A DNA stretch of 64,000 nt, from the NCBI GenBank assembly GCA_004299705.1, contig SCQS01000067.1, positions 1 to 64,000 on the forward strand, in the 5' to 3' direction. How positions within the stretch are numbered: the first letter of the stretch is position 1; each line of letters starts with the position of its first letter. The notes under the pieces were generated by a model. That model was not told the origin of the DNA, made no database searches, and was given only the letters and a program-made list of their open reading frames with translations. Positions 1 to 64,000 of this stretch are shown here, piece by piece. The stretch comes from Rhodanobacteraceae bacterium (GTDB lineage Bacteria; Pseudomonadota; Gammaproteobacteria; Xanthomonadales; Rhodanobacteraceae). Made by a program: the position numbers and the translations under genes.

Positions 1-51
1 TGCCATGGCCTCGGCATACCGCTCAAAGCGCGTCTCCAGACTGCTGCGCAT
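1..51 (-). mobile_element. Possible N-terminus of an IS701-like transposase, cut by the window edge
   Basis: Reading leftwards from an ATG at 51 gives an open frame of 17 codons to the window edge, beginning MRSSLETRFERYAEAMA. An AGGTGG stretch just upstream could be its ribosome binding site. The pattern of charged residues around RFERY resembles the start of IS701-family transposases as I remember them. The DNA just outside (about 95-150) is strikingly AT-rich compared with the rest of the window, as often seen at insertion sequence ends. With only 17 residues visible this is a guess; an ordinary gene start is equally possible. Confidence 0.3.
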
Positions 52-324
52 GGCCCACCTCCGCGCCGTCGCTCGAAGATGGTGCGATCATCTCACATTT
101 TTAGTAACACAGTAGAATTAGAAAATTAATAGAAAGATTGTGATTTAGAGCCAGGATCGGTGGAATCCACGAGTCGTGGTCGCATTTGGCAGCAATGAAT
201 ACGTTCCCGGAGGCTTCCGCGACGCGGCGCCGTGCGCTACCATCAAAGTTCTGGCTTGCAAAGGGCCTTGCGGCCCGATGGGTCGCCGCCCGGCAACGCC
301 GGCTCCATATTCCGAGGAACCTCC

Positions 325-1191
325 ATGCAAAAGCTTGCTGTAGCGCCGTTGTTTCTTGCCACCCTGATCCTTGCCGGTTGCGGGTCTCCCAACTCGTCCG
401 GCGGCAGCTCTTCCACGACCAGCGCGGCTGCGGGCGCGTCACAGGCAGGCGCACCCGCGCCGGCGGCCACCGCGGTGACCGGTACCGTCACGGTGCCGAA
501 TCCGCCCTCGCCGATCACGTCGCAGGCGAAGCTGGAGCTCTCGCTGGTGGATGTCACCGCGCAGCCCGCAGTCACCGTGAACAAGCAGGACTTCGCCCCG
601 CCGACGTTCCCGCAGGCGTTCCATATTCCTTTCTCGGCCTCGGCCATCAACGGCAACGATCTGTACGTGTTGCAGGCGACCATGCAGGACAACGGCCGCA
701 CCTACACCACCAAGCTGCAGCAGCCGGTGCTGACCCGTGGCCAACCCGCCAAGGTCGACATCGTGCTGGTGGCCGAACCGACCAAGGCGGAGAAGATGCT
801 GGCCGACTTCGAGAATGCCAAGCGCCAGACCGGCGCGATGACGGTGAAGACCGGCACCTCCAGCAAGATCGGCGAATCGCACAGTTGGCAAGTGTTCAGC
901 GACGAACACGGCGTCGAATTCATCATCGAGCAGACCAACGAGGCCGACAAGGGCTTCACCAAGACCGAGTACGCCTACAAGGACGGCCTGCCATGGGTGG
1001 TGGTGCAGGAACAGATGCCCAAGGCGGACGCACCGGCGACTTCGACCGAGCGGGTCGGCTGGGGCAACGATGGCGTGGTGGTGCTGAACCAGCAGATCAG
1101 CGGCGGCAAGACCACCACGATGTCCGATGCGCAGACGAAGGCGTTGAACGCCCAGGCGACCGCGGAGTACAAGCGCTTCAAGAAGCACTGA
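325..1191 (+). CDS. Putative lipoprotein with a YbaY-type domain
   Basis: A 288-residue protein with a lipoprotein signal peptide: hydrophobic residues 5-17, then the lipobox LAGC with the acylated Cys at about 19. A low-complexity Ser/Thr/Ala/Pro linker follows. Residues from about 55 to 150 resemble the YbaY/YscW lipoprotein domain, including LELSLVDVT, the stretch leading to HIPFSASAI, and PVLTRGQPAKVDIVLV. The C-terminal half (about 150-288) is not recognised. The ATG at 325 follows GAGGAAC at good distance and places the signal peptide exactly at the N-terminus; upstream in-frame starts would bury it. It appears monocistronic, with a strong hairpin terminator 25 bases after the stop. The domain family is known, but its cellular role here is not. 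Confidence 0.8.
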   Translation: MQKLAVAPLFLATLILAGCGSPNSSGGSSSTTSAAAGASQAGAPAPAATAVTGTVTVPNPPSPITSQAKLELSLVDVTAQPAVTVNKQDFAPPTFPQAFHIPFSASAINGNDLYVLQATMQDNGRTYTTKLQQPVLTRGQPAKVDIVLVAEPTKAEKMLADFENAKRQTGAMTVKTGTSSKIGESHSWQVFSDEHGVEFIIEQTNEADKGFTKTEYAYKDGLPWVVVQEQMPKADAPATSTERVGWGNDGVVVLNQQISGGKTTTMSDAQTKALNAQATAEYKRFKKH

Positions 1192-1215
1192 AGCGGGTTA
1201 GCCGCAGCGCATGGA

Positions 1216-1247
1216 AAAGGCCGCGTGTCGCAGGACACGCGGCCTTT
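1216..1247. terminator. Bidirectional hairpin terminator
   Basis: A perfect 14-base-pair stem (1216-1229 with 1234-1247) closes a GCAG loop. It is flanked by A residues on the left and a short T run on the right, so it can end transcription from both convergent genes: the lipoprotein ending at 1191 and the GDSL esterase ending at 1332. Confidence 0.85.
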
Positions 1248-1257
1248 CGCCGTTGGC

Positions 1258-1303
1258 CTCCCCCTTCGGAACGAAGGGGGAACGAGGGGGATGGGATGGC
1301 TCT
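1258..1303. repeat. Palindromic intergenic repeat, family A copy 1
   Basis: The unit contains the 9-base stem CCCCCTTCG/CGAAGGGGG (1260-1268 with 1272-1280) around GAA, then an ACGAGGGGGATGG tail. The same unit and its variants occur at 3326-3417 (inverted) and several times at 51272-51665. It lies between two convergent genes, right after the terminator. Confidence 0.8.
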
Positions 1304-1331
1304 TCGCGCGCGAGCGCGAGCAAGGGCGCTG

Positions 1332-3236
1332 TCAGAACCGGAACTTCGCACCGATGTTGAGGCTGTTCAATTGCTGGCTGGAATCCGAGAAGCGCCCGTC
1401 GTAGCCGATCCAGCCCGAGAAGTTGGGCGTGAAATCGGCGGCCAGGCCCACGCCCACGCTGCCCCAGTTCTTGTCCGGCATGAAGCCCGGCAGCGAGAAG
1501 GTGCCGGGCATCGTCACCAGGCCCGCGGTGACATAACGAATGCCGGCGTCGTTGTCATGGTTCCAGGCGACCCGCGCGAACGGATGCAGCAGCGTCGCGC
1601 CAGCCTGCAGGTTGGCGGTCACCTGCCAGCCCAACGTGCCGATCAGCGCGCGGCGATCCTGCGAATCGAAGGTCATCGCGGTGGCGTCGCCACCGTTTTC
1701 GCTGAAACCGTCGACGTGCGCGTGCTGCCACGACAGGTCCGCGTACGGACCGGTGCGCCAGTTGCCGAAGTTGAACCACCACCCGCCGGTCAACGCCAGC
1801 GCAGTGTGGTAACCCGACGTGCTACCGGATTCGTAAAGCGTGGTCGGGCCGATCGGGATGTTGCGATGGATGCCGCTGTAACCCAGGTGTCCGAAGCTGC
1901 CGATCGCGCCGAAGTAGGCCTGGTCCCAGCCCCACATCACGTAACCGGTGGCCAGCAGGTCCTGCAGCTTGAAGCCGCCGGCGTTGCCCGCGAAATCGTC
2001 CTTTTGCTGGCCGGCGGTGAACGCCAGGCCCGCGGTCATCGCGTCGGACGGATGGATGTCCGCGCCGATGCTGAGCGTGTTGACGTCGTTGCTGCTCTTG
2101 GGCGAATCCACCTGCTGGTCGAGGCGCTGGCGCGCGTAGTCGTAGCTGGCCCACAGCCGCAAGCCGTTGCCGGGCGCATTGGCGAGGCTGCTGGTGGCCT
2201 GGTCCACGATCGAACGGTTGAGGCTTTGGTCGATCTGCAAGGGCGCCTCGCCCAGCAGTGACATCTCGCCAGGCGCGGTGATGATCGATTCCGCGTACTG
2301 CGCCAGCATCGCATGCGCGGCGGTGGTCGGATGCACGCCGTCGGCAAACAGGTAAGTGTTCTGGGTGCCGGGCTGGTAGGTGACGGTGGCGCCCGGCGTG
2401 CCGGCCGGCAGGCATTCGAATGAACTGCCGCTGCCACCGGTGCAGGCCGGCTGGGTGACGTTGGTGAAACCGTAGCGCGCCGGGTCGGCGATCAATTCGC
2501 TCAAGATCCCGAACACGTTGACAGGGATGATGTTGACGCCGGAGTTGGCGAGCCCGGTGTTCAAGGTGTTGTTGTAGATCAGCGACAGGCCGGTGAGCTG
2601 CGCTGCGGCCTGCGGCCCTGCCGCGAGGGCCGACGGCGTGATGCCGATGTTGGGCAGGTTGAACACCATCACGTAGCGCGCGCCCGCCTTGCCGAGTTGC
2701 TGGATCATGCCGAGTTCGGTCGCCGCCGCGGTTTGCAGGTTGGCTTGCACCTGGGCCGGGGTCAGTTGCCCTGCCTGCGCCAGCGCGACGTTGTAGAACA
2801 CGTCGTTGGCGCCACCCCAGACCGTGTACAACGTGTTCGGATCGGCCGCGCCGCCGCTGGCCTTGAGGTACATACCAAGCTGTGTGGGCAGCGTAGGAAC
2901 TCCGGCCGGGGTGCCGGGAGAATTGTTGATGACACCGGCGCCACCGAAGGCAAAATCGGTGCCGCCCGTGAGGGCCGGTGTCATAGGCACGCCAAAGTAA
3001 TCGGCGATGTTCTCGACGCCGGTCTGGCCCGGGTTGGTGGTGAAGCGCATGGTCAGCGGCAGCTTCGCCAGGGTCGACAGGTTGCCGTCGTCGCTAAGGC
3101 TGTCGCCGAACACCACCATGTGGTCGAACAGCCCCGCGTGTGCGGAAGGCTGGGCGGGAGGTGCGGATTGCGCGAACGCGGCGGAACTTGCAAGCGCCAG
3201 CGCCACGGCGCAGGCAAGATGACTCGGACGAGGCAT
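1332..3236 (-). CDS. GDSL-family autotransporter esterase/lipase
   Basis: A 634-residue secreted esterase of the EstA type, predicted to sit in the outer membrane with its catalytic domain facing out. Residues 1-22 form a signal peptide ending in AFAQ. The passenger carries the SGNH/GDSL blocks: GDSLSD (nucleophile Ser46), GGAND (about 141-145) and DGVHP (Asp299, His302). From about residue 360 to the end the sequence alternates aromatic and polar residues, as in an autotransporter beta-barrel, and ends in a terminal Phe (GAKFRF), the usual outer-membrane C-terminal signature. The ATG at 3236 follows a CGGAG-type binding site. It is transcribed alone, convergent with the lipoprotein gene. The exact substrate is unknown. 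Confidence 0.92.
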   Translation of the reverse strand: MPRPSHLACAVALALASSAAFAQSAPPAQPSAHAGLFDHMVVFGDSLSDDGNLSTLAKLPLTMRFTTNPGQTGVENIADYFGVPMTPALTGGTDFAFGGAGVINNSPGTPAGVPTLPTQLGMYLKASGGAADPNTLYTVWGGANDVFYNVALAQAGQLTPAQVQANLQTAAATELGMIQQLGKAGARYVMVFNLPNIGITPSALAAGPQAAAQLTGLSLIYNNTLNTGLANSGVNIIPVNVFGILSELIADPARYGFTNVTQPACTGGSGSSFECLPAGTPGATVTYQPGTQNTYLFADGVHPTTAAHAMLAQYAESIITAPGEMSLLGEAPLQIDQSLNRSIVDQATSSLANAPGNGLRLWASYDYARQRLDQQVDSPKSSNDVNTLSIGADIHPSDAMTAGLAFTAGQQKDDFAGNAGGFKLQDLLATGYVMWGWDQAYFGAIGSFGHLGYSGIHRNIPIGPTTLYESGSTSGYHTALALTGGWWFNFGNWRTGPYADLSWQHAHVDGFSENGGDATAMTFDSQDRRALIGTLGWQVTANLQAGATLLHPFARVAWNHDNDAGIRYVTAGLVTMPGTFSLPGFMPDKNWGSVGVGLAADFTPNFSGWIGYDGRFSDSSQQLNSLNIGAKFRF

Positions 3237-3325
3237 GACCGGAAACTCCGTAAGGCCGGATGGCGGGACGCGGCAAGCCTAATACAAGCGTTTGAATTGT
3301 TCCATCCGTGGGCGTATGGGGAAGA

Positions 3326-3417
3326 GCCATCCCCCTCGGTCCCCCTTCCTGCGGAAGGGGGAGGAAAAACCCACCCTCTTCCAAACGAAGGGGGCGATGC
3401 GAAGCATCGGGGGGATG
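3326..3417. repeat. Palindromic intergenic repeat, family A inverted copy
   Basis: Two stem-forming units of the same family as 1258-1303, in opposite orientation. One is CCCCCTTC/GAAGGGGG around a CTGCG loop near 3341-3362. The other has CGATGCGAAGCATCG near 3395-3410, itself a small palindrome. It fills most of the 222-base gap between mnmG (ends 3459) and the start of the GDSL gene (3236), so it lies upstream of the esterase and downstream of mnmG. Confidence 0.75.
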
Positions 3418-3458
3418 TGCTGGATGCGAGTGCGTCTTGTGCGATCTCAGTGCACCAG

Positions 3459-5336
3459 TCACGCCGCGCGCGGACCGCGCTGCCGATGCAGATGCACCAG
3501 CAGCAGCGAAATCGCCGCAGGTGTGACCCCGCTGATGCGGCGTGCCTGACCGAGCGTGGCGGGCTTCACGCGTTTCAGTTTCGCCGACACTTCGGCGGAC
3601 AGGCCGCGCACGCGGTCGTAGTCGAAGCCAGCCGGGATCGGCGTGTCTTCGTGGCGACGTTGGCGCTCGATCTCGTCGCGCTGGCGATCGAGGTAACCCG
3701 CGTATTTGGTTTGCACCTCGACTTGGGCTGCAACGTCTTCGCGCTCCACGCCGGGGCCGAAACCTTGCGTATGCGTCAACGTGGCGTAATCGAGTTCCGG
3801 TCGGCGCAGTAGATCCAGCGCGTTGGCTTCGTGCGCGAGTGTGATGCCGCGTTGCGATTGCAGCGCGATGCCCAATGCGTTGGACGGAGCGGCCCATAAT
3901 GATTTGAGACGTGCGGTTTCGCGTTCCACCGCATCGCGCTTCGCACGCATCGCATCGAAGCGTTCCCGCGGCACCACGCCCAGTTCGAAACCTTTTTCGG
4001 TAAGGCGCAGGTCGGCATTGTCTTCGCGCAGGTGCAACCGGTACTCGGCGCGCGAGGTGAACATCCGGTACGGTTCGATGGTGCCGTTGGTGGTCAGGTC
4101 GTCGATCAACACGCCGATGTAGGCTTCGTCGCGACGCGGCCACCACGGGGCCTTGTCGCGTGTGGCACGCGCGGCGTTGAGTCCGGCGACCAGGCCCTGC
4201 GCCGCAGCCTCCTCGTAACCCGTGGTGCCGTTGATCTGGCCGGCGAAATACAAGCCGGCAATGGCCTTGGTTTCCAGCCACGGCTGCAGGCCGCGAGGAT
4301 CGAAGTAGTCGTATTCGATTGCGTAACCGGGACGCGTGATGTGCGCGTGCGCGAAACCCGGGATCGAGTGCACCAGTTCCACCTGCACGTCGAACGGCAA
4401 CGAAGTCGAGATGCCGTTCGGATAAATCTCGATGGCGTCCAGTCCTTCCGGTTCGATGAATATCTGGTGCGAAGCCTTGTCGGCGAAACGCACGACCTTG
4501 TCTTCAATCGACGGACAGTAGCGCGGGCCGGTGCCTTCGATCTTCCCGGTGTACAGCGGCGAACGGTCCAGCCCGGCGCGGATGATCGCGTGCGTGCGCG
4601 TGCTGGTGTGCGTGATCCAGCATGGCACCTGGCGTGGATGTTCATCGCGCGAGCCGAGATACGAGAACACCGGCAACGGATCGTCGCCGGGTTGTTCCTC
4701 GAACAGCGAGTAGTCCAGCGTGCGCGAGTCGATGCGCGGCGGCGTGCCCGTCTTCAGGCGATCAGCGCCCAGCGGCAGCTCACGCAGGCGTTGCGCGAGC
4801 TTGGTTGCAGGCGGGTCGCCCGCGCGGCCACCCGCGTGGTTTTCCAGACCTATGTGGATCTTGCCCGCGAGAAACGTGCCGACCGTCAACACCACGCGCG
4901 GTGCGTGGATCGTCACGCCCATTTGCGTGACCACGCCGGCGACGCGGCCGTGTTCGATCACGAGGTCGTCGACTGCTTGCTGGAAGATCTCGAGGCCCGG
5001 TTGCCGTTCGACGATGTGCCGCACAGCGGCCTTGTACAACACGCGGTCGGCCTGGCAGCGCGTCGCGCGCACGGCCGGGCCTTTCGATGCATTCAAGGTG
5101 CGCCACTGGATGCCGGCAAGATCGGCTGCATGCGCCATCGCGCCGCCGAGCGCGTCGATCTCCTTCACCAGATGGCCCTTGCCGATCCCGCCAATCGCAG
5201 GATTGCAACTCATCTGTCCGATGGTTTCGATGTTGTGCGTCAGCAGCAGCGTGCGCGCGCCGCAACGCGCCGACGCCAGCGCGGCTTCGGTGCCGGCGTG
5301 GCCGCCGCCCACCACGATAACGTCATAACTGGTCAT
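3459..5336 (-). CDS. mnmG: tRNA uridine-5-carboxymethylaminomethyl modification enzyme MnmG (GidA)
   Basis: A 625-residue FAD protein that works with the GTPase MnmE to install the cmnm5 group on the wobble uridine of certain tRNAs. The N-terminus has the dinucleotide-binding motif [12 protein letters not shown] (about 8-19) and [12 protein letters not shown]. Both family signatures are visible: [12 protein letters not shown] and [16 protein letters not shown]. The C-terminal helical domain that contacts MnmE is present, ending near [20 protein letters not shown] and a short basic tail. Length matches the family (about 625-630). The ATG at 5336 encodes [12 protein letters not shown], a typical start. 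MnmE is not in this window, and the gene stands alone here. Confidence 0.97.
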
Positions 5337-5852
5337 GGCGTGTCACTTGTATCGAAATGCAACGCGCGAACGGCGTCGGGAGACGTCGAGAATGTGAAAT
5401 CCCGTTTGCAATCCATGGCCCTGATCATTGCGAAAGGTTACCGCGTGCGTGCATGACGCACGTAATCCTGCGCCTACCCGGCAACGACACAATCTCTTGC
5501 AAATTTCGGGCGCGGTTGCCGATGGTTTGGCACGCGACGTGCACGAATACTGCTTGCAAGCCCGCCGCCGCAAGCCGTTGCGAGCGGCACGGACCGGAAA
5601 GCAGGAACCGGTTTCGCGTCGGCGGGAAGCACCGGAGACGGTGCGAAAAGGAACTGGCGCCCGGCGGTCATCAGGAACAGGGGGAATCCAGAGTAACCGA
5701 AATCCGGGCGCCAGATTTGCAAAAAACATCGGGTGCCGAAGTGGCGAATCGAATCGCAACTGCCCCTTTCGGCGAAGAGTATCAGCGGCGGCATGTGAAC
5801 GCCACTTGAAGGTTCAGGTTCGGCCGTCACGCAAAACAGAGGAGTGCTTGAG
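5337..5852. other. Long intergenic stretch with a foldable element
   Basis: No convincing gene lies in these 516 bases; the open frames on both strands lack family features and good starts. One structural feature stands out: TTGCAAAT at 5497-5504 is mirrored by ATTTGCAA at 5715-5722, and just inside the right arm an 11-base-pair stem CTGGCGCCCGG/CCGGGCGCCAG (5654-5664 with 5704-5714) encloses 39 bases that can extend the stem through CGGT/ACCG. It could be a small RNA, a mobile-element remnant or a structured 5' region. The mnmG promoter and the promoter of the next gene should also lie in this stretch, but I cannot place them. Confidence 0.5.
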
Positions 5853-6047
5853 ATGAGCTTCGTCGAAATGACCAATGAGGAATGGGACGCGGTTCGCAGA
5901 CATCACGACGCGTTGATCCAGATGGCAGAACTCGAATTGCAGGCCGAACAGATCCGCGAAACCTGCCCGGACGCGAGCCAGATGTTGAAGCCCATCCAGG
6001 TGCAGATGCACGAACTCGACGACGTGATCGCCAAGCTGCCGGCCTGA
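5853..6047 (+). CDS. Small acidic protein of unknown function
   Basis: A 64-residue protein starting MSFVEMTNEEWD, rich in Glu, Asp and Gln, and probably mostly helical. It has no signal peptide, membrane segment or cysteine pair. The ATG at 5853 sits 8 bases after AGAGGAG, a strong binding site; a GTG at 5844 overlaps that site and is less likely. A clear rho-independent terminator follows 27 bases after the stop, which supports a real single-gene transcript. I do not recognise the family. Confidence 0.65.
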   Translation: MSFVEMTNEEWDAVRRHHDALIQMAELELQAEQIRETCPDASQMLKPIQVQMHELDDVIAKLPA

Positions 6048-6074
6048 ACCCGGTCACCAGTTGTACCAAGAGAG

Positions 6075-6103
6075 CGGGGAGCGTCATGGCGCTCCCCGTT
6101 TTT
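6075..6103 (+). terminator. Rho-independent terminator of the small gene
   Basis: A 9-base-pair stem CGGGGAGCG/CGCTCCCCG (6075-6083 with 6090-6098) with a 6-base loop is followed directly by a T run at 6099-6103. It ends the transcript of the small gene at 5853-6047. Confidence 0.9.
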
Positions 6104-6140
6104 GTTGGGTGCGGCAGCCGTCGCGTCAATCCTTGCGGGC

Positions 6141-7004
6141 TCAGCGAATCTCGATTCCGGGTTTGCGGGCAGCGCGCGGTGCTGGTGCGGGAGTGGGAGC
6201 TGGCGTGAAGACTGGCTGCGGCGCCGGGAAGGCGCGGGGCATCACGGCCGGAGCCGCGTTGCGTTGCGGGGCAAATCGGGGTGCCGCCGCCATCGACGGG
6301 GCGCGGAACGAGGGCCGGGACGTCGGCATCGGCGCGAAGCGCGGCATCACGATCCGGTGCTGGGCAGGTGCGCGCACGAAGTCGCGTGGCGCGAAGCGCG
6401 CCGAATCCAGCGGGCGAGCTTCGACGGATTTGGGCGTCGGGTGCACCATGTAGTACCGCCAGTGTGGCGCGATCGCCGTGCGTTCCAGCTTCAACCCCGG
6501 CGGGGGCGACAGGTGCGCGATGACGGCCGGGTGCGGGTCGTGGGGATCGTGCGCGTGCAAACCGTCGTGCCGCCAGTGTCCGCGCCGATGGTGGCGGCGC
6601 CAGCAGCCGTCCCGGCAACCCCAGATCGGGAAGTTGAGGGAATACCAGGGACCCCAGTAACCCGGAAAACCCCAGACGTTCGAAATGCCGAGGTTGAAGA
6701 AGAACGGGAACCCGAAGTCGTCGTAATCGTTGTCGAACCAGCCGAACGCGCCGGCGTACGGGCTGCTGCCGTTGTAGTAGCCCCAGCCGCTGGTTCCGGG
6801 ATAATACGGGCCGGTGCCGTACCAGTCGTAGTAACCCTGTCCGGTATAGGTGTTGTCGCTGGTGTAGTAACCGCCGCTGCCCGCGACATTCGGTTGCACG
6901 TAGGCGTAGCCGGTGGCGCAACCCGCCAGCACCACGGCGCCGACCAGTGCGACCGCACAGCGCGCAAGCCGTCCCCACCTTCCCGAAAAAGAGGCTCCAG
7001 ACAT
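6141..7004 (-). CDS. Low-complexity lipoprotein, Gly/Tyr- then Pro/Ala-rich
   Basis: A 287-residue lipoprotein: basic N-terminus, hydrophobic segment and lipobox VLAGC at about residue 29. The mature part starts with a Gly/Tyr/Ser/Asn-rich stretch (about 30-100), passes a His/Arg-rich patch (CWRRHHRRGHWRHD, about 134-147) and ends in a long Pro/Ala/Arg-rich tail. Such composition suggests an extended, surface-exposed or cell-envelope protein rather than an enzyme. The ATG at 7004 has GGAGG at good spacing upstream. It lies between a terminator and pepN. I do not recognise a family. Confidence 0.7.
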   Translation of the reverse strand: MSGASFSGRWGRLARCAVALVGAVVLAGCATGYAYVQPNVAGSGGYYTSDNTYTGQGYYDWYGTGPYYPGTSGWGYYNGSSPYAGAFGWFDNDYDDFGFPFFFNLGISNVWGFPGYWGPWYSLNFPIWGCRDGCWRRHHRRGHWRHDGLHAHDPHDPHPAVIAHLSPPPGLKLERTAIAPHWRYYMVHPTPKSVEARPLDSARFAPRDFVRAPAQHRIVMPRFAPMPTSRPSFRAPSMAAAPRFAPQRNAAPAVMPRAFPAPQPVFTPAPTPAPAPRAARKPGIEIR

Positions 7005-7065
7005 GGCACACCTCCGCTGCCGGATTCCTGAAGCCTAGGGTACGCCCCCGGCGATTACGTTTTGC

Positions 7066-9714
7066 TTAGTGCGCTGCGCCCGTCGCCAGCATCCGCTGCA
7101 GGATCTCGCCGAGATCGGGAGAATGCCGCCCACGTGCCAGCAATTCGCGCAGGGCGGATTCGGCCGACGCGCGGCGTTTCGGTTCCAGCCGCGCCCAATC
7201 CTCGAAGGCCTTGGCCAGCCGCGCTGCCAATTGCGGATTGCGCGCGTCGATCTCGGCCAGCTTGTCGGCAAAGAAACGATGGCCGGCGCCATCCGGACGA
7301 TGGAACGCCACCGGATTGGCACGCGCGAACGCGCCCAGCAGCGCGTGCACGCGGTTGGGATTGGCCAGCGTGAAAGCGGGATCGGATTCCAGTGCCTGCA
7401 CGCGTTCCAGCGTAGCGTGCGCGGGCGTGGTGGCCTGCAGCATGAACCACTTGTCCAGGGTCAACGCGTCGCCGTCGAAGCGTTCGCGGTACAACCGCAA
7501 TGCATGATCGGTTTGCGCTGCACCCACCCGCGCCAGCGCCGTGAGCGCCGCAAGGCGATCGGTCATGCCGCGCGCGTCGCGGCATTGCGTGAAGGCAAGT
7601 TCGGCTCCGGTCGCGCTGTCGTGCCGCGCCAGCAGCGCAAGCACGCGACTTTTGAGGCGGCGGCGCGCAGCAGCTTGCTGGTCGAGCGCGCCGGTTTCGC
7701 CGGCATGGAGTTCACGGTACGCAGTGCCGAGCGCAGCGCCCAGCCGCGCGGCCAAGGCGTTCTCCAGCGCTTCGCGTGCTGCGTGCACCGCATCGGGATC
7801 GAACGGCGGGTGCCGCGCACCCAGTTCCAGTTCGGTGAGCGGCGTCAGCAGGTCGGCCAACAGCGCGGGGTCGAGGTTCGCACGCTCGGCGAACAATGCG
7901 GACAACGCATCGAGCCACGCATCGGTTGCCGCCCGCGTGCTGTCACCGGCAAACGCTTCGTCGAAGGCACGCGCGGCCAGTTGCTGCGCGGCGTTCCAGC
8001 GGTCGAAGCCCTCGGTTTCATGGCGCAGCAGCAGCGCCAGTTGCGCGGGCGTGTAGTCGAACACGACCTGCACCGGCGCCGAAAAGCCGCGGCACAGCGA
8101 TGGCGTGGGCGCGGATGGCACGTGCTCGAACACGAAACGCTGTTCGGTGCCGGTCAGCTCCAGCACGCGGCTGGTCGCGTGGTCGGCATTCAATTCCAGC
8201 GGCGTACCGTCGCCCGCGAACAGCGCCACGTTCACCGGAATCGGCACCGGGCGTTTGTGCGCCTGTCCGGGGGTTGGCGACAACTGTTGCGACAGGGTCA
8301 GGGCATAGCGCCGGTTCGCGGCGTCGTACTCGCCGTGCGCACGCAACTCCGGTGTGCCGGCCTGCGCGTACCAGGCGAGATACGCCGAAAGGTCGACGCC
8401 GTTGGCTTCGCCCAACACCGCCAGCAAATCGTCGATGGTGACGGCCTGGCCGTCGAAGCGCGAGAAATACAGGTCGGTGCCGCGACGGAAACCTGCCGCA
8501 CCCAGGCGGCCCGCAATCATCCGGATCAGCTCCGAGCCCTTCTCGTAGACGGTCGCGGTGTAAAAATTGTCGATGGCCTGGTATTCGGCCGGGCGCACCG
8601 GATGCGCCAAAGGGCCCGCGTCTTCCGGAAACTGCACGCGGCGCAAGGTTGCCACGTCTTCGATGCGTTTCAGCGCGGGCGAGTGCATGGCCTCGCAGAA
8701 ACTGTGCTCGCGGAACACCGTGAAGCCTTCCTTCAGCGACAACTGGAACCAGTCGCGGCAGGTGACGCGGTTGCCGCTCCAGTTGTGGAAGTATTCGTGG
8801 CCGATCACGGCCTCGATGCGGCGGTACTCGTCGTCGGTGGTGGTGTCGGGGTCGGCCAACAGGTACTTCGAATTGAAGATGTTGAGGCCCTTGTTCTCCA
8901 TCGCGCCCATGTTGAAATCGTGGGTCGCGACCACGTTGAACACCGGCAAGTCGTAGTTGCGGCCGTAGGCGCGCTCGTCCCAGCGCATCGCGCGTTCCAG
9001 CGCATCCATCGCGTAATGGCAGCGGCCGATCGCGTCGGCTTCGGCCCACAGCCGCAGGGTGACGTCGCGGCCATCCGCCGTGCGATAGGCGCGTTCGATT
9101 TTTTCGAGGTGTCCCGCCACCAGCGCGAACAGATAGGAAGGTTTCGGATGCGGATCGACGAAGCGCGCGAAGTGGAGGCCGCCTTCAAGCTCGCCGGATT
9201 CCTTTTCCTCACCGCCGGCCAACAGGATCGGAAAGCGCGTTTTATCCGCGACCAGCGTGACGTCGTAGCGCGCCAGCACGTCGGGACGATCCGGGAAAAA
9301 AGTGATGCGACGGAAACCCTGCGCTTCGCACTGGGTCAGCAGGAAGCCGCGTGCGTGGATGCCCGACAAATACAGGCCGCACAACTGGCTGTTGCGCGCC
9401 GGGTCGATGCGCACGTCGAGCTCCAGCACGCTGCCGTCGCGCGCGCCGTGGATCGTGAGGCCGGCGGCATCCAGTGCATATTCACTGGCCTGCAGCGCGC
9501 GGCCATCCAGACGCGCGGCGACGAGTTCCACGTCTTCGCCATCGAGGCGCAGCGGTTCGTCGCGGTCGCGCGCGAGCGCGAGTTTCGAATGCACCAGGGT
9601 TGCATCGATGCCGAGTTCGAACCTGAGTTCGACATGGGTCACCCGCCACGCGGGCGGACGGTAATCGGCAAGGCGGACGGTGGCGGCAGGCGGAGCAGCA
9701 TGTGGGGTATCCAT
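7066..9714 (-). CDS. pepN: Aminopeptidase N (M1 family)
   Basis: An 882-residue cytoplasmic zinc aminopeptidase that removes N-terminal residues from peptides. The M1 hallmarks are in order: the exopeptidase motif GAMEN (270-274), the zinc site HEYFH (His306, His310) and the third ligand Glu329 within SLKEG. The C-terminal half contains the Ig-like and helical DUF3458-type domains expected for the E. coli-like subgroup. Length matches PepN (about 870-890). No signal peptide is present. The ATG at 9714 is taken because the protein then starts like its relatives; the ribosome binding site is not strong. It appears to be a single-gene unit. Confidence 0.97.
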   Translation of the reverse strand: MDTPHAAPPAATVRLADYRPPAWRVTHVELRFELGIDATLVHSKLALARDRDEPLRLDGEDVELVAARLDGRALQASEYALDAAGLTIHGARDGSVLELDVRIDPARNSQLCGLYLSGIHARGFLLTQCEAQGFRRITFFPDRPDVLARYDVTLVADKTRFPILLAGGEEKESGELEGGLHFARFVDPHPKPSYLFALVAGHLEKIERAYRTADGRDVTLRLWAEADAIGRCHYAMDALERAMRWDERAYGRNYDLPVFNVVATHDFNMGAMENKGLNIFNSKYLLADPDTTTDDEYRRIEAVIGHEYFHNWSGNRVTCRDWFQLSLKEGFTVFREHSFCEAMHSPALKRIEDVATLRRVQFPEDAGPLAHPVRPAEYQAIDNFYTATVYEKGSELIRMIAGRLGAAGFRRGTDLYFSRFDGQAVTIDDLLAVLGEANGVDLSAYLAWYAQAGTPELRAHGEYDAANRRYALTLSQQLSPTPGQAHKRPVPIPVNVALFAGDGTPLELNADHATSRVLELTGTEQRFVFEHVPSAPTPSLCRGFSAPVQVVFDYTPAQLALLLRHETEGFDRWNAAQQLAARAFDEAFAGDSTRAATDAWLDALSALFAERANLDPALLADLLTPLTELELGARHPPFDPDAVHAAREALENALAARLGAALGTAYRELHAGETGALDQQAAARRRLKSRVLALLARHDSATGAELAFTQCRDARGMTDRLAALTALARVGAAQTDHALRLYRERFDGDALTLDKWFMLQATTPAHATLERVQALESDPAFTLANPNRVHALLGAFARANPVAFHRPDGAGHRFFADKLAEIDARNPQLAARLAKAFEDWARLEPKRRASAESALRELLARGRHSPDLGEILQRMLATGAAH

Positions 9715-9756
9715 CCCGTCATTGTAGGTGCGGCACCCCCGCGGGGGAGAGCCTTG

Positions 9757-9842
9757 GACACGGATCAGAGCGGATAAATGCGGATGAGAAAGCCTCTCAT
9801 GATTGCGCTCCTGATCCGCTTTTATCCGTGTTCATCCGTGTC
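9757..9842. repeat. Inverted-repeat intergenic element, family B
   Basis: An 86-base near-palindrome between the divergent pepN and dehydratase genes. The outer arms GACACGGAT/ATCCGTGTC (9757-9765 with 9834-9842) are perfect. Inner arms CGGATAAA/TTTATCCG and GCGGAT/ATCCGC continue the stem. The tip carries GAGAAAGCCTCTC. It resembles the dispersed ATCCGTGTTCATCCGTG-type repeats seen in many proteobacterial genomes. A separate small palindrome, CCCCCGCGGGGG, lies at 9736-9747. Confidence 0.75.
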
Positions 9843-9900
9843 AGACGCTGTTGCGGGCGGCTAGCGCGTTCGTGCCGTGATGTGCAAGGATGCGCGGCGC

Positions 9901-10869
9901 ATGAACGCGTTCGCCAACCCCACCCTCGAAGACATTCGCGCCGCCGCCGCGCGCATCGCCGCGCACGCGCGCGTGACGCCGGTGCTGCGTTCGCCTGAAT
10001 TGGACGTACTGGCCAGCGCCGGGCTGCATTTCAAGTGCGAGCATCTGCAACGCGGCGGCGCCTTCAAATTCCGTGGCGCCTGCAATGCGGTGTGGTCGCT
10101 GTCGGATGACGAGGCCGGGCGCGGCGTGGTGACGCATTCCTCCGGCAACCATGGCGCGGCGCTGGCGCTGGCGGCGAAAACGCGCGGGATTCCCGCGCAC
10201 ATCGTGGTGCCCGAAGGCGCGGTGGCGGCCAAGCTGGCCAACATCGAGCGCGCGGGAGGCATCATCCATCGTTGTGCGCCCACGCAGGCCGCGCGCGAGG
10301 AAACCTGCGCCAAGGTGCAACGTGAAACCGGCGCGGCGCTGGTACATCCCTACGCCGACGCGCGCGTGATCGCGGGGCAGGGCACGATCGTCCTGGAACT
10401 TCTGCAGCAGGCTCCCGATCTCGATGCGGTGATCGTGCCGATCGGTGGTGGTGGCCTCGCGTCCGGTTGCGCGATCGCACTTGCCGCGCTGGCGCCGCGC
10501 ACGCGCCTGATCGGTGCCGAACCCGTGGGGGCCGCCGATGCGTTTCAGTCGCTGCAACGCGGCGAACGCGTCACCGATGTCGTGCCGCACACGATTTGCG
10601 ATGGGTTGCGCGCGACCATCGGCGTGCCTGATTACGAATTGCTGAAATCGCATCGTGTCGAAATCATCACCGTGGACGACGCCGCCACGCTGGCCGCGAT
10701 GCGACTGTTGTGGGCGGAACTGAAGCAGACGATCGAACCCTCGTCTTCGGTCGTGCTGGCCGCATTGCTCGCGCAGCGCGAACGCTTCGCCGGGAAGCGC
10801 ATCGGCCTGGTGCTGTCGGGCGGCAACGTCGATCTCGACGCGATTCCGTTCCGCGCGGCCTCTGGTTGA
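9901..10869 (+). CDS. PLP-dependent threonine/serine dehydratase, short form
   Basis: A 322-residue fold-type II PLP enzyme. The lysine that binds PLP is in GAFKFRGACNA (Lys56), the substrate loop is SSGNHGAA, and the Gly-rich phosphate loop is PIGGGGLASG. The family deaminates threonine to 2-oxobutanoate (first step to isoleucine) or serine to pyruvate; close relatives are serine racemases or hydroxyaspartate ammonia-lyases. The C-terminal ACT-like regulatory domain of biosynthetic IlvA is absent. The ATG at 9901 follows AAGGA; a GTG at 9877 would add eight residues. The stop lies inside the -35 box of the thr promoter, so the two units abut. Placement next to thr and ilv genes favours a biosynthetic role, but the choice between functions is not settled. 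Confidence 0.85.
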   Translation: MNAFANPTLEDIRAAAARIAAHARVTPVLRSPELDVLASAGLHFKCEHLQRGGAFKFRGACNAVWSLSDDEAGRGVVTHSSGNHGAALALAAKTRGIPAHIVVPEGAVAAKLANIERAGGIIHRCAPTQAAREETCAKVQRETGAALVHPYADARVIAGQGTIVLELLQQAPDLDAVIVPIGGGGLASGCAIALAALAPRTRLIGAEPVGAADAFQSLQRGERVTDVVPHTICDGLRATIGVPDYELLKSHRVEIITVDDAATLAAMRLLWAELKQTIEPSSSVVLAALLAQRERFAGKRIGLVLSGGNVDLDAIPFRAASG

Positions 10870-10894
10870 CAATCACGCGTCACGCGTCTTATCT
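10866..10894 (+). promoter_or_regulatory. Promoter of the threonine operon
   Basis: TTGACA (10866-10871), a 17-base spacer and TTATCT (10889-10894) give a near-consensus sigma-70 promoter. Transcription should begin about 10901-10903, at or within two bases of the leader ATG at 10903. The -35 box overlaps the stop codon of the preceding dehydratase gene. Confidence 0.8.
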
Positions 10895-10902
10895 TCCGCG
10901 CA

Positions 10903-11058
10903 ATGCCGTTCGCAATCGAACCAGCACGCACGCACCACGCTCCGGGCTTTGCCGGATGCGCGCGGCTGTCCGCGGCCGGCATGGTTGCCAACACCACCGC
11001 CACGACTATTACCACCACGACCACGACCGGCCGCGGGTGGGGATTCGTGCGCAAGTAA
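10903..11058 (+). CDS. thrL: Threonine operon leader peptide (attenuation), probably leaderless
   Basis: A 51-codon frame from ATG 10903 to TAA at 11056-11058. Between 10993 and 11028 it holds ten Thr codons and one Ile codon in twelve, the mark of a thr leader as in the E. coli thrL-thrABC system. The last residues are GRGWGFVRK. The ATG at 10903 is 8 bases after the -10 box, so the mRNA would begin almost at the start codon. An in-frame internal ATG at 10981 would give the 25-residue Thr-rich core, but it has no recognisable ribosome binding site. The leader should sense charged tRNA-Thr and tune the homoserine dehydrogenase-thrB-thrC genes 90 bases downstream. Confidence 0.8.
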   Translation: MPFAIEPARTHHAPGFAGCARLSAAGMVANTTATTITTTTTTGRGWGFVRK

Positions 11059-11142
11059 CCCTTGCAAGCAACGGTCCCGCCCTCGACGAGGCGGGCCGGT
11101 GCGATCCGACACTGCCGAACGGGACGGGGCCTCCACAGGAGG
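11026..11142 (+). promoter_or_regulatory. RNA structures between the thr leader and its first gene
   Basis: Several competing helices are visible. The end of the Thr run, ACCGGCC (11026-11032), is complementary to GGCCGGT (11094-11100). CCCGCC (11076-11081) pairs with GGCGGG (11090-11095) in a GC hairpin without a T run. The ribosome binding site of the next gene lies in its own hairpin, CCTCC-ACA-GGAGG (11130-11142), and its CCTC part can also pair with GAGGC at 11088-11092. This suggests that control may act on translation initiation rather than on termination. The polarity of the switch is inferred, not shown. Confidence 0.55.
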
Positions 11143-11148
11143 TTCACC

Positions 11149-12306
11149 GTGAACATCGTCGCTGCGCCCATCGCCGAATCCCCGTTCGCGCCAGCCGTCG
11201 CCTGGATGCCCCCCGCGCGAACCCCGCGCCGACGCGAGTTGACGATCGGCGTGATCGGCCCCGGCCGGGTCGGCGGCGCGCTGCTTGAACAGCTTCGCGC
11301 CGCGCAGCCGCGACTGGAACGCGCGATGGGCCTGGTGTTGCGCCTGCGCGGCATCGTGGCGAGCCGACAGATGTGGCTGGACTCGGATGACCCCGAACTC
11401 AACGCCCGCCAGGACGGTGCGCAAACCTGGCGGCCCAACGACCTCGACGGATTTGCCGCCCACGTGCGCTGCGATAACGCGCGGCACGCCTTGCTGGTGG
11501 ATTGCAGTGCCAGCGAGGAAGTGGCCTCGCGTTATCCCGGTTGGCTGGCGGCGGGCATCCACGTGGTCACGCCCAACAAGTTGGCGGGCAGTGGGCCGTT
11601 GGCGCGTTGGCAGGCGATCCACGCGGCCTGCGGCGGCGGCAACGCGCGCTTCCGGCAGGAGGCGACGGTGTGCGCCGGGTTGCCGGTGCTGCAGACCCTG
11701 CGCGACCTGCTCGACACCGGCGATGAATTGATCGACATCGAAGGCATGTTCTCGGGCACGCTGGCCTGGTTGTGCAACCGCCACGATGGTCGGCAACCGT
11801 TCTCTGCGTTGCTGCGCGAGGCGCTTGCCTTGGGCTACACCGAGCCCGACCCGCGCGCGGACTTGTCCGGCACAGACGTGGCGCGCAAGCTGGTGATCCT
11901 GGCACGCGAGGCCGGCCTCGCGTTGTCGCTGGAGGACGTGCTGGTGGAAAGCCTGGTGCCGCCCACGCTGTCCGAGTTGCCGCTGGAGGCTTGCATGGAA
12001 CGCCTGCACGAGCTCGATGCGCCGTTGGCCGCGAAACTCGCCGAAGCCCGCGCTGGCGGCGGCGTGTTGCGACATGTCGGGCGGCTCGACCGCGACGGTC
12101 GCACCAGCGTGCGGCTCAAGGTGCTGCCGCCCGGACATGCCTTTGCCCACACGCGGCTCACCGACAACGTGGTGCAATTCCACACCGCGCGCTATCGCGA
12201 CAACCCGTTGCAGGTGCAAGGTCCGGGCGCGGGGCCGGCGGTGACGGCGGCCGGCGTGTTTGCCGATCTGTTGCGCATCGCCGAAGCGCTGGAGGCACGG
12301 CCATGA
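11149..12306 (+). CDS. Homoserine dehydrogenase, ThrA-type, without aspartokinase domain
   Basis: A 385-residue NAD(P)-dependent enzyme reducing aspartate semialdehyde to homoserine. The nucleotide-binding motif is [16 protein letters not shown] (about 27-42). Catalytic-domain motifs follow: [36 protein letters not shown] and [12 protein letters not shown]; the C-terminus has [12 protein letters not shown] and [13 protein letters not shown]. The sequence resembles the C-terminal half of bifunctional ThrA, but the N-terminal aspartokinase and its ACT repeats are missing, so aspartokinase must be encoded elsewhere. The GTG start at 11149 follows a perfect AGGAGG 6 bases upstream. The stop overlaps thrB as ATGA. 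The first 25 residues are a Pro/Ala-rich tail unlike the family. Confidence 0.93.
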
Positions 12307-13283
12307 GCGCGGACATCCCGGCGCCCATCGGTGCGGCCACGCGGCCGCGTATGGCGCAGGCTTTCGCGTCCGCCAGCGTTGGCAACGTGGCGGTGGGGTT
12401 CGACATCCTTGGACACAGCGTGGGCGGTGCCGGCGATCGAGCCGAGGTGCGCGTGATCGACGCGCCGGAAGTGCGCATCGCCGCGATCGACGGCGTGGTT
12501 ACAGATTTGCCGCACGATCCTGTGCGCAACACCGCGGGTGTCGCGTTGCTGGCATTGCGGCGGGTGCTGGATTTGCGCCACGGCTTCGAACTGGTCCTGC
12601 ACAAGGGCATCGCGTTGGGTTCCGGCATGGGCGGTTCGGCGGCGTCCTGTGTCGCCGCGTTGGTGGCGGCCAACGCGCTGCTGCATAAACCGCTGCCGCG
12701 CGAGGCGCTGTATCGCTTCGCACTGGACGGCGAGGCGGTGGCCAGCGGCAGCCGGCACGGTGACAACCTCGGGCCGATGCTGCTGGGCGGCCTAGTGCTG
12801 GCCACGCACGATCGCCTGCTGCGCATTCCGGTGCCCGCTGCGTGGCATTGCGCGCTGGTGCATCCGCACTGCGTACTGGAAACCCGCAAGGCGCGCGCCG
12901 CGTTGGCGGGTGATTACGCGCTGGACACGTTTGTCGAGCAAAGCGCCAATCTCGCAATGGTGCTGGCCGGTTGCTTTCGCGGTGACACCGCGCTGGTGCG
13001 CGCGGGCCTGCGCGACGTGCTGGTGGAACCACGCCGCGCACGGCTGGTGCCGAATTTCGCGCGCGTGCAACAGGCCGCGCTGGATCACCATGCGCTGGGC
13101 GCCAGCATTTCCGGCGGCGGCCCCAGCGTGTTCGGTTGGTACGAGCGGCGCGAGGATGCCGAAGCTGCGGCTCTCGCGATGCGCACGGCGTTCGCCGACG
13201 CGGGCCTGGACAGCGACGCCCTGGTTGCGCCGGTCGATGGGCCTGCTGCGAAGTTGATCGATACGAACGGAAGCACGACATGA
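12303..13283 (+). CDS. thrB: Homoserine kinase
   Basis: A 326-residue GHMP-family kinase that phosphorylates homoserine with ATP. The N-terminus has [14 protein letters not shown] and the ATP loop is [10 protein letters not shown] (106-115). The C-terminal GHMP motif is [12 protein letters not shown]. Length fits the family (about 310-330). Its ATG overlaps the homoserine dehydrogenase stop as ATGA and its own stop overlaps thrC the same way, so the three genes are translationally coupled in pathway order. Confidence 0.96.
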
Positions 13284-14614
13284 AGACGACGCGTTACCGC
13301 AGCACCCGTGGCCGCAGTCCGATGGTCGGCATTGGCGCAGCCATCGCGGCCGGACTCGCGCCGGACGGCGGCCTGTACGTGCCGGAACGGTTGCCGCGCC
13401 TCGACGTCGCCGTGTTCGATCCGAACGGCACGCTGACCGACACCGCGACGACGCTGCTGGCGCCGTTCTTCGCGGGCGATCCACTGGCCGACGCATTGCC
13501 TGCGATCTGCGCCGAGGCGCTGACCTTCGATACGCCGTTGCGTCCGCTCGCGGGCGATCCGCATGGACATGTGCTGGAACTGTTCCACGGCCCGACCGCC
13601 GCGTTCAAGGACGCGGGCGCGCGTTTCCTGGCTGCCTGCCTACGGCGTTTGCCACGCAGCGATGCACGCCCGCTCACCATCCTGGTCGCGACCTCGGGCG
13701 ACACCGGCGCGGCGGTGGGCGCGGCCTTCCATGGTCAACCGGGCGTGCGCGTGGTGATCCTGTATCCGGATGGCCGGGTTTCGCCGCGCCAGGCGCACCA
13801 GCTCGGCTGTTTCGGCGGCAATGTGCGGGCGCTGCGCGTGTCCGGCCGCTTCGACGATTGCCAACGCATGGTCAAGGCGGCCTTGAACGATGTCGAACTG
13901 CAGCGCGAGGTGCCGCTGAGTTCGGCCAACAGCATCAGCCTCGGCCGCCTGCTGCCGCAAATGAGCTACTACGCGCATGCCGCGCTGGCGTGGTGGCGCG
14001 CGCAGGCTGTGCCACTCAACTTCATCGTGCCCACCGGCAACCTCGGCAACGCGTTGGCTTGCCTGTGGGTGCGTGAAACAGGATTGCCCGTCGGCGAGAT
14101 ACGGCTGGCCTGCAACGCCAATGCCACCCTGTCCGATTTTTTTTCAGGCGACGACTATCGCCCGCGTGCCGCGGTGGCCACGCTCGCCAACGCGATGGAC
14201 GTGGGCGCGCCCAGTAATTTCGAACGCCTGCGCTGGACTTTCGGCGACGACATCTCCGTGCGTCGAACGGTGCGTGCGGAATGCGTGGACGATGCGGCCA
14301 TCCGCGCAACCATCCGCCGGCATGCGCACGAACATGGCGAAGTCCTGTGCCCGCACACGGCCTGCGCGGCGCATGTCCTCGACGGATTGCGTGCGGAAGG
14401 CGATCGCGCCGAATGTGCGGTGGTCGCCACCGCGCACCCGGCCAAGTTCGAGGGCGTGGTCGAACCGTTGGCAGGTCGCCCGGTGGCGGTGCCCTCCGCG
14501 CTGGCGGTGATGCTGCAGCGGCCAAGCCACGCCGAGCCGCTGGCGGCGGAAGATGCGGCCTTGAAACAGTGGCTGCGCCAGCATGCCCACGCTGGCGAGG
14601 CTTTCGTGGCTTGA
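13280..14614 (+). CDS. thrC: Threonine synthase
   Basis: A 444-residue PLP enzyme that turns phosphohomoserine into threonine. The PLP lysine is in [15 protein letters not shown] (Lys110). Other family features are the start with [19 protein letters not shown], and [14 protein letters not shown]. Length and motifs match the bacterial group also found in E. coli. Its ATG overlaps the thrB stop. No convincing terminator follows: there is only a 6-base-pair hairpin around the stop, so some read-through into the leu region is possible. Confidence 0.96.
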
Positions 14615-14682
14615 AAGCGGGTGGACGTCTGGATGGCCAAACCGCCAATCCGCACTAAGAAAAAATCATCATAAGAAAACAG

Positions 14683-14711
14683 TTGACAGGCTGGCTCGTT
14701 CTGCTTTACGT
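14683..14711 (+). promoter_or_regulatory. Promoter of the leu/ilv operon
   Basis: TTGACA (14683-14688), a 17-base spacer and TTACGT (14706-14711; TTTACG with 16 bases is also possible). An A-rich tract with AAGAAAAAATCATCATAAG just upstream looks like an UP element. The start of transcription is expected at about 14718-14719, on the leader ATG itself. Confidence 0.8.
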
Positions 14712-14718
14712 TCGTTCC

Positions 14719-14856
14719 ATGCCGCAGCGCAACATCCAAACCAGCATCGCCGCTCCGAACCGTCCCGCGACGGTCGATGGCCTGCTGCTTGGCGGCACGC
14801 TCCTGCTTGCCCTCATTACCCTCGTACTCCTTATTACCAACGGAGGTGCGGGCTGA
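14719..14856 (+). CDS. leuL: Leucine/isoleucine/valine leader peptide (attenuation), probably leaderless
   Basis: A 45-residue frame. Residues 22-37 contain ten Leu codons mixed with Ile, Val and Thr (LLLGGTLLLALITLVLLIT), as expected for a leader that senses branched-chain aminoacyl-tRNAs. The ATG lies 7 bases after the -10 box and no ribosome binding site is present, so translation should start on a leaderless mRNA. The last codons (14845-14852, GGTGCGGG) are the antiterminator partner of the terminator downstream, so a ribosome at the stop would mask them, while a ribosome stalled at the Leu codons would not. Peptides of this kind are usually left out of annotations. Confidence 0.85.
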   Translation: MPQRNIQTSIAAPNRPATVDGLLLGGTLLLALITLVLLITNGGAG

Positions 14857-14903
14857 GGGCATGTGTCCAGGTAGCTAGAAAACGAACCTGAAAACACCCG
14901 AAG

Positions 14904-14935
14904 AACCCCGCACCAGCAATGGCGCGGGGTTTTTT
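14904..14935 (+). terminator. Attenuator terminator of the leu/ilv operon
   Basis: Stem AACCCCGC/GCGGGGTT (14904-14911 with 14924-14931) followed by a run of six T (14930-14935). Its left arm overlaps CCCGCACC (14907-14914), which is perfectly complementary to GGTGCGGG at the end of the leader ORF (14845-14852). The two pairings exclude each other, giving a classical terminator/antiterminator switch. A further hairpin CAGGT/ACCTG lies between them. leuA starts 38 bases downstream. Confidence 0.88.
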
Positions 14936-14972
14936 GTTGCCCAAGGACCGGCTTCCCACCACGGAGCCAACC

Positions 14973-16210
<1,238 letters not shown>

Positions 16211-16214
<4 letters not shown>

Positions 16215-17629
16215 ACGCGCCCCGCACCCTGTTCGAGAAAATCTGGGACGCCCACGTCGTTGCGCCCGAAACCACCGATACGCCTGCGGTCCTCTACGTC
16301 GACCTGCAGCTCGTGCACGAAGTCACCTCGCCGCAGGCGTTCGACGTATTGCGCGCGCAGGGGCTGAAACTGCGCCGCCCGGATCGCACGCTGGCGACGC
16401 TGGATCATTCGATCCCGACGCTGCCGGCAAGCGGTAACGGCGAGCGGCCGTATGCCACGCCCGCAGCCAAGGCGCAGGTCGCGCGACTGGAAACCAACTG
16501 CCGCGAGTTCGGCATCGAACTGCATGGCTGGAACAGCAGCGAGCGCGGCATCGTGCATGTGATCGGCCCGGAATTGGGGGCCACCCAACCGGGCATGACC
16601 ATCGTCTGTGGCGACAGCCATACCTCCACGCATGGCGCGTTCGGCGCGCTGGCGTTCGGCATCGGCACCACCGAAGTCGGCCACGTGCTGGCCACGCAAT
16701 GCCTGTTGCAGCGCAAGCCGAAAACGCTGGCGATCCACGTGGACGGCGAGCTGCCGCCGGGCGTGGGCGCGAAAGACCTGATCCTGCACATCATCGGCCG
16801 GATCGGCGTGAACGGCGGCACCGGCCACGTGATCGAGTACCGCGGCGCGGCCATCGAGAAGCTGTCGATGGAGGCGCGCATGACGGTGTGCAACATGTCG
16901 ATCGAAGCCGGCGCGCGTGCCGGCCTGATCGCACCGGATGACACCACCTTTGCATGGCTGCAGGGTCGCGCACGCGTGCCGCATGGCGCCGCGTGGGACG
17001 CGGCCGTCGCGAAGTGGAGCGCGCTGAAGACCGACGCTGGCGCGCGCTACGACCGCGAGGTGCACATCGACGCGCGCGAGGTGAAACCCACGGTCACCTA
17101 CGGCACCCATCCGGGCATGGCGCTCGCGCTGGATGCGCCGGTTCCCGCCGCGCGCGACGCCATCGAGCAGCGCGCGCTGGATTACATGCAGGCCGCCGCC
17201 GGCAAACCGATGCAGGGCACGCCGGTGGACGTGGTGTTCGTCGGCAGCTGCACCAACGGGCGCCTGCCGGACTTGCGCGAAGCCGCGCACGTGCTGCGCG
17301 GCCGGCGCGTCGCGAAGGGGGTGCGCATGCTGGTGGTGCCGGGCTCCGAAGCGGTGCGCCGCGCCGCCGAAGCCGAAGGCCTGCACGAAGTGTTCCGCGC
17401 CGCCGGCGCCGAATGGCGCGAGCCGGGTTGCTCGATGTGCATCGCGATGAACGGCGACATGGCGCAACCGGGGCAACTGGTCGTCTCGACGTCCAACCGC
17501 AACTTCGAAGGCCGTCAGGGCAAGGGCGCGCGCACCGTGTTGGCCAGCCCCGCCACCGCCGCCGCGTCAGCCGTGGCCGGCGTGATCGCCGATCCGCGCG
17601 CATACCCGCAACAGGAGCGAGCCGCATGA
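16211..17629 (+). CDS. leuC: 3-Isopropylmalate dehydratase large subunit
   Basis: A 472-residue aconitase-family subunit. With LeuD it isomerises 2- to 3-isopropylmalate using a 4Fe-4S cluster. Cluster and active-site motifs are visible: [33 protein letters not shown] (cluster Cys) and [11 protein letters not shown] (two further Cys). Length equals the family norm (about 466-475). Its ATG overlaps the leuA stop and its stop overlaps leuD, so all three are coupled. Confidence 0.97.
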
Positions 17630-18210
17630 AACCCGTCACCCGCATCCACTCGCGCACCGCCGTGCTGGCGGACGAGAACATCGATACCGACCGCATCATC
17701 CCGGCACGCTTCCTCACCACCACCACGCGCGAAGGCCTGGGCCGTGTCTGCTTCAACGACTGGCGTTACCTGCCCGACGGCAGCGACAACCCCGCCTTCC
17801 CGTTGAACCGGCCGGAAGCGAAGGGCTGCGCGATCCTCGTCGCGGGACGCAACTTCGGCTGCGGTTCCTCGCGCGAACACGCGCCATGGGCGCTGCTGGA
17901 CTACGGCATCCGCGCGGTGCTGTCGAGTGAAATCGCGGACATCTTCCGCAACAACGCGCTGAAGAACGGCCTGCTCGCGATCGTGGTCGCCGAAGCCGAG
18001 CACCACTGGCTGCTCGACAACCCCGGCGTCGATCTGTCCATCGACGTGCGCGAACAAACGATCACCCTGCCCGGCGGCAAGGCTTTTCGTTTCGAACTCG
18101 AGCCGTTCGCGCGCCACTGCCTGCTGGAAGGCGTCGACCAGCTTGGATTCCTGCTGCAGCACGCCGACGCCATCACTGCCTACGAACAACACCTGGAGCA
18201 AGCCGCATGA
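17626..18210 (+). CDS. leuD: 3-Isopropylmalate dehydratase small subunit
   Basis: A 194-residue swivelling-domain partner of LeuC. Typical motifs are [14 protein letters not shown] near the N-terminus and [17 protein letters not shown] in the middle, which close over the substrate. The ATG at 17626 overlaps the leuC stop (ATGA) and is preceded by AGGAG. Its own stop overlaps leuB. Length is slightly under the 200-215 typical of many proteobacteria but complete. Confidence 0.96.
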
Positions 18211-19298
18211 AAGCAATGATCGTCACCCTTCCCGGCGACGGCGTCGGCCCCGAGGTCACCGCCGTGGCGGTGGCCGTGTTGAATGCGGTGGCCGAACAGT
18301 ACGGCCATGAATTCACGTTCAAGGAACACCTGATGGGCGGCTGCGCCATCGACGCCACCGGCGAGCCGCTGCCGGCCGCGACGCTGACCGCGTGCAAGTC
18401 CGCCGATGCGGTGTTGCTGGGCGCGGTCGGCGGACCGAAGTGGTCCGACCCGAATGCCGAAGTGCGCCCGGAACAGGGGCTGCTGGGTTTGCGCGCCGCG
18501 CTCGGCGTGTACGCCAACCTGCGCCCGCTCGTGGTGCATCCCGCGCTGGCGGCGTTGTCGCCGTTGAAGGCCGATCGTCTTGAAGCCGTGGACGTGCTGT
18601 TCGTGCGCGAATTGACCGGCGGTGCCTACTTCGGCGCCAAGACCCGCAGCGCCGACACCGCGACCGACGAATGCAAATACACCACCGCCGAAGTCGAGCG
18701 CGTGGCCCGGCGTGCGTTCGAGCTCGCGCGCGGCCGCCGCAAGCACCTCACCTCGGTGGACAAGGCCAACGTGCTGGAAACCTCGCGGTTGTGGCGCAGC
18801 ACGGTGACTCGCGTCGCCGCCGATTACCCCGACGTGACACTCGAACACCAGCTGGTCGATTCGATGGCGATGCTGTTGCTGGCGCGGCCCGGCCACTACG
18901 ACGTGGTGGTTACCGAGAACCTGTTCGGCGACATCCTCACCGACGAGGCCGCGGCCATCGCGGGCTCGCTGGGCCTGCTGCCGTCGGCGTCGCTGGGCGA
19001 AGGCAAGCTCGGGATCTACGAGCCGATCCACGGCTCGGCCCCCGACATCGCGGGGAAAGGCCTCGCCGATCCGGTCGGCACGATCCTGTCCGCAGCCCTG
19101 CTGTTGCGGCACTCGCTGGACCTGGAAATGGAAGCGGCGGCGATCGAGGCGGCGGTCGGCGAGGTGCTGGCGCAGGGCCCGCACACGCGCGATCTCGGCG
19201 GCAATGCAAGTACGCGCGACGTATGCGGCGCGGTGCTGGCCAACCTGCAGCGCGCAGCCGCGCCTGTCGTATCGCGCGCCCAACGCGCGTTCGGTTGA
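18207..19298 (+). CDS. leuB: 3-Isopropylmalate dehydrogenase
   Basis: A 363-residue NAD-dependent enzyme that oxidises and decarboxylates 3-isopropylmalate. Family features: [10 protein letters not shown] (about 6-15), [21 protein letters not shown], the substrate/metal stretch [20 protein letters not shown], and [14 protein letters not shown] for the nucleotide site. Length matches LeuB (about 355-365). Its ATG overlaps the leuD stop. It completes the leucine branch of the operon before the ilv genes begin 11 bases later. Confidence 0.97.
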
Positions 19299-19309
19299 GG
19301 GAGATCGCG

Positions 19310-21007
19310 ATGCGCAGTGACGTCATCAAGAGCGGCCCCGATCGTGCCCCCGCGCGCGCGATGCTGCGCGCCACCGGCCTCGATGGCGACGCCATCCGCA
19401 AGCCGTTGGTCGCGGTGGTGCACACCTGGTCGGATGTCAGCCCCTGCAACCTCAACCATCGCGAGCTTGCGGAACAAGTCGCGGCCGGCATCCGCGCGGC
19501 CGGCGGCACGCCGATCGAGTTCAACACCATCGCAGTCACCGATGGCATCGCGATGGGCACCGCGGGCATGCGCTATTCGCTGGTCAGCCGCGAGATCATC
19601 ACTGATTCGATCGAGGCGGCGGTGGAAGGCCATTGCCTCGACGCGATGGTGGTGCTGTGCGGCTGCGACAAGACCATTCCCGCCGCGGCGATGGCGATGG
19701 TGCGGCTGGATATTCCCAGCGTCGCGCTGTACGGCGGCACCATCGCGCACGGCACCCACGACGGCCATCCGATCACCATCCAGCAGGTGTTCGAGGCGGT
19801 CGGCGCGCACGGCGCCGGCAAGATCGACGATGCCGAACTGACGCGTGTGGAATGCGACGCCTGCTGCGGCGCCGGTGCCTGCGGTGGCCAGTTCACCGCC
19901 AACACCATGGCGATGGTGCTGACCACGCTCGGCCTTTCGCCCATGGGCCTCAACGACATTCCCGCCACGCATCCGGCCAAGGGCGCGGCTGCGTACCGCT
20001 GCGGCGAACTGGTGATGGAATGCCTGCGCGCCGATCGCCGCCCCAGCGCGATGCTGACGCGCAGCGCGTTCCGCAACGCCGCGCGCATGGTCGCGGCGAC
20101 GGCCGGTTCCACCAACGCGGTGCTGCACCTGCTGGCAATCGCGCGCGAGGCCGGCGTCGAGTGGTCGCTGGAAGATTTCGAGCCCGCATCCAGACACACG
20201 CCGGTGATCGCCGACCTGCTGCCGGGTGGCCGCTACACCGCGGTCGAGTTGTTTGGCGCCGGCGGCGTTGCGCGCGTCGCCCAGGAATTGATTGCGGCCG
20301 GCATGCTGGACGACACCCCGACCGTCACCGGCCATTCGCTGTTCACGGAAACGGCGGCAGCGCCGCGCGCGGAAAAGCAGGACGTGGTGCACACGGTCAA
20401 TGCACCGTTCAAGCCGCGCGGCGGTTATTCGATCCTGTACGGCAACCTCGCTCCGGAAGGTTGCGTGCTGAAGATCCCGCGCGAAGGCGGCCACTTCGAA
20501 GGCACCGCGCGGGTGTTCGAAAGCGAGGAAGACGCGTTCGAGGCCGTACAGCACGACCGCATCCATGCGGGCGACGTCGTGGTGATCCGCAACGAAGGCC
20601 CGGCCGGCGGCCCCGGCATGCGCGAGATGTTGGGCGTCACGGCGGCCTTGATCGGACGCGGGCTGGGCCACGACGTCGCATTGATCACCGACGGGCGCTT
20701 TTCCGGCGCGACCCACGGTTTCATGGTTGGTCACGTTGCCCCGGAAGCCGCGCGCGGCGGCCCGATCGCGTTGCTGCGCGACGGCGATCCCGTCGTGATC
20801 GATGCCGCCCACCGTGAGCTGCGCACCAGCGCCGACCTTGCAAGCCGCCGCGCGAACTGGAAACCGCCCGAACCAAAAGTCACCCGCGGCGCATTGGCCA
20901 AGTTCGCGCGCCTCGTCGGCTCCGCTTCCCACGGCGCCACCACCCAACTCGACCAGACCCATCCCACCCGCCCCCGCATCGCAACCACCGAAGGAGTCAC
21001 CACATGA
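19310..21007 (+). CDS. ilvD: Dihydroxy-acid dehydratase
   Basis: A 565-residue Fe-S enzyme that dehydrates the dihydroxy acids of the valine and isoleucine pathways. The three cluster cysteines are expected in SPCNLNH, GCDKT and [11 protein letters not shown], all present, as is [12 protein letters not shown] near the C-terminus. The length fits the shorter IlvD subgroup (about 560-575). The ATG at 19310 follows GAGGGAGA. The gene follows leuB by 11 bases and overlaps ilvC as ATGA. The C-terminal 35 residues are Thr/His/Pro-rich and probably disordered. A related but distinct dehydratase, edd, lies at 34711-36636. Confidence 0.95.
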
Positions 21008-22014
21008 GCACCCAGAACCATTCCCTCGCCAAGTCCCGCATCGCCGTGCTTGGTTACGGCAGCCAGGGACGCGCCCACGCCCTCAACCTGCGCGACTCCG
21101 GCCTCGATGTCGTGGTCGGCGTGCGCCAGGGCGGCCCGTCGTGGCAGCGCGCCCGCGACGAAGGCTTCAAGGTCGCCGAACCGGCCGAGGCGGTGACCGG
21201 CGCCGATCTCGTCGCGGTGCTGACGCCCGACATGGTGCAGCCGAAGTTGTACGAGGACGCGATCAAGCCCAACCTCAAGCCCGGCGCGGCGTTGCTGTTC
21301 GCGCACGGTTTCAACATCCACTTCGGCCAGATCAAGCCGCGCGCCGACGTCGACGTGGTGATGGTGGCGCCGAAGGGGCCCGGTGCCCTGGTGCGCAGCG
21401 AATACGAACGCGGCCGCGGCGTGCCGTGCCTGTTCGCGGTCGCGCAGGATGCCAGCGGCCATGCCGAGGTCATGGCGCGTGCCTACGCCGATGGCATCGG
21501 CGGCGGTCGCGCGATGCTCATCAAGACCGACTTCAAGGAAGAAACCGAAACGGATTTGTTCGGCGAACAGGCCGTGCTGTGCGGCGGTGCCAGCGCGCTG
21601 GTGCAGGCCGGATTCGAGACCCTGGTCGAAGCCGGTTACCAACCGGAAATCGCCTACTACGAAGTGTTCCACGAATTGAAATTGATCGTGGACCTGTTCT
21701 ACGAAGGCGGCATCGCGAAGATGCTGCAGTACATCTCCGAAACCGCGCAGTACGGCGATTTCGTCAGCGGCCCGCGCGTGATCGACGCCGGCGTGAAGGC
21801 GCGCATGCAGGAAGTGCTGAAGGAAATCCAGGACGGCACCTTCGCCAGGAACTGGACGGCCGAATACGCGGCTGGCCTGCCCAACTACAAGCGCTACAAG
21901 CAGGCCGACCTCGACCACCCGATCGAGAAGGTCGGCGCCGCACTGCGCGCGCGCATGTCGTGGCTGCAACCCGACGCGCCCAAGGCGGCCGAACCGCTCA
22001 GGAAGGTTGGGTGA
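21004..22014 (+). CDS. ilvC: Ketol-acid reductoisomerase, class I
   Basis: A 336-residue NADPH-dependent enzyme for the second common step of valine and isoleucine synthesis. The Rossmann motif is [13 protein letters not shown] (17-29). KARI-domain features include [30 protein letters not shown] (metal-binding Asp/Glu) and [17 protein letters not shown]. Class I length (about 330-340) without the duplicated C-terminal domain of E. coli IlvC. It overlaps the ilvD stop. Confidence 0.97.
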
Positions 22015-22054
22015 GGTCTTGCCTTCAAACCCGCAAACGCAAACGAGGTCCGCC

Positions 22055-22399
22055 ATGAAACGCTTCCACATCGCCCTGGCCGTCGCCGACCTGGACGCTT
22101 CCATCAACGATTACAGCGCGCGCCTGGGCCAACCTCCGCAGGCCGTGGTCACGGGCACTTACGCCATGTGGCGAACCGGCCAGCTGAATTTCTCCATCCG
22201 CCAGCAACCCGAGCGCAGCGGCCAGTTGTGCAATTTCGGATTCGAGGACGATGACGCCATGGGCTTCAGCTCGGAAGTCGATATCAACGGCATCCCCTGG
22301 GAGCGTTTCTCCTCGGTCGAACAGGATCTGCAGGTGATCCTGACCTATGGCGTGCCGGTGCATCCGATGCCCACCGAGGATGACCTGATCCGCAACTGA
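22055..22399 (+). CDS. VOC-family (glyoxalase-fold) protein inside the ilv operon
   Basis: A 114-residue single-domain protein. The N-terminus MKRFHIALAVADLDASINDYSARLG is the typical first beta-alpha unit of vicinal oxygen chelate proteins. A later stretch, WRTGQLNFSIRQQPERSGQL, fits the expected pattern of strands. The ATG at 22055 has GAGG 6 bases before it, 40 bases after the ilvC stop. Its role next to acetohydroxyacid enzymes is unknown; it may protect against or process a reactive dicarbonyl. It could also be an unrelated passenger. Confidence 0.75.
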   Translation: MKRFHIALAVADLDASINDYSARLGQPPQAVVTGTYAMWRTGQLNFSIRQQPERSGQLCNFGFEDDDAMGFSSEVDINGIPWERFSSVEQDLQVILTYGVPVHPMPTEDDLIRN

Positions 22400-22440
22400 C
22401 GGGCGCACCGCCCGTCATCCCGGCGAAGGCCGGGATCCAG
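22400..22440. repeat. Two-hairpin intergenic repeat, family C
   Basis: Two adjacent hairpins, CGGGCG/CGCCCG (22400-22405 with 22409-22414) and ATCCCGGC/GCCGGGAT (22417-22424 with 22429-22436), begin one base after the VOC stop. The CGTCATCCCGGCGAAGGCCG core belongs to a dispersed repeat type common in proteobacteria. Neither hairpin has a T run, so it need not end transcription of ilvB, which starts 22 bases later. Confidence 0.75.
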
Positions 22441-22461
22441 CGTCTTTCCCATGAGCTCACC

Positions 22462-24330
22462 GTGACCGCGATGCCCCAAACCCTTGCCGCAGCACCTGCC
22501 CCCGACTGCCACCCACGCGCGGGCGTGGCCATGACCGGCGCCGACGTGGTGGTGCGGGTACTCGCGGACGAAGGCGTGGAGGTGCTGTTCGGATACTCCG
22601 GCGGCGCGATCCTGCCGGTGTACGACGCGGTGTTTCGTCACAACGCCGAACACGGCAACGGCGATGGACGCGACGCCATGCCGCTGGTGGTGCCGGCCAA
22701 CGAGCAGGGCGCGGGTTTCATGGCCTCGGGTTACGCACGCGCGTCGGGCAAGGTCGGCGTGGTCGTCGTCACCTCGGGACCGGGCGCCACCAACACGGTG
22801 ACGCCGGTGCGCGACGCGATGGCCGATTCGATCCCGATGGTGGTGATCTGCGGCCAGGTGCCGACCGCGTCGCTGGGCAGCGATGCCTTCCAGGAAGCGC
22901 CGGTCAGCAACATCATGGGCGCCTGTGCCAAGCACGTGTTCCTGGTGACCGATCCCGGACAACTGGAAGCAACCGTGCGCACCGCTTTCGAGATCGCGCG
23001 CAGCGGGCGCCCCGGCCCGGTGGTGGTGGACATCCCGAAGGACGTGCAGAACGCGAAGCTCAGCTACGACGGCAACTGCCGCCTGCCGATCCCGGGCTAT
23101 CGCGCGCGGCTGCGCGCGGTCGAGCAGGCGCGCCTGGGCGATGATGCTTGCGCCGCCTTCTTCGCTGCGCTGGCCCAAGCCCGGCGCCCGCTGATTTACG
23201 CGGGCGGCGGCGTGATCGCGGGCGCCGCTGCACCTGCGCTGCGCGCGTTCGTCGACGCGTTCGGAGTGCCGGTGACGACCACGCTGATGGGCCTGGGCGG
23301 TTTCGACACCACGCATCCGCTGGCGCTGCACATGCTGGGCATGCACGGCACCGCCTACGCCAACTATGCGGTGGAGGATTGCGATTTCCTGCTGGCACTG
23401 GGTGCCCGCTTCGACGATCGCGTGGCCGGCGCGCCCGGCAAGTTCGCGCCGTGCGCCAGGTTCATCGCGCAGATCGACATCGATCCCGCCGAGGTCGGCA
23501 AGGTCAAGCGGGTCCACTGGCACCACGTCGGCCCGCTGGCCGCCGCGCTCGAGCGCCTGACGGCGCATGGCCGCGCGCACGGCACCCGGCTTTCGCTCGC
23601 CGACTGGCAAGCGCATGTCGCGCGGCTGAAGCGTGACCACGCGATGAACTATGACCGCGCGAGCCCGTTGGTCCAGCCGCAGGCGGTGATCGAGGCGATC
23701 AATCGAATCACGCAAGGCCGCGCCATCGTCGGTACCGGCGTCGGCCAGCACCAGATGTGGGCGGCGCAGTACTTCGATTTCCGCGCACCACGGCAGTGGC
23801 TCACTTCCGGCTCGATGGGCACGATGGGCTTCGGCTTGCCGGCGGCGATCGGCGCGCAGTTCGCGCGCCCCGATGCGCTGGTGATCGACATCGACGGCGA
23901 CGGCAGCATCCGCATGAACCTCGGCGAGCTCGAAACCGTCACCACCTGCGGCCTGCCGCTGAAAGTCGTGCTGCTCAACAACGGCGGCGACGGCATGGTG
24001 CGGCAGTGGCAGAAGCTGTATTTCGGGCAGCGTTTCGCGGGCTCCGACAAAAGCCTGCGTCGCAAGGATTTCGTCAAGGCCGCCGAGGCCGACGGCTTCG
24101 AGTGGGTGCGGCGACTCGCCGACAAGGCCGCGTTGGAATCGACCATCAGCGAGTTCCTCGCCTTCGATGGCCCGGCGTTCCTGGAAGTGATGATCGACCC
24201 CGAGGCCGGCGTGTATCCGATGGTGGGGCCGGGCGCCAGCTACGCGCAGATGGTCACCGGCGATTTCATCGCGGCACGTGAGGGGGATTCGACTGTGATG
24301 GAAGCCGCGCCGGTCGATTCGATGTTTTGA
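22462..24330 (+). CDS. ilvB: Acetolactate synthase large subunit
   Basis: A 622-residue ThDP enzyme making acetolactate and acetohydroxybutyrate. The activating glutamate is in PANEQGAGF (about Glu81), followed by TSGPGATNTVTPV. The C-terminal ThDP/Mg motif runs from IDIDGDGSIRMN to LLNNGGDG, and GMVRQWQKLYF matches the AHAS family. Length is above the usual 550-590, from an Ala/Pro-rich N-terminus and an extended tail. A GTG at 22462 is used; ATG at 22471 is possible and neither has a strong binding site. ilvM follows after 17 bases. Whether it is ilvB, ilvG or ilvI is a naming choice. Confidence 0.94.
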   Translation: MTAMPQTLAAAPAPDCHPRAGVAMTGADVVVRVLADEGVEVLFGYSGGAILPVYDAVFRHNAEHGNGDGRDAMPLVVPANEQGAGFMASGYARASGKVGVVVVTSGPGATNTVTPVRDAMADSIPMVVICGQVPTASLGSDAFQEAPVSNIMGACAKHVFLVTDPGQLEATVRTAFEIARSGRPGPVVVDIPKDVQNAKLSYDGNCRLPIPGYRARLRAVEQARLGDDACAAFFAALAQARRPLIYAGGGVIAGAAAPALRAFVDAFGVPVTTTLMGLGGFDTTHPLALHMLGMHGTAYANYAVEDCDFLLALGARFDDRVAGAPGKFAPCARFIAQIDIDPAEVGKVKRVHWHHVGPLAAALERLTAHGRAHGTRLSLADWQAHVARLKRDHAMNYDRASPLVQPQAVIEAINRITQGRAIVGTGVGQHQMWAAQYFDFRAPRQWLTSGSMGTMGFGLPAAIGAQFARPDALVIDIDGDGSIRMNLGELETVTTCGLPLKVVLLNNGGDGMVRQWQKLYFGQRFAGSDKSLRRKDFVKAAEADGFEWVRRLADKAALESTISEFLAFDGPAFLEVMIDPEAGVYPMVGPGASYAQMVTGDFIAAREGDSTVMEAAPVDSMF

Positions 24331-24347
24331 TGACGTGGAGCCTTGCC

Positions 24348-24674
24348 ATGAAACACACCCTGTCCATCCTGTTGCAGAACGAAGCCGGTGCGCTGGCGCG
24401 CGTGGCGGGGCTGTTCGCCGCACGCCACGTCAACATCGACACCCTCACCGTGGCGCCCACCCACGAGCCCGCGATCTCGCACCTCACCGTGGTGATCCAT
24501 GGCGGCGAGGCCACGCTGGAGCAGATCGTGCGGCAAACCCGCAAGCTGGTCGACGTGATCAGCGTGCGCAGTCTCGGCCAGCTCTGTGACGTCGGTTATC
24601 TCGCGGGCGAAGCCGTGCGCAGCAACGCGCATGGCCATGCGGACAACCATGGCAAGTGGCAACAAAGTGTTTGA
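24348..24674 (+). CDS. ilvM: Acetolactate synthase small subunit, single-ACT form
   Basis: A 108-residue protein with one ACT domain, starting MKHTLSILLQNEAGALARVAG and continuing to HVNIDTLTVAPT and ISHLTVVI. In the family this subunit stabilises the large subunit and can bring in valine feedback. The second, C-terminal domain of IlvN/IlvH (about 160 residues) is missing, so it is closer to IlvM. The ATG at 24348 follows GGAG. It is the last gene of the operon; a hairpin with a T run follows at 24732. Confidence 0.88.
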   Translation: MKHTLSILLQNEAGALARVAGLFAARHVNIDTLTVAPTHEPAISHLTVVIHGGEATLEQIVRQTRKLVDVISVRSLGQLCDVGYLAGEAVRSNAHGHADNHGKWQQSV

Positions 24675-24731
24675 CACGCGCTGTGGTGGAGTGTGGTCTG
24701 CAGACGCGCCGGAGGCACACGCGTCCGGTGC

Positions 24732-24754
24732 ACGCCGGCTTCAACCGGTGTTTT
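24732..24754 (+). terminator. Terminator of the leu/ilv operon
   Basis: A 7-base-pair stem with one G-U pair (24732-24738 with 24745-24751) and loop CTTCAA runs into TTTT at 24751-24754. It overlaps the last codons of the convergent ppc gene, so the two transcripts share this spot. Confidence 0.6.
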
Positions 24755-27446
24755 GCAGGCCCTGCGCGACGCCGTTGACGCAGGCCACCAGGGCGCGCAG
24801 CAAGCCGTCGTCCTTGCCGTCGCCGGCACGCCAGCGGCGCAACAGATCCACCTGCAACATGCTGATCGGATCGATGTAGGGGTTGCGCAAGCGGATTGAC
24901 AGGGCCAGTCGCGGTTCGTGCTGCAATAACGCGTCGGTGCCCTTGAGCCTGAGCAGCCAGCGCCGGGTGCGCGCGAACTCGGCGCGGATCAGCTCGAAGA
25001 ATTCCGGGTGCAGCGGGCCGGCCAACTGCGAGAAGGCTTCGGCGATGTCGAGGTCGCACTTGGCCAGCAGCATTTCCACGTCGTCCAGCACGTTGGCAAG
25101 GAACGGCCAGTCGCGCGCCATCTCGGCCAGTGTCGACTCACCGAAAGCCTCGACGCCGTGCTCGAGCGCGCTGCCGAGGCCGTACCAACCGGTGATGATG
25201 GAGCGACATTGCGTCCACGAGAACACCCACGGTATCGCGCGCAGGTCTTCGACGCCGCGCATGCTGCGCCGGCTGGCGGGACGCGAACTCATGGTCATGC
25301 GCTCGATCACGTCGATGGGCGTCGCCGCGCGGAAGTATTCGACGAAACCGGGGCGCTCGACCAGTGCGCGGTAGGCGTCGCGGCTGCGCGCGGCCAGCAC
25401 GCCCATGCGTTCGCGCCATGCCTGTTCGCGCGGCTCCGGCGCGCGTGGCCGCAGGCTGGCGCGCAGGGCCGCGCCCACGGTCTGCTCGAGATTGCGCAGG
25501 GCCAGCGCGCGGATGCCGTACTTGCGGTGGATCACCTCGCCCTGCTCGGTCATGCGCAGGCGCCCGGCCACGGCCCCGCGCGGCGAAGCCATCAAGGCCG
25601 GCGTCACCTTGCCGCCGCCGCGACTGGCGGAACCGCCGCGGCCGTGGAAGAAAGTGAGGCCGATGCCGGCCTCGCTGGCCACCTCCAGCAATTCGACTTG
25701 CGCGCACTGCAAGGCCCAGCGTGCTGCGAGGATGCCGCCGTCCTTGGCGCTGTCGGAATAGCCCAGCATCACCAGTTGGCGATCACCCCGACGCGCGAGG
25801 TGCGCGCGGTAGACCGGGTCGTCCAGCAGCGCGCGCAGGCTGGACGCGGCGTGCTTCAGGTCATCGACGGTTTCGAACAGCGGGCCGATGTCGAGCGGCA
25901 CCGCGTCGTCCTCGACCAGTCCGCCGTGACGCGCCAGCGCGAGCACCGCCAGCACGTCGGCGGCCGAGCGCGCCATCGAGATGATGTACGGGCCGGTGGC
26001 ATCGGGGCCGTAGCGGCGGCGCGCGTCGGCCAGCGTCGCGAACACGGCATGCAGGCGTTCGACCGCGGCGTCGCTGTGCGCGGCGAACGTCGCTTCGCCC
26101 GCGGCCAGCGCGCGCAGGCGCGTAGCGCGATCGGCGGGCGCACGCGCCGCCCATTCGGGATCGTCCAGCAACACCGCCAGCACGTCGTCGTGCACGCGCG
26201 CGTCCTGGCGCACGTCCAGTCGAGCCAGATGGAAGCCGAAGGTGCGCACGCGCCAGTGCAAGCGGCGCACGCCGAACAAGCCCGCGTGCTCGCCCTTGTT
26301 CGCGGCAAGGCTGTCGGCGATCAACGCGACGTCGGCTTCGAACTCGGCGGCATTGGCGTAGCCTTGCGCCTGATCGTCCTCGGTGGCGACCAGGCGCGAC
26401 CGCATCAGCGTCAGCAGGCAACGGTACGGCATGTTGGCGTGGCGCGGCCGGATGCGTGCGGCCGCTTCCGGCAAGCGCCGGCGATAATCCTGCAGGCGTG
26501 CGCGCAGTGCGGCCGAGGTCGTGACGCGATCGTCGGTCTGGCTGAGCAGCCGCCCGAGGCGCGTGCACTCGGCTCGGTAGCGTTCCAGCACCATCGCCCG
26601 TTGTGCGCGCAAGGTCTGGTCAATGGTGTCGGCGCCGACGTTGGGATTGCCGTCCATGTCGCCGCCAACCCACGAGCCGAAGCGCAGCAGGCGTGGCAAC
26701 GCAGGCGTGGTTTGGTAAACCCGCGCGAGTTCGTGTTCCAGCGTTTCGTAGAACACCGGCAATACGCGGTACAGCGGTTCGGCGAGATAAAAACTCACGT
26801 GCTCGAATTCGTCCTGCACGCTGGGCCGGATCGCTGATGCCTCCGCGGTTTGCCAGCCGGCGGTGAGCGCCATGCGCAGTCGCTGGTGATCGACGGCGCG
26901 CTCGCGCGGCGTGCGCGCGGCATCGAAACCCGCCACCAGCGCCTGCACGATGGCCTGTTCCTTCTCCAGCAGCGAACGTCGTACCGCTTCGGTCGGATGC
27001 GCGGTGAACACGGGTTCGACGTCCAGCGTCGCCAGGCAGGCCAGCAATTCCTGCGTGTCCACCCCGCGCGCCTTGAGCGAGGTCAGGACATCGGCCAGCG
27101 ATTCCGGCTGCGGCGCGGCGCTGGCCAACTGATAATCGCGGCGACGGCGGATGCGGTGCACGCGCTCGGCGGTGTTGACGGCGTGGAACCAGGTGGCGAA
27201 AGCGCGCACCAGCGCTTCGGCCGCGCCTGCGTCCAGTTCCTGCAGGGATGACGCGAGCGTGTCCACCGCGCGGCCCTCGCGGCGGCGCCGGATCGCCGCC
27301 GTGCGCAGGTCCTCGACGCGCTGGTAGAAAGCTTCGCCGCCCTGTTCGGCCAGCATCCGGCCGACCAACATGCCGAGATGATGGACGTCTTCGCGCAGCG
27401 GGCCGTCGTGTTGCAGGAAGTCGGGGGCGCGGTCGGGTGTGTCCAT
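24741..27446 (-). CDS. ppc: Phosphoenolpyruvate carboxylase
   Basis: A 901-residue enzyme that carboxylates PEP to oxaloacetate and so feeds aspartate, the precursor of threonine and related amino acids. The catalytic histidine is in [13 protein letters not shown] (His150). Other signatures are [20 protein letters not shown] and [14 protein letters not shown], the glycine loop. The chain ends in QNTG, the usual C-terminus. The ATG at 27446 is chosen because GGAG lies 6 bases upstream; a TTG at 27467 would overlap that site. It is convergent with the ilv operon and separated from gltD by a palindromic element. Confidence 0.97.
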
Positions 27447-27544
27447 CGGATTCTCCGGGCGGTTCAATCGGCAAGCTGAAAGAATGGTTGGGCATTGTGC
27501 GGGTATGTGGCTACCAGATTCGCGCTATATGACTACCCTTTTTC

Positions 27545-27667
27545 TCGTCATTCCGGGGCGTCTGCGGCTCTATCGCAGGCGAACCCGGAATCCATGTTGC
27601 CGTTGGCAAGATCAAGATGGATTCCGGGTTCCGCCCGCGAACAGCGCGGGCGGCCCCGGAATGACGA
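27545..27667. repeat. Cloverleaf-forming intergenic element
   Basis: A 123-base element upstream of ppc and downstream of gltD. The outer arms are a perfect 15-base inverted repeat (27545-27559 with 27653-27667, core CATTCCGGGGC). Inside it is a second perfect 15-base inverted repeat (27581-27595 with 27617-27631, core AACCCGGAATCCAT), itself capped by TTGCC/GGCAA. Two side hairpins complete a cloverleaf: CTGCG/CGCAG at 27562-27578 and CCGCCCGC/GCGGGCGG near 27631-27653. This accounts for half of the 267-base gap. Confidence 0.85.
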
Positions 27668-27713
27668 CAAATTTTTTACTGGCATACGGCGTTAATCGAG
27701 TGTGGTTATGGTT

Positions 27714-29195
27714 CTACAAGTCCGAACCTGCCCGGTGCGGGAAGGCGGAGGAACCCATCAAATACGCGTCCACCGCGCGCGCGCATTGGCGGCCTTCGCG
27801 GATCGCCCACACCACCAGCGACTGACCGTGGCGCATGTCGCCGGCGGCGAACACCTTGTCCGCGCTGGTGCGGTAGCCGCCGGGGCCGTCGGTGACGGCG
27901 CGCGCGTTGCCACGTGCGTCCTTGGCCACGCCGAAGGCGTCCAGGACATTCGAGCGGGGCGAGGTGAAACCCATCGCCAGCAGCACGAGTTCCGCGCGGA
28001 TCTCGAATTCGCTGCCGGCGATCTCGTCCAGCTTGCCGCCCTTCCATTCGACGCGGACGGCGGTCAGGCTTTTCAGCTTGCCATGACCGTCGTCGTTGAA
28101 GCGCTGGGTGGCGATGGACCAGTCGCGCGAGCAACCCTCTTCGTGCGAACTCGAGGTGCGCAGCTTCAGCGGCCAGTAGGGCCAGGTGAGCGGCTTGTCC
28201 TCCTGCCGTGGAGGCGTGGGCAGCAATTCGAGTTGGGTGACGGACGCGGCGCCCTGGCGGTTGGAGGTGCCGACGCAGTCGGAACCGGTGTCGCCGCCGC
28301 CGATCACGACCACGTGCTTGCCCTCCGCGAGAATCCGGTCCGTGACCGTGTCGCCCGCGTTCACGCGGTTCTGCTGCGGCAGGAAATCCATCGCGAAATG
28401 CACACCGTCGAGCCCGCGGCCCGGCACGGGCAGGTCGCGCGGGGTTTCCGATCCGCCCGCGATCACCACGGCGTCGAAGTCTTGCGCGAGCTGCGCAGGC
28501 GCGATGGTTTCGCGCTGGCCGATGCCGCAGGCGTCGCACGGATCGCCGACGTAAACGCCGGTGCGGAACACCACGCCTTCCGCGCGCATCTGCTCGACGC
28601 GGCGATCGATGTGGTTCTTTTCCAGCTTGAAGTCGGGGATGCCGTAGCGCAACAAGCCACCTGCGCGGTCGTGCTTCTCGAACACGCAGACGTCGTGGCC
28701 GGCACGCGCGAGTTGCTGCGCACAGGCCAGTCCCGACGGGCCGGAGCCGACGATCGCCACGCGCTTGCCGGTCTTGCGTGCGGCGGGCCGCGGCACCACC
28801 CAGCCTTCTTCCCAGCCCTTGTCGATGATCTTGTGTTCGATCGACTTGATGCCGACCGGGTCGTTGGCGATGTTGAGCGTGCAGGCGGCTTCGCAGGGCG
28901 CGGGGCAGACGCGCCCGGTGAATTCGGGAAAGTTGTTGGTGGACTGCAACACGTCCAGCGCGCGCTTCCAGTCACCCCTGTAAACGAGGTCGTTGAAATC
29001 GGGGATGATGTTGTCGACCGGGCAGCCGTGGTGGCAGAACGGAATGCCGCAATCCATGCAGCGCGCCGCTTGCACGCGTGCGGCCTCGTCGTCCACCTGG
29101 CGCACGAACTCGTGCCAGTGGCGCTTGCGTCGGTCGGGCGCTTCGGTCGGCTCGGGTTGGCGTTCGAATTCGAGGAAGCCGGTGATCTTGCCCAT
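27714..29195 (-). CDS. gltD: Glutamate synthase small (beta) subunit
   Basis: A 493-residue flavoprotein that takes electrons from NADPH and passes them through Fe-S clusters to GltB. The N-terminal cysteine cluster motif is [19 protein letters not shown] (about 44-62), with a second Cys group near [14 protein letters not shown]. The FAD site is [15 protein letters not shown] and the NADPH site is [15 protein letters not shown]. Length is typical (about 470-495). The ATG at 29195 is 11 bases after the gltB stop, with GAGGA between, so the pair forms a gltBD operon. Confidence 0.97.
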
Positions 29196-29206
29196 CGTCG
29201 CGGTCC

Positions 29207-33904
<4,698 letters not shown>

Positions 33905-33937
33905 GCTTGCTGTTCCCCGTCGATCGGGCCATGGTCG

Positions 33938-33965
33938 ACTATAGTGCACCGCAGCAAAAAGGCAA
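33938..33965 (-). promoter_or_regulatory. Promoter of gltBD
   Basis: Read on the minus strand: TTGCCT (33965-33960), a 16-base spacer and TATAGT (33943-33938). Transcription should start near 33931, about 27 bases before the gltB ATG. A met-box-like array lies directly upstream of the -35 box. Confidence 0.6.
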
Positions 33966-33971
33966 GCATAT

Positions 33972-33995
33972 CGACGTCTAGATGTCCATACGTCC
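33972..33995 (-). promoter_or_regulatory. Three tandem met-box-like operators upstream of gltB
   Basis: On the minus strand three adjacent 8-mers read GGACGTAT, GGACATCT and AGACGTCG, matching the MetJ box AGACGTCT at 6, 6 and 7 of 8 positions. Tandem contiguous 8-mers are the known arrangement for MetJ dimers. The array ends 6 bases upstream of the -35 box, a position more usual for activation than for blocking polymerase. The regulator in this organism may be MetJ or another factor with similar specificity. Confidence 0.5.
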
Positions 33996-34063
33996 ATGTT
34001 GTGCCGCTCCTGCCGCGAATCCGATGAGTTGGAAACTCCGTCGGAACCGGGCGGCGGTCGCCG

Positions 34064-34714
34064 CTACGCGCTTCGCAGCGCCGCCGCCTCGCGCGCCAGG
34101 CGTTGGATGCCGGCCCAGTCGCCGGTCGCAAGCTTGTCTTTCGGGGTGAGCCAGGAGCCACCCACGCAAACCACGTTGGGCAGGGCCAGGAACGCCGGCG
34201 CGCTGGCGAGGCCGATGCCGCCGGTCGGGCAGAAACGGATTTGCGGCAAGGGGCTCGCCCACGCCGCGAGCAGCTTGGCGCCGCCCGCCGGCACGGCCGG
34301 GAAGAATTTGAGATGCCGATAGCCGCGTTCCAGCAGGCCCATCGCTTCGCCCGCGGTCGCGACACCCGGCAACAGCGGAAGCTCGTCGGCGTCGGCGGCG
34401 TCGAGCAGGCGCGGCGTGGCGCCGGGCGACACCGCGAAGCGCGCGCCGGCCGCACGCGCGGCTTGCAACTGCTCCGCATCCAGCACGGTACCGACGCCGA
34501 CCGCGGCGCCTTCCACTTCCGCGGCGATCGCGTGGATCGCATCCAGCGCTGCGGAAGTGCGCAGCGTCACCTCGATGGCACGGATGCCACCCGCGACCAG
34601 CGCGCGCGCCATCGGCACTGCGTGGCCCACATCATCCACGATCACCACCGGCACCACCGGGGCGAGCGCAAGGATGTCGGCGAGAATGTTCTGTTTGTAC
34701 TCGATGCCGGTCAT
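34064..34714 (-). CDS. eda: 2-Keto-3-deoxy-6-phosphogluconate aldolase
   Basis: A 216-residue class I aldolase that cleaves KDPG into pyruvate and glyceraldehyde 3-phosphate, the last step of the Entner-Doudoroff route. The Schiff-base lysine is in RHLKFFPA (Lys136), the general base in AIEVTLRT (Glu48), and the phosphate site is [10 protein letters not shown]. The ATG at 34714 overlaps the edd stop (ATGA on the minus strand), so it is coupled to edd. Confidence 0.96.
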
Positions 34715-36636
34715 GGGCTGGGCTCGGTAATCGGGTGATGGTGCGCTTCGACCACCGCCTGCGGCCTGCGCTCGGGGCGGTGGTCGGATGATCCGGCGTC
34801 GGCCGCGTGGTGATGGTCGTGCTTGCCGAAGATCGTGGCGCCGGTGTCGGCCGAGCCGACCGCGTTGCGCAGGCCGGCGAACAGCTCGCGGCCCATGCCG
34901 ACGTGGTGCGCGGAAAGATCGACGTGGGTTTGTGCGCGCGCGGCCCACTCGGCCGCATCGACTTTTGCCTCCAGCGTGCCGGCCTCGGCGTCGACGCGGA
35001 TGACGTCGCCGTCGCGCAGCTTGCCGAGTGGGCCGGCGTCGATGGCTTCCGGCGTGACATGGATCGCCGCGGGTACCTTGCCGGACGCGCCGGACATGCG
35101 CCCGTCGGTGACCAGCGCCACCCGATGCCCGCGCGACTGCAGCACGCCCAGCGTCGGCGTGAGCTTGTGCAGCTCGGGCATGCCAATCGCCTTCGGCCCC
35201 TGGAAGCGCACCACGGCCACGAAATCGCGGTCGAGTTCGCCGCGCTCGAAGGCGGCCTTGACCTCGTCCTGGTCGTTGAAGATCACCGCGGGCGCCTCCA
35301 CCACCATGCGGTCGGCGGGCATCGCGGACACCTTGATGACCGCGCGGCCGAGATTGCCCTTCAGCACGCGCAGGCCGCCATCGGCGCGGAACGGCGCGCC
35401 GGCCGGGCGCAGCACGTCGAGGTTGCCGCTGGCGATGACCTCCTGCCAGACCAGCGTGCCGGCATCATCCAGCGCGGGCATGCGGCGGTACGGCGCGAGG
35501 CCTTCGCCCCACACGGTGCGCACGTCGCCGTGCAGCAGGCCCGCATCCAGCAGCGAGCCGATCAGGAACGGCATGCCGCCGGCCGCGTGGAACTGGTTCA
35601 CGTCGGCCGATCCATTGGGATACACGCGCGCCATCAGCGGCACCACTGCGGAGAGCGCATCGAAGTCTTCCAGCGTCAGCACGATGCCGGCCGCGCGGGC
35701 GATCGCGACCAGGTGCAGCAGATGGTTGGTCGAACCGCCGGTTGCATGCAGGCCGACCACGCCGTTGACGAGGGTGCGCTCGTCGACCAGATGGCCGATC
35801 GGCGTGTAGTCGTGGCCCAGCGCGGTGATCAGCGCCGCGCGGTACACCGCGGCGTCGGTCAGCGCTTCGCGCAGCTTCGTGTTGGGGTGCACGAAGCTCG
35901 CGCCCGGCAGGTGCAGGCCCATGATCTCCATCAGCATCTGGTTGGAGTTGGCGGTGCCGTAGAAGGTGCAGGTGCCGGGCGCGTGGTAGGCGGCGGACTC
36001 GGCGTCCAACAGCTCCGCGCGGCTGGCCTTGCCCTCGGCGTGGCGCTGGCGCACCTTGGCCTTGTCTTCGTTGGGCAGGCCGCTGGTCATCGGCCCGGCC
36101 GGCACGAAGATCACCGGCAGGTGCCCGAACGACAGCGCGGCGGTCAGGAGGCCCGGCACGATCTTGTCGCAGATGCCCAGCATCAGCGCGGCGTCGAAGG
36201 TGTCGTGCGACAGCGCCACCGCCGCCGCCATCGCGATCACTTCGCGCGAGAACAGCGACAGCTCCATGCCGGCACGCCCTTGCGTGATGCCATCGCACAT
36301 CGCCGGCACGCCGCCGGCAACCTGGGCGGTCGCACCGACCCGTCGCGCGGCGCGGCGGATGCGTTCGGGATACGGCTCGTACGGCTGGTGCGCCGACAGC
36401 ATGTCGTTGTAGGCGGTGACGATGCCGAGGTTCGGACGCACGTTGCCGCGCAAGCTCGCCTTGTCCTCGGCGCTGCTGGCGGCGAACGCATGGGCGAGAT
36501 TGCTGCAGCCGAGCTTGTGGCGGTACACGCCTTGCGCGCGCGCCGCGTCGATGCGCGCAAGATACGCGTTGCGCGTGGCGCGACTGCGTTCGGCGATGCG
36601 TTGGGTGACTTCGGCGATGACGGGATGCAGGCTCAT
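34711..36636 (-). CDS. edd: 6-Phosphogluconate dehydratase with a His-rich tail
   Basis: A 641-residue Fe-S enzyme of the IlvD/Edd family that makes KDPG. Cluster cysteines lie in [21 protein letters not shown] and [29 protein letters not shown] marks the C-terminal domain. The standard fold ends near GATIF; about 38 extra residues follow with three HH or HHH clusters and Pro/Arg, unlike the usual C-terminus. The ATG at 36636 follows GAGGTAA. zwf lies upstream with a 38-base gap and eda overlaps downstream, giving zwf-edd-eda. Confidence 0.95.
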
Positions 36637-36674
36637 GGTGCGTTACCTCGGTGTTCGTGTTTGCGGGCGGGTGG

Positions 36675-38147
36675 TCAGTCCTCGTCCTCGTGCCAGGTGC
36701 GGCCGTCGCGTTCGATCAGCGCCACTGCGGCGCTCGGCCCCCAGCTGCCGGCGGTGTAGGGCCGCGGTGGTTCGCCGCCATCGGCCCACGCGGCGAGGAT
36801 GGGGTCGGCCCAGCGCCACGCGGCCTCGACTTCGTCGCGGCGCATGAACAGGGTGGGGTTGCCGCGCACCACGTCGAGGATCAGCCGTTCGTAGGCATCC
36901 GGCTGCTGCACGCCGAAGGCCTCGGCGAAACTCATGTCCAGCGGCACGTGGCGCAGGCGCAAGCCGCCGGGGCCGGGATCCTTGATGGTCAGCCACAGCT
37001 TCACGCCTTCGTCGGGTTGCAGGCGCAGCACCAGCCGGTTCTGCCCCAGCGGGCCGACGCTGCCCCCGAATATCGAATGCGGCACCGGTTTGAACGCGAC
37101 CACGATTTCGGACACGCGCTCGGGCAGGCGCTTGCCGGTGCGCAAGTAGAACGGCACGCCGGCCCAGCGCCAGTTGCCGATCTCGGCTTTCAACGCAACG
37201 AAGGTGCTGGTGTTGGATTTCGCGCCCTCGCCGAGCTCTTCGAGGTAGCCCGGCACGCCCTGCCCGTCCGCCGCACCGGCGCGGTACTGGCCGCGCACGG
37301 TGAGCTGGGCGGCGTTGGAGGCATCGATGGGCTTGAGTGCGCGCAGCACCTTCAGCTTTTCGTCGCGCACGGCGTCGGGCGCCAGCGATGCGGGCGATTC
37401 CATCGCCACCATGCACAGCAGTTGCAGCATGTGGTTCTGCAGCATGTCGCGCAGCGCGCCGGCGCGGTCGTAGTAGCCGGCGCGGCGGCCGAGCCCCAGC
37501 GTTTCGGCCACGGTGATCTGCACGTGGTCGATGTGGTGCGCGTTCCACAACGGCTCGAACAGCGCGTTGCCGAAGCGCAGCGCCAGCAGGTTCTGCACCG
37601 TCTCCTTGCCGAGGTAGTGGTCGATGCGATAGGTCTGCGACTCGGCGAACACGCGGCCGACGTCGTCGTTGATCCGGTTGGCGCTGGCAAGATCCCGCCC
37701 GATCGGTTTTTCCAGCACCACCCGCGCCGCGCCCTGGTTCAGCGCGTGCCGGCCGAGGCGCTGGCAGATGTCCACGTACAACTCGGGCGACGTGGAGAGA
37801 TAGAACACGCGGATGTTGTCCGGCCGTTCGCCGAGCAAAGTAGCCAGGCCGTCCCAGCCTTCATCCTTGCGCGCGTCCAGCGCGCGATAGTCGAGCAGTT
37901 CCAGGAACGCGTCGCGCTGCTCCGGCGCGCATTCGACCGCGTTGCCCAACGCCGCGCGCACCGCGGCGCGGTAACCCGCGTCGTCCAGCGGTTCGCGCGC
38001 GGCCCCGATGATGCGGCTGCCCGTGCGGATTTGCCCGGCCACGAAACGATGGAACAGCGCGGGCAGCAGCTTGCGCACGGCCAGGTCGCCGGTGCCGCCG
38101 AAGATCACGAGGTCGAAGGGATCGACCGGAAGGGAAGCGGGGGTCAC
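36675..38147 (-). CDS. zwf: Glucose-6-phosphate 1-dehydrogenase
   Basis: A 490-residue NADP-dependent enzyme opening the Entner-Doudoroff and pentose phosphate routes. The nucleotide motif is FGGTGDLAVRKLLP near residues 14-27 and the active-site signature is RIDHYLGKETVQN (Lys and His). FYLRTGKRLPER is another conserved stretch. A GTG start at 38147 is chosen: GAGG stands 6 bases upstream and the family begins at this point. A longer frame opening at an ATG near 38214 would put the regulatory repeats inside the protein. The gene is divergent from the GntR-type regulator at 38353. Confidence 0.95.
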   Translation of the reverse strand: MTPASLPVDPFDLVIFGGTGDLAVRKLLPALFHRFVAGQIRTGSRIIGAAREPLDDAGYRAAVRAALGNAVECAPEQRDAFLELLDYRALDARKDEGWDGLATLLGERPDNIRVFYLSTSPELYVDICQRLGRHALNQGAARVVLEKPIGRDLASANRINDDVGRVFAESQTYRIDHYLGKETVQNLLALRFGNALFEPLWNAHHIDHVQITVAETLGLGRRAGYYDRAGALRDMLQNHMLQLLCMVAMESPASLAPDAVRDEKLKVLRALKPIDASNAAQLTVRGQYRAGAADGQGVPGYLEELGEGAKSNTSTFVALKAEIGNWRWAGVPFYLRTGKRLPERVSEIVVAFKPVPHSIFGGSVGPLGQNRLVLRLQPDEGVKLWLTIKDPGPGGLRLRHVPLDMSFAEAFGVQQPDAYERLILDVVRGNPTLFMRRDEVEAAWRWADPILAAWADGGEPPRPYTAGSWGPSAAVALIERDGRTWHEDED

Positions 38148-38191
38148 GACTAACCTCGGTACATGGCTGGAGGAATGGGTCGGGTTCGCTT

Positions 38192-38242
38192 GGATAGTAC
38201 CAATGAAATACCACATAATACCAGTGCACTGACCGGTATTTC
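38192..38242. promoter_or_regulatory. Cluster of TGGTATT half-sites between zwf and gntR
   Basis: The divergent gap has several copies of the same half-site. AATACCA occurs at 38207-38213 and 38217-38223, GTACCAA at 38197-38203, and GAAATACC/GGTATTTC forms a perfect 8-base inverted repeat (38205-38212 with 38235-38242). A further TTGGTATGG at 38302-38310 overlaps the -10 box of the regulator gene. GntR proteins with UTRA domains often bind TGGTAT-type inverted repeats, so these are likely operators for the adjacent regulator. Confidence 0.6.
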
Positions 38243-38282
38243 TTATGCCAAATCGTTACAACGGGTGATCGCCAGGCAAGAG

Positions 38283-38311
38283 TTGTCCAGGTGGTTTGAT
38301 ATTGGTATGGT
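38283..38311 (+). promoter_or_regulatory. Candidate promoter of the GntR-family gene
   Basis: TTGTCC (38283-38288), a 17-base spacer and TATGGT (38306-38311). The start of transcription is expected near 38318, 35 bases before the ATG. The -10 box overlaps a TTGGTATGG half-site, which would allow autorepression. Confidence 0.5.
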
Positions 38312-38352
38312 GCGCGCGCCGGCCCGGGCCGGCGCCATGAGGGAATTGGTCC

Positions 38353-39105
38353 ATGCATAGCGCGCTCGCCGACGAATACCGTCGCCTCTGCCGTGACGCC
38401 GCCGCGCGCCAGCCGCTGGCCTACCTGCGGCTGCGCCGCGCGATCCGCAATGTCGTCGAGCAACGCGTGGTCGAGCCGGGGCAAACGCTGCCCAGCGAGC
38501 GTGACTTCGCGCAAACGCTGAAGCTTTCACGGGTCACCGTGCGCAAGGCCCTCGCCGGATTGGTCGAGGAAGGCGTACTGACCCAGCGCCACGGCGCCGG
38601 CACCTTCGTGGCCGAACGCATCATCAAGCCGATGTCGCGGCTGACCAGTTTCACCGAGGACCTGCGCGCGCGTGGCCTCGACCCGCGCTCGGAGTTCTTC
38701 GAGCGCGGCATTGGCGAGGTCACGCCGGAGGAATCGATGGCGATGAACCTGTCGCCCGGCGTCGCGGTCGCCCGCCTGCACCGCGTGCGTTACGCCGGCA
38801 ACGAACCGCTGGCGATCGAGCGCAGCGTGGTGCCGGCCGAGCTGCTGCCCGATCCGATGCTGGTGAGAGACTCGTTGTACGAAGCGCTGGAAACGCGCGG
38901 CTTCCGCCCGCGCCGCGCTCTGCAACGCCTGCGCGCGGTGCCGCTGTCTGCACGCCACGCCCGCCTGCTGCATGTGCCCGCCGGCAGCGCCGGCCTCAAC
39001 GTCGAGCGCCGCGCCTTCCTCGACGACGGACGGGTGGTGGAGTTCACCACCTCGTGGTATCGCGGCGACGTTTATGACTTCGTCGCCGAGCTGCATTCCG
39101 AGTGA
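38353..39105 (+). CDS. GntR/HutC-family regulator with UTRA sensor domain
   Basis: A 250-residue transcription factor. Residues about 24-92 form the winged helix (QTLPSERDFAQTLKLSRVTV as recognition region, then QRHGAGTFV for the wing). About 105-245 is a UTRA ligand-binding domain (LTSFTEDLRARGLDP, RLHRVRYAGNEPLAIERSV, YRGDVYDFVAEL). The family often senses sugar phosphates. The gene is divergent from zwf-edd-eda with operator-like repeats between, so control of the Entner-Doudoroff genes is likely, replacing the RpiR-type HexR used in Pseudomonas. The ATG at 38353 follows GAGGGAA. Confidence 0.88.
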   Translation: MHSALADEYRRLCRDAAARQPLAYLRLRRAIRNVVEQRVVEPGQTLPSERDFAQTLKLSRVTVRKALAGLVEEGVLTQRHGAGTFVAERIIKPMSRLTSFTEDLRARGLDPRSEFFERGIGEVTPEESMAMNLSPGVAVARLHRVRYAGNEPLAIERSVVPAELLPDPMLVRDSLYEALETRGFRPRRALQRLRAVPLSARHARLLHVPAGSAGLNVERRAFLDDGRVVEFTTSWYRGDVYDFVAELHSE

Positions 39106-39266
39106 AAGCACGGATTCGCGGACAAGAGTGCTGCCGTTCGGTTCGTCGCGACGTCGTTCAGCCGTGCCTGCGTCCGGTGAGACGATATTTCAATCAATCG
39201 TGCCCGGCGCTGTAGCCCCGTCTGACTTGGCGGTCGGCGCGGCGCACGGAACTTTCTCTGTCGTGC

Positions 39267-39291
39267 GTTTGTCTACACAAACAGCTACACT
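39267..39291 (+). promoter_or_regulatory. Palindromic operator and -10 box of the toxin-antitoxin pair
   Basis: GTTTGT and ACAAAC (39267-39272 with 39277-39282) flank CTAC. A -10-like TACACT lies at 39286-39291, 8 bases before the brnT ATG. The palindrome sits between the expected -35 and -10 positions, a likely binding site for autoregulation by the antitoxin. No ribosome binding site precedes the ATG, so the mRNA may be leaderless. Confidence 0.5.
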
Positions 39292-39299
39292 TTTCCGCT

Positions 39300-39608
39300 A
39301 TGGACATCGCCGGATTCGACTGGGATGCGGGTAACTGGCCGAAGTGCGGCAAGCACGGGGTGTCGCGCGCCGAGATCGAGCAGGTGTTGCTGGGCGAGCC
39401 CGCCGTGATGGGGGACCCGCACGCGACCGAGCCGCGCCTGCGGGCCATCGGAAAAACGGCTGCCGGGCGCTACGTGTTCATGGTGTTCACGTGGCGTACG
39501 CGTCAGGGCGAGCGCCGGTTGCGGCCGATCAGCGCGCGCTACATGCACAAGCACGAGGTGGATCACTATGAAAGCCAAATTGAAAAAGCTGCCAAGACTC
39601 CCCACTGA
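39300..39608 (+). CDS. brnT: BrnT-family toxin
   Basis: A 102-residue protein of the BrnT family (RelE-like ribonuclease fold). Typical features are FDWDAGNWPKCGKHGVS at the N-terminus, RLRAIGKTAAGRYVFMVFTWR in the middle and RPISARYMHKHEVDHYE near the end. In known pairs the toxin cleaves RNA and stops translation. The antitoxin gene overlaps its 3' end by 41 bases, the usual order for this type II system. No ribosome binding site is visible before the ATG. Confidence 0.88.
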   Translation: MDIAGFDWDAGNWPKCGKHGVSRAEIEQVLLGEPAVMGDPHATEPRLRAIGKTAAGRYVFMVFTWRTRQGERRLRPISARYMHKHEVDHYESQIEKAAKTPH

Positions 39609-39831
39609 CGCCGCTGCCGAGCGGTTTGTGTCCGAGACGGACTTGTCCGAGTACGACCTTTCGGGCTTCAAGCCGATGCGCTTCGAGATCGCGCCCAAGG
39701 CGGCGGCCCTGAACATGCGCTTGCCTTCCGCGTTGCTGGATGCGGTCAAGGCCAAGGCCAGCGCCAAGGGCATTCCGTACACCCGCTACGTGCGGATGTT
39801 GCTGGAATCCGACGTCGCGCGGCAGCGTTGA
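39568..39831 (+). CDS. brnA: BrnA-family antitoxin (CopG/ribbon-helix-helix)
   Basis: An 87-residue antitoxin. The N-terminal half binds the toxin in the family; the C-terminal part, with LNMRLPSALLDAVKAKASAKG and YTRYVRMLLES, is a ribbon-helix-helix DNA-binding segment. It overlaps brnT by 41 bases and has GAGG upstream within the toxin reading frame. It probably represses the shared promoter at the palindrome 39267-39282. Confidence 0.88.
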   Translation: MKAKLKKLPRLPTDAAAERFVSETDLSEYDLSGFKPMRFEIAPKAAALNMRLPSALLDAVKAKASAKGIPYTRYVRMLLESDVARQR

Positions 39832-39980
39832 CCCGAAAAGACGCGCGGTGATCGCGTCGTGTGGTTTGCTGATGCGCTGCAACGGGTAAAGTGCACGCTG
39901 TTTCTCGACAATCGCGTGGCGCTGGTAAACCAGACCGACTTTATTGTTCGTAATCCCAACTGCATTGCCATGTAAACGCG

Positions 39981-41813
<1,833 letters not shown>

Positions 41814-41903
41814 GGGCAAGACCTTGTGTCAGGTTAAAAAACATGAAGATACAGGGGATTGTCGGGGCAAGGCAGCGTCTACCTGAAACCATCGATCCGG
41901 TTC

Positions 41904-41919
41904 AGGCACGGTTTGTGCA
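41904..41919 (+). promoter_or_regulatory. Candidate sigma-54 promoter upstream of the polysaccharide operon
   Basis: AGGCACGGTTTGTGCA has GG at 41905-41906 and GC at 41917-41918, the exact -24/-12 spacing of sigma-54 promoters, and matches GGCACG and TGCA of the consensus. Exosortase A clusters are often linked to the PrsK/PrsR system, where PrsR is a sigma-54 activator, so the site fits the context. It is 122 bases before the first gene. Confidence 0.5.
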
Positions 41920-41944
41920 GGACTTCTTGGGAAAGGTCAAAAGT

Positions 41945-41972
41945 TTGAACTGCGTCACATTTGTAGTATAAG
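41945..41972 (+). promoter_or_regulatory. Candidate sigma-70 promoter of the polysaccharide operon
   Basis: TTGAAC (41945-41950), a 16-base spacer and TATAAG (41967-41972). A start near 41980 would leave about 60 bases of 5' region before the first gene. It could act instead of, or together with, the sigma-54-like site just upstream. Confidence 0.5.
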
Positions 41973-42040
41973 GAGTGCCCCGTTTCGCGCACGGTCCAGC
42001 CGGCGGCAGTGACGGAGCGGCACTACAGGAGGGCGTCAGC

Positions 42041-43441
42041 ATGTTCCGACTGTTCCGACAACGCGCGCTGCGCTGGCAAGCCTTGCTGGTGCTGGTGGAG
42101 TTCGGGCTGCTGGTGGGCTGTGTTTACGCCGCGGTGGCGCTGCGTTTCTGGGGCGAAACCGATGTGCAAAGTGCGTTCGGCCTCACCGTGCACTGGCACG
42201 CTTTGCTGGTGGCGGGGGTGCTGATTCTCGCGATGGCGGCGCTTGGACTCTATCAGGTGCACCTGCGCGCCACCTGGATGGGCCGGCTGAGCAGGCAGGG
42301 CGTGGCCTTCGTGCTGGGCTGGATCGCGCTGACCGTGCTGTATTACGCGTTCCCCGAAGCCTATCTGGGCCGTGGGCTGCTGGCGATCGCGCTGGTGCTC
42401 GGCTACGTCGCGGTGGTGGCTTGGCGGGTCGCGTTCCTGGGTTTCGTGGATGCCGACCTGTTCAAGCGCCGGGTGGTGATGCTGGGCGCCGGCAAGCGCG
42501 CGGCGGAAGTCGCCAACAAGATGCGCCGCAGGACCGACCAGCGCGGTTTCAAGATCCTGGGCTACGTGCCGATCGGAGCCGATCCGGTTGCGGTACCCGC
42601 GAAGTCGCTGCTGCATCCCGAGGGGAATTTGTGCAAGTGGATGCGCCGCTGTGGCGTGGACGAAATCGTGGTGGGGCCGGATGACCGGCGCGGCACCCTG
42701 CCGGTGGAGGCGTTGCTGGATTGCAAGCAGCGCGGAGTGGTGGTGACGGAACTGGCCGCTTTCTTCGAACGCGAGGCCGGCAACATCATGATGGACCTGA
42801 CCAACCCGTCGTGGCTGGTGTTCTCGGAAGGTTTCAACATTTCACCGCTGCGGCGGCGGGTCAAACGCGGCTTCGATGTGACCATCGCCTCGCTGGTTTC
42901 CCTGCTGGCGTGGCCGTTCATGCTGCTGACGGCGCTGGCGATCCGGCTGGATTCCGGACGCGGCCGCCCGGTGCTGTACCGCCAGGAACGGGTCGGCGAG
43001 AACGGCCGCACGTTTGCGCTGATCAAGTTCCGCAGCATGCGCACCGACGCCGAACGCGATGGCGTGGCGCGCTGGGCGACCAGGCACGACAATCGCGTGA
43101 CCCGGGTCGGGCGTTTCATCCGCAAGGTGCGGTTGGACGAGCTGCCGCAATTGTGGAACGTGCTGCGCGGCGACATGAGCATCATCGGCCCGCGCCCGGA
43201 ACGCCCGCAGTTCGTGGACGATTTCAACGCGCGCATCCGCTACTACTCGCTCAGGCACTGCGTGAAGCCGGGCCTGACCGGCTGGGCGCAGTTGCGCTAC
43301 CCCTACGGCTCCTCGTTCGAGGACGCCCAGGAAAAGCTGAAGTTCGACCTGTTCTACGTGAAAAACCACAACTTTGTCTTTGACCTGGCCATCCTGGTCC
43401 AGACCGTCGAGGTCGTGTTGTTCGGGCGCGGTGCGCGCTGA
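42041..43441 (+). CDS. XrtA-associated polyprenyl-phosphate sugar transferase (EpsB-type)
   Basis: A 466-residue membrane enzyme that starts repeat-unit synthesis by placing a sugar phosphate on undecaprenyl phosphate. Four hydrophobic segments lie in the first 150 residues. A nucleotide-binding region follows (VVMLGAGKRAAEV). The bacterial sugar transferase domain occupies the C-terminus: KRGFDVTIAS, RQERVGENGRTF, KFRSMRTDAE, VRLDELPQLWNVLRGDMS and GPRPERP. Gene order matches the exosortase A cluster type. The ATG at 42041 has AGGAGGG 7 bases upstream. It is the first gene of the operon. Confidence 0.92.
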   Translation: MFRLFRQRALRWQALLVLVEFGLLVGCVYAAVALRFWGETDVQSAFGLTVHWHALLVAGVLILAMAALGLYQVHLRATWMGRLSRQGVAFVLGWIALTVLYYAFPEAYLGRGLLAIALVLGYVAVVAWRVAFLGFVDADLFKRRVVMLGAGKRAAEVANKMRRRTDQRGFKILGYVPIGADPVAVPAKSLLHPEGNLCKWMRRCGVDEIVVGPDDRRGTLPVEALLDCKQRGVVVTELAAFFEREAGNIMMDLTNPSWLVFSEGFNISPLRRRVKRGFDVTIASLVSLLAWPFMLLTALAIRLDSGRGRPVLYRQERVGENGRTFALIKFRSMRTDAERDGVARWATRHDNRVTRVGRFIRKVRLDELPQLWNVLRGDMSIIGPRPERPQFVDDFNARIRYYSLRHCVKPGLTGWAQLRYPYGSSFEDAQEKLKFDLFYVKNHNFVFDLAILVQTVEVVLFGRGAR

Positions 43442-43456
43442 ATCCTGGAGACTGAC

Positions 43457-44086
43457 ATGCAAGTGAAACCGCTGCCACGCCACGGCGCCCTCGGGTTGCT
43501 GATCCTCGTCGCGATGTTGTTGTGCGCCGGCTGCGCCAGCGCGCCGGTCGTGACGACCGCCACCACCGCGGCCCCGTCGGCGGAGCGCTACATCATCGGT
43601 CCGGGCGATTCGCTGGAAATCTACGTCCGCGACAACCCCAGCATCACCACCACCGTGCCGGTGCGTCCCGACGGGCGCATTTCGATCCCGCTGGTGCAAT
43701 CCATCGTGGCGGCGGGCAAGACCCCGGACGAACTGGCGAGCGCGCTCGAGAAGTCGTTGAGCCAGTACATCCGGGATCCGCTGGTGACCGTGATCGTCAA
43801 GGGTTTCGTCGGCGCCTACAGCCAGCAGGTGCGGGTGGTCGGGCAGGCGGCGACGCCCAAGGCGGTGCCGTACCGCAGCGGCATGACCCTGCTGGACGTG
43901 ATGATCGATGTCGGCGGCCTTACCAAGTTCGCGGCCGGCAACAGCGCCAAGATCGTGCGCCATCTCCCGGACGGGAAGGAAGAGAGCATCCCGGTGCGGC
44001 TGGGCGACCTGATGAACGGCAAGGTCAGCGACAACGTGGCGATGCGTCCCGGCGACATCCTGATCATTCCCCAGTCGCTGTTCTGA
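43457..44086 (+). CDS. Polysaccharide export lipoprotein (XrtA system)
   Basis: A 209-residue lipoprotein of the Wza/polysaccharide biosynthesis-export family. The signal peptide ends in the lipobox LLCAGC (Cys about 25). The export domain has IIGPGDSLEIYVRDNP and VPVRPDGRISIPLVQSI, then a SLBB-like part with VVGQAATPKAVPYRSG and ends in MRPGDILIIPQSLF. It should form or gate the outer-membrane export channel. It starts 15 bases after the sugar transferase. Confidence 0.93.
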   Translation: MQVKPLPRHGALGLLILVAMLLCAGCASAPVVTTATTAAPSAERYIIGPGDSLEIYVRDNPSITTTVPVRPDGRISIPLVQSIVAAGKTPDELASALEKSLSQYIRDPLVTVIVKGFVGAYSQQVRVVGQAATPKAVPYRSGMTLLDVMIDVGGLTKFAAGNSAKIVRHLPDGKEESIPVRLGDLMNGKVSDNVAMRPGDILIIPQSLF

Positions 44087-44132
44087 CGGGTGGCGGTTAC
44101 ACGGCGGCAAATGGCGACAACGGTAAACAAAG

Positions 44133-45677
44133 ATGCCCAAACAATCGATCGATCTGCATGAGTTGCTCCAGTACGTGCTGCTGGAGGCGCACGCTTCCTG
44201 GCGCTACCGCTGGCACGCGCTGATCCTTGCATGGTGCGTGCTGGCCGTGGGCGCGTTGCTGGTGTTCAGCCTGCCCAACCAGTACGAAGCCAACGCGCAG
44301 GTGTACGCCGATACCGACGCGCTGACCAATCCGCTGTTGAGCGGCATCGCGGTGCAGCCCGACGTACGCGCGCGCCTGCAGGTCATCACCCGCACCCTGC
44401 TGGCGCGGCCCAACCTCGAAACCGTGGCGGACAAGACCGGGCTGGCGCTGCGTGCGACCACCCCAGCCGACAAGGACGCGCTGCTGGTGAAGCTGGGCGC
44501 GGCGGTCAAGGTCAAGGACGCCGGCGCCACCAATCTCTACAACATCAGCTATACCGACCCCGATCCGAAGATGGCGCAGAAGGTCGTGCAGGCGTTCCTG
44601 CAGATCCTGATGAACGACACCCTCGGCGCCAACAGCCAGTCCAACCAGTCGGCGCAGAACTTCCTGCAGCAACAGGTCACGGATTACAACAATCGATTGA
44701 ATGACGCCGAGAAGAGACTGGCCGAGTTCAAGAAAGCCAACATCGGCAACCTGCCGGGCCCCGGCGGCGACTATTCCGCGCGGCTGCAGGCGGCCGAGGC
44801 CAAACTTCAGGATCTGCAGGGCGAATACGCCGCGGCACTGACCGGACGTGCACCGGTGGCCGTGCGCCAGACCGCGCCGCGCATCCACGAGATCGATCTG
44901 CAGATCAAAGGTTACCAGCAGCAACTCGACAAATTGCTGCTGAGCTATACCGATCAATACCCGGACGTGGTCTCCACCCGCCGCATGATCGCCCAGCTCG
45001 AGGCACAGCGCGCCGACATGCTGGCGCATCCGGGCAAGGCGTCTGAGGCATCGGCAAGCGAGCCGCGCGTCACCGTGGCACGCGCTTCCGGCTACGACGG
45101 CCGGGCCGATGCGCGCATGCTGGCCGTGCAGGTCGCGAACCAGAAACAGCAGATCGCCGACCTCAAGAAAAACGCCGACAAGATCACCGATACCCAGGTC
45201 AAGCTGGCGCAGTTGTCGCGCAACTACGACATCACCAAGACGCAATACGACGAGCTGGTCTCGCGCCTGAACAAGGCGCAGATGTCCGAGGATGCGACGC
45301 AAACCGGCAACAACCTGAAGTTTCGCGTGATCAGCCCGCCAATCGTGCCGCTGCTGCCGGTCGGTCCCCACCGCGTGGCGTTCCTGCTGGTGGTGTTCCT
45401 GATGGCGCTGGGCATCGGCGGCGCGTTCGCGTTCTTCCTGCACAAGATCAAGCCGGTGTTCGTGAGCCTCAAGAGCCTGCGCGAGTTCGGCGGCTATCCG
45501 GTGATCGGCGCGCTCAGCCTGATCGAATCGGCGACCCGGCGCGAACGCAAGCGCCGCGAGGTGATCGGTTTTTGCACAGGGGTGGGTTTGCTGGTGCTGG
45601 CGGTGGTGGTGGGGCTGGCCTTCAATGGATCGCTCGCGAACCTGATGCAGCACGTTTTCGTCATGGGTGCCACATGA
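44133..45677 (+). CDS. Polysaccharide chain-length determinant (Wzz-like, XrtA system)
   Basis: A 514-residue inner-membrane protein. A TM segment near residues 28-47 follows a short cytoplasmic tail, a large periplasmic part rich in helices and coiled coil follows (about 180-380, e.g. LNDAEKRLAEFKKANIG), and a second TM hairpin lies at about 405-430 (VAFLLVVFLMALGIGGAFAF). A further hydrophobic segment near 475-495 ends the chain. It sets polymer length with the kinase encoded next. The gene overlaps the kinase as ATGA. Confidence 0.9.
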   Translation: MPKQSIDLHELLQYVLLEAHASWRYRWHALILAWCVLAVGALLVFSLPNQYEANAQVYADTDALTNPLLSGIAVQPDVRARLQVITRTLLARPNLETVADKTGLALRATTPADKDALLVKLGAAVKVKDAGATNLYNISYTDPDPKMAQKVVQAFLQILMNDTLGANSQSNQSAQNFLQQQVTDYNNRLNDAEKRLAEFKKANIGNLPGPGGDYSARLQAAEAKLQDLQGEYAAALTGRAPVAVRQTAPRIHEIDLQIKGYQQQLDKLLLSYTDQYPDVVSTRRMIAQLEAQRADMLAHPGKASEASASEPRVTVARASGYDGRADARMLAVQVANQKQQIADLKKNADKITDTQVKLAQLSRNYDITKTQYDELVSRLNKAQMSEDATQTGNNLKFRVISPPIVPLLPVGPHRVAFLLVVFLMALGIGGAFAFFLHKIKPVFVSLKSLREFGGYPVIGALSLIESATRRERKRREVIGFCTGVGLLVLAVVVGLAFNGSLANLMQHVFVMGAT

Positions 45678-46588
45678 ATATCGTCGAAAAAGCCGCCGAG
45701 AAACTCAAAACCCTGCAACCCGAGCAACCCTTGCCGCCGGTCGACGACGCGGTGCCACGGCGCGCGCCGCACACGGTCGAGCGCCTGCAGGAACGGATCC
45801 GGATGGCGGAGCCGCAGCCTGCGGTGGAGATCGCGCCACCTTGGCACGTGGACGAGCGCGCGTTGCAGCGTGCCGGCTTGTTGCCGCGGGAAGATGGCGC
45901 GGGCGGCCGGCTGGCGGACGAGGTGCGCCGGGTCAAGCGCCCGCTGCTGGACAATGCCTGCGGCAAGAGCGGCAAATCATTCCAGCACGGTCAGCGCATC
46001 GTGGTCACCAGCGCGGTGCCCGGCGAGGGCAAGACCTTCACCGCGATGAACCTTGCGTTGAGTCTGGCGCGCGAACCGGATTTCGAAGTATTGCTGGTGG
46101 ACGCCGACATTCCGAAATCCGACATCACCCAGGTACTGGGCTTGCAGGGACGTGCCGGCCTGATGGAAGTGCTGGCGGACGAACGTCGCCGGCCTGCCGA
46201 CGTGATCGTGCGCACCGATGTGCCGAACCTGTCGATCGTGCCGGCTGGCGAACGGCATCCCCTGACCGCCGAACTGTTCGGCGGCCGCCGCATGCAATAC
46301 GTGCTCGAGGAATTGGGCGGCCACGATCGACACCGCCTGCTGGTATTCGATTCCGCGCCACTGCTGGCGACCCCCGAGTCGCCGATACTGGCTACCCACA
46401 TGGGCCAGGTCTTGATGGTAGTAGGCGCCGGTCGCACCCGCCAGCACGAAGTCGTACAAGCACTGGAGGGCCTGGGTGAATCGCAGTACGTCGGCCTGAT
46501 CCTCAACATGAGCCGCCTGCCCGCCATCGAGAACCACTACTACAGCCACTACAACCATTACAGCCACTATCAGTTCCAGGATCAGTGA
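45674..46588 (+). CDS. Tyrosine autokinase (XrtA-associated)
   Basis: A 304-residue bacterial tyrosine kinase of the Wzc/CapB ATPase type. Walker A is SAVPGEGKT (113-121), Walker A' is LLVDADIPKSD and Walker B is LLVFDSAPLL. The C-terminus holds a cluster of five tyrosines (HYYSHYNHYSHYQF), the sites of autophosphorylation. It starts in the stop of the chain-length gene, fitting the split Wzc arrangement. The first 80 residues are Pro-rich and probably flexible. Confidence 0.93.
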   Translation: MNIVEKAAEKLKTLQPEQPLPPVDDAVPRRAPHTVERLQERIRMAEPQPAVEIAPPWHVDERALQRAGLLPREDGAGGRLADEVRRVKRPLLDNACGKSGKSFQHGQRIVVTSAVPGEGKTFTAMNLALSLAREPDFEVLLVDADIPKSDITQVLGLQGRAGLMEVLADERRRPADVIVRTDVPNLSIVPAGERHPLTAELFGGRRMQYVLEELGGHDRHRLLVFDSAPLLATPESPILATHMGQVLMVVGAGRTRQHEVVQALEGLGESQYVGLILNMSRLPAIENHYYSHYNHYSHYQFQDQ

Positions 46589-46599
46589 AGGCGCCCGGC

Positions 46600-48150
46600 A
46601 TGCGTGCATGGTCGCTCCCGGTGGTGTTGTCCTCGGTGGTCCTGTCGGGCTGGTTGGGAGGAGCGCGTGCGCAGGATGCGAACACCGGCACCGCTTCCGG
46701 TTCGGCGCTGTCATCCCTTGAGCAAGCCGCCTGCACACAGAACCAGCAAACGGTACCGGGCGTCATCCCGCAACCCAATCCCGAATGTCCGGGCCTGGTC
46801 GCCGGCGTCACGTTGGGTGAGCTGTACACCGACAACCTGAAGCTGGCTGGCTCAGGCCAACCGAAGGAGACGGGCTGGATTTCGGTGATCCAGCCGTTTG
46901 TCAAGGCGGCCTACAGCGCGCCGCGTTTTTCAGGAATGCTCGACTACACGTTGACTGGCTACGTGTACGCGGGACATTCGAACAACAACCAGTTGGCCCA
47001 GAACCTCGACGCGCAGGGGACGGTGACCGTGCTGCCCCAGCATTTTTACGTCGATGGCACAGCGATCTACGGTCAGCAGGTGCTCAACAACCAGCTACCG
47101 GCCGGGTCGGGCACGTTCTTCCTCGACAACAACCGCGCCAACGTGGGCATGGGCTCGATCAGCCCGTATTGGGTGCAGGACCTCGGCCGCGTCGGCACCA
47201 TGCTGCTGCGCTACACACGCGGGCGCGTGGTGTACAACCAGAGTGGCATTTCGGGCGAAAACCGGAACCTGCTTTCCGGCATTCCCGATGTCACCAGCGA
47301 CAGCGTGCAGTTCAGCCTCGACAGTCCCCGCTACGACACCTGGGGCTGGAATCTCGACTACACCCAACAGCGCATGCAACCGGATGAGGGACAGAGCCTG
47401 CAGTTCGCGCGCGCACAGGCGGGGCTTTCCTACCAGCTCAACTTCGACACCCGGCTGCTGGCGGATGTCGGCAAGGAAAACCGCTACCTGCCGGATGGCA
47501 GCTACAAGCATCTGGGCGCCGGTTTCTGGGACGCGGGTTTCCAGTGGGCCAACAGCCGCGACAGCTTCAAGCTGCTGGTCGGACACCGCTTCTATGGCCG
47601 CAGCGCCCAACTATCGTGGACCCACCAGGCGGCGCTGCTGACCACCAACGTCAGTTACGTCGAGCAACCGACCGACCTCAACCAGCAGTTGCTGGGACAG
47701 GGCACGGGACAGATCGTGGCCACACCTGGCAATTTCTTCGTGCCGTCGCTGCGTGAACGGCAGATCTATCTGATGAAGCGCGCATCGGCCTCGGCCACCT
47801 ACCAGATGCCGCGGGGCCAATTGACGCTGGACCTGTACGACGAATCGCGCCGCTACTTCGCGCTCGACAACGCGCGCGAGAAGGTCGCGAACGCGGGTCT
47901 GTCCTGGCTGTTCGACCTTGGCCCGTTCACCACCTTCACGCCAACCGTTGGTTGGCAGCGCTACCTGTTCATGGACGGGCAAACCAATTACACGCGCTAC
48001 TTCGAACTGGTGCTGGTGCACCAGTTCAACCCCTACAACTTCGCGAGCCTGCGTTTTCGCAACGATTCCCGTGACGCCTACGTGGTCGTGCCAAGTGCGA
48101 ACGGTTACCGGGTCAACGTGATCTACCTGCAGTGGACCCACCTGTTCTGA
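46600..48150 (+). CDS. Outer-membrane beta-barrel protein (XrtA/PEP-CTERM cluster type)
   Basis: A 516-residue protein with a signal peptide cleaved after GARA (about 24) and a long series of alternating beta strands with aromatic girdles (for example FSGMLDYTLTGYVYAG, TPTVGWQRYLFMDG). The last residues NVIYLQWTHLF end in Phe as outer-membrane barrels do. It matches the barrel family usually found between the kinase and the ATPase in these clusters. The ATG at 46600 is preferred; a GTG at 46585 overlaps the kinase stop and would add five residues before the signal peptide. Confidence 0.85.
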   Translation: MRAWSLPVVLSSVVLSGWLGGARAQDANTGTASGSALSSLEQAACTQNQQTVPGVIPQPNPECPGLVAGVTLGELYTDNLKLAGSGQPKETGWISVIQPFVKAAYSAPRFSGMLDYTLTGYVYAGHSNNNQLAQNLDAQGTVTVLPQHFYVDGTAIYGQQVLNNQLPAGSGTFFLDNNRANVGMGSISPYWVQDLGRVGTMLLRYTRGRVVYNQSGISGENRNLLSGIPDVTSDSVQFSLDSPRYDTWGWNLDYTQQRMQPDEGQSLQFARAQAGLSYQLNFDTRLLADVGKENRYLPDGSYKHLGAGFWDAGFQWANSRDSFKLLVGHRFYGRSAQLSWTHQAALLTTNVSYVEQPTDLNQQLLGQGTGQIVATPGNFFVPSLRERQIYLMKRASASATYQMPRGQLTLDLYDESRRYFALDNAREKVANAGLSWLFDLGPFTTFTPTVGWQRYLFMDGQTNYTRYFELVLVHQFNPYNFASLRFRNDSRDAYVVVPSANGYRVNVIYLQWTHLF

Positions 48151-48157
48151 GGCCGCC

Positions 48158-49270
48158 ATGTACGAAGCGTTCTACAACCTGCGCGGCAAGCCGTTCCGGC
48201 TGACCCCGGATCCGGCGATGCTGTTTCCCAGCAAGGGCCACAAGCGCGCGATGTCGTACCTGCTGTACGGCTTCGACCAAGGCGAAGGCTTCGTGATGAT
48301 CACCGGCGCCGTCGGCACCGGCAAGACCTTGCTGATCCAGACCTTGCTGGAAGAGCTCACGCAACGCAACATCGCGGTGGCCAGCATCGCCTCGGCCAAC
48401 CTCGATGGCGAGGACATCCTGCCGGCGGTGGCTTCGCAGTTGGGCCTACCCTACGAAGGGCGCAGCAAGGAAGCGCTGCTGCAGGACCTGAAACAGCACC
48501 TGACCGATCTGTGCGCGCGGCATTCGCACGCGTTGCTGGTGGTGGACGAAGCGCAGACGTTGACGCCATCGGCGCTGGAGATGCTGCGCATCCTGTCGAA
48601 TTTTGAAATGCGCGGCCGCGCGCTGCTGCAGATCTTCCTGGTCGGCCAGACCGAACTGCGCAGCATCATCGTTCACAACCGCATGGAACAGTTGCGCCAG
48701 CGCATCATGGCTTCTTATCGACTGGAGCCGCTGGAAGCGGACGAAAGCCGCGCCTACATCCAGCATCGCCTGCACGCGGTCGGCTGGAACAACGATCCGA
48801 AGTTGTCGCCGGAAGTCTATGCCGCCGTGCACCACGCCAGTCGCGGCATTCCGCGCAAGATCAACGTCATCATGGATCGGCTGCTGCTGTACGGCTATCT
48901 GGAAGAGCTGCACGGCCTGGACCAGGCTGCCGTCACCACCGTGCTCGACGAGATGCGCGACGAGATGCCGGATCTGCCGCAAACGCTGGAGCCGCCCGCC
49001 ACGCCACGGCATCGCGATGAGCCACAACCGCAAGCCGGTGCGACCTCGGAGCGCGAAAGCGAACTTGCGACGCTGGAGCATATGCGCAACAAGATCCTGC
49101 TGCAGTTGATGCGCGAGGAGCTCCGGATGAAGGAGATGTTGCAGGGCGTCCCCGCACCGGATCCGATCATGGACGAGGCGCGCGCTGCGGCTGCCGAGTT
49201 GCAGCGCCAGGAAAACGATGCGGCGATCGCCGATGCGAAAAGCCGGCGACGGTCGAGGGATCGCAAATGA
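48158..49270 (+). CDS. XrtA-associated AAA ATPase (GspA/ExeA-like)
   Basis: A 370-residue ATPase. Walker A is GAVGTGKT (50-57), Walker B is LLVVDEAQ (about 127-134), followed by ILSNFEMRGRALLQIFLVGQTEL. The start MYEAFYNLRGKPFRLTPDP is typical of the ExeA/GspA group in exosortase A clusters. The C-terminal 80 residues are charged, coiled-coil-like and poorly conserved. It starts 7 bases after the barrel gene and overlaps the deacetylase as ATGA. Its exact role in export or assembly is unknown. Confidence 0.92.
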   Translation: MYEAFYNLRGKPFRLTPDPAMLFPSKGHKRAMSYLLYGFDQGEGFVMITGAVGTGKTLLIQTLLEELTQRNIAVASIASANLDGEDILPAVASQLGLPYEGRSKEALLQDLKQHLTDLCARHSHALLVVDEAQTLTPSALEMLRILSNFEMRGRALLQIFLVGQTELRSIIVHNRMEQLRQRIMASYRLEPLEADESRAYIQHRLHAVGWNNDPKLSPEVYAAVHHASRGIPRKINVIMDRLLLYGYLEELHGLDQAAVTTVLDEMRDEMPDLPQTLEPPATPRHRDEPQPQAGATSERESELATLEHMRNKILLQLMREELRMKEMLQGVPAPDPIMDEARAAAAELQRQENDAAIADAKSRRRSRDRK

Positions 49271-50175
49271 GTGCGTTGTCGCCCCAGCCCGCTGCGCTCA
49301 CCAACGCGATGACGGTGGACGTCGAGGACTATTTCCAGGTCGCCGCGTTCGAGCGTTGCATCGCGCGCGAGGACTGGCCGCGCTGGCCGGTGCGCGTCGA
49401 AGCCAACACCCGGCGGATTCTGGAACTGTTCGCACGGCAACGCATCCACGCCACCTTCTTCATCCTCGGTTGGGTCGCGGAACGTTACCCCGCGCTGGTG
49501 CGCGACATCGGCGCGGCGGGCCATGAAATCGCCAGCCACGGTTTCGGTCACGAGCGGCTGGACAATTTGAGTCGCGCGGAATTTCGCGCGGGTATCACCC
49601 GCACCAAGCAGTTGCTGGAAGACCTGGGCGGCACCGCGGTACTGGGTTACCGCGCGCCCAGCTGGTCGATCGGCCCCGCCACGCTGTGGGCGCACGAGGA
49701 ACTCAGCGAAGCCGGCTATCGCTACAGCTCCAGCGTTGCGCCCATCCACCACGACTTGTACGGCATGCCCGCGGCGCCGCGTTTCGCGTTTCGTGCTGCG
49801 CGTTCCGGCCTGCTCGAAGTGCCGGTGACCACGGTGCAGATGTGGGGGCGCAACTGGCCCTGCGGTGGCGGCGGGTTCTTCCGGCTGCTGCCGTATCCGG
49901 TGTTCCGGCGCGGCTTGCGGCGCGTCAACCGCAGCGACCGGCGCGCGGGCGTGTTCTATTTTCATCCCTGGGAAATCGATCCGCAGCAACCGCGCGTGCC
50001 GGGTGTGACGCTGAAGAATCGTGTGCGGCATTACCTGAACCTCGCGCGCACGGCGCCCCGCGTGGAACGCCTGCTGCGCGATTTCCGTTTCGATCGCATG
50101 GATCGGGTGTTTCTCGATGGACACGCGGACTATCCGGTGGTGGAGCTGCAAGCCACCGGATCGCGTGTGCATTAG
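49267..50175 (+). CDS. Polysaccharide deacetylase (XrtA type)
   Basis: A 302-residue NodB-fold deacetylase. The metal-binding motif begins with TVDVEDYFQV (catalytic Asp pair, 16-25) and HGFGH (His91 and His95). GYRAPSWSI and FYFHPWEIDPQQPR are later NodB motifs. It should remove N-acetyl groups from the exopolysaccharide. There is no obvious signal peptide, so it may act in the cytoplasm or by an unusual export. It overlaps the ATPase stop. Confidence 0.93.
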   Translation: MSALSPQPAALTNAMTVDVEDYFQVAAFERCIAREDWPRWPVRVEANTRRILELFARQRIHATFFILGWVAERYPALVRDIGAAGHEIASHGFGHERLDNLSRAEFRAGITRTKQLLEDLGGTAVLGYRAPSWSIGPATLWAHEELSEAGYRYSSSVAPIHHDLYGMPAAPRFAFRAARSGLLEVPVTTVQMWGRNWPCGGGGFFRLLPYPVFRRGLRRVNRSDRRAGVFYFHPWEIDPQQPRVPGVTLKNRVRHYLNLARTAPRVERLLRDFRFDRMDRVFLDGHADYPVVELQATGSRVH

Positions 50176-50185
50176 GAGGTGTGAC

Positions 50186-51244
50186 GTGCCCGATCATGCC
50201 CACGACGGTCGATCCGCCAGCGCTTGCGTCGTCGCGCGGCTCGATGGCGCCGACACCTCGCGCTGGGATGCGTATGTCGCGCAGGCGGCGCGGGCCACGT
50301 TTTTCCATCGCGCCGCATGGCGCGGGATCGTCGCAGGGCTCGGCCACCGTTGCCATTACCTGTACGTGAAGCGCGATGGCGAGGTCACCGGCGTGCTGCC
50401 GCTGGCCGAGATCCGCAGCCGCCTGTTCGGGCACGCGCTGATTTCCACGCCGTTCTGCGTGTACGGCGGCGTGCTGGCCGACGACGCGGAAAGCGAAGCC
50501 TGCTTGACGCAAGCCGCGGCGGCTCTCGCCGATGAGTTGCGCGTGGATTACCTGGAATTGCGCGACCGCGCATTGCGCCACCCGGAATGGCCGGTCAAGG
50601 AGTTGTATGTCGGTTTCCGCAAGGCGCTCGAAGCCGACGACGATGCGAACATGAAGGCGATCCCGCGCAAGCAGCGCGCGATGGTGCGCAAGGGGATCGC
50701 TGCCGGGCTGGAAGCGCGCCACGACGGCAGCCTCGCGAATTTTTACCGCGTGTACGCCGAAAGCGTGCGCAACCTCGGCACGCCGGTGTTGCCGCGCAGC
50801 CATTACGCACGCTTGCAGCAGACCTTCGGCGCAAACTGCGAGATCACGGTCATCCATCACCAGGAACAACCCGTCGCGGCGGTGATGAGTTTCTACTTCC
50901 GCGACGAGGTGCACCCTTATTACGGCGGCAGCGTGCGGCGCGGGCGCGACCTTGCCGCCAACGACTTCATGTACTGGTCGGTGATGCAGCGCGCGGCAGC
51001 GCGCGGCGCGCGCCTGTTCGACTTCGGTCGCAGCAAGCAGGACACCGGCTCGTACCACTTCAAGAAGCACTGGGGTTTCGAACCCGCACCGCTGCCGTAT
51101 GCCTATCACCTGGTGCGGGCACGGGAAGTTCCCAACGTCAGTCCCACCAACAAGAAGTACGGCCTTTTCATCAAAGGCTGGCAACGCCTGCCGTTGCCGG
51201 TGAGTTGTGCGCTGGGGCCGTGGCTGGCAAGGAGCCTGGGATGA
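50186..51244 (+). CDS. FemAB-like GNAT-fold transferase (XrtA system)
   Basis: A 352-residue protein of the FemAB/LynB-like family found in exosortase A clusters; FemAB proteins form amide bonds using aminoacyl-tRNA, but the substrate here is not known. Visible features are WDAYVAQAARATFFHRAAWR, ISTPFCVYGGVLAD, the aromatic/basic stretch ANDFMYWSVMQRAAARGARL and DFGRSKQDTGSYHFKKHWGF. The GTG at 50186 follows AGGAGGT with a 5-base gap. A 434-base repeat block follows before the next gene. Confidence 0.9.
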   Translation: MPDHAHDGRSASACVVARLDGADTSRWDAYVAQAARATFFHRAAWRGIVAGLGHRCHYLYVKRDGEVTGVLPLAEIRSRLFGHALISTPFCVYGGVLADDAESEACLTQAAAALADELRVDYLELRDRALRHPEWPVKELYVGFRKALEADDDANMKAIPRKQRAMVRKGIAAGLEARHDGSLANFYRVYAESVRNLGTPVLPRSHYARLQQTFGANCEITVIHHQEQPVAAVMSFYFRDEVHPYYGGSVRRGRDLAANDFMYWSVMQRAAARGARLFDFGRSKQDTGSYHFKKHWGFEPAPLPYAYHLVRAREVPNVSPTNKKYGLFIKGWQRLPLPVSCALGPWLARSLG

Positions 51245-51675
51245 CCATGTCTTGCGTACGGCCCGTGTGGGATGACTTCCCCCTTCGGAACGAAGGGCGG
51301 AGCGAAGCGAACGCTCGCGAAGCGCGGCCGATGGGGATGGCGCTTTATCACGACGCGACATCCCCCCGATGCTTCGCATCGACCCCCTTCCTGCGGAAGG
51401 GGGTGAAAGCGGTTGCCTCTCCGTTTGGAACGAAGCAGCTTTGCCTCCCCCTTCGGCACGAAGGGCGGAGCGAAGCGAACGCGCGCGCAGCGCGGCCGAG
51501 GGGGATGGCTTTGCACAACGCGCGGCATCCCTCCAGCGCTGGCGCGCTGACCCCCTTCTTGCGGAAGGGGGTGTTCCCTCGCGATCGCGCGGCGGTCGGC
51601 GGGCTGTTCTTCCCCCTTCGGAACGAAGGGGGACTGAGGGGGATGGCTTTGCGCATCCCGCGGCATGGAGCCTGA
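51241..51675 (+). CDS. Repeat-encoded open frame bridging two operon genes (doubtful)
   Basis: An uninterrupted frame of 144 residues runs through the repeat block from an ATG overlapping the femAB-type stop to a TGA 3 bases before the next ATG. It reads as tandem peptides such as PLRNEGRSEANAR and TPFLRKGV and has no family resemblance. Other frames across the block are also open, so this may be a by-product of stop-poor repeat DNA. It could still carry ribosomes across the insertion and keep the operon coupled. Confidence 0.3.
   Translation: MTMSCVRPVWDDFPLRNEGRSEANAREARPMGMALYHDATSPRCFASTPFLRKGVKAVASPFGTKQLCLPLRHEGRSEANARAARPRGMALHNARHPSSAGALTPFLRKGVFPRDRAAVGGLFFPLRNEGGLRGMALRIPRHGA
51272..51665. 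repeat. Array of palindromic repeats, family A, inside the operon
   Basis: At least three copies of the CCCCCTTCGGAACGAAGG-type unit (near 51279, 51452 and 51610) alternate with two copies of the GACCCCCTTC/GAAGGGGGT unit (near 51380-51405 and 51550-51572). Tails such as GCGGAGCGAAGCGAACGC and GAGGGGGATGGCTTTGC repeat as well. It is the only large non-overlapping gap in the operon. Single copies occur elsewhere in the window. Confidence 0.85.
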
Positions 51676-51678
51676 CGC

Positions 51679-52926
51679 ATGCGATCCGTCCTGTTCCTCT
51701 GCCATCGACTGCCGTGGCCGCCCAGCAAGGGCGACAAGATCCGCTCGTACCACGTGCTGCAGCGGTTGCTGCAGCGCTACCGCGTGTACCTCGGTGCGTT
51801 CGTGGACGACCCCGCCGACTGGCAATACCTTCCGGCGGTCGAAGCCGCGTGTGCCGGAGTTTGCGTGCGGCCGCTGCCGCCATGGCGTGCGCGTTGGCGG
51901 GCGCTCGCCTCGCTGGCAGGCGGCAAGCCGCTCACGGTCGGAATCTACCGCGATCGTGCCATGCAACGTTGGGTCGATGCGGTGATCGCGGAACACCATC
52001 CCGAGTTGATCCTGTGCTACTCGTCCGGCGTGGCGCCGTTGGTGATGCGGCATCGCGAAACGCGCCGCGTGATGGATTTCGTGGACGCGGATTCAGACAA
52101 GTGGCGCCAGTATGCGCAGGCGCGGCGTGGCGTGGCAGGCATGCTCTACGCACGCGAGGCGCGTAAGCTTACTGCGCTCGAACACACGGTCGCCGTGCAG
52201 TTCGACGCCAGCCTGTTCGTATCCGAGGCCGAAGCCGCTTTTTTCCGTAGCCAGGTGCCCGACGCGGCCGACAAGGTGTACGGGATTTCCAACGGCGTGG
52301 ACGGTGGCTACTGGAATCCGCAACAGGCGTACGCGAATCCGTATCCGTCGGGCACACACGCGGTGGTGTTCACCGGCGCGATGGATTACCGCGCCAACGT
52401 GGATGCGGTGACGTGGTTCGTACGCGCAGTCTGGCCGCGAGTCATCAGTCAGCGGCAAGAAGCGCGGTTTTACGTCGTCGGCAGCAACCCGGGCGCCGAC
52501 GTGCATGCGCTGGGCCAAACCAAGGGCGTGGTAGTTACCGGGCGCGTGGACGACGTGCGGCCGTATCTCGCGCATGCTCACGCGGTCGCGGCGCCGTTGC
52601 GCATCGCGCGCGGCATCCAGAACAAGGTGCTGGAGGCGCTGGCGATGGAGAAAGCGGTGCTGGCGACGCCGCAAGCGTGGGAAGGCATCGAGGATTTCGC
52701 AGGGCGCTTGGGCTGCATCAGCGCCTCGCCCGAGGTCATGTCGAACGAGGCGTTGCGCTGGTTGGGCGAACCGCAACCCGCGCGCGTGTCGGCCGCGCGA
52801 GCCATGCTGCAGGCGCACTTCGACTGGGCGCGCAATCTCGATGCCTACGAAGCCGTGCTGCGCGGCGCGCCGCGTGTCGAACCCACGTGCGCCATGCCCG
52901 CCGTGCAAGTCGAGGCGTGCACATGA
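51679..52926 (+). CDS. Glycosyltransferase, XrtA-associated GT4 type
   Basis: A 415-residue GT-B fold enzyme. Features are MRSVLFLCHRLPWPPSKGDK at the start (the typical start of this exosortase A family), DFVDADSDKWRQYA in the middle, NGVDGGYWNP before the C-terminal half, FTGAMDYRANVDAVTWF, and the donor-site region PLRIARGIQNKVLEALAMEK. It adds one sugar to the lipid-linked repeat unit, donor unknown. The ATG at 51679 follows the repeat block; its stop overlaps the exosortase ATG as ATGA. Confidence 0.9.
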   Translation: MRSVLFLCHRLPWPPSKGDKIRSYHVLQRLLQRYRVYLGAFVDDPADWQYLPAVEAACAGVCVRPLPPWRARWRALASLAGGKPLTVGIYRDRAMQRWVDAVIAEHHPELILCYSSGVAPLVMRHRETRRVMDFVDADSDKWRQYAQARRGVAGMLYAREARKLTALEHTVAVQFDASLFVSEAEAAFFRSQVPDAADKVYGISNGVDGGYWNPQQAYANPYPSGTHAVVFTGAMDYRANVDAVTWFVRAVWPRVISQRQEARFYVVGSNPGADVHALGQTKGVVVTGRVDDVRPYLAHAHAVAAPLRIARGIQNKVLEALAMEKAVLATPQAWEGIEDFAGRLGCISASPEVMSNEALRWLGEPQPARVSAARAMLQAHFDWARNLDAYEAVLRGAPRVEPTCAMPAVQVEACT

Positions 52927-54452
52927 ACCGCGTGCTTGCCGCCAGGACCGGGATTTTCGAGCGCCGGTCAGGATGGACGCTCGCCGTGGTTGCCTTCGCG
53001 ATAGCTGTGGTGGTATTGATCGCCTGCTATTGGCAGACCCTGCAATCGCTGGTCGGCGTATGGGCGCACGACGGCACCTATCAATATGCGTTCCTGATTT
53101 TCCCGCTGAGCGCATGGATCGCGTTCGACCTGCGCCAGGGGCTGCGTGCGCATTCGCCGGTACCGAGCCTGTGGGGCTTCGTGGCCGTGGCCGTGCTGGT
53201 GGCCGTGTGGTACGCGGGCCATCTGCTGGACATCAACCTGCCGCAGCATTTCGCATTCGTGGCGCTGTTTCCCGCACTGGTGCTGGCGTGCTGGGGTTGG
53301 CGCGCACTGTGGGTGCTGGCGTTTCCGCTGGCCTACCTCGTGGCGTTCGCGGTGCCGTGGGGTGACGGGCTGGTCGGCCCGTTGCAGGACATCACCGCGC
53401 ACTTCGCGGTGCGCGCGCTGGAAATCACGGGTACGCCGGTGCTGCTCAACGGCCGCGAGATCGTCACCTCGTCGGCGGTATGGATGGTGGCGGACGCATG
53501 CAGTGGCGTGAAGTTCTTCATTGCCTGCACCGCGCTCGGTTGCCTGTACGCGTACCTCATGTACCAGCGCGCATGGAAACGCGTGTTGTTCGTGGTGCTG
53601 GCGGCCATCGTTCCGGTGATCGCCAATGGCCTGCGCGTGTATTGCACGGTGCTGATCGGCGACACCTGGGGGCTGCATTACGCCACCGGTACCGACCACA
53701 TGATTTTCGGCTGGCAGTTCTTCGGCACGGTGCTGGTGCTGTTGTTGCTGGTGGGATGGTTTTTCCGCGACCGTTTCGTCGCACGCAAGGCGCCGCCTGC
53801 GCGCGTCGACAAGCCGATGGGCGCGCGCGTGGTGGTGTGGGTGGCGGCGGCCATCGTGCTGATCGCGGGCCCGGTATTGGCGGCGGGGCTTGCGTCGGCG
53901 GGGCAACCCGAAGCGGTGCATCTGACGGCACCCACGCTTTCCGGTTGGTCCGGATCACGTGCGGCCGCGAAAGCGTGGCAACCTTCATTCAAGGGCGCGG
54001 CGGGGCAATTGCAGGCGACCTACATGTCGGCCGCGCACGGTGAAGCCGTCGAGCTGTTCCACGCCGTGTACACCGGCAAACCGCGCCACGGACACAGCCT
54101 GATTACTTACGGCAACGACGTGTACAACCCGGCCAGATCGCGCATCCTTGCCAGTTCCGGCCGGCCCGTGGAACTCACCGGCGGCGTGGTAGTGAATGCG
54201 CGCGAGTTGCGCCTGGCTAACGCGGATGGTTCGCGCCTGGTGTGGTACTGGTACTGCGTTGGCCGGCATTGCAGCGCGTCGCCAGTGGCCGCCAAGCTGC
54301 TGCAGGCGTGGGATGTATTGCGTGGCGGCACGCCGCGCTCCGCGGTGTGGGCATTGTCGACGTGGATCGCCGACGGCAACGCGGAACGGGCCCGCGCGAA
54401 CCTGCAGGCATTCGCGCGTGGACTGCCGGCCGCACGGGAGGCGGCGCCATGA
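52923..54452 (+). CDS. xrtA: Exosortase A fused to an EpsI domain
   Basis: A 509-residue polytopic membrane protein. The N-terminal two thirds has about eight TM segments and the exosortase catalytic residues: Cys193 in VADACSGVKFF, Arg238 in NGLRVY and His259 in GTDHMIFGW. This family is thought to cleave and anchor PEP-CTERM proteins after export, by analogy with sortases and archaeosortases. From about residue 310 a periplasmic EpsI-like domain follows, ending with RLVWYWYCVGRH and a helical tail. The start at 52923 overlaps the preceding stop. PEP-CTERM substrates are not in the window. Confidence 0.93.
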   Translation: MNRVLAARTGIFERRSGWTLAVVAFAIAVVVLIACYWQTLQSLVGVWAHDGTYQYAFLIFPLSAWIAFDLRQGLRAHSPVPSLWGFVAVAVLVAVWYAGHLLDINLPQHFAFVALFPALVLACWGWRALWVLAFPLAYLVAFAVPWGDGLVGPLQDITAHFAVRALEITGTPVLLNGREIVTSSAVWMVADACSGVKFFIACTALGCLYAYLMYQRAWKRVLFVVLAAIVPVIANGLRVYCTVLIGDTWGLHYATGTDHMIFGWQFFGTVLVLLLLVGWFFRDRFVARKAPPARVDKPMGARVVVWVAAAIVLIAGPVLAAGLASAGQPEAVHLTAPTLSGWSGSRAAAKAWQPSFKGAAGQLQATYMSAAHGEAVELFHAVYTGKPRHGHSLITYGNDVYNPARSRILASSGRPVELTGGVVVNARELRLANADGSRLVWYWYCVGRHCSASPVAAKLLQAWDVLRGGTPRSAVWALSTWIADGNAERARANLQAFARGLPAAREAAP

Positions 54453-55642
54453 ACGACAAGCCGCTGATCGCGCACGTGCTGTACCGGCTGGACACCGGCG
54501 GAATGGAACGCATCGCGCTTTCCGTCATCAATCACACGCGCGATCGCTATCGCCACGCGGTCATCTGCCTGGCGGGTTACGGCGCGCTGCGCGCGGAAAT
54601 CGCGGATCCGTCGATACCGTGCCTGTCGCTCGACAAGCGGCCCGGCAAGGACCCGGGTTGCTACTTCAGATTGTGGCGCGCGCTGCGCAAGCTGAAACCG
54701 GATCTGGTACAGACCTACAACATCGGTGCGCTGGATGCGGCCCCCCTCATCCGGCTGGCGGGGGTGCGTCACATCGTGCACGCGGAGCACGGACGCGACG
54801 TGTCCGATCCGCGTGGCGACAATCCGAAATACCTGCGGCTGCGGCGCTGGATGGCGCCACTGATCGCGCGCTTCATCGCCGTGTCACACGACCTGCAATT
54901 GTGGCTGATCGATCGCGCCGGGATTCGTACGGACAAAGTCGCCTGCATCGTGAACGGCATCGACGTGGCGGCGTTCGAGACGCCGCGCACTGCGACACGG
55001 CCGCGCGCGTTGCTGGCCGACTTCGCGCCGCCGGGCAGCGTGCTGATCGGCAACGTGGCGCGCCTCGACAAGGTGAAGGATCAGGCGGGGTTACTGGCGG
55101 CGTTCAAGCTGCTGTGCGAACGGGCGGGACAGCAAACCGCGTGCCGCCTGGTCATCGTCGGCGGCGGGCCGGAACATGCAGCCTTGCAATCCCGGATCGA
55201 GCAACTCGGCCTGACGCAAACGGTACGTCTGCTCGGCAGTCGCGGCGACGTGGCCGAACTGCTGGCGGAGTGCGACGTGTTCGTGCTGCCATCGATCGCC
55301 GAAGGCATGCCGGTCACCTTGCTGGAAGCGATGGCGTCGGGACTGCCGGTGGTCGCGACCGACGTGGGCGGCGTGGCGGCGGTGGTCAAGAATGGCGTGA
55401 CCGGTGCGTTGGTGCCGCCCGGCGATCCGTCCGTGCTCGCCGATGCATTGGGCGCCTATGTCGTGGATGCGGCCTTGCGCCGCCGCCACGGCGAGGCGGG
55501 CCACGCGCGCGTCGCCGCGCGCTTCAGCTTGTCCGCGATGGTGTCGGCCTACGTCGCGCTCTACGACGGCTTGCTGGGTGGCGCGGCACGCACCAGCGAA
55601 CCGCGCATCACGGCCGGCCTTGCCGGGCATGGGGAGCACTGA
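54449..55642 (+). CDS. Glycosyltransferase, XrtA-associated GT4 type
   Basis: A 397-residue GT4 enzyme. N-terminal IAHVLYRLDTGGMERIAL is characteristic of the exosortase A group of this family. The acceptor side is followed by GNVARLDKVKDQAGLLAAF and the donor-binding stretch FVLPSIAEGMPVTLLEAMAS with the usual E-x7-E glutamates. It overlaps the exosortase stop as ATGA. The sugar donor is not predictable from sequence. Confidence 0.92.
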   Translation: MNDKPLIAHVLYRLDTGGMERIALSVINHTRDRYRHAVICLAGYGALRAEIADPSIPCLSLDKRPGKDPGCYFRLWRALRKLKPDLVQTYNIGALDAAPLIRLAGVRHIVHAEHGRDVSDPRGDNPKYLRLRRWMAPLIARFIAVSHDLQLWLIDRAGIRTDKVACIVNGIDVAAFETPRTATRPRALLADFAPPGSVLIGNVARLDKVKDQAGLLAAFKLLCERAGQQTACRLVIVGGGPEHAALQSRIEQLGLTQTVRLLGSRGDVAELLAECDVFVLPSIAEGMPVTLLEAMASGLPVVATDVGGVAAVVKNGVTGALVPPGDPSVLADALGAYVVDAALRRRHGEAGHARVAARFSLSAMVSAYVALYDGLLGGAARTSEPRITAGLAGHGEH

Positions 55643-55643
55643 C

Positions 55644-57599
55644 ATGTGCGGCGTAACCGGCATCGTGTTGGCGAAGAACGGCGGTGTGAACGAGCGCGTG
55701 CTGCTGGCGATGCGCGATGCGCAACAACACCGCGGGCCGGACGAGGCCGGCATTTACATTGGCCAAGGCGTGGGCCTCGGTCATCGACGCCTGTCCATCA
55801 TCGACCTGTCGCATGGCCAACAGCCGATGCTGGACGAGGCGGCCGGGCTCGCGTTGGTCTACAACGGAGAGCTGTTCAACTGCGACGTGCTGCGGCCGGA
55901 ACTCGAAGCAAGGGGCGCGGTGTTCCACAGCCATTCGGACACCGAGGTCTTGTTGCGTGCCTGGCAGCACTGGGGCACGGAATGCCTGCAGCGCCTGGTG
56001 GGCCAGTTCGCGTTCGCGGTGTGGGACATGCGCGCACGGCGCGTCTATCTCGCACGCGACCATGTCGGCGTCAAACCGTTGTACTACGGATTCACGACCC
56101 GTGGTGATCTGGTGTTCGCGTCGGAATTGAAAGGCATCCTCGCGCACCCGGACGTGGCGCGCGAACTCGATCCACGCGCATTGGAAGACTATCTGGCGCT
56201 GGGCTACGTGCCGGAACCCAGGAGCATCTTCCGCAGCGTCTTCAAGCTGTCGCCGGGGCATTGGCTGGGCTGGGCTGCCGGCGAGGCGCCGCCGGTGCCA
56301 CGGCAATACTGGGATCTGCCATTCGCGCTCGACAACGCGCTGACCGAAAGCGAGGCGTGTACGCAACTGCGCAGCCAGCTGGATCGTTCCGTCGCCAGCC
56401 AGATGGTTGCCGACGTACCGCTCGGTGCTTTCCTGTCGGGCGGCGTGGATTCCAGCGCGGTGGTTGCCAGCATGACGCGTGCCTCGCGCGAAGCGGTACG
56501 CACCTGTTCGATCGGTTTCGACCACGACGCCTTCGATGAAACCGGCTATGCGCAGCAAGTTGCGCTGCACCTGCGCACCCGGCATTTCGAGAAACGGGTG
56601 GGCGGCGACGATTCATCGATGCTGGATGCCCTGGCCGCGATTTACGACGAACCCTTCGCCGACAGTTCGGCGCTGCCCACGTATCGCGTGTGCGAACTGG
56701 CGCGCCGTCACGTCACGGTCGCGCTGTCGGGCGACGGCGGCGACGAAAATTTCGCGGGCTACCGGCGCTATCGCCTGCATGCATGGGAAAGCGGCATGCG
56801 CGCGCGCCTGCCTACCGGATTGCGACAGCCGTTGTTCGGCTCGCTGGGAAATCTCTATCCCAAGGCTGACTGGGCGCCGCGTCCGCTGCGCGCCAAGACC
56901 ACCTTGCAGGCGCTGGCCCGCGACGATGTCGAAGCCTGGTTCCACAGCGTCAGCACCACGCCGGCGGCCGTGCGGCAACAGCTTTACAGCACGGATTTCA
57001 AGCGCGACCTGCAAGGCTACAGCGCGTTGTCCGTGTTCCGCGCACACGCGGCGCACGCGCCTACGGAGCACCCGTTGCTGCTGGCCCAATACCTCGATTT
57101 CAAGACCTGGTTGCCGGGTGACATCCTGACCAAGGTCGATCGCGCCAGCATGGCGCACAGCCTGGAAGTGCGCGTGCCGCTGCTCGACCACCGCCTGATC
57201 GAATGGGCTTCGAGCCTGCCACCCGCGCTGAAATTGCGGCACGGCGAAGGCAAGTACGTCTTCAAGAAAATGCTGGAGCAGGATTTGCCGCACGAAGTGC
57301 TGTACCGGCCCAAGATGGGTTTCAGCGTGCCGCTGGCGGCGTGGTTGCGCGGCCCATTGCGTGTGCAGATGCAAGACGCGATCGGCAAGGGCGCGCTCGC
57401 GGAATGCGGCCATTTCGAACCCGCAACGCTCGATCGTCTGGTGCGGCAACACCTCACCGGTCGGCATGACCACAGCGCCACGCTGTGGAAATTGCTGATG
57501 CTGGATGCCTTCCTGCGTCGCACGAGAGAGACAGGGACGGTGGCCGTGTACGGCTCGTCCGTGCGGATGAAGGCCATTGCCTCGGGAGTCGCGTTGTGA
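55644..57599 (+). CDS. Asparagine synthase-like amidotransferase (XrtA system)
   Basis: A 651-residue two-domain enzyme. It starts MCGVTGIV, so Cys2 is the glutaminase nucleophile; RGPDEAGIY and YNGELFN are glutaminase features. The synthetase domain has the PP-loop FLSGGVDSSAV (about 263-273) and SGDGGDENFAGYRRYR. Clusters of this type carry an AsnB paralog thought to amidate a carboxyl group of the polysaccharide rather than aspartate. It starts one base after the previous stop and its own stop overlaps the next ATG by one base. Confidence 0.92.
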   Translation: MCGVTGIVLAKNGGVNERVLLAMRDAQQHRGPDEAGIYIGQGVGLGHRRLSIIDLSHGQQPMLDEAAGLALVYNGELFNCDVLRPELEARGAVFHSHSDTEVLLRAWQHWGTECLQRLVGQFAFAVWDMRARRVYLARDHVGVKPLYYGFTTRGDLVFASELKGILAHPDVARELDPRALEDYLALGYVPEPRSIFRSVFKLSPGHWLGWAAGEAPPVPRQYWDLPFALDNALTESEACTQLRSQLDRSVASQMVADVPLGAFLSGGVDSSAVVASMTRASREAVRTCSIGFDHDAFDETGYAQQVALHLRTRHFEKRVGGDDSSMLDALAAIYDEPFADSSALPTYRVCELARRHVTVALSGDGGDENFAGYRRYRLHAWESGMRARLPTGLRQPLFGSLGNLYPKADWAPRPLRAKTTLQALARDDVEAWFHSVSTTPAAVRQQLYSTDFKRDLQGYSALSVFRAHAAHAPTEHPLLLAQYLDFKTWLPGDILTKVDRASMAHSLEVRVPLLDHRLIEWASSLPPALKLRHGEGKYVFKKMLEQDLPHEVLYRPKMGFSVPLAAWLRGPLRVQMQDAIGKGALAECGHFEPATLDRLVRQHLTGRHDHSATLWKLLMLDAFLRRTRETGTVAVYGSSVRMKAIASGVAL

Positions 57600-58906
57600 T
57601 GACTGCGGTCACCGGGAAAATCGAGAACGCGCGCCTCATCCGGCCCTCATCCGGCGCGGCACGCCGCCCTCTGCCAGTAGGAGAAGATGGCCTTGAGCAC
57701 AAGATCCGCCTGCTGGTCTTCACCAGTCTGTATCCAAACGCCGAAAGGCCCCGGCATGGCGTGTTCGTGGAAGAGCGGTTGCGGCATCTCGTCGATTCCG
57801 GACGCATCGCTGCGACCGTGGTGGCACCGGTGCCGTGGTTTCCGTTGAAACATCGGCGTTTCGGCGAGTACGCGGCGTGTGCGCGGGTACCGGCGCGCGA
57901 GGAACGTTACGGCATCACCGTCCTGCACCCGCGTTACCCAGTGATTCCGAAACTAGGCATGAGCGTGGCGCCGTCGCTGATGTACCACGCGCTGCGGCCG
58001 GTGTTGCAGAAGCTGCTCACGAGCGGTGAACACTTCGATCTGATCGATGCGCATTACTTTTATCCGGATGGCGTTGCTGCCACCCGGCTGGGCGAGGCAC
58101 TGGGCAAGCCGGTGGTCATCACCGCGCGTGGCAGCGATCTGACTTTGCTCTCGCGTTATCGCTGGCCGAAGCAACAGGTACGTGAGGCGGCGGAGCAGGC
58201 TGCAGCAATCGTCACCGTGGCGCAGGCCCTAAAGGACGAGGCCGTGGTGTTGGGAATGGAATCCGGCAAGATCACGGTGCTGCGCAACGGCGTCGATCTC
58301 GAGCGTTTCCGTCCGCTGGATCGTGCTGCGATACGTGCAAAACTGAACCTCAAGGACGACGCGTGGCTGGCGGTAGGCAACCTGGTGGAACTCAAAGGCG
58401 TGCACATCACGCTCGCCGCACTGGCCAAGGCGCCGGACGTGACCTTGTTGATCGCGGGTGATGGTCCGGAAGAGGACACGCTGCGACGGTTGGCGGATCG
58501 ACTGGGCATCACCGGGCGCGTGCGTTTTCTTGGCGCCATTGCGCACGACAAGTTGTGTGACTACTACAACGCGGCGGATGCGATGGTGCTCGCATCTAGC
58601 CGGGAAGGCATGCCCAACGTGGTGCTGGAATCGCTGGCCTGTGGCACGCCGGTGGTCGCCACGCGGGTACACGGCACGCCGGAAGTCATCGCGGCTCCGG
58701 AAGCGGGGGAGTTGATGGACGAGCGGGGTCCCGAGGCATTGCTGCGGGCGTGGGAAGCGTTGCGCGCACGTGCGCCCGATCACGCGGCCACGCGTCAATT
58801 TGCCGAACGCTTCGGCTGGGCCCCAGTGGTCGATGCGCAATGCGCGTTGTATGCGAGGGTGCTGGCCGACTGCCGTGAACGCGCAATGGCAGGAGCGCAA
58901 GCATGA
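57599..58906 (+). CDS. Glycosyltransferase GT4 with a repeat-derived N-terminus
   Basis: A 435-residue glycosyltransferase. The family core starts at KIRLLVFTSLYPNAERPRHG (about residue 37) and carries DAHYFYPDGVAA, VLRNGVDLERF, VGNLVELKGVHITLAALAK and the donor motif LASSREGMPNVVLESLA. The first 36 residues come from a dispersed repeat: an 11-base CCTCATCCGGC is tandemly duplicated at 57634-57655, followed by GGAGAAGATG-like tail DNA. The ATG at 57599 overlaps the amidotransferase stop by one base; no later in-frame start was found. Confidence 0.88.
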   Translation: MTAVTGKIENARLIRPSSGAARRPLPVGEDGLEHKIRLLVFTSLYPNAERPRHGVFVEERLRHLVDSGRIAATVVAPVPWFPLKHRRFGEYAACARVPAREERYGITVLHPRYPVIPKLGMSVAPSLMYHALRPVLQKLLTSGEHFDLIDAHYFYPDGVAATRLGEALGKPVVITARGSDLTLLSRYRWPKQQVREAAEQAAAIVTVAQALKDEAVVLGMESGKITVLRNGVDLERFRPLDRAAIRAKLNLKDDAWLAVGNLVELKGVHITLAALAKAPDVTLLIAGDGPEEDTLRRLADRLGITGRVRFLGAIAHDKLCDYYNAADAMVLASSREGMPNVVLESLACGTPVVATRVHGTPEVIAAPEAGELMDERGPEALLRAWEALRARAPDHAATRQFAERFGWAPVVDAQCALYARVLADCRERAMAGAQA

Positions 58907-60204
58907 ATGACACGGCGGTCATGCAGCGTACGGCGCAGCCTGATGCGCATGCGACACGTCCATTGCGTATCCTGCACGTGCTCGACCACTCGCTGCCGCT
59001 GCATAGCGGCTACACGTTCCGCACGCTTGCGATCCTGCAGCAGCAACGCGCTTTGGGGTGGGAAACCCTGCACCTGACCGGGCCGAAACAGGGAAGCGGC
59101 GATGTGCGCGAGGAACGGATCGGGGAATGGTTGTTCCATCGCACACCGCCCGCGGATGGTTGGTCCGCAAAGCTTCCGCTCGTCCGGCATCGCGCGCTGA
59201 TGCGGGCGTTGCGTGCCCGGCTGGCCGAGGTGGTGGAGCGCGTGCGTCCCGACATCCTGCATGCGCACTCGCCGGTGTTGAACGCGCTGCCGACGCTCGA
59301 TGTCGGCCATGCCGCCGGCATCCCCGTGGTTTATGAAGTGCGTGCGTTCTGGGAAGACGCCGCGGCCGACCTCGGTACCGCGCAGGAATGGGGGCCGCGC
59401 TATCGCCTGACGCGTGCGCTGGAAACGCGTGCCCTGCAGCGCGCCGATGCCGTGACCACGATTTGTGAGGGGTTGCGCAGCGACATGCTGGCGCGCGGCA
59501 TTCCCGCGGGCAAGATCACCGTGATCCCGAATGCCGTGGATCTGACGCAGTTCCGGGTTGCCGGCACCCCGGATCCCGCGCTGATGGCGCAATTCGGATT
59601 GACCCGTGGTGCGACGCTGGGATTCGCCGGTTCGTTTTATGCGTATGAAGGGCTGTACCTGCTGCTGCGCGCGATGCCGCTGGTGTTGCGTGCCGTACCA
59701 CAGGCACGCTTGCTATTGCTGGGTGGCGGTCCGCGGGATGCAAGCTTACGCGCACTCGCGAAACAACTGGGCATCGAGGATGCGGTGCATTTCACGGGAC
59801 GCGTGCCGCACGCCGAAGTGGCGCGCTATTACAGCGCGATGGATGTGATGGTGTACCCGCGCATCCCGCGGCGTCTGACCGAGCTGGTCACGCCCTTGAA
59901 GCCGCTGGAAGCCATGGCCATGGGCAAGCTGGTGGTGGCTTCCGATGTCGGCGGGCATCGCGAGCTGATACGCGATGGCGAAAACGGGCATCTGTTCCAG
60001 GCGGGTTCGAGTGACGCCTTGGTGCGTTGTCTGCTGGATGTCCTGCAAACGCCGGCCACGTGGAACGCCATGGTCACGCGGGGACGCGCATTCGTCGAGC
60101 GCGAGCGCACATGGCAGGCGAGCGTCGCGCACTATCGCGCGGTGTATGACCGTGTGCTGGGTCGTGCGCGAGGTGCCGGTGGAGGGAGCCCATGGAAGAC
60201 ATGA
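58903..60204 (+). CDS. Glycosyltransferase, XrtA-associated GT4 type
   Basis: A 433-residue enzyme. LRILHVLDHSLPLHSGYTFR is the hallmark start of the exosortase A group; HAHSPVLNALP, PNAVDLTQFRV and FAGSFYAYEGLYLLLRA follow, and the donor site is YPRIPRRLTELVTPLKPLEA. The N-terminal 20 residues before the core are variable. It overlaps the previous stop as ATGA and overlaps the ATP-grasp gene by 13 bases. Confidence 0.92.
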   Translation: MNDTAVMQRTAQPDAHATRPLRILHVLDHSLPLHSGYTFRTLAILQQQRALGWETLHLTGPKQGSGDVREERIGEWLFHRTPPADGWSAKLPLVRHRALMRALRARLAEVVERVRPDILHAHSPVLNALPTLDVGHAAGIPVVYEVRAFWEDAAADLGTAQEWGPRYRLTRALETRALQRADAVTTICEGLRSDMLARGIPAGKITVIPNAVDLTQFRVAGTPDPALMAQFGLTRGATLGFAGSFYAYEGLYLLLRAMPLVLRAVPQARLLLLGGGPRDASLRALAKQLGIEDAVHFTGRVPHAEVARYYSAMDVMVYPRIPRRLTELVTPLKPLEAMAMGKLVVASDVGGHRELIRDGENGHLFQAGSSDALVRCLLDVLQTPATWNAMVTRGRAFVERERTWQASVAHYRAVYDRVLGRARGAGGGSPWKT

Positions 60205-61394
60205 CGCCGGCGGTGGTACTGGGCGCAGGCGCGAACGGACTGGGCGTCGCGCGCAGCCTGGCGCGTGCACGCGTGCCGACCTGGTTGCTCGACACTGATG
60301 CAAGGCAACCGGAGATGTTCACGCGTGCGGCCAAACCGCTGGCACTGTGCGCGCTGCATGGTGAAGCCCTGATCGAGGATCTCGAACGGCTTGCAGGCAC
60401 GGTGTTCGGCGACACGCGCCCGGTGTTGTTCCTGACCCAGGAAGAAACCGTTCGGACGGTATCGCGATTCCGCGAACGACTGGTCGACCATTACCGCTTC
60501 GCGCTGCCCGCGCAGGCAACGGTCGATGCCCTGCAACACAAGCAAGGTTTCCAGCAGCTGGCCGAGCAGCACGCTGCGCCGATTCCGCCACTGGTACACG
60601 TGCGTACGCCGGATGACCTGCCCGGGCTCGGGCACCTGCACTACCCGGTGGTGGTCAAACCGGGCGGGCGCGACGCCGCATATTCGCGCCAGTTCAAGAA
60701 GGCCTATCGCGTGGAAGACTTGGCGCAGGCCTCGGAACTGGTCGGCCGCATCCTGCCGGTGATGCCGGACGTGGTGGTGCAGGAGTGGATCGACGGCCCG
60801 GATTCCAACATTTATTTCTGCCTGCAGTATCTCGATCGGCAAGGCCAACTCGTCGCATCGTTCACCGGGCGCAAGATTCGTTCGTGGCCGCCCCAGACCG
60901 GCGGCACGGCAAGTTGCACCGCCGCACCGGAAGCGCACGCGGAACTCTCGCGGCTCACCGAACAGTTCTTTCGCGCAACGGGCGTGGTCGGCATGGCCAG
61001 CATGGAATACAAGCGCGACGCGCGCAGTGGGGCGTTCCGCATGGTGGAACCCACCATCGGTCGCACCGATTACCAGGAAGAGGTCGCGACCCTGAACGGC
61101 GTCAACCTGCCGCATGCCGCATGGTGCTCCGAACTTGACAAGCCTTTCCCCGCGCCGATGCCGGCGGCACGAGTGCGGGTTTGGCGCGTGCGTTCCGAGG
61201 ATCAGCAATCGGCCGCCGCGCAACAGCAGCCGGCGAGTCTGGGCATGCAAGGTGCAAGTGTCGTTGATGCCCTGTGGCGTGGCTCGGATCCCGTGCCGGG
61301 TCTCTTGCATGGCTGGCGGCGCGTGCAGCGCGCGTTGCAAAGCCGGACTGCAAAAGTGATGCCGGGATCGCAAACGGCTGGAAGCAAACCATGA
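60192..61394 (+). CDS. ATP-grasp ligase-like protein
   Basis: A 400-residue protein with a pre-ATP-grasp start VVLGAGANGLGVARSLARA (8-26), the ATP lysine in YPVVVKPGGRDA, and WIDGPDSNIYFCLQYLD followed by FTGRKIRSWPP. The end of the grasp domain reads MASMEYKRDARSGAFRMVEP. The metal-binding Glu is there (VEP), but the usual ENP-type Asn is replaced by Thr in EPTIGRTDYQEE. Such proteins join a carboxylate to an amine. Its place in the operon suggests amino acid decoration of the glycan. The ATG at 60192 follows GGAGGGA and overlaps the previous gene by 13 bases. Confidence 0.8.
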   Translation: MEDMTPAVVLGAGANGLGVARSLARARVPTWLLDTDARQPEMFTRAAKPLALCALHGEALIEDLERLAGTVFGDTRPVLFLTQEETVRTVSRFRERLVDHYRFALPAQATVDALQHKQGFQQLAEQHAAPIPPLVHVRTPDDLPGLGHLHYPVVVKPGGRDAAYSRQFKKAYRVEDLAQASELVGRILPVMPDVVVQEWIDGPDSNIYFCLQYLDRQGQLVASFTGRKIRSWPPQTGGTASCTAAPEAHAELSRLTEQFFRATGVVGMASMEYKRDARSGAFRMVEPTIGRTDYQEEVATLNGVNLPHAAWCSELDKPFPAPMPAARVRVWRVRSEDQQSAAAQQQPASLGMQGASVVDALWRGSDPVPGLLHGWRRVQRALQSRTAKVMPGSQTAGSKP

Positions 61395-62506
61395 GCGTGA
61401 TTGCCAAACTTCTGCCGAAACGATCGGCCCGACCAAGCGTAAGTCCGGAACTCGGCCTGCAAGCCGCCGCCGACTGGCTGAAGCGTGCCCAGGATGCCAC
61501 GGGCTGCGGTGGCGTCAGCGCCAATTACGACGTGGTGAAACGCCAGTGGGCGGGTGCGTATCCGGAAACCACGGGCTACATCATTCCGACCTTCTTCCGC
61601 TATGCGGAATTCTCCGGCGACAAGGACTGCCGCGAACGCGCGGTGCGCATGGCGGTGTGGGAATCCGACATCCAACTCGCCGAGGGCGGTGTGCGCGCGG
61701 GCACGCTGGACGCGGCGCAGATCGTGCCGACCATCTTCAACACCGGGCAGGTCTTGTTCGGATGGACGGCCGCCTGGCAGCAGACACAGGATGCGCGGTT
61801 TCGCGATTCGCTGGTGCGTGCTGCAGACTGGTTGGTCGCGGCCCAGGATCCGGATGGTGCGTGGCGGCGCTTCGCATCACCGTTCGCCGCGCATGCGCTG
61901 AATACCTACAACACCCGCGTGGCGTTCGGGTTGGCGCAAGCAGGGCAGGCGCTCGGCGAGCCGCGCTACATCGAATCCTCGGTCAGAAACGTGCAGTGGG
62001 CCTTGACCCGGATGCACGCCAATGGCTGGCTCGAGAACAACGACCTGGAGGACAACAGCAAGCCGCTCACGCACACGATTGCCTACGCGACGCGCGGCAT
62101 CCTGGAAATCGGGTTGATTGCACGCGACGGAGGTTTCGTGGATGCAGCCGCACGCATTGCACGTGCGGTGGCGCAAACCCAGCGCGACGATGGCGCGCTG
62201 CCCGGTCGATTGGATGCCGAGTGGCGCCCTGCGTGCCGCTGGACCTGCGTCACCGGCAACGCGCAGATGGCGATCATCTGGCAGCGACTGGCGCGAGAGA
62301 TAGGCGACCACTCATGGTTGCCGGCGGCGGAAAACGCCAACCGCTTCAATCTGTCGGTCCAAGACGTGGCGGCGGCCGATCTCGCCGTGCGCGGCGGACT
62401 TCCGGGCTCGCATCCGATCGGCGGGGGCTACATGAAGAACCGCTACCCGAACTGGGCCGCCAAGTTCTTCATGGATGCCTTGATGCTGCAACTGGAGCGG
62501 GGCTAG
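61391..62506 (+). CDS. Alpha-toroid (prenyltransferase/six-hairpin-like) protein
   Basis: A 371-residue soluble protein made of repeated helical pairs, with motifs such as AADWLKRAQDATG, AADWLVAAQDPDGAW and RAVAQTQRDDGALPG, the QxxDGxW-type repeats of prenyltransferase and squalene-cyclase folds. The same fold also occurs in glycan lyases and glucuronyl hydrolases. No catalytic DxDD motif is seen, so terpene cyclase activity is unlikely. Linked by ATGA to the ATP-grasp gene, it may act on the polysaccharide. Function unknown. Confidence 0.7.
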   Translation: MSVIAKLLPKRSARPSVSPELGLQAAADWLKRAQDATGCGGVSANYDVVKRQWAGAYPETTGYIIPTFFRYAEFSGDKDCRERAVRMAVWESDIQLAEGGVRAGTLDAAQIVPTIFNTGQVLFGWTAAWQQTQDARFRDSLVRAADWLVAAQDPDGAWRRFASPFAAHALNTYNTRVAFGLAQAGQALGEPRYIESSVRNVQWALTRMHANGWLENNDLEDNSKPLTHTIAYATRGILEIGLIARDGGFVDAAARIARAVAQTQRDDGALPGRLDAEWRPACRWTCVTGNAQMAIIWQRLAREIGDHSWLPAAENANRFNLSVQDVAAADLAVRGGLPGSHPIGGGYMKNRYPNWAAKFFMDALMLQLERG

Positions 62507-62510
62507 CGAC

Positions 62511-63833
62511 ATGCGCGATATCGCCCTCGCTCTGTTCGTCTTCGGGACGATCCCCTTCATCCTGATGCGCCCCTATCTGGGCTTGCTGGTGTGGTCGTGG
62601 CTGGGTTACATGAATCCGAATCGCTTTTGCTATGGATTTGCCATCGACTTCCCATGGGTATATTTGATTGCCGTCGTCACGCTCATCAGTTTTGCGATCA
62701 GTGCCGAACGGAAGAAAATCCCGTGGTCGAGCGTGAGCATGATGTTGCTGTTGATCCTGATCTGGACGCTTTTTACGACGTTCTTTGCGGTGGTTTCTGA
62801 TGCGGCCTGGAGCAAGTGGGAAGAATTCGCCAAGATCCTGGTCATGGTGTTCGTGACCTTGGCGCTGGTCAATACCCGGAAGCGTATGCATGGCCTCGTC
62901 TGGATGATCGTCATCTCTCTCGGGCTGTTGGGCGTCAAGGGTGGCATCTTTACAGTACTGAAGGGCGGCCATTACCACGTGCTCGGCCCCGCCGCGAGCT
63001 TCATTGCCGACAACAATGCATTTGCGCTCGCGCTGTGCATGACGATTCCACTGATGCGTTACCTGCAGCTGCATTCAGCGCACAAACTTGTGCGCGTCGG
63101 GCTCGGCTTTGGCATGTTTTTAACGGGCATCGCAGTTCTGGGTACCTACTCGCGAGGCGGCTTGATCGCACTCGCGATCGTCGCGGGCGCGTTGCTATTG
63201 AAGAGTCGCCGCAGGGTGGCTGTGGCGTTGGTGGTCGTGGCGATCGGGTTCACTGCCTACCATTTCATGCCGCCGCAATGGACGGCACGCATGGATACTT
63301 TGCACCACGCCAGCGAAACCGATTCCGGCGAGACACGTATCCAGTCGTGGGAGTTTTCGGCAAACCTGGCCTTGCACCACCCGATCCTGGGCGGAGGTTT
63401 CGACGTTTACGAGAGCGGCCGCATGTGGGCGCAGTATGGCCCGGAAGGTGCCATACCGCGTGCGGTCCACAGCATCTATTTCCGGATGTTGGGTGAACAG
63501 GGTTTCCCGGGCCTTGTCTTGTTTTTCGCGCTGCTGGCTGGCAGTTGGAAATCGTGCAGCCACGTCAGGACGCGAACCCGCGATGCGCCGGATCTGAAGT
63601 GGGCGTACGACCTGGCTTCGATGCTTCAGGTGGCACTGGTAGCGTACATGGTGGCGGGGGCGTTCCTGCCGATGAGCTATTTTGACTTGAGTTACCAGCT
63701 CATGGCGTTGTGTTCGCTGCTCTGGATTTGTGTCGCACAGACGCTTGCGCAGCCTCGAAAGGTGTCGGACCACAAGGGTGCGCTCGTGCATGTGACCCCG
63801 CAAAGCTCAGACGCAGCCGGGTCGCGTGCGTGA
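62511..63833 (+). CDS. O-antigen ligase/polymerase-like membrane protein (XrtA system)
   Basis: A 440-residue protein with about ten to eleven TM segments. It begins MRDIALALFVFGTIPFILMRPYLGLLVWSW, cut here as two hydrophobic stretches, and carries LGTYSRGGLIALAIVAG, then the periplasmic loop with GETRIQSWEF and HPILGGGFDVYE, typical of the Wzy_C/O-antigen ligase family found in exosortase A clusters. It would polymerise or transfer the exported repeat units. It starts 4 bases after the previous stop. Base composition dips slightly below its neighbours. Confidence 0.88.
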   Translation: MRDIALALFVFGTIPFILMRPYLGLLVWSWLGYMNPNRFCYGFAIDFPWVYLIAVVTLISFAISAERKKIPWSSVSMMLLLILIWTLFTTFFAVVSDAAWSKWEEFAKILVMVFVTLALVNTRKRMHGLVWMIVISLGLLGVKGGIFTVLKGGHYHVLGPAASFIADNNAFALALCMTIPLMRYLQLHSAHKLVRVGLGFGMFLTGIAVLGTYSRGGLIALAIVAGALLLKSRRRVAVALVVVAIGFTAYHFMPPQWTARMDTLHHASETDSGETRIQSWEFSANLALHHPILGGGFDVYESGRMWAQYGPEGAIPRAVHSIYFRMLGEQGFPGLVLFFALLAGSWKSCSHVRTRTRDAPDLKWAYDLASMLQVALVAYMVAGAFLPMSYFDLSYQLMALCSLLWICVAQTLAQPRKVSDHKGALVHVTPQSSDAAGSRA

Positions 63834-64000
63834 AAAAGGTTCTCATGATCGCATTTCACTTTCCGCCCGCGGCGATGGGAAGCGGCCACCTGCGCACGCT
63901 CGGCTTTGTACGCTATTTGCCGGAGTTCGGCTGGGAGCCGATTGTGCTCACCGCTACTTCCGGGGCCTACCCGCGGGTGGATGGCCGCAACAGCATCTTG
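63830..64000 (+). CDS. Glycosyltransferase GT4, N-terminal part, cut by the window edge
   Basis: 57 codons are visible from a GTG overlapping the preceding stop (GTGA). The start KKVLMIAFHFPPAAMGSGHL with the later RYLPEFGWEPIVLTA is typical of GT4 enzymes that begin with a substrate-binding loop after the first strand. The rest lies outside. It continues the polysaccharide operon. Confidence 0.75.
   Translation, partial: MKKVLMIAFHFPPAAMGSGHLRTLGFVRYLPEFGWEPIVLTATSGAYPRVDGRNSIL

Follow-up and report, generated by a model that had tools for sequence, protein, structure and literature searches.

Two biosynthetic operons of a Rhodanobacteraceae bacterium, located in a window of 64,000 nt (the whole stretch of DNA that was analyzed), are each preceded by a long leader ORF whose ATG follows closely on a predicted promoter, raising the question of how a ribosome could enter such a message in time to control transcription. 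Attenuation pits RNA polymerase (RNAP) against the first ribosome in a timed race. The best explanation of the locus as a whole, to which we assign a probability of about 0.82, is that both elements are ribosome-mediated attenuators with a leaderless leader mRNA, a probable pause hairpin inside the ORF, and a leu and a thr switch. Based on Pfam identities, the gene order in the window is ilvA, the thr leader ORF, genes of the thrA, thrB and thrC types, the leu leader ORF and the leu/ilv operon:

ilvA, + strand: ends directly upstream of the thr promoter, the −35 box of which overlaps its stop codon
11149–12306, + strand: thrA-type homoserine dehydrogenase, monofunctional, GTG start (Pfam PF00742)
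12303–13283, + strand: thrB-type homoserine kinase (GHMP kinase; Pfam)
13280–14614, + strand: thrC threonine synthase (Pfam)
14973–16214, + strand: leuA, encoding 2-isopropylmalate synthase, which opens the leu/ilv operon (Pfam, relatives)

A first-pass annotation of this DNA had placed the leader ATGs 8 (thr) and 7 (leu) bases past the −10 box, and had described leaders of 51 and 45 residues that lack a ribosome binding site. Coordinates, promoters, ATGs and lengths all proved correct:

10866–10895, + strand: thr promoter (TTGACA 10866–10871, spacer of 18, TATCTT 10890–10895), conserved in relatives
10903–11058, + strand: thr leader ORF, 51 aa, predicted to be leaderless, found in relatives; Thr/Ile control codons 10993–11028
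14683–14712, + strand: leu promoter (TTGACA 14683–14688, spacer of 18, TACGTT 14707–14712), found in relatives
14719–14856, + strand: leu/ilv leader ORF, 45 aa, predicted to be leaderless, found in relatives; main Leu/Ile/Val run 14800–14835

With the thr −10 box read as TTATCT (10889–10894), 8 nt separate it from ATG 10903, and 7 nt with the overlapping TATCTT; the corresponding distances to ATG 14719 are 7 nt for TTACGT (14706–14711) and 6 nt for TACGTT. The thr promoter was the sole sigma-70 match of a promoter scan between 10800 and 11200. The leu −10 box is weaker and fell under the cut-off of the scan; TAnnnT at its position is conserved in relatives. Inspection of the sequence revealed no Shine–Dalgarno (SD) motif upstream of the ATG in either the thr or the leu leader. 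Control codons begin at residue 31 in the thr leader and at residue 22/28 in the leu leader, where they form a run for the products of the pathway within an ORF upstream of the operon, as is typical of an attenuator.

Both leaders were recovered by a strict pattern, TTGACN17-19TANNNTN5-8ATG, which describes a promoter with an ATG 5–8 nt past the −10 box. The window contained two matches, namely the thr and leu leaders, where 0.05 would be expected; among 100 shuffled windows, not one had two. In the whole 3.6-Mb genome, nine matches were detected vs. one for the reversed pattern. A chance origin of the promoter–ATG pattern is excluded. The other genomic matches precede ORFs that, named by eye from their translations, resemble toxin/antitoxin, marR and relA/spoT genes. 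Runs of His and Phe codons across the genome disclosed no additional leader.

The comparison with related genomes that the first-pass annotation had suggested as a check was carried out for both leaders, and its outcome supports the proposal. Almost every one of 100 genomes searched contained relatives of thrA and leuA, and the resulting set of 103 leaders comprised 41 thr and 46 leu loci, together with 12 ilv and 4 thr leaders drawn from additional genomes and families within the Lysobacterales/Xanthomonadales. The distance from the −35 hexamer (TTGAC) to the ATG was 26–32 nt in 100 of the 103 thr and leu/ilv leaders (29–32 nt in 99 of them, and 26 nt in one more), so that promoter and ATG are locked together. 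Among the three exceptions, two loci of a single genus have an untranslated region (UTR) of approximately 20 nt, still without an SD, and the third has a degenerate −35 box with unchanged spacing from the −10 box to the ATG. No clear SD preceded any leader examined: the longest upstream match to AAGGAGGT was 5 nt in one locus and at most 4 nt elsewhere. Every leader started with ATG, while 27 of the 41 thrA genes start with GTG. A promoter-locked leu/ilv leader was present in 9 of the 12 families sampled and a thr leader in two; both leaders occur with the same geometry in Rhodanobacter sp. MP7CTX1 and Lysobacterales bacterium 66-474. Most leaders measured 41–57 residues, and the reading frame is maintained despite length changes among relatives; across the 41 thr loci, by comparison, thrA lies 151 to 254 nt from the leader. 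Several relatives with a bifunctional thrA have thr leaders of 22–27 residues that are nevertheless promoter-locked, with a hairpin over the control codons, and a long N-terminal part would thus be unnecessary for leaderless initiation. A C at position −1 was also considered as an initiator signature and dropped, since thrA starts carry C too.

The 5′ end of the leader messages was in line with this geometry:

14719–14738, + strand: 5′ landing pad of the leu leader, conserved and unstructured, consensus ATGnCGCAGCGCAACAGCCA

This segment is nearly invariant among relatives, and leader nucleotides 1–22 fold far less strongly than 22-nt stretches of coding sequence from these loci (mean −1.4 vs. 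−4.7 kcal/mol, p ~1e-14). The lack of an SD, the AUG start and the unstructured 5′ end are together the hallmarks of a leaderless mRNA. As sigma-70 RNAP starts transcription about 6–8 nt after the −10 box, the predicted start at both operons is the leader ATG itself. That transcription begins there, as the first-pass annotation had surmised, is supported by the promoter-locked ATG, its exclusive use as start codon, the missing SD and the open 5′ end. A coupling of promoter and ATG this tight over many lineages, combined with ATG-only starts and the missing SD, leaves little room for another explanation, and leaderless translation of both leaders is very likely on these comparative grounds. The promoter-locked ATG, the lack of an SD and the sole use of ATG are well supported; from them we infer the exact 5′ end and the loading of 70S ribosomes or subunits.

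Alternatively, the transcripts could be leadered, arriving from further upstream by readthrough from ilvA or thrC or from another promoter, with the ATG being read independently of an SD. Because the ilvA gene stops right before the thr promoter, readthrough into the thr leader is conceivable, and the two loci in which a UTR of about 20 nt lacks an SD would fit such an arrangement. However, some lineages should then show a UTR of changed length or a retained SD, whereas the ATG is fixed relative to the −35 box in all but three leaders and is never replaced by another start codon; further, the scan gave no sigma-70 match near the thr leader other than its promoter. We consider leadered transcripts improbable. 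Even less credible is translation of the thr leader from an internal ATG at 10981 (residue 27). It is in frame and would yield a 25-residue, Thr-rich peptide resembling known short leaders, but it lacks an SD and relatives do not conserve its position, whereas no locus is without the 5′ ATG. This start was rejected.

Leaderless initiation leaves the long stretch ahead of the control codons to be accounted for. The first-pass annotation had regarded it as an ordinary N-terminal part. The stretch is indeed there, but it is not idle, as it encodes a predicted RNA hairpin in both leaders:

10927–10974, + strand: RNA hairpin within the thr ORF (+25 to +72), candidate pause/synchronizing hairpin, supported by covariation that is weaker than in leu
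14742–14787, + strand: RNA hairpin within the leu ORF (+24 to +69), candidate pause/synchronizing hairpin, supported by covariation and stability

For leu, covariation reached 0.193 compared to 0.136 ± 0.012 in shuffled data (0/500), while slid controls did not rise above 0.101; both sides had changed in 31 cases vs. 14.8 after shuffling, and stability exceeded that of coding controls (mean z −1.94 vs. −0.13, p 7e-12, dinucleotide shuffles). The thr hairpin gave a covariation of 0.211 vs. 0.161 ± 0.017 in shuffled data and was weakly above chance in stability (mean z −0.69 vs. −0.20 for coding sequence). RNAalifold, run on the full leader ORF alignments, returned no consensus for either hairpin, probably owing to out-of-register alignment rows, and counts on the named structures were used instead. 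In the region before the control codons, the three codon positions evolve about equally, so that little peptide constraint is visible there. As judged from these comparisons, a hairpin at about +20 to +75 is strongly supported in leu and more weakly in thr.

By analogy with known attenuators, this structure is best read as an RNAP pause hairpin that has been moved upstream of the control codons. The chances fall just short of even that it is something else, either a by-product of G+C-rich coding or an element with another role, such as freeing the 5′ end, protecting against RNase or slowing the ribosome. In favor of such alternatives, the region folds on average with the same energy as ordinary coding windows from these loci, reading by eye past the hairpin disclosed no clear consensus for a pause site, and the RNAalifold null result points the same way. 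On the other hand, the leu hairpin exceeds coding controls in stability and covaries above all 500 shuffles and the slid controls, a hairpin with a weaker signal occupies the same position in thr, and codon positions that evolve alike fit a constraint on RNA rather than on peptide. We therefore retain the pause hairpin as the preferred, if provisional, reading.

Beyond the control codons, the end of the leu leader faces a terminator:

14845–14852, + strand: leu antiterminator strand GGTGCGGG, last leader codons, which pairs with CCCGCACC at 14907–14914
14868–14890, + strand: small hairpin CAGGT...ACCTG between the leu leader stop codon and the terminator
14904–14935, + strand: leu intrinsic terminator (CCCCGC...GCGGGG followed by U6)

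The terminator was paired in 98.9% of the cells scored, with compensatory changes, and its U-tract lies before leuA. Pairing between GGTGCGGG and CCCGCACC, which forms the 5′ arm of the terminator, was possible in 94.8% of cells, with a covariation of 0.052 vs. 0.037 in shuffled data and at most 0.023 in slid controls. In equilibrium folding, a stall did not displace the leu terminator, which won in both states, and a scripted terminator metric failed on many loci; terminator and antiterminator were hence judged by covariation instead. From the covariation data, it is well supported that the strand at the leader end acts as a classical antiterminator, its pairing and the terminator being mutually exclusive.

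The thr element is arranged in a similar manner up to its output:

11035–11041, + strand: thr segment L, GGGTGGG, near the leader end, which pairs with CCCGCCC at 11076–11082
11072–11099, + strand: thr hairpin P:Q (CGGTCCCGCC...GGCGGGCCGG), with no U-tract after it
11130–11142, + strand: hairpin CCTCC-ACA-GGAGG over the thrA SD site

The L:P pairing showed 10 cells changed on both sides vs. 1.9 after shuffling (0/500), and the segment at the leader end thus stands in alternative pairing with the downstream hairpin, as in an attenuator. A switch between leader and hairpin is well supported by this pattern of change. In all 41 aligned loci, the G+C-rich thr hairpin lacks a U-tract, and a terminator scan found no terminator there. 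The element might accordingly govern thrA translation, with CCTCC masking the GGAGG of the SD, and involve no premature termination, a serious alternative that we hold to be somewhat less probable than its negation. The missing U-tract would be explained, and relatives retain the hairpin over the SD, with changes in both of its strands. Against this, equilibrium folding gave a lower cost of opening the SD in the stalled state in just 15 of the 41 thr loci, i.e., no unmasking of the SD, and Rho-dependent termination likewise needs no U-tract. Either translational control of thrA or Rho-dependent termination is a possible output of the thr switch.

Taken together, the preferred reading of ribosome-mediated attenuation on leaderless messages would operate as follows. 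RNAP would start at, or 1–2 bases from, the A of the AUG that opens the leader; the bare 5′ AUG and the unstructured first ~20 nt would serve ribosomes as the loading site. The hairpin within the ORF, at about +20 to +75, probably pauses RNAP until the loaded ribosome melts it. In leu/ilv, translation up to the stop codon would leave the ribosome covering GGTGCGGG, allowing the terminator to form, whereas a stall at the Leu/Ile/Val codons would free GGTGCGGG to pair with CCCGCACC, and transcription would continue. In thr, a stall at the Thr codons would let GGGTGGG pair with CCCGCCC, thereby opening the hairpin that lacks a U-tract. More tentatively, and with some doubt outweighing confidence, this may be a design common to the order Lysobacterales/Xanthomonadales: a leaderless mRNA, a 20-nt landing pad, an RNAP-pausing hairpin within the ORF before the control codons, and two outputs, an intrinsic terminator in leu/ilv and a U-tract-less, perhaps translational, one in thr. 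If so, two operons across an order would use loading at a 5′ AUG and not an SD, providing a natural comparison of the initiation route with attenuator sensitivity.

Pausing has an established place in attenuation. In the standard model, the ribosome releases the paused polymerase by melting the hairpin, and models treat synchronization of RNAP and the first ribosome by a pause hairpin as essential for sensitive control (PMC1183508). Compared with the classical elements, the thr leader shares with E. coli thrL (Rfam RF00506) its Thr/Ile control codons before thrA, and E. coli thrL ends in ...GGTGCGGGCTGA, an antiterminator segment with which the leu leader described here also closes. However, thrL of E. 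coli K-12 is leadered and of 21 aa, with its ATG 73 nt after the −35 box (counted from the printed sequence), and the E. coli thr attenuator differs from the present thr element in having a U-tract. An Rfam scan gave no match, with scores of 22.9 and 18.4 bits for Thr_leader RF00506 (gathering cut-off 55) and 17.2 bits for Leu_leader RF00512 (gathering cut-off 50).

Leaderless attenuators are known from other lineages; the open-access literature searched yielded no earlier description for the Lysobacterales/Xanthomonadales. The closest precedent is trpL of S. meliloti (Sinorhizobium; rnTrpL/peTrpL), where the transcript begins at the leader ATG and undergoes transcription attenuation (PMC7298713). 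Both systems combine a leaderless leader ORF with attenuation, yet the trpL leader of this alphaproteobacterium has 14 residues and Trp codons and its 5′ end was mapped, whereas here the 5′ end is predicted from sequence. In Actinobacteria, leaders that are leaderless or devoid of a ribosome binding site have been described for leuL, trpL, ilvL and thrL of S. lividans, the last also missing a clear terminator U-tract (PMC8079986), and, as cited in other papers, for C. glutamicum ilvBNC (Morbach 2000, cited in PMC10272879 and PMC4046766) and mycobacterial poly-Cys ORFs (Canestrari 2020, cited in PMC9031893). Like the present leaders, they encode control-codon peptides on messages that start at the start codon or lack a ribosome binding site. 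They come from high-G+C Gram-positive bacteria and mostly measure ~12–29 aa in the examples compared, in contrast to 41–57 residues in most of the loci studied here, which belong to Gammaproteobacteria and carry a hairpin inside the ORF. Leaderless attenuation is already known in principle; what is new here is the lineage, the landing pad, the hairpin within the ORF and a thr element without a U-tract. If the proposed reading is correct, leaderless attenuators, previously reported from alphaproteobacteria and actinobacteria, would extend to the Gammaproteobacteria.

Within the window, the stop codon of ilvA (TGA, 10867-10869) lies inside the -35 box of the thr leader promoter (TTGACA, 10866-10871). 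In a pattern search of the same genome (G000), the leaderless-type promoter-ATG spacing seen at both the thr and the leu/ilv leader was also detected 5' of five further ORFs, at the following positions:

G000:C11:15761-15799, L065
G000:C20:35604-35641, L066
G000:C29:8542-8578, L067
G000:C30:12055-12092, L068
G000:C37:92707-92744, L069

As a set, the ORFs following these promoters were named by eye from their translations as relA/spoT-like, HigB-like, BrnT-like, Phd-like antitoxin and marR-like.

Among the relatives, short thr leaders of 22-24 aa were observed at the bifunctional aspartokinase-homoserine dehydrogenase loci L093, L095, L100 and L101, where the fixed distance from the -35 hexamer to the ATG was kept and -10 boxes such as TCCACT and TCAACT occurred. 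This promoter lock was lost in the leu leaders L084 and L085 (family f12, genus g37), in which TTGACA is located approximately 50 nt upstream, resulting in a UTR of about 20 nt that carries no Shine-Dalgarno sequence.

Further, the same-family genome G027 apparently encodes two tandem homoserine dehydrogenase copies, separated by approximately 0.7 kb and with identical match scores:

G027:C2:240236-241309, homoserine dehydrogenase copy
G027:C2:241977-243050, homoserine dehydrogenase copy

Follow-up and report, generated by a model that had tools for sequence, protein, structure and literature searches.

We find that the operon leuA-leuC-leuD-leuB-ilvD-ilvC-(small gene)-ilvG-ilvM of a Rhodanobacteraceae bacterium is very probably controlled by a ribosome-mediated transcription attenuator whose leader ORF is leaderless. 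The locus lies on contig SCQS01000067.1, in a stretch of 64,000 nucleotides that was analysed as a whole and is called the window here. Classical attenuation is well supported by the sequence and by the folding model and is the best reading of the region: the parts of the switch, their conservation and covariation and, within the folding model, their dependence on ribosome position can be read from the DNA. The least ordinary features are the probably leaderless layout and the joint leu–ilv operon. The leader region contains the following elements.

14683..14688, + strand: -35 element TTGACA, starting 36 nt upstream of the leader ATG
14707..14712, + strand: -10 element TACGTT (3/6 consensus bases), ending 6 nt before the ATG; the predicted transcription start is the A of the ATG or a base beside it
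14719..14856, + strand: leader ORF of 45 codons, probably leaderless, encoding the 45-aa peptide MPQRNIQTSIAAPNRPATVDGLLLGGTLLLALITLVLLITNGGAG
14800..14835, + strand: control codons (7 Leu, 2 Ile, 1 Val); a stall here is predicted to permit the antiterminator (helix probability 0.97–1.0, codons 27–38)
14835..14848, + strand: putative small hairpin TACC-loop-GGTG (segment 1:2), which would compete with segment 2; from the RNAalifold consensus of 59 leaders, mostly invariant and weakly supported
14845..14852, + strand: segment 2, GGTGCGGG, the 5' arm of the antiterminator (exact complement, conservation, covariation)
14853..14905, + strand: conserved hairpin from the stop codon to the terminator, the apical part of the antiterminator (spacer folding z, paired changes)
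14907..14914, + strand: segment 3, CCCGCACC, common to antiterminator and terminator (exact complement, covariation)
14904..14935, + strand: intrinsic terminator (segments 3:4 and six T), -19.7 kcal/mol, with covariation in the stem

Like ribosome-mediated attenuators of the trp/his/leu/ilv/thr type, this region has a short leader ORF rich in codons of the downstream pathway, and an intrinsic terminator stands between the ORF and the first gene. The initial annotation had placed ten Leu codons together with Ile and Val at 14782-14835, and we find exactly there ten Leu, two Ile and one Val codons, 13/18 in total. Among the 102,361 stop-free 18-codon stretches in six frames of the window, the leader cluster is the only one with at least 10 Leu.

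For comparison we used two sets of relatives. A LeuA search gave 80 loci, in which the leader was recognised by the pattern GGNGCNGG-stop; 58/80 leuA loci have a leader with the same tail, and the other 22 have none at that place. A covariance model was built from 59 close leaders, 46 of which have a leader ORF of 138 nt. From the listed matches of this model 40 distant loci were picked by hand for genus spread, a choice that favours better scores; all stand before leuA (15), ilvC (13) or ilvD (12).

In the 59 close leaders, the control stretch shows a strong codon preference. Leu is encoded by CTC or CTT in 372/382 cases, compared with 414/1,849 (22%) in leuA of the same loci, Val by GTA in 105/125 (leuA: 106/1,549, 7%) and Ile by ATT in 87/95 (leuA: 77/942, 8%), all counts being inflated by the shared ancestry of the 59 leaders. 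Part of this bias may serve to keep the leader RNA unpaired or unstructured.

The end of the ORF had been proposed to pair perfectly with the left arm of a terminator bearing a six-T run. In fact, segment 2 is the exact reverse complement of segment 3, and segment 3 is the left arm of a terminator whose stem is directly followed by TTTTTT at 14930-14935. Structure prediction agrees: the predicted fold of the 222-nt leader segment is 4.05 SD more stable than those of 200 dinucleotide shuffles, with 0 reaching the native value. The antiterminator had, however, been equated with the two 8-mers, and here we find it to be larger than 8 bp, because the conserved hairpin between the stop codon and the terminator joins them. 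Segments 2 to 3 of the window fold as a single long hairpin of -28.2 kcal/mol, compared with -19.7 for the terminator alone. The spacer hairpin is predicted despite sequence change, with a mean z of -1.84 over 51 distinct spacers and 44/51 below -1 (the others being those of L005, L029, L036, L040, L045, L055 and L069), and 7/14 of its pairs are changed on both sides among the 59 leaders. By eye, a GGGC that follows the stop looks complementary to a GCCC behind the terminator. A promoter and terminator scan of 14400-15100 returned 0 promoters and 0 terminators; the -10 element in this region has 3/6 consensus bases, and the stem holds an internal mismatch.

Conservation at the end of the ORF is pronounced. 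The codons GGT GCG have a pS of 0.0, with zero synonymous differences among the 46 equal-length leaders, compared with 0.24–0.43 in the segments of codons 2-39. Among the 59 close leaders, 99.8% of the cells of the 8-bp helix hold a pair and none shows a double change, so covariation in this set is uninformative by itself. In a set of 53 divergent leaders, composed of 13 of the 59 close leaders and the 40 distant ones, 96.2% of cells are paired, while slides by 1-3 columns give at most 62.9%. The central pair, 14847/14912, is U-A in 37 of these leaders, C-G in 6, A-U in 2 and U-G in 2, with 5 unpaired and 1 gap; it shows 8 double-change cells, and neither the percentage paired nor the covariation score was reached by shuffles (0/500). 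The C-G and A-U forms appear in at least three groups, drawn by eye: the ilvD leaders L117, L119, L120, L124 and L131; L136 or L138; and L143 and L144. Covariation of 14845-14852 with 14907-14914, the test set beforehand for the pairing, is thus seen in divergent relatives. It is carried by one of the eight pairs, the others being nearly invariant, and at that pair it preserves an alternative helix that uses the 5' arm of the terminator. A chance 8-mer complement is ruled out by this conservation and covariation.

The terminator stem covaries more broadly, with double changes at 6/9 pairs (25 cells; 0/500 shuffles reached). On the 59-leader alignment, control slides of helix 2 gave covariation scores of 0.067 and 0.068, against 0.062 for the real helix. 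Consequently, on that alignment only the percentage paired separates structure, and the spacer hairpin is argued for mainly by the folding z of the 51 spacers.

We then come to the position of the ribosome, modelled as a stall in which the RNA under the ribosome is removed and the transcript ends just after segment 3. In the window, the 2:3 helix has a predicted probability of 0.97–1.0 while the A site is at any of codons 27-38; the value falls to 0.62 at codon 39, and from codon 40 up to the stop it is about 0. This pattern holds for ribosome edges of 9, 12 and 15 nt and for three transcript ends. At codons 22-26 the probability is 0.01–0.09 (0.02 and 0.01 at Leu codons 22 and 23) and at codon 21 it is 0.96, so that within the first Leu triplet only the first codon (21) is predicted to be effective at the 12-nt edge, and at the 15-nt edge not even this one. 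Over the 59 leaders, the mean helix probability is 0.91–0.96 from codon -17 to -7 relative to the stop, 0.61 at -6 and at most 0.01 from -5; L054 and L059 are exceptions, with values of about 0. The folding model therefore has ribosome position decide between the two helices. The initial annotation had a ribosome at the stop codon mask segment 2 and one stalled on Leu codons free it, which agrees with the model for the stop codon and for codons 27-38 but not for most of the first Leu triplet.

At equilibrium, the terminator has a predicted probability of 1.0 for every ribosome position in the window, and the switch must therefore be kinetic, which is a standard requirement for attenuators. Without a ribosome, the probability of the 2:3 helix is 0.37 in the window and ranges from 0 to 0.98 in relatives; the untranslated state is thus not conserved.

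We propose the following course of events, in which the start site, the kinetics and the amino-acid response are what we infer. Transcription would start at the A of the leader ATG or at a neighbouring base, and a ribosome would load on the 5' end and read the ORF behind RNA polymerase. With charged Leu, Val and Ile tRNA in ample supply, this ribosome would reach the stop codon and cover segment 2, upon which segment 3 would pair with segment 4 and the terminator would form. A stall at the codons of 14800-14835 would leave segment 2 free, and the already-folded hairpin after the stop would let segment 3 pair with segment 2 ahead of the synthesis of segment 4, allowing the polymerase to read on.

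Promoter spacing and the absence of a Shine-Dalgarno-like motif suggest that the leader ORF is probably leaderless and translated from the very 5' end. In 59/59 close and 37/40 distant leaders (all but L134, L141 and L142), a TTGAC stands 35-38 nt ahead of the leader ATG, compared with 109/15,314 background ATGs (0.7%) of the same loci. A -10-like hexamer is present in 59/59 close leaders, with its end 6-8 nt from the ATG; this spacing would put the start at the ATG. An SD-like motif precedes 0/99 leader starts but 53/58 leuA starts, the latter figure being generous since any in-frame ATG near the N-terminus was accepted. The leader ATG was chosen by ORF length for the 59 and with the help of the promoter for the 40, and so only the 59 provide an unbiased test. 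Most leaders of the family begin with M-[STP]-Q-R-N-S-H (14719-14740) and the ilvC leaders with MLHRHT or MLQRHT; the keeping of the first leader codons is possibly a requirement of leaderless initiation. A paper on mycobacteria reportedly deals with polycysteine ORFs that are leaderless. It is unlikely, though conceivable, that the message of the same attenuator carries a short 5' UTR, with initiation that needs no Shine-Dalgarno motif, instead of being truly leaderless. The -10 element is poor and would tolerate a 5' stretch of a few bases, and with its end 6-8 nt from the ATG the start could lie 1-2 nt upstream, as in Corynebacterium glutamicum ilvBNC, where the start site is reported to lie one nucleotide from the start codon of the leader ilvL (PMC11857589). 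TTGAC at 35-38 nt in all 59 close leaders nevertheless fits a start at the A itself.

Three further readings can be considered. The leader peptide could itself be a functional small membrane or trans-acting protein, as reported for Sinorhizobium meliloti peTrpL, which works in trans and is encoded by a leaderless ORF (PMC7298713). The length of 45 aa, the hydrophobic middle and the recurring N-terminus of most leaders speak in favour of such a role, yet a run of branched-chain codons is hydrophobic by necessity, and pN/pS is 0.84 for codons 2-8, 1.07 for codons 9-20 and 1.12 for codons 21-27. By these values the peptide is under little or no selection except in its control codons and tail, which gives a functional peptide little support; we consider it quite improbable.

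Less credible still is the hairpin as only the terminator of the upstream thrB-thrC, with the Leu-rich ORF incidental. Both genes lie upstream of the leader on the same strand, thrC ending at 14614, just upstream, and the terminator would also stop thr transcripts. However, the leader is kept before ilvC and ilvD besides leuA, no second Leu-rich run of this kind occurs in the window, segments 2 and 3 covary, and the synonymous sites of GGT GCG are frozen. We reject the thrC-terminator reading because the cassette precedes different genes. Control mainly through threonine, as in Escherichia coli thrL with the same tail, is just as hard to credit: GGTGCGGGCTGA and CCCGCACC are identical to thrL, the tail has ACC codons, and the best-scoring non-self leaders in Rfam, His and Thr, stay below threshold, but 14800-14835 holds 7 Leu, 2 Ile and 1 Val codons against 1 Thr codon, the next Thr codon, 39, stands where stalling begins to lose its effect (0.62), and the downstream genes are leu and ilv. 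The attenuator responding to branched-chain amino acids thus remains our reading, and the genes that it would govern are these.

14973..16214, + strand: leuA, 2-isopropylmalate synthase of 413 aa without a LeuA_dimer domain (profile match, Pfam)
16211..17629, + strand: leuC (TIGR00170)
17626..18210, + strand: leuD (TIGR00171)
18207..19298, + strand: leuB (TIGR00169)
19310..21007, + strand: ilvD (TIGR00110)
21004..22014, + strand: ilvC (TIGR00465)
22055..22399, + strand: small protein, VOC-like by a weak hit only (VOC/ArsI-like, 21.4 bits, cut-off 116; no Pfam hit)
22462..24330, + strand: ilvG, acetolactate synthase large subunit, start codon uncertain (TIGR00118)
24330..24674, + strand: ilvM-like acetolactate synthase small subunit with an ACT domain (PF22629)

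One leader had been suggested to govern nine leu and ilv genes. Nine co-directional genes, closely spaced or overlapping, do follow the leader, and we infer from this arrangement a single transcript. The next gene after the ilvM-like one encodes PEP carboxylase on the opposite strand. A pattern scan of 14700-24900 found no promoter-like site and one terminator-like site on the + strand, inside ilvD at 20227, which is no more than shuffles give. A homologue of the small gene lies between ilvC and ilvG in 17/80 leuA loci.

The LeuA_dimer domain (PF08502) has zero matches anywhere in the genome that holds the window, whereas 14/14 control genomes have a match, and no second close LeuA was found in this genome. 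The domain is present in 141/197 genomes of the family; in the genus of the window, only G781 has it among the 16 genomes in the matches listed. Short LeuA proteins also occur in L003 (413) and in L051, L052, L053 and L056 (392-409), while the other LeuA of the set have at least 509 codons. A possible consequence of the missing domain is loss of leucine feedback inhibition, in which case the attenuator may be the main leucine-specific control in this genome.

In relatives, the leader precedes leuA where leuA is the first gene. Of the 22 leuA loci without a leader at that place, 14 place IlvG ahead of leuA, which is therefore not the opening gene of the locus. L060 and L061 have a different short ORF with a similar hairpin (by eye in L060). 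The covariance model finds one copy in the window's own genome, matches 247/398 genomes of the order at E <= 0.01 and, among the matches listed, occurs in at least 118/125 genomes of the window's own family. Outside the order it matches 4/369 genomes of a class sample; judged by eye, 2 of these matches precede leuA- or ilvC-like genes and 2 precede MFS-like proteins. The latter two, L154 and L156, are weak matches that lie behind short branched-chain-rich ORFs, and the MFS-like transporters after them could possibly be attenuated amino-acid transporters. In the ilvC leaders L115, L116, L118, L122, L126-L129, L152 and L153, which belong to another family (f2), the ORF runs 5 codons past segment 2; a terminating ribosome would therefore stand further downstream than in the window.

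On balance we lean slightly towards an order-wide Lysobacterales family of branched-chain attenuators with leaderless leader ORFs, moving as a cassette before the opening gene of the operon (leuA, ilvC or ilvD). Our literature search found no paper on a branched-chain attenuator in Xanthomonadales/Lysobacterales; an earlier prediction of Xanthomonas leaders is possible, and Vitreschak et al. 2004 (FEMS Microbiol Lett) is said to be its likeliest place. With its many natural variants, the Rhodanobacteraceae leader is a computationally tested case of a leucine/valine attenuator in front of a combined leu–ilv operon. If it is leaderless, the sensor would be read by ribosomes that need no Shine-Dalgarno pairing, and conditions favouring leaderless messages could thus shift the switch without a change in amino acids. 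The leaderless layout, if confirmed, would also make Lysobacterales a system in which to study the role of leaderless initiation in setting the basal level of attenuation and its timing.

Comparison with known attenuators separates the core of the switch from its setting. An Rfam search gave 0 hits at the gathering score and weak ones only, with E-values of 0.02 and above: RF00512 Leu_leader reached 17.2 bits (gathering score 50), RF00506 Thr_leader 22.9 (55) and RF00514 His_leader 26.2 (49), and a known Rfam leader was rejected accordingly. E. coli leuL (leuABCD) likewise has Leu codons before leuA; unlike the window, it has four Leu codons in a row (CTA, against CTC/CTT here), no complement of more than 6 nt between ORF and downstream region in the same script, and no ilv genes behind it. 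The layout of the message start resembles that of S. meliloti trpL, a leaderless leader ORF whose message starts at the ATG (PMC10117765, PMC7298713), and that of C. glutamicum ilvL, where the message starts one nucleotide from the ATG (PMC11857589), although these are an alphaproteobacterial trp and an actinobacterial ilvBNC system. E. coli ilvL (ilvGMEDA) shares the branched-chain codons, and GTGCGGGG of its ORF is complementary to its terminator arm CCCCGCAC; however, it has 32 aa and governs ilv genes only, and its segment 2 lies 24 nt before the stop, as in Lysobacterales ilvC/ilvD leaders but not in the window.

The E. coli thrL attenuator has a 5' UTR in its message. It differs from the window in its Thr/Ile codons, its 21 aa and its thrA operon, yet its ORF ends with GGTGCGGGCTGA, the twelve bases found here at 14845-14856, and the 5' arm of its terminator holds CCCGCACC, again with identical bases. 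We note that thrB and thrC stand directly upstream of the leader whose end matches thrL. With GGTGCGGGCTGA identical in thrL, the core is an ordinary gammaproteobacterial attenuator and, judged by its bases, belongs to a wider gammaproteobacterial design.
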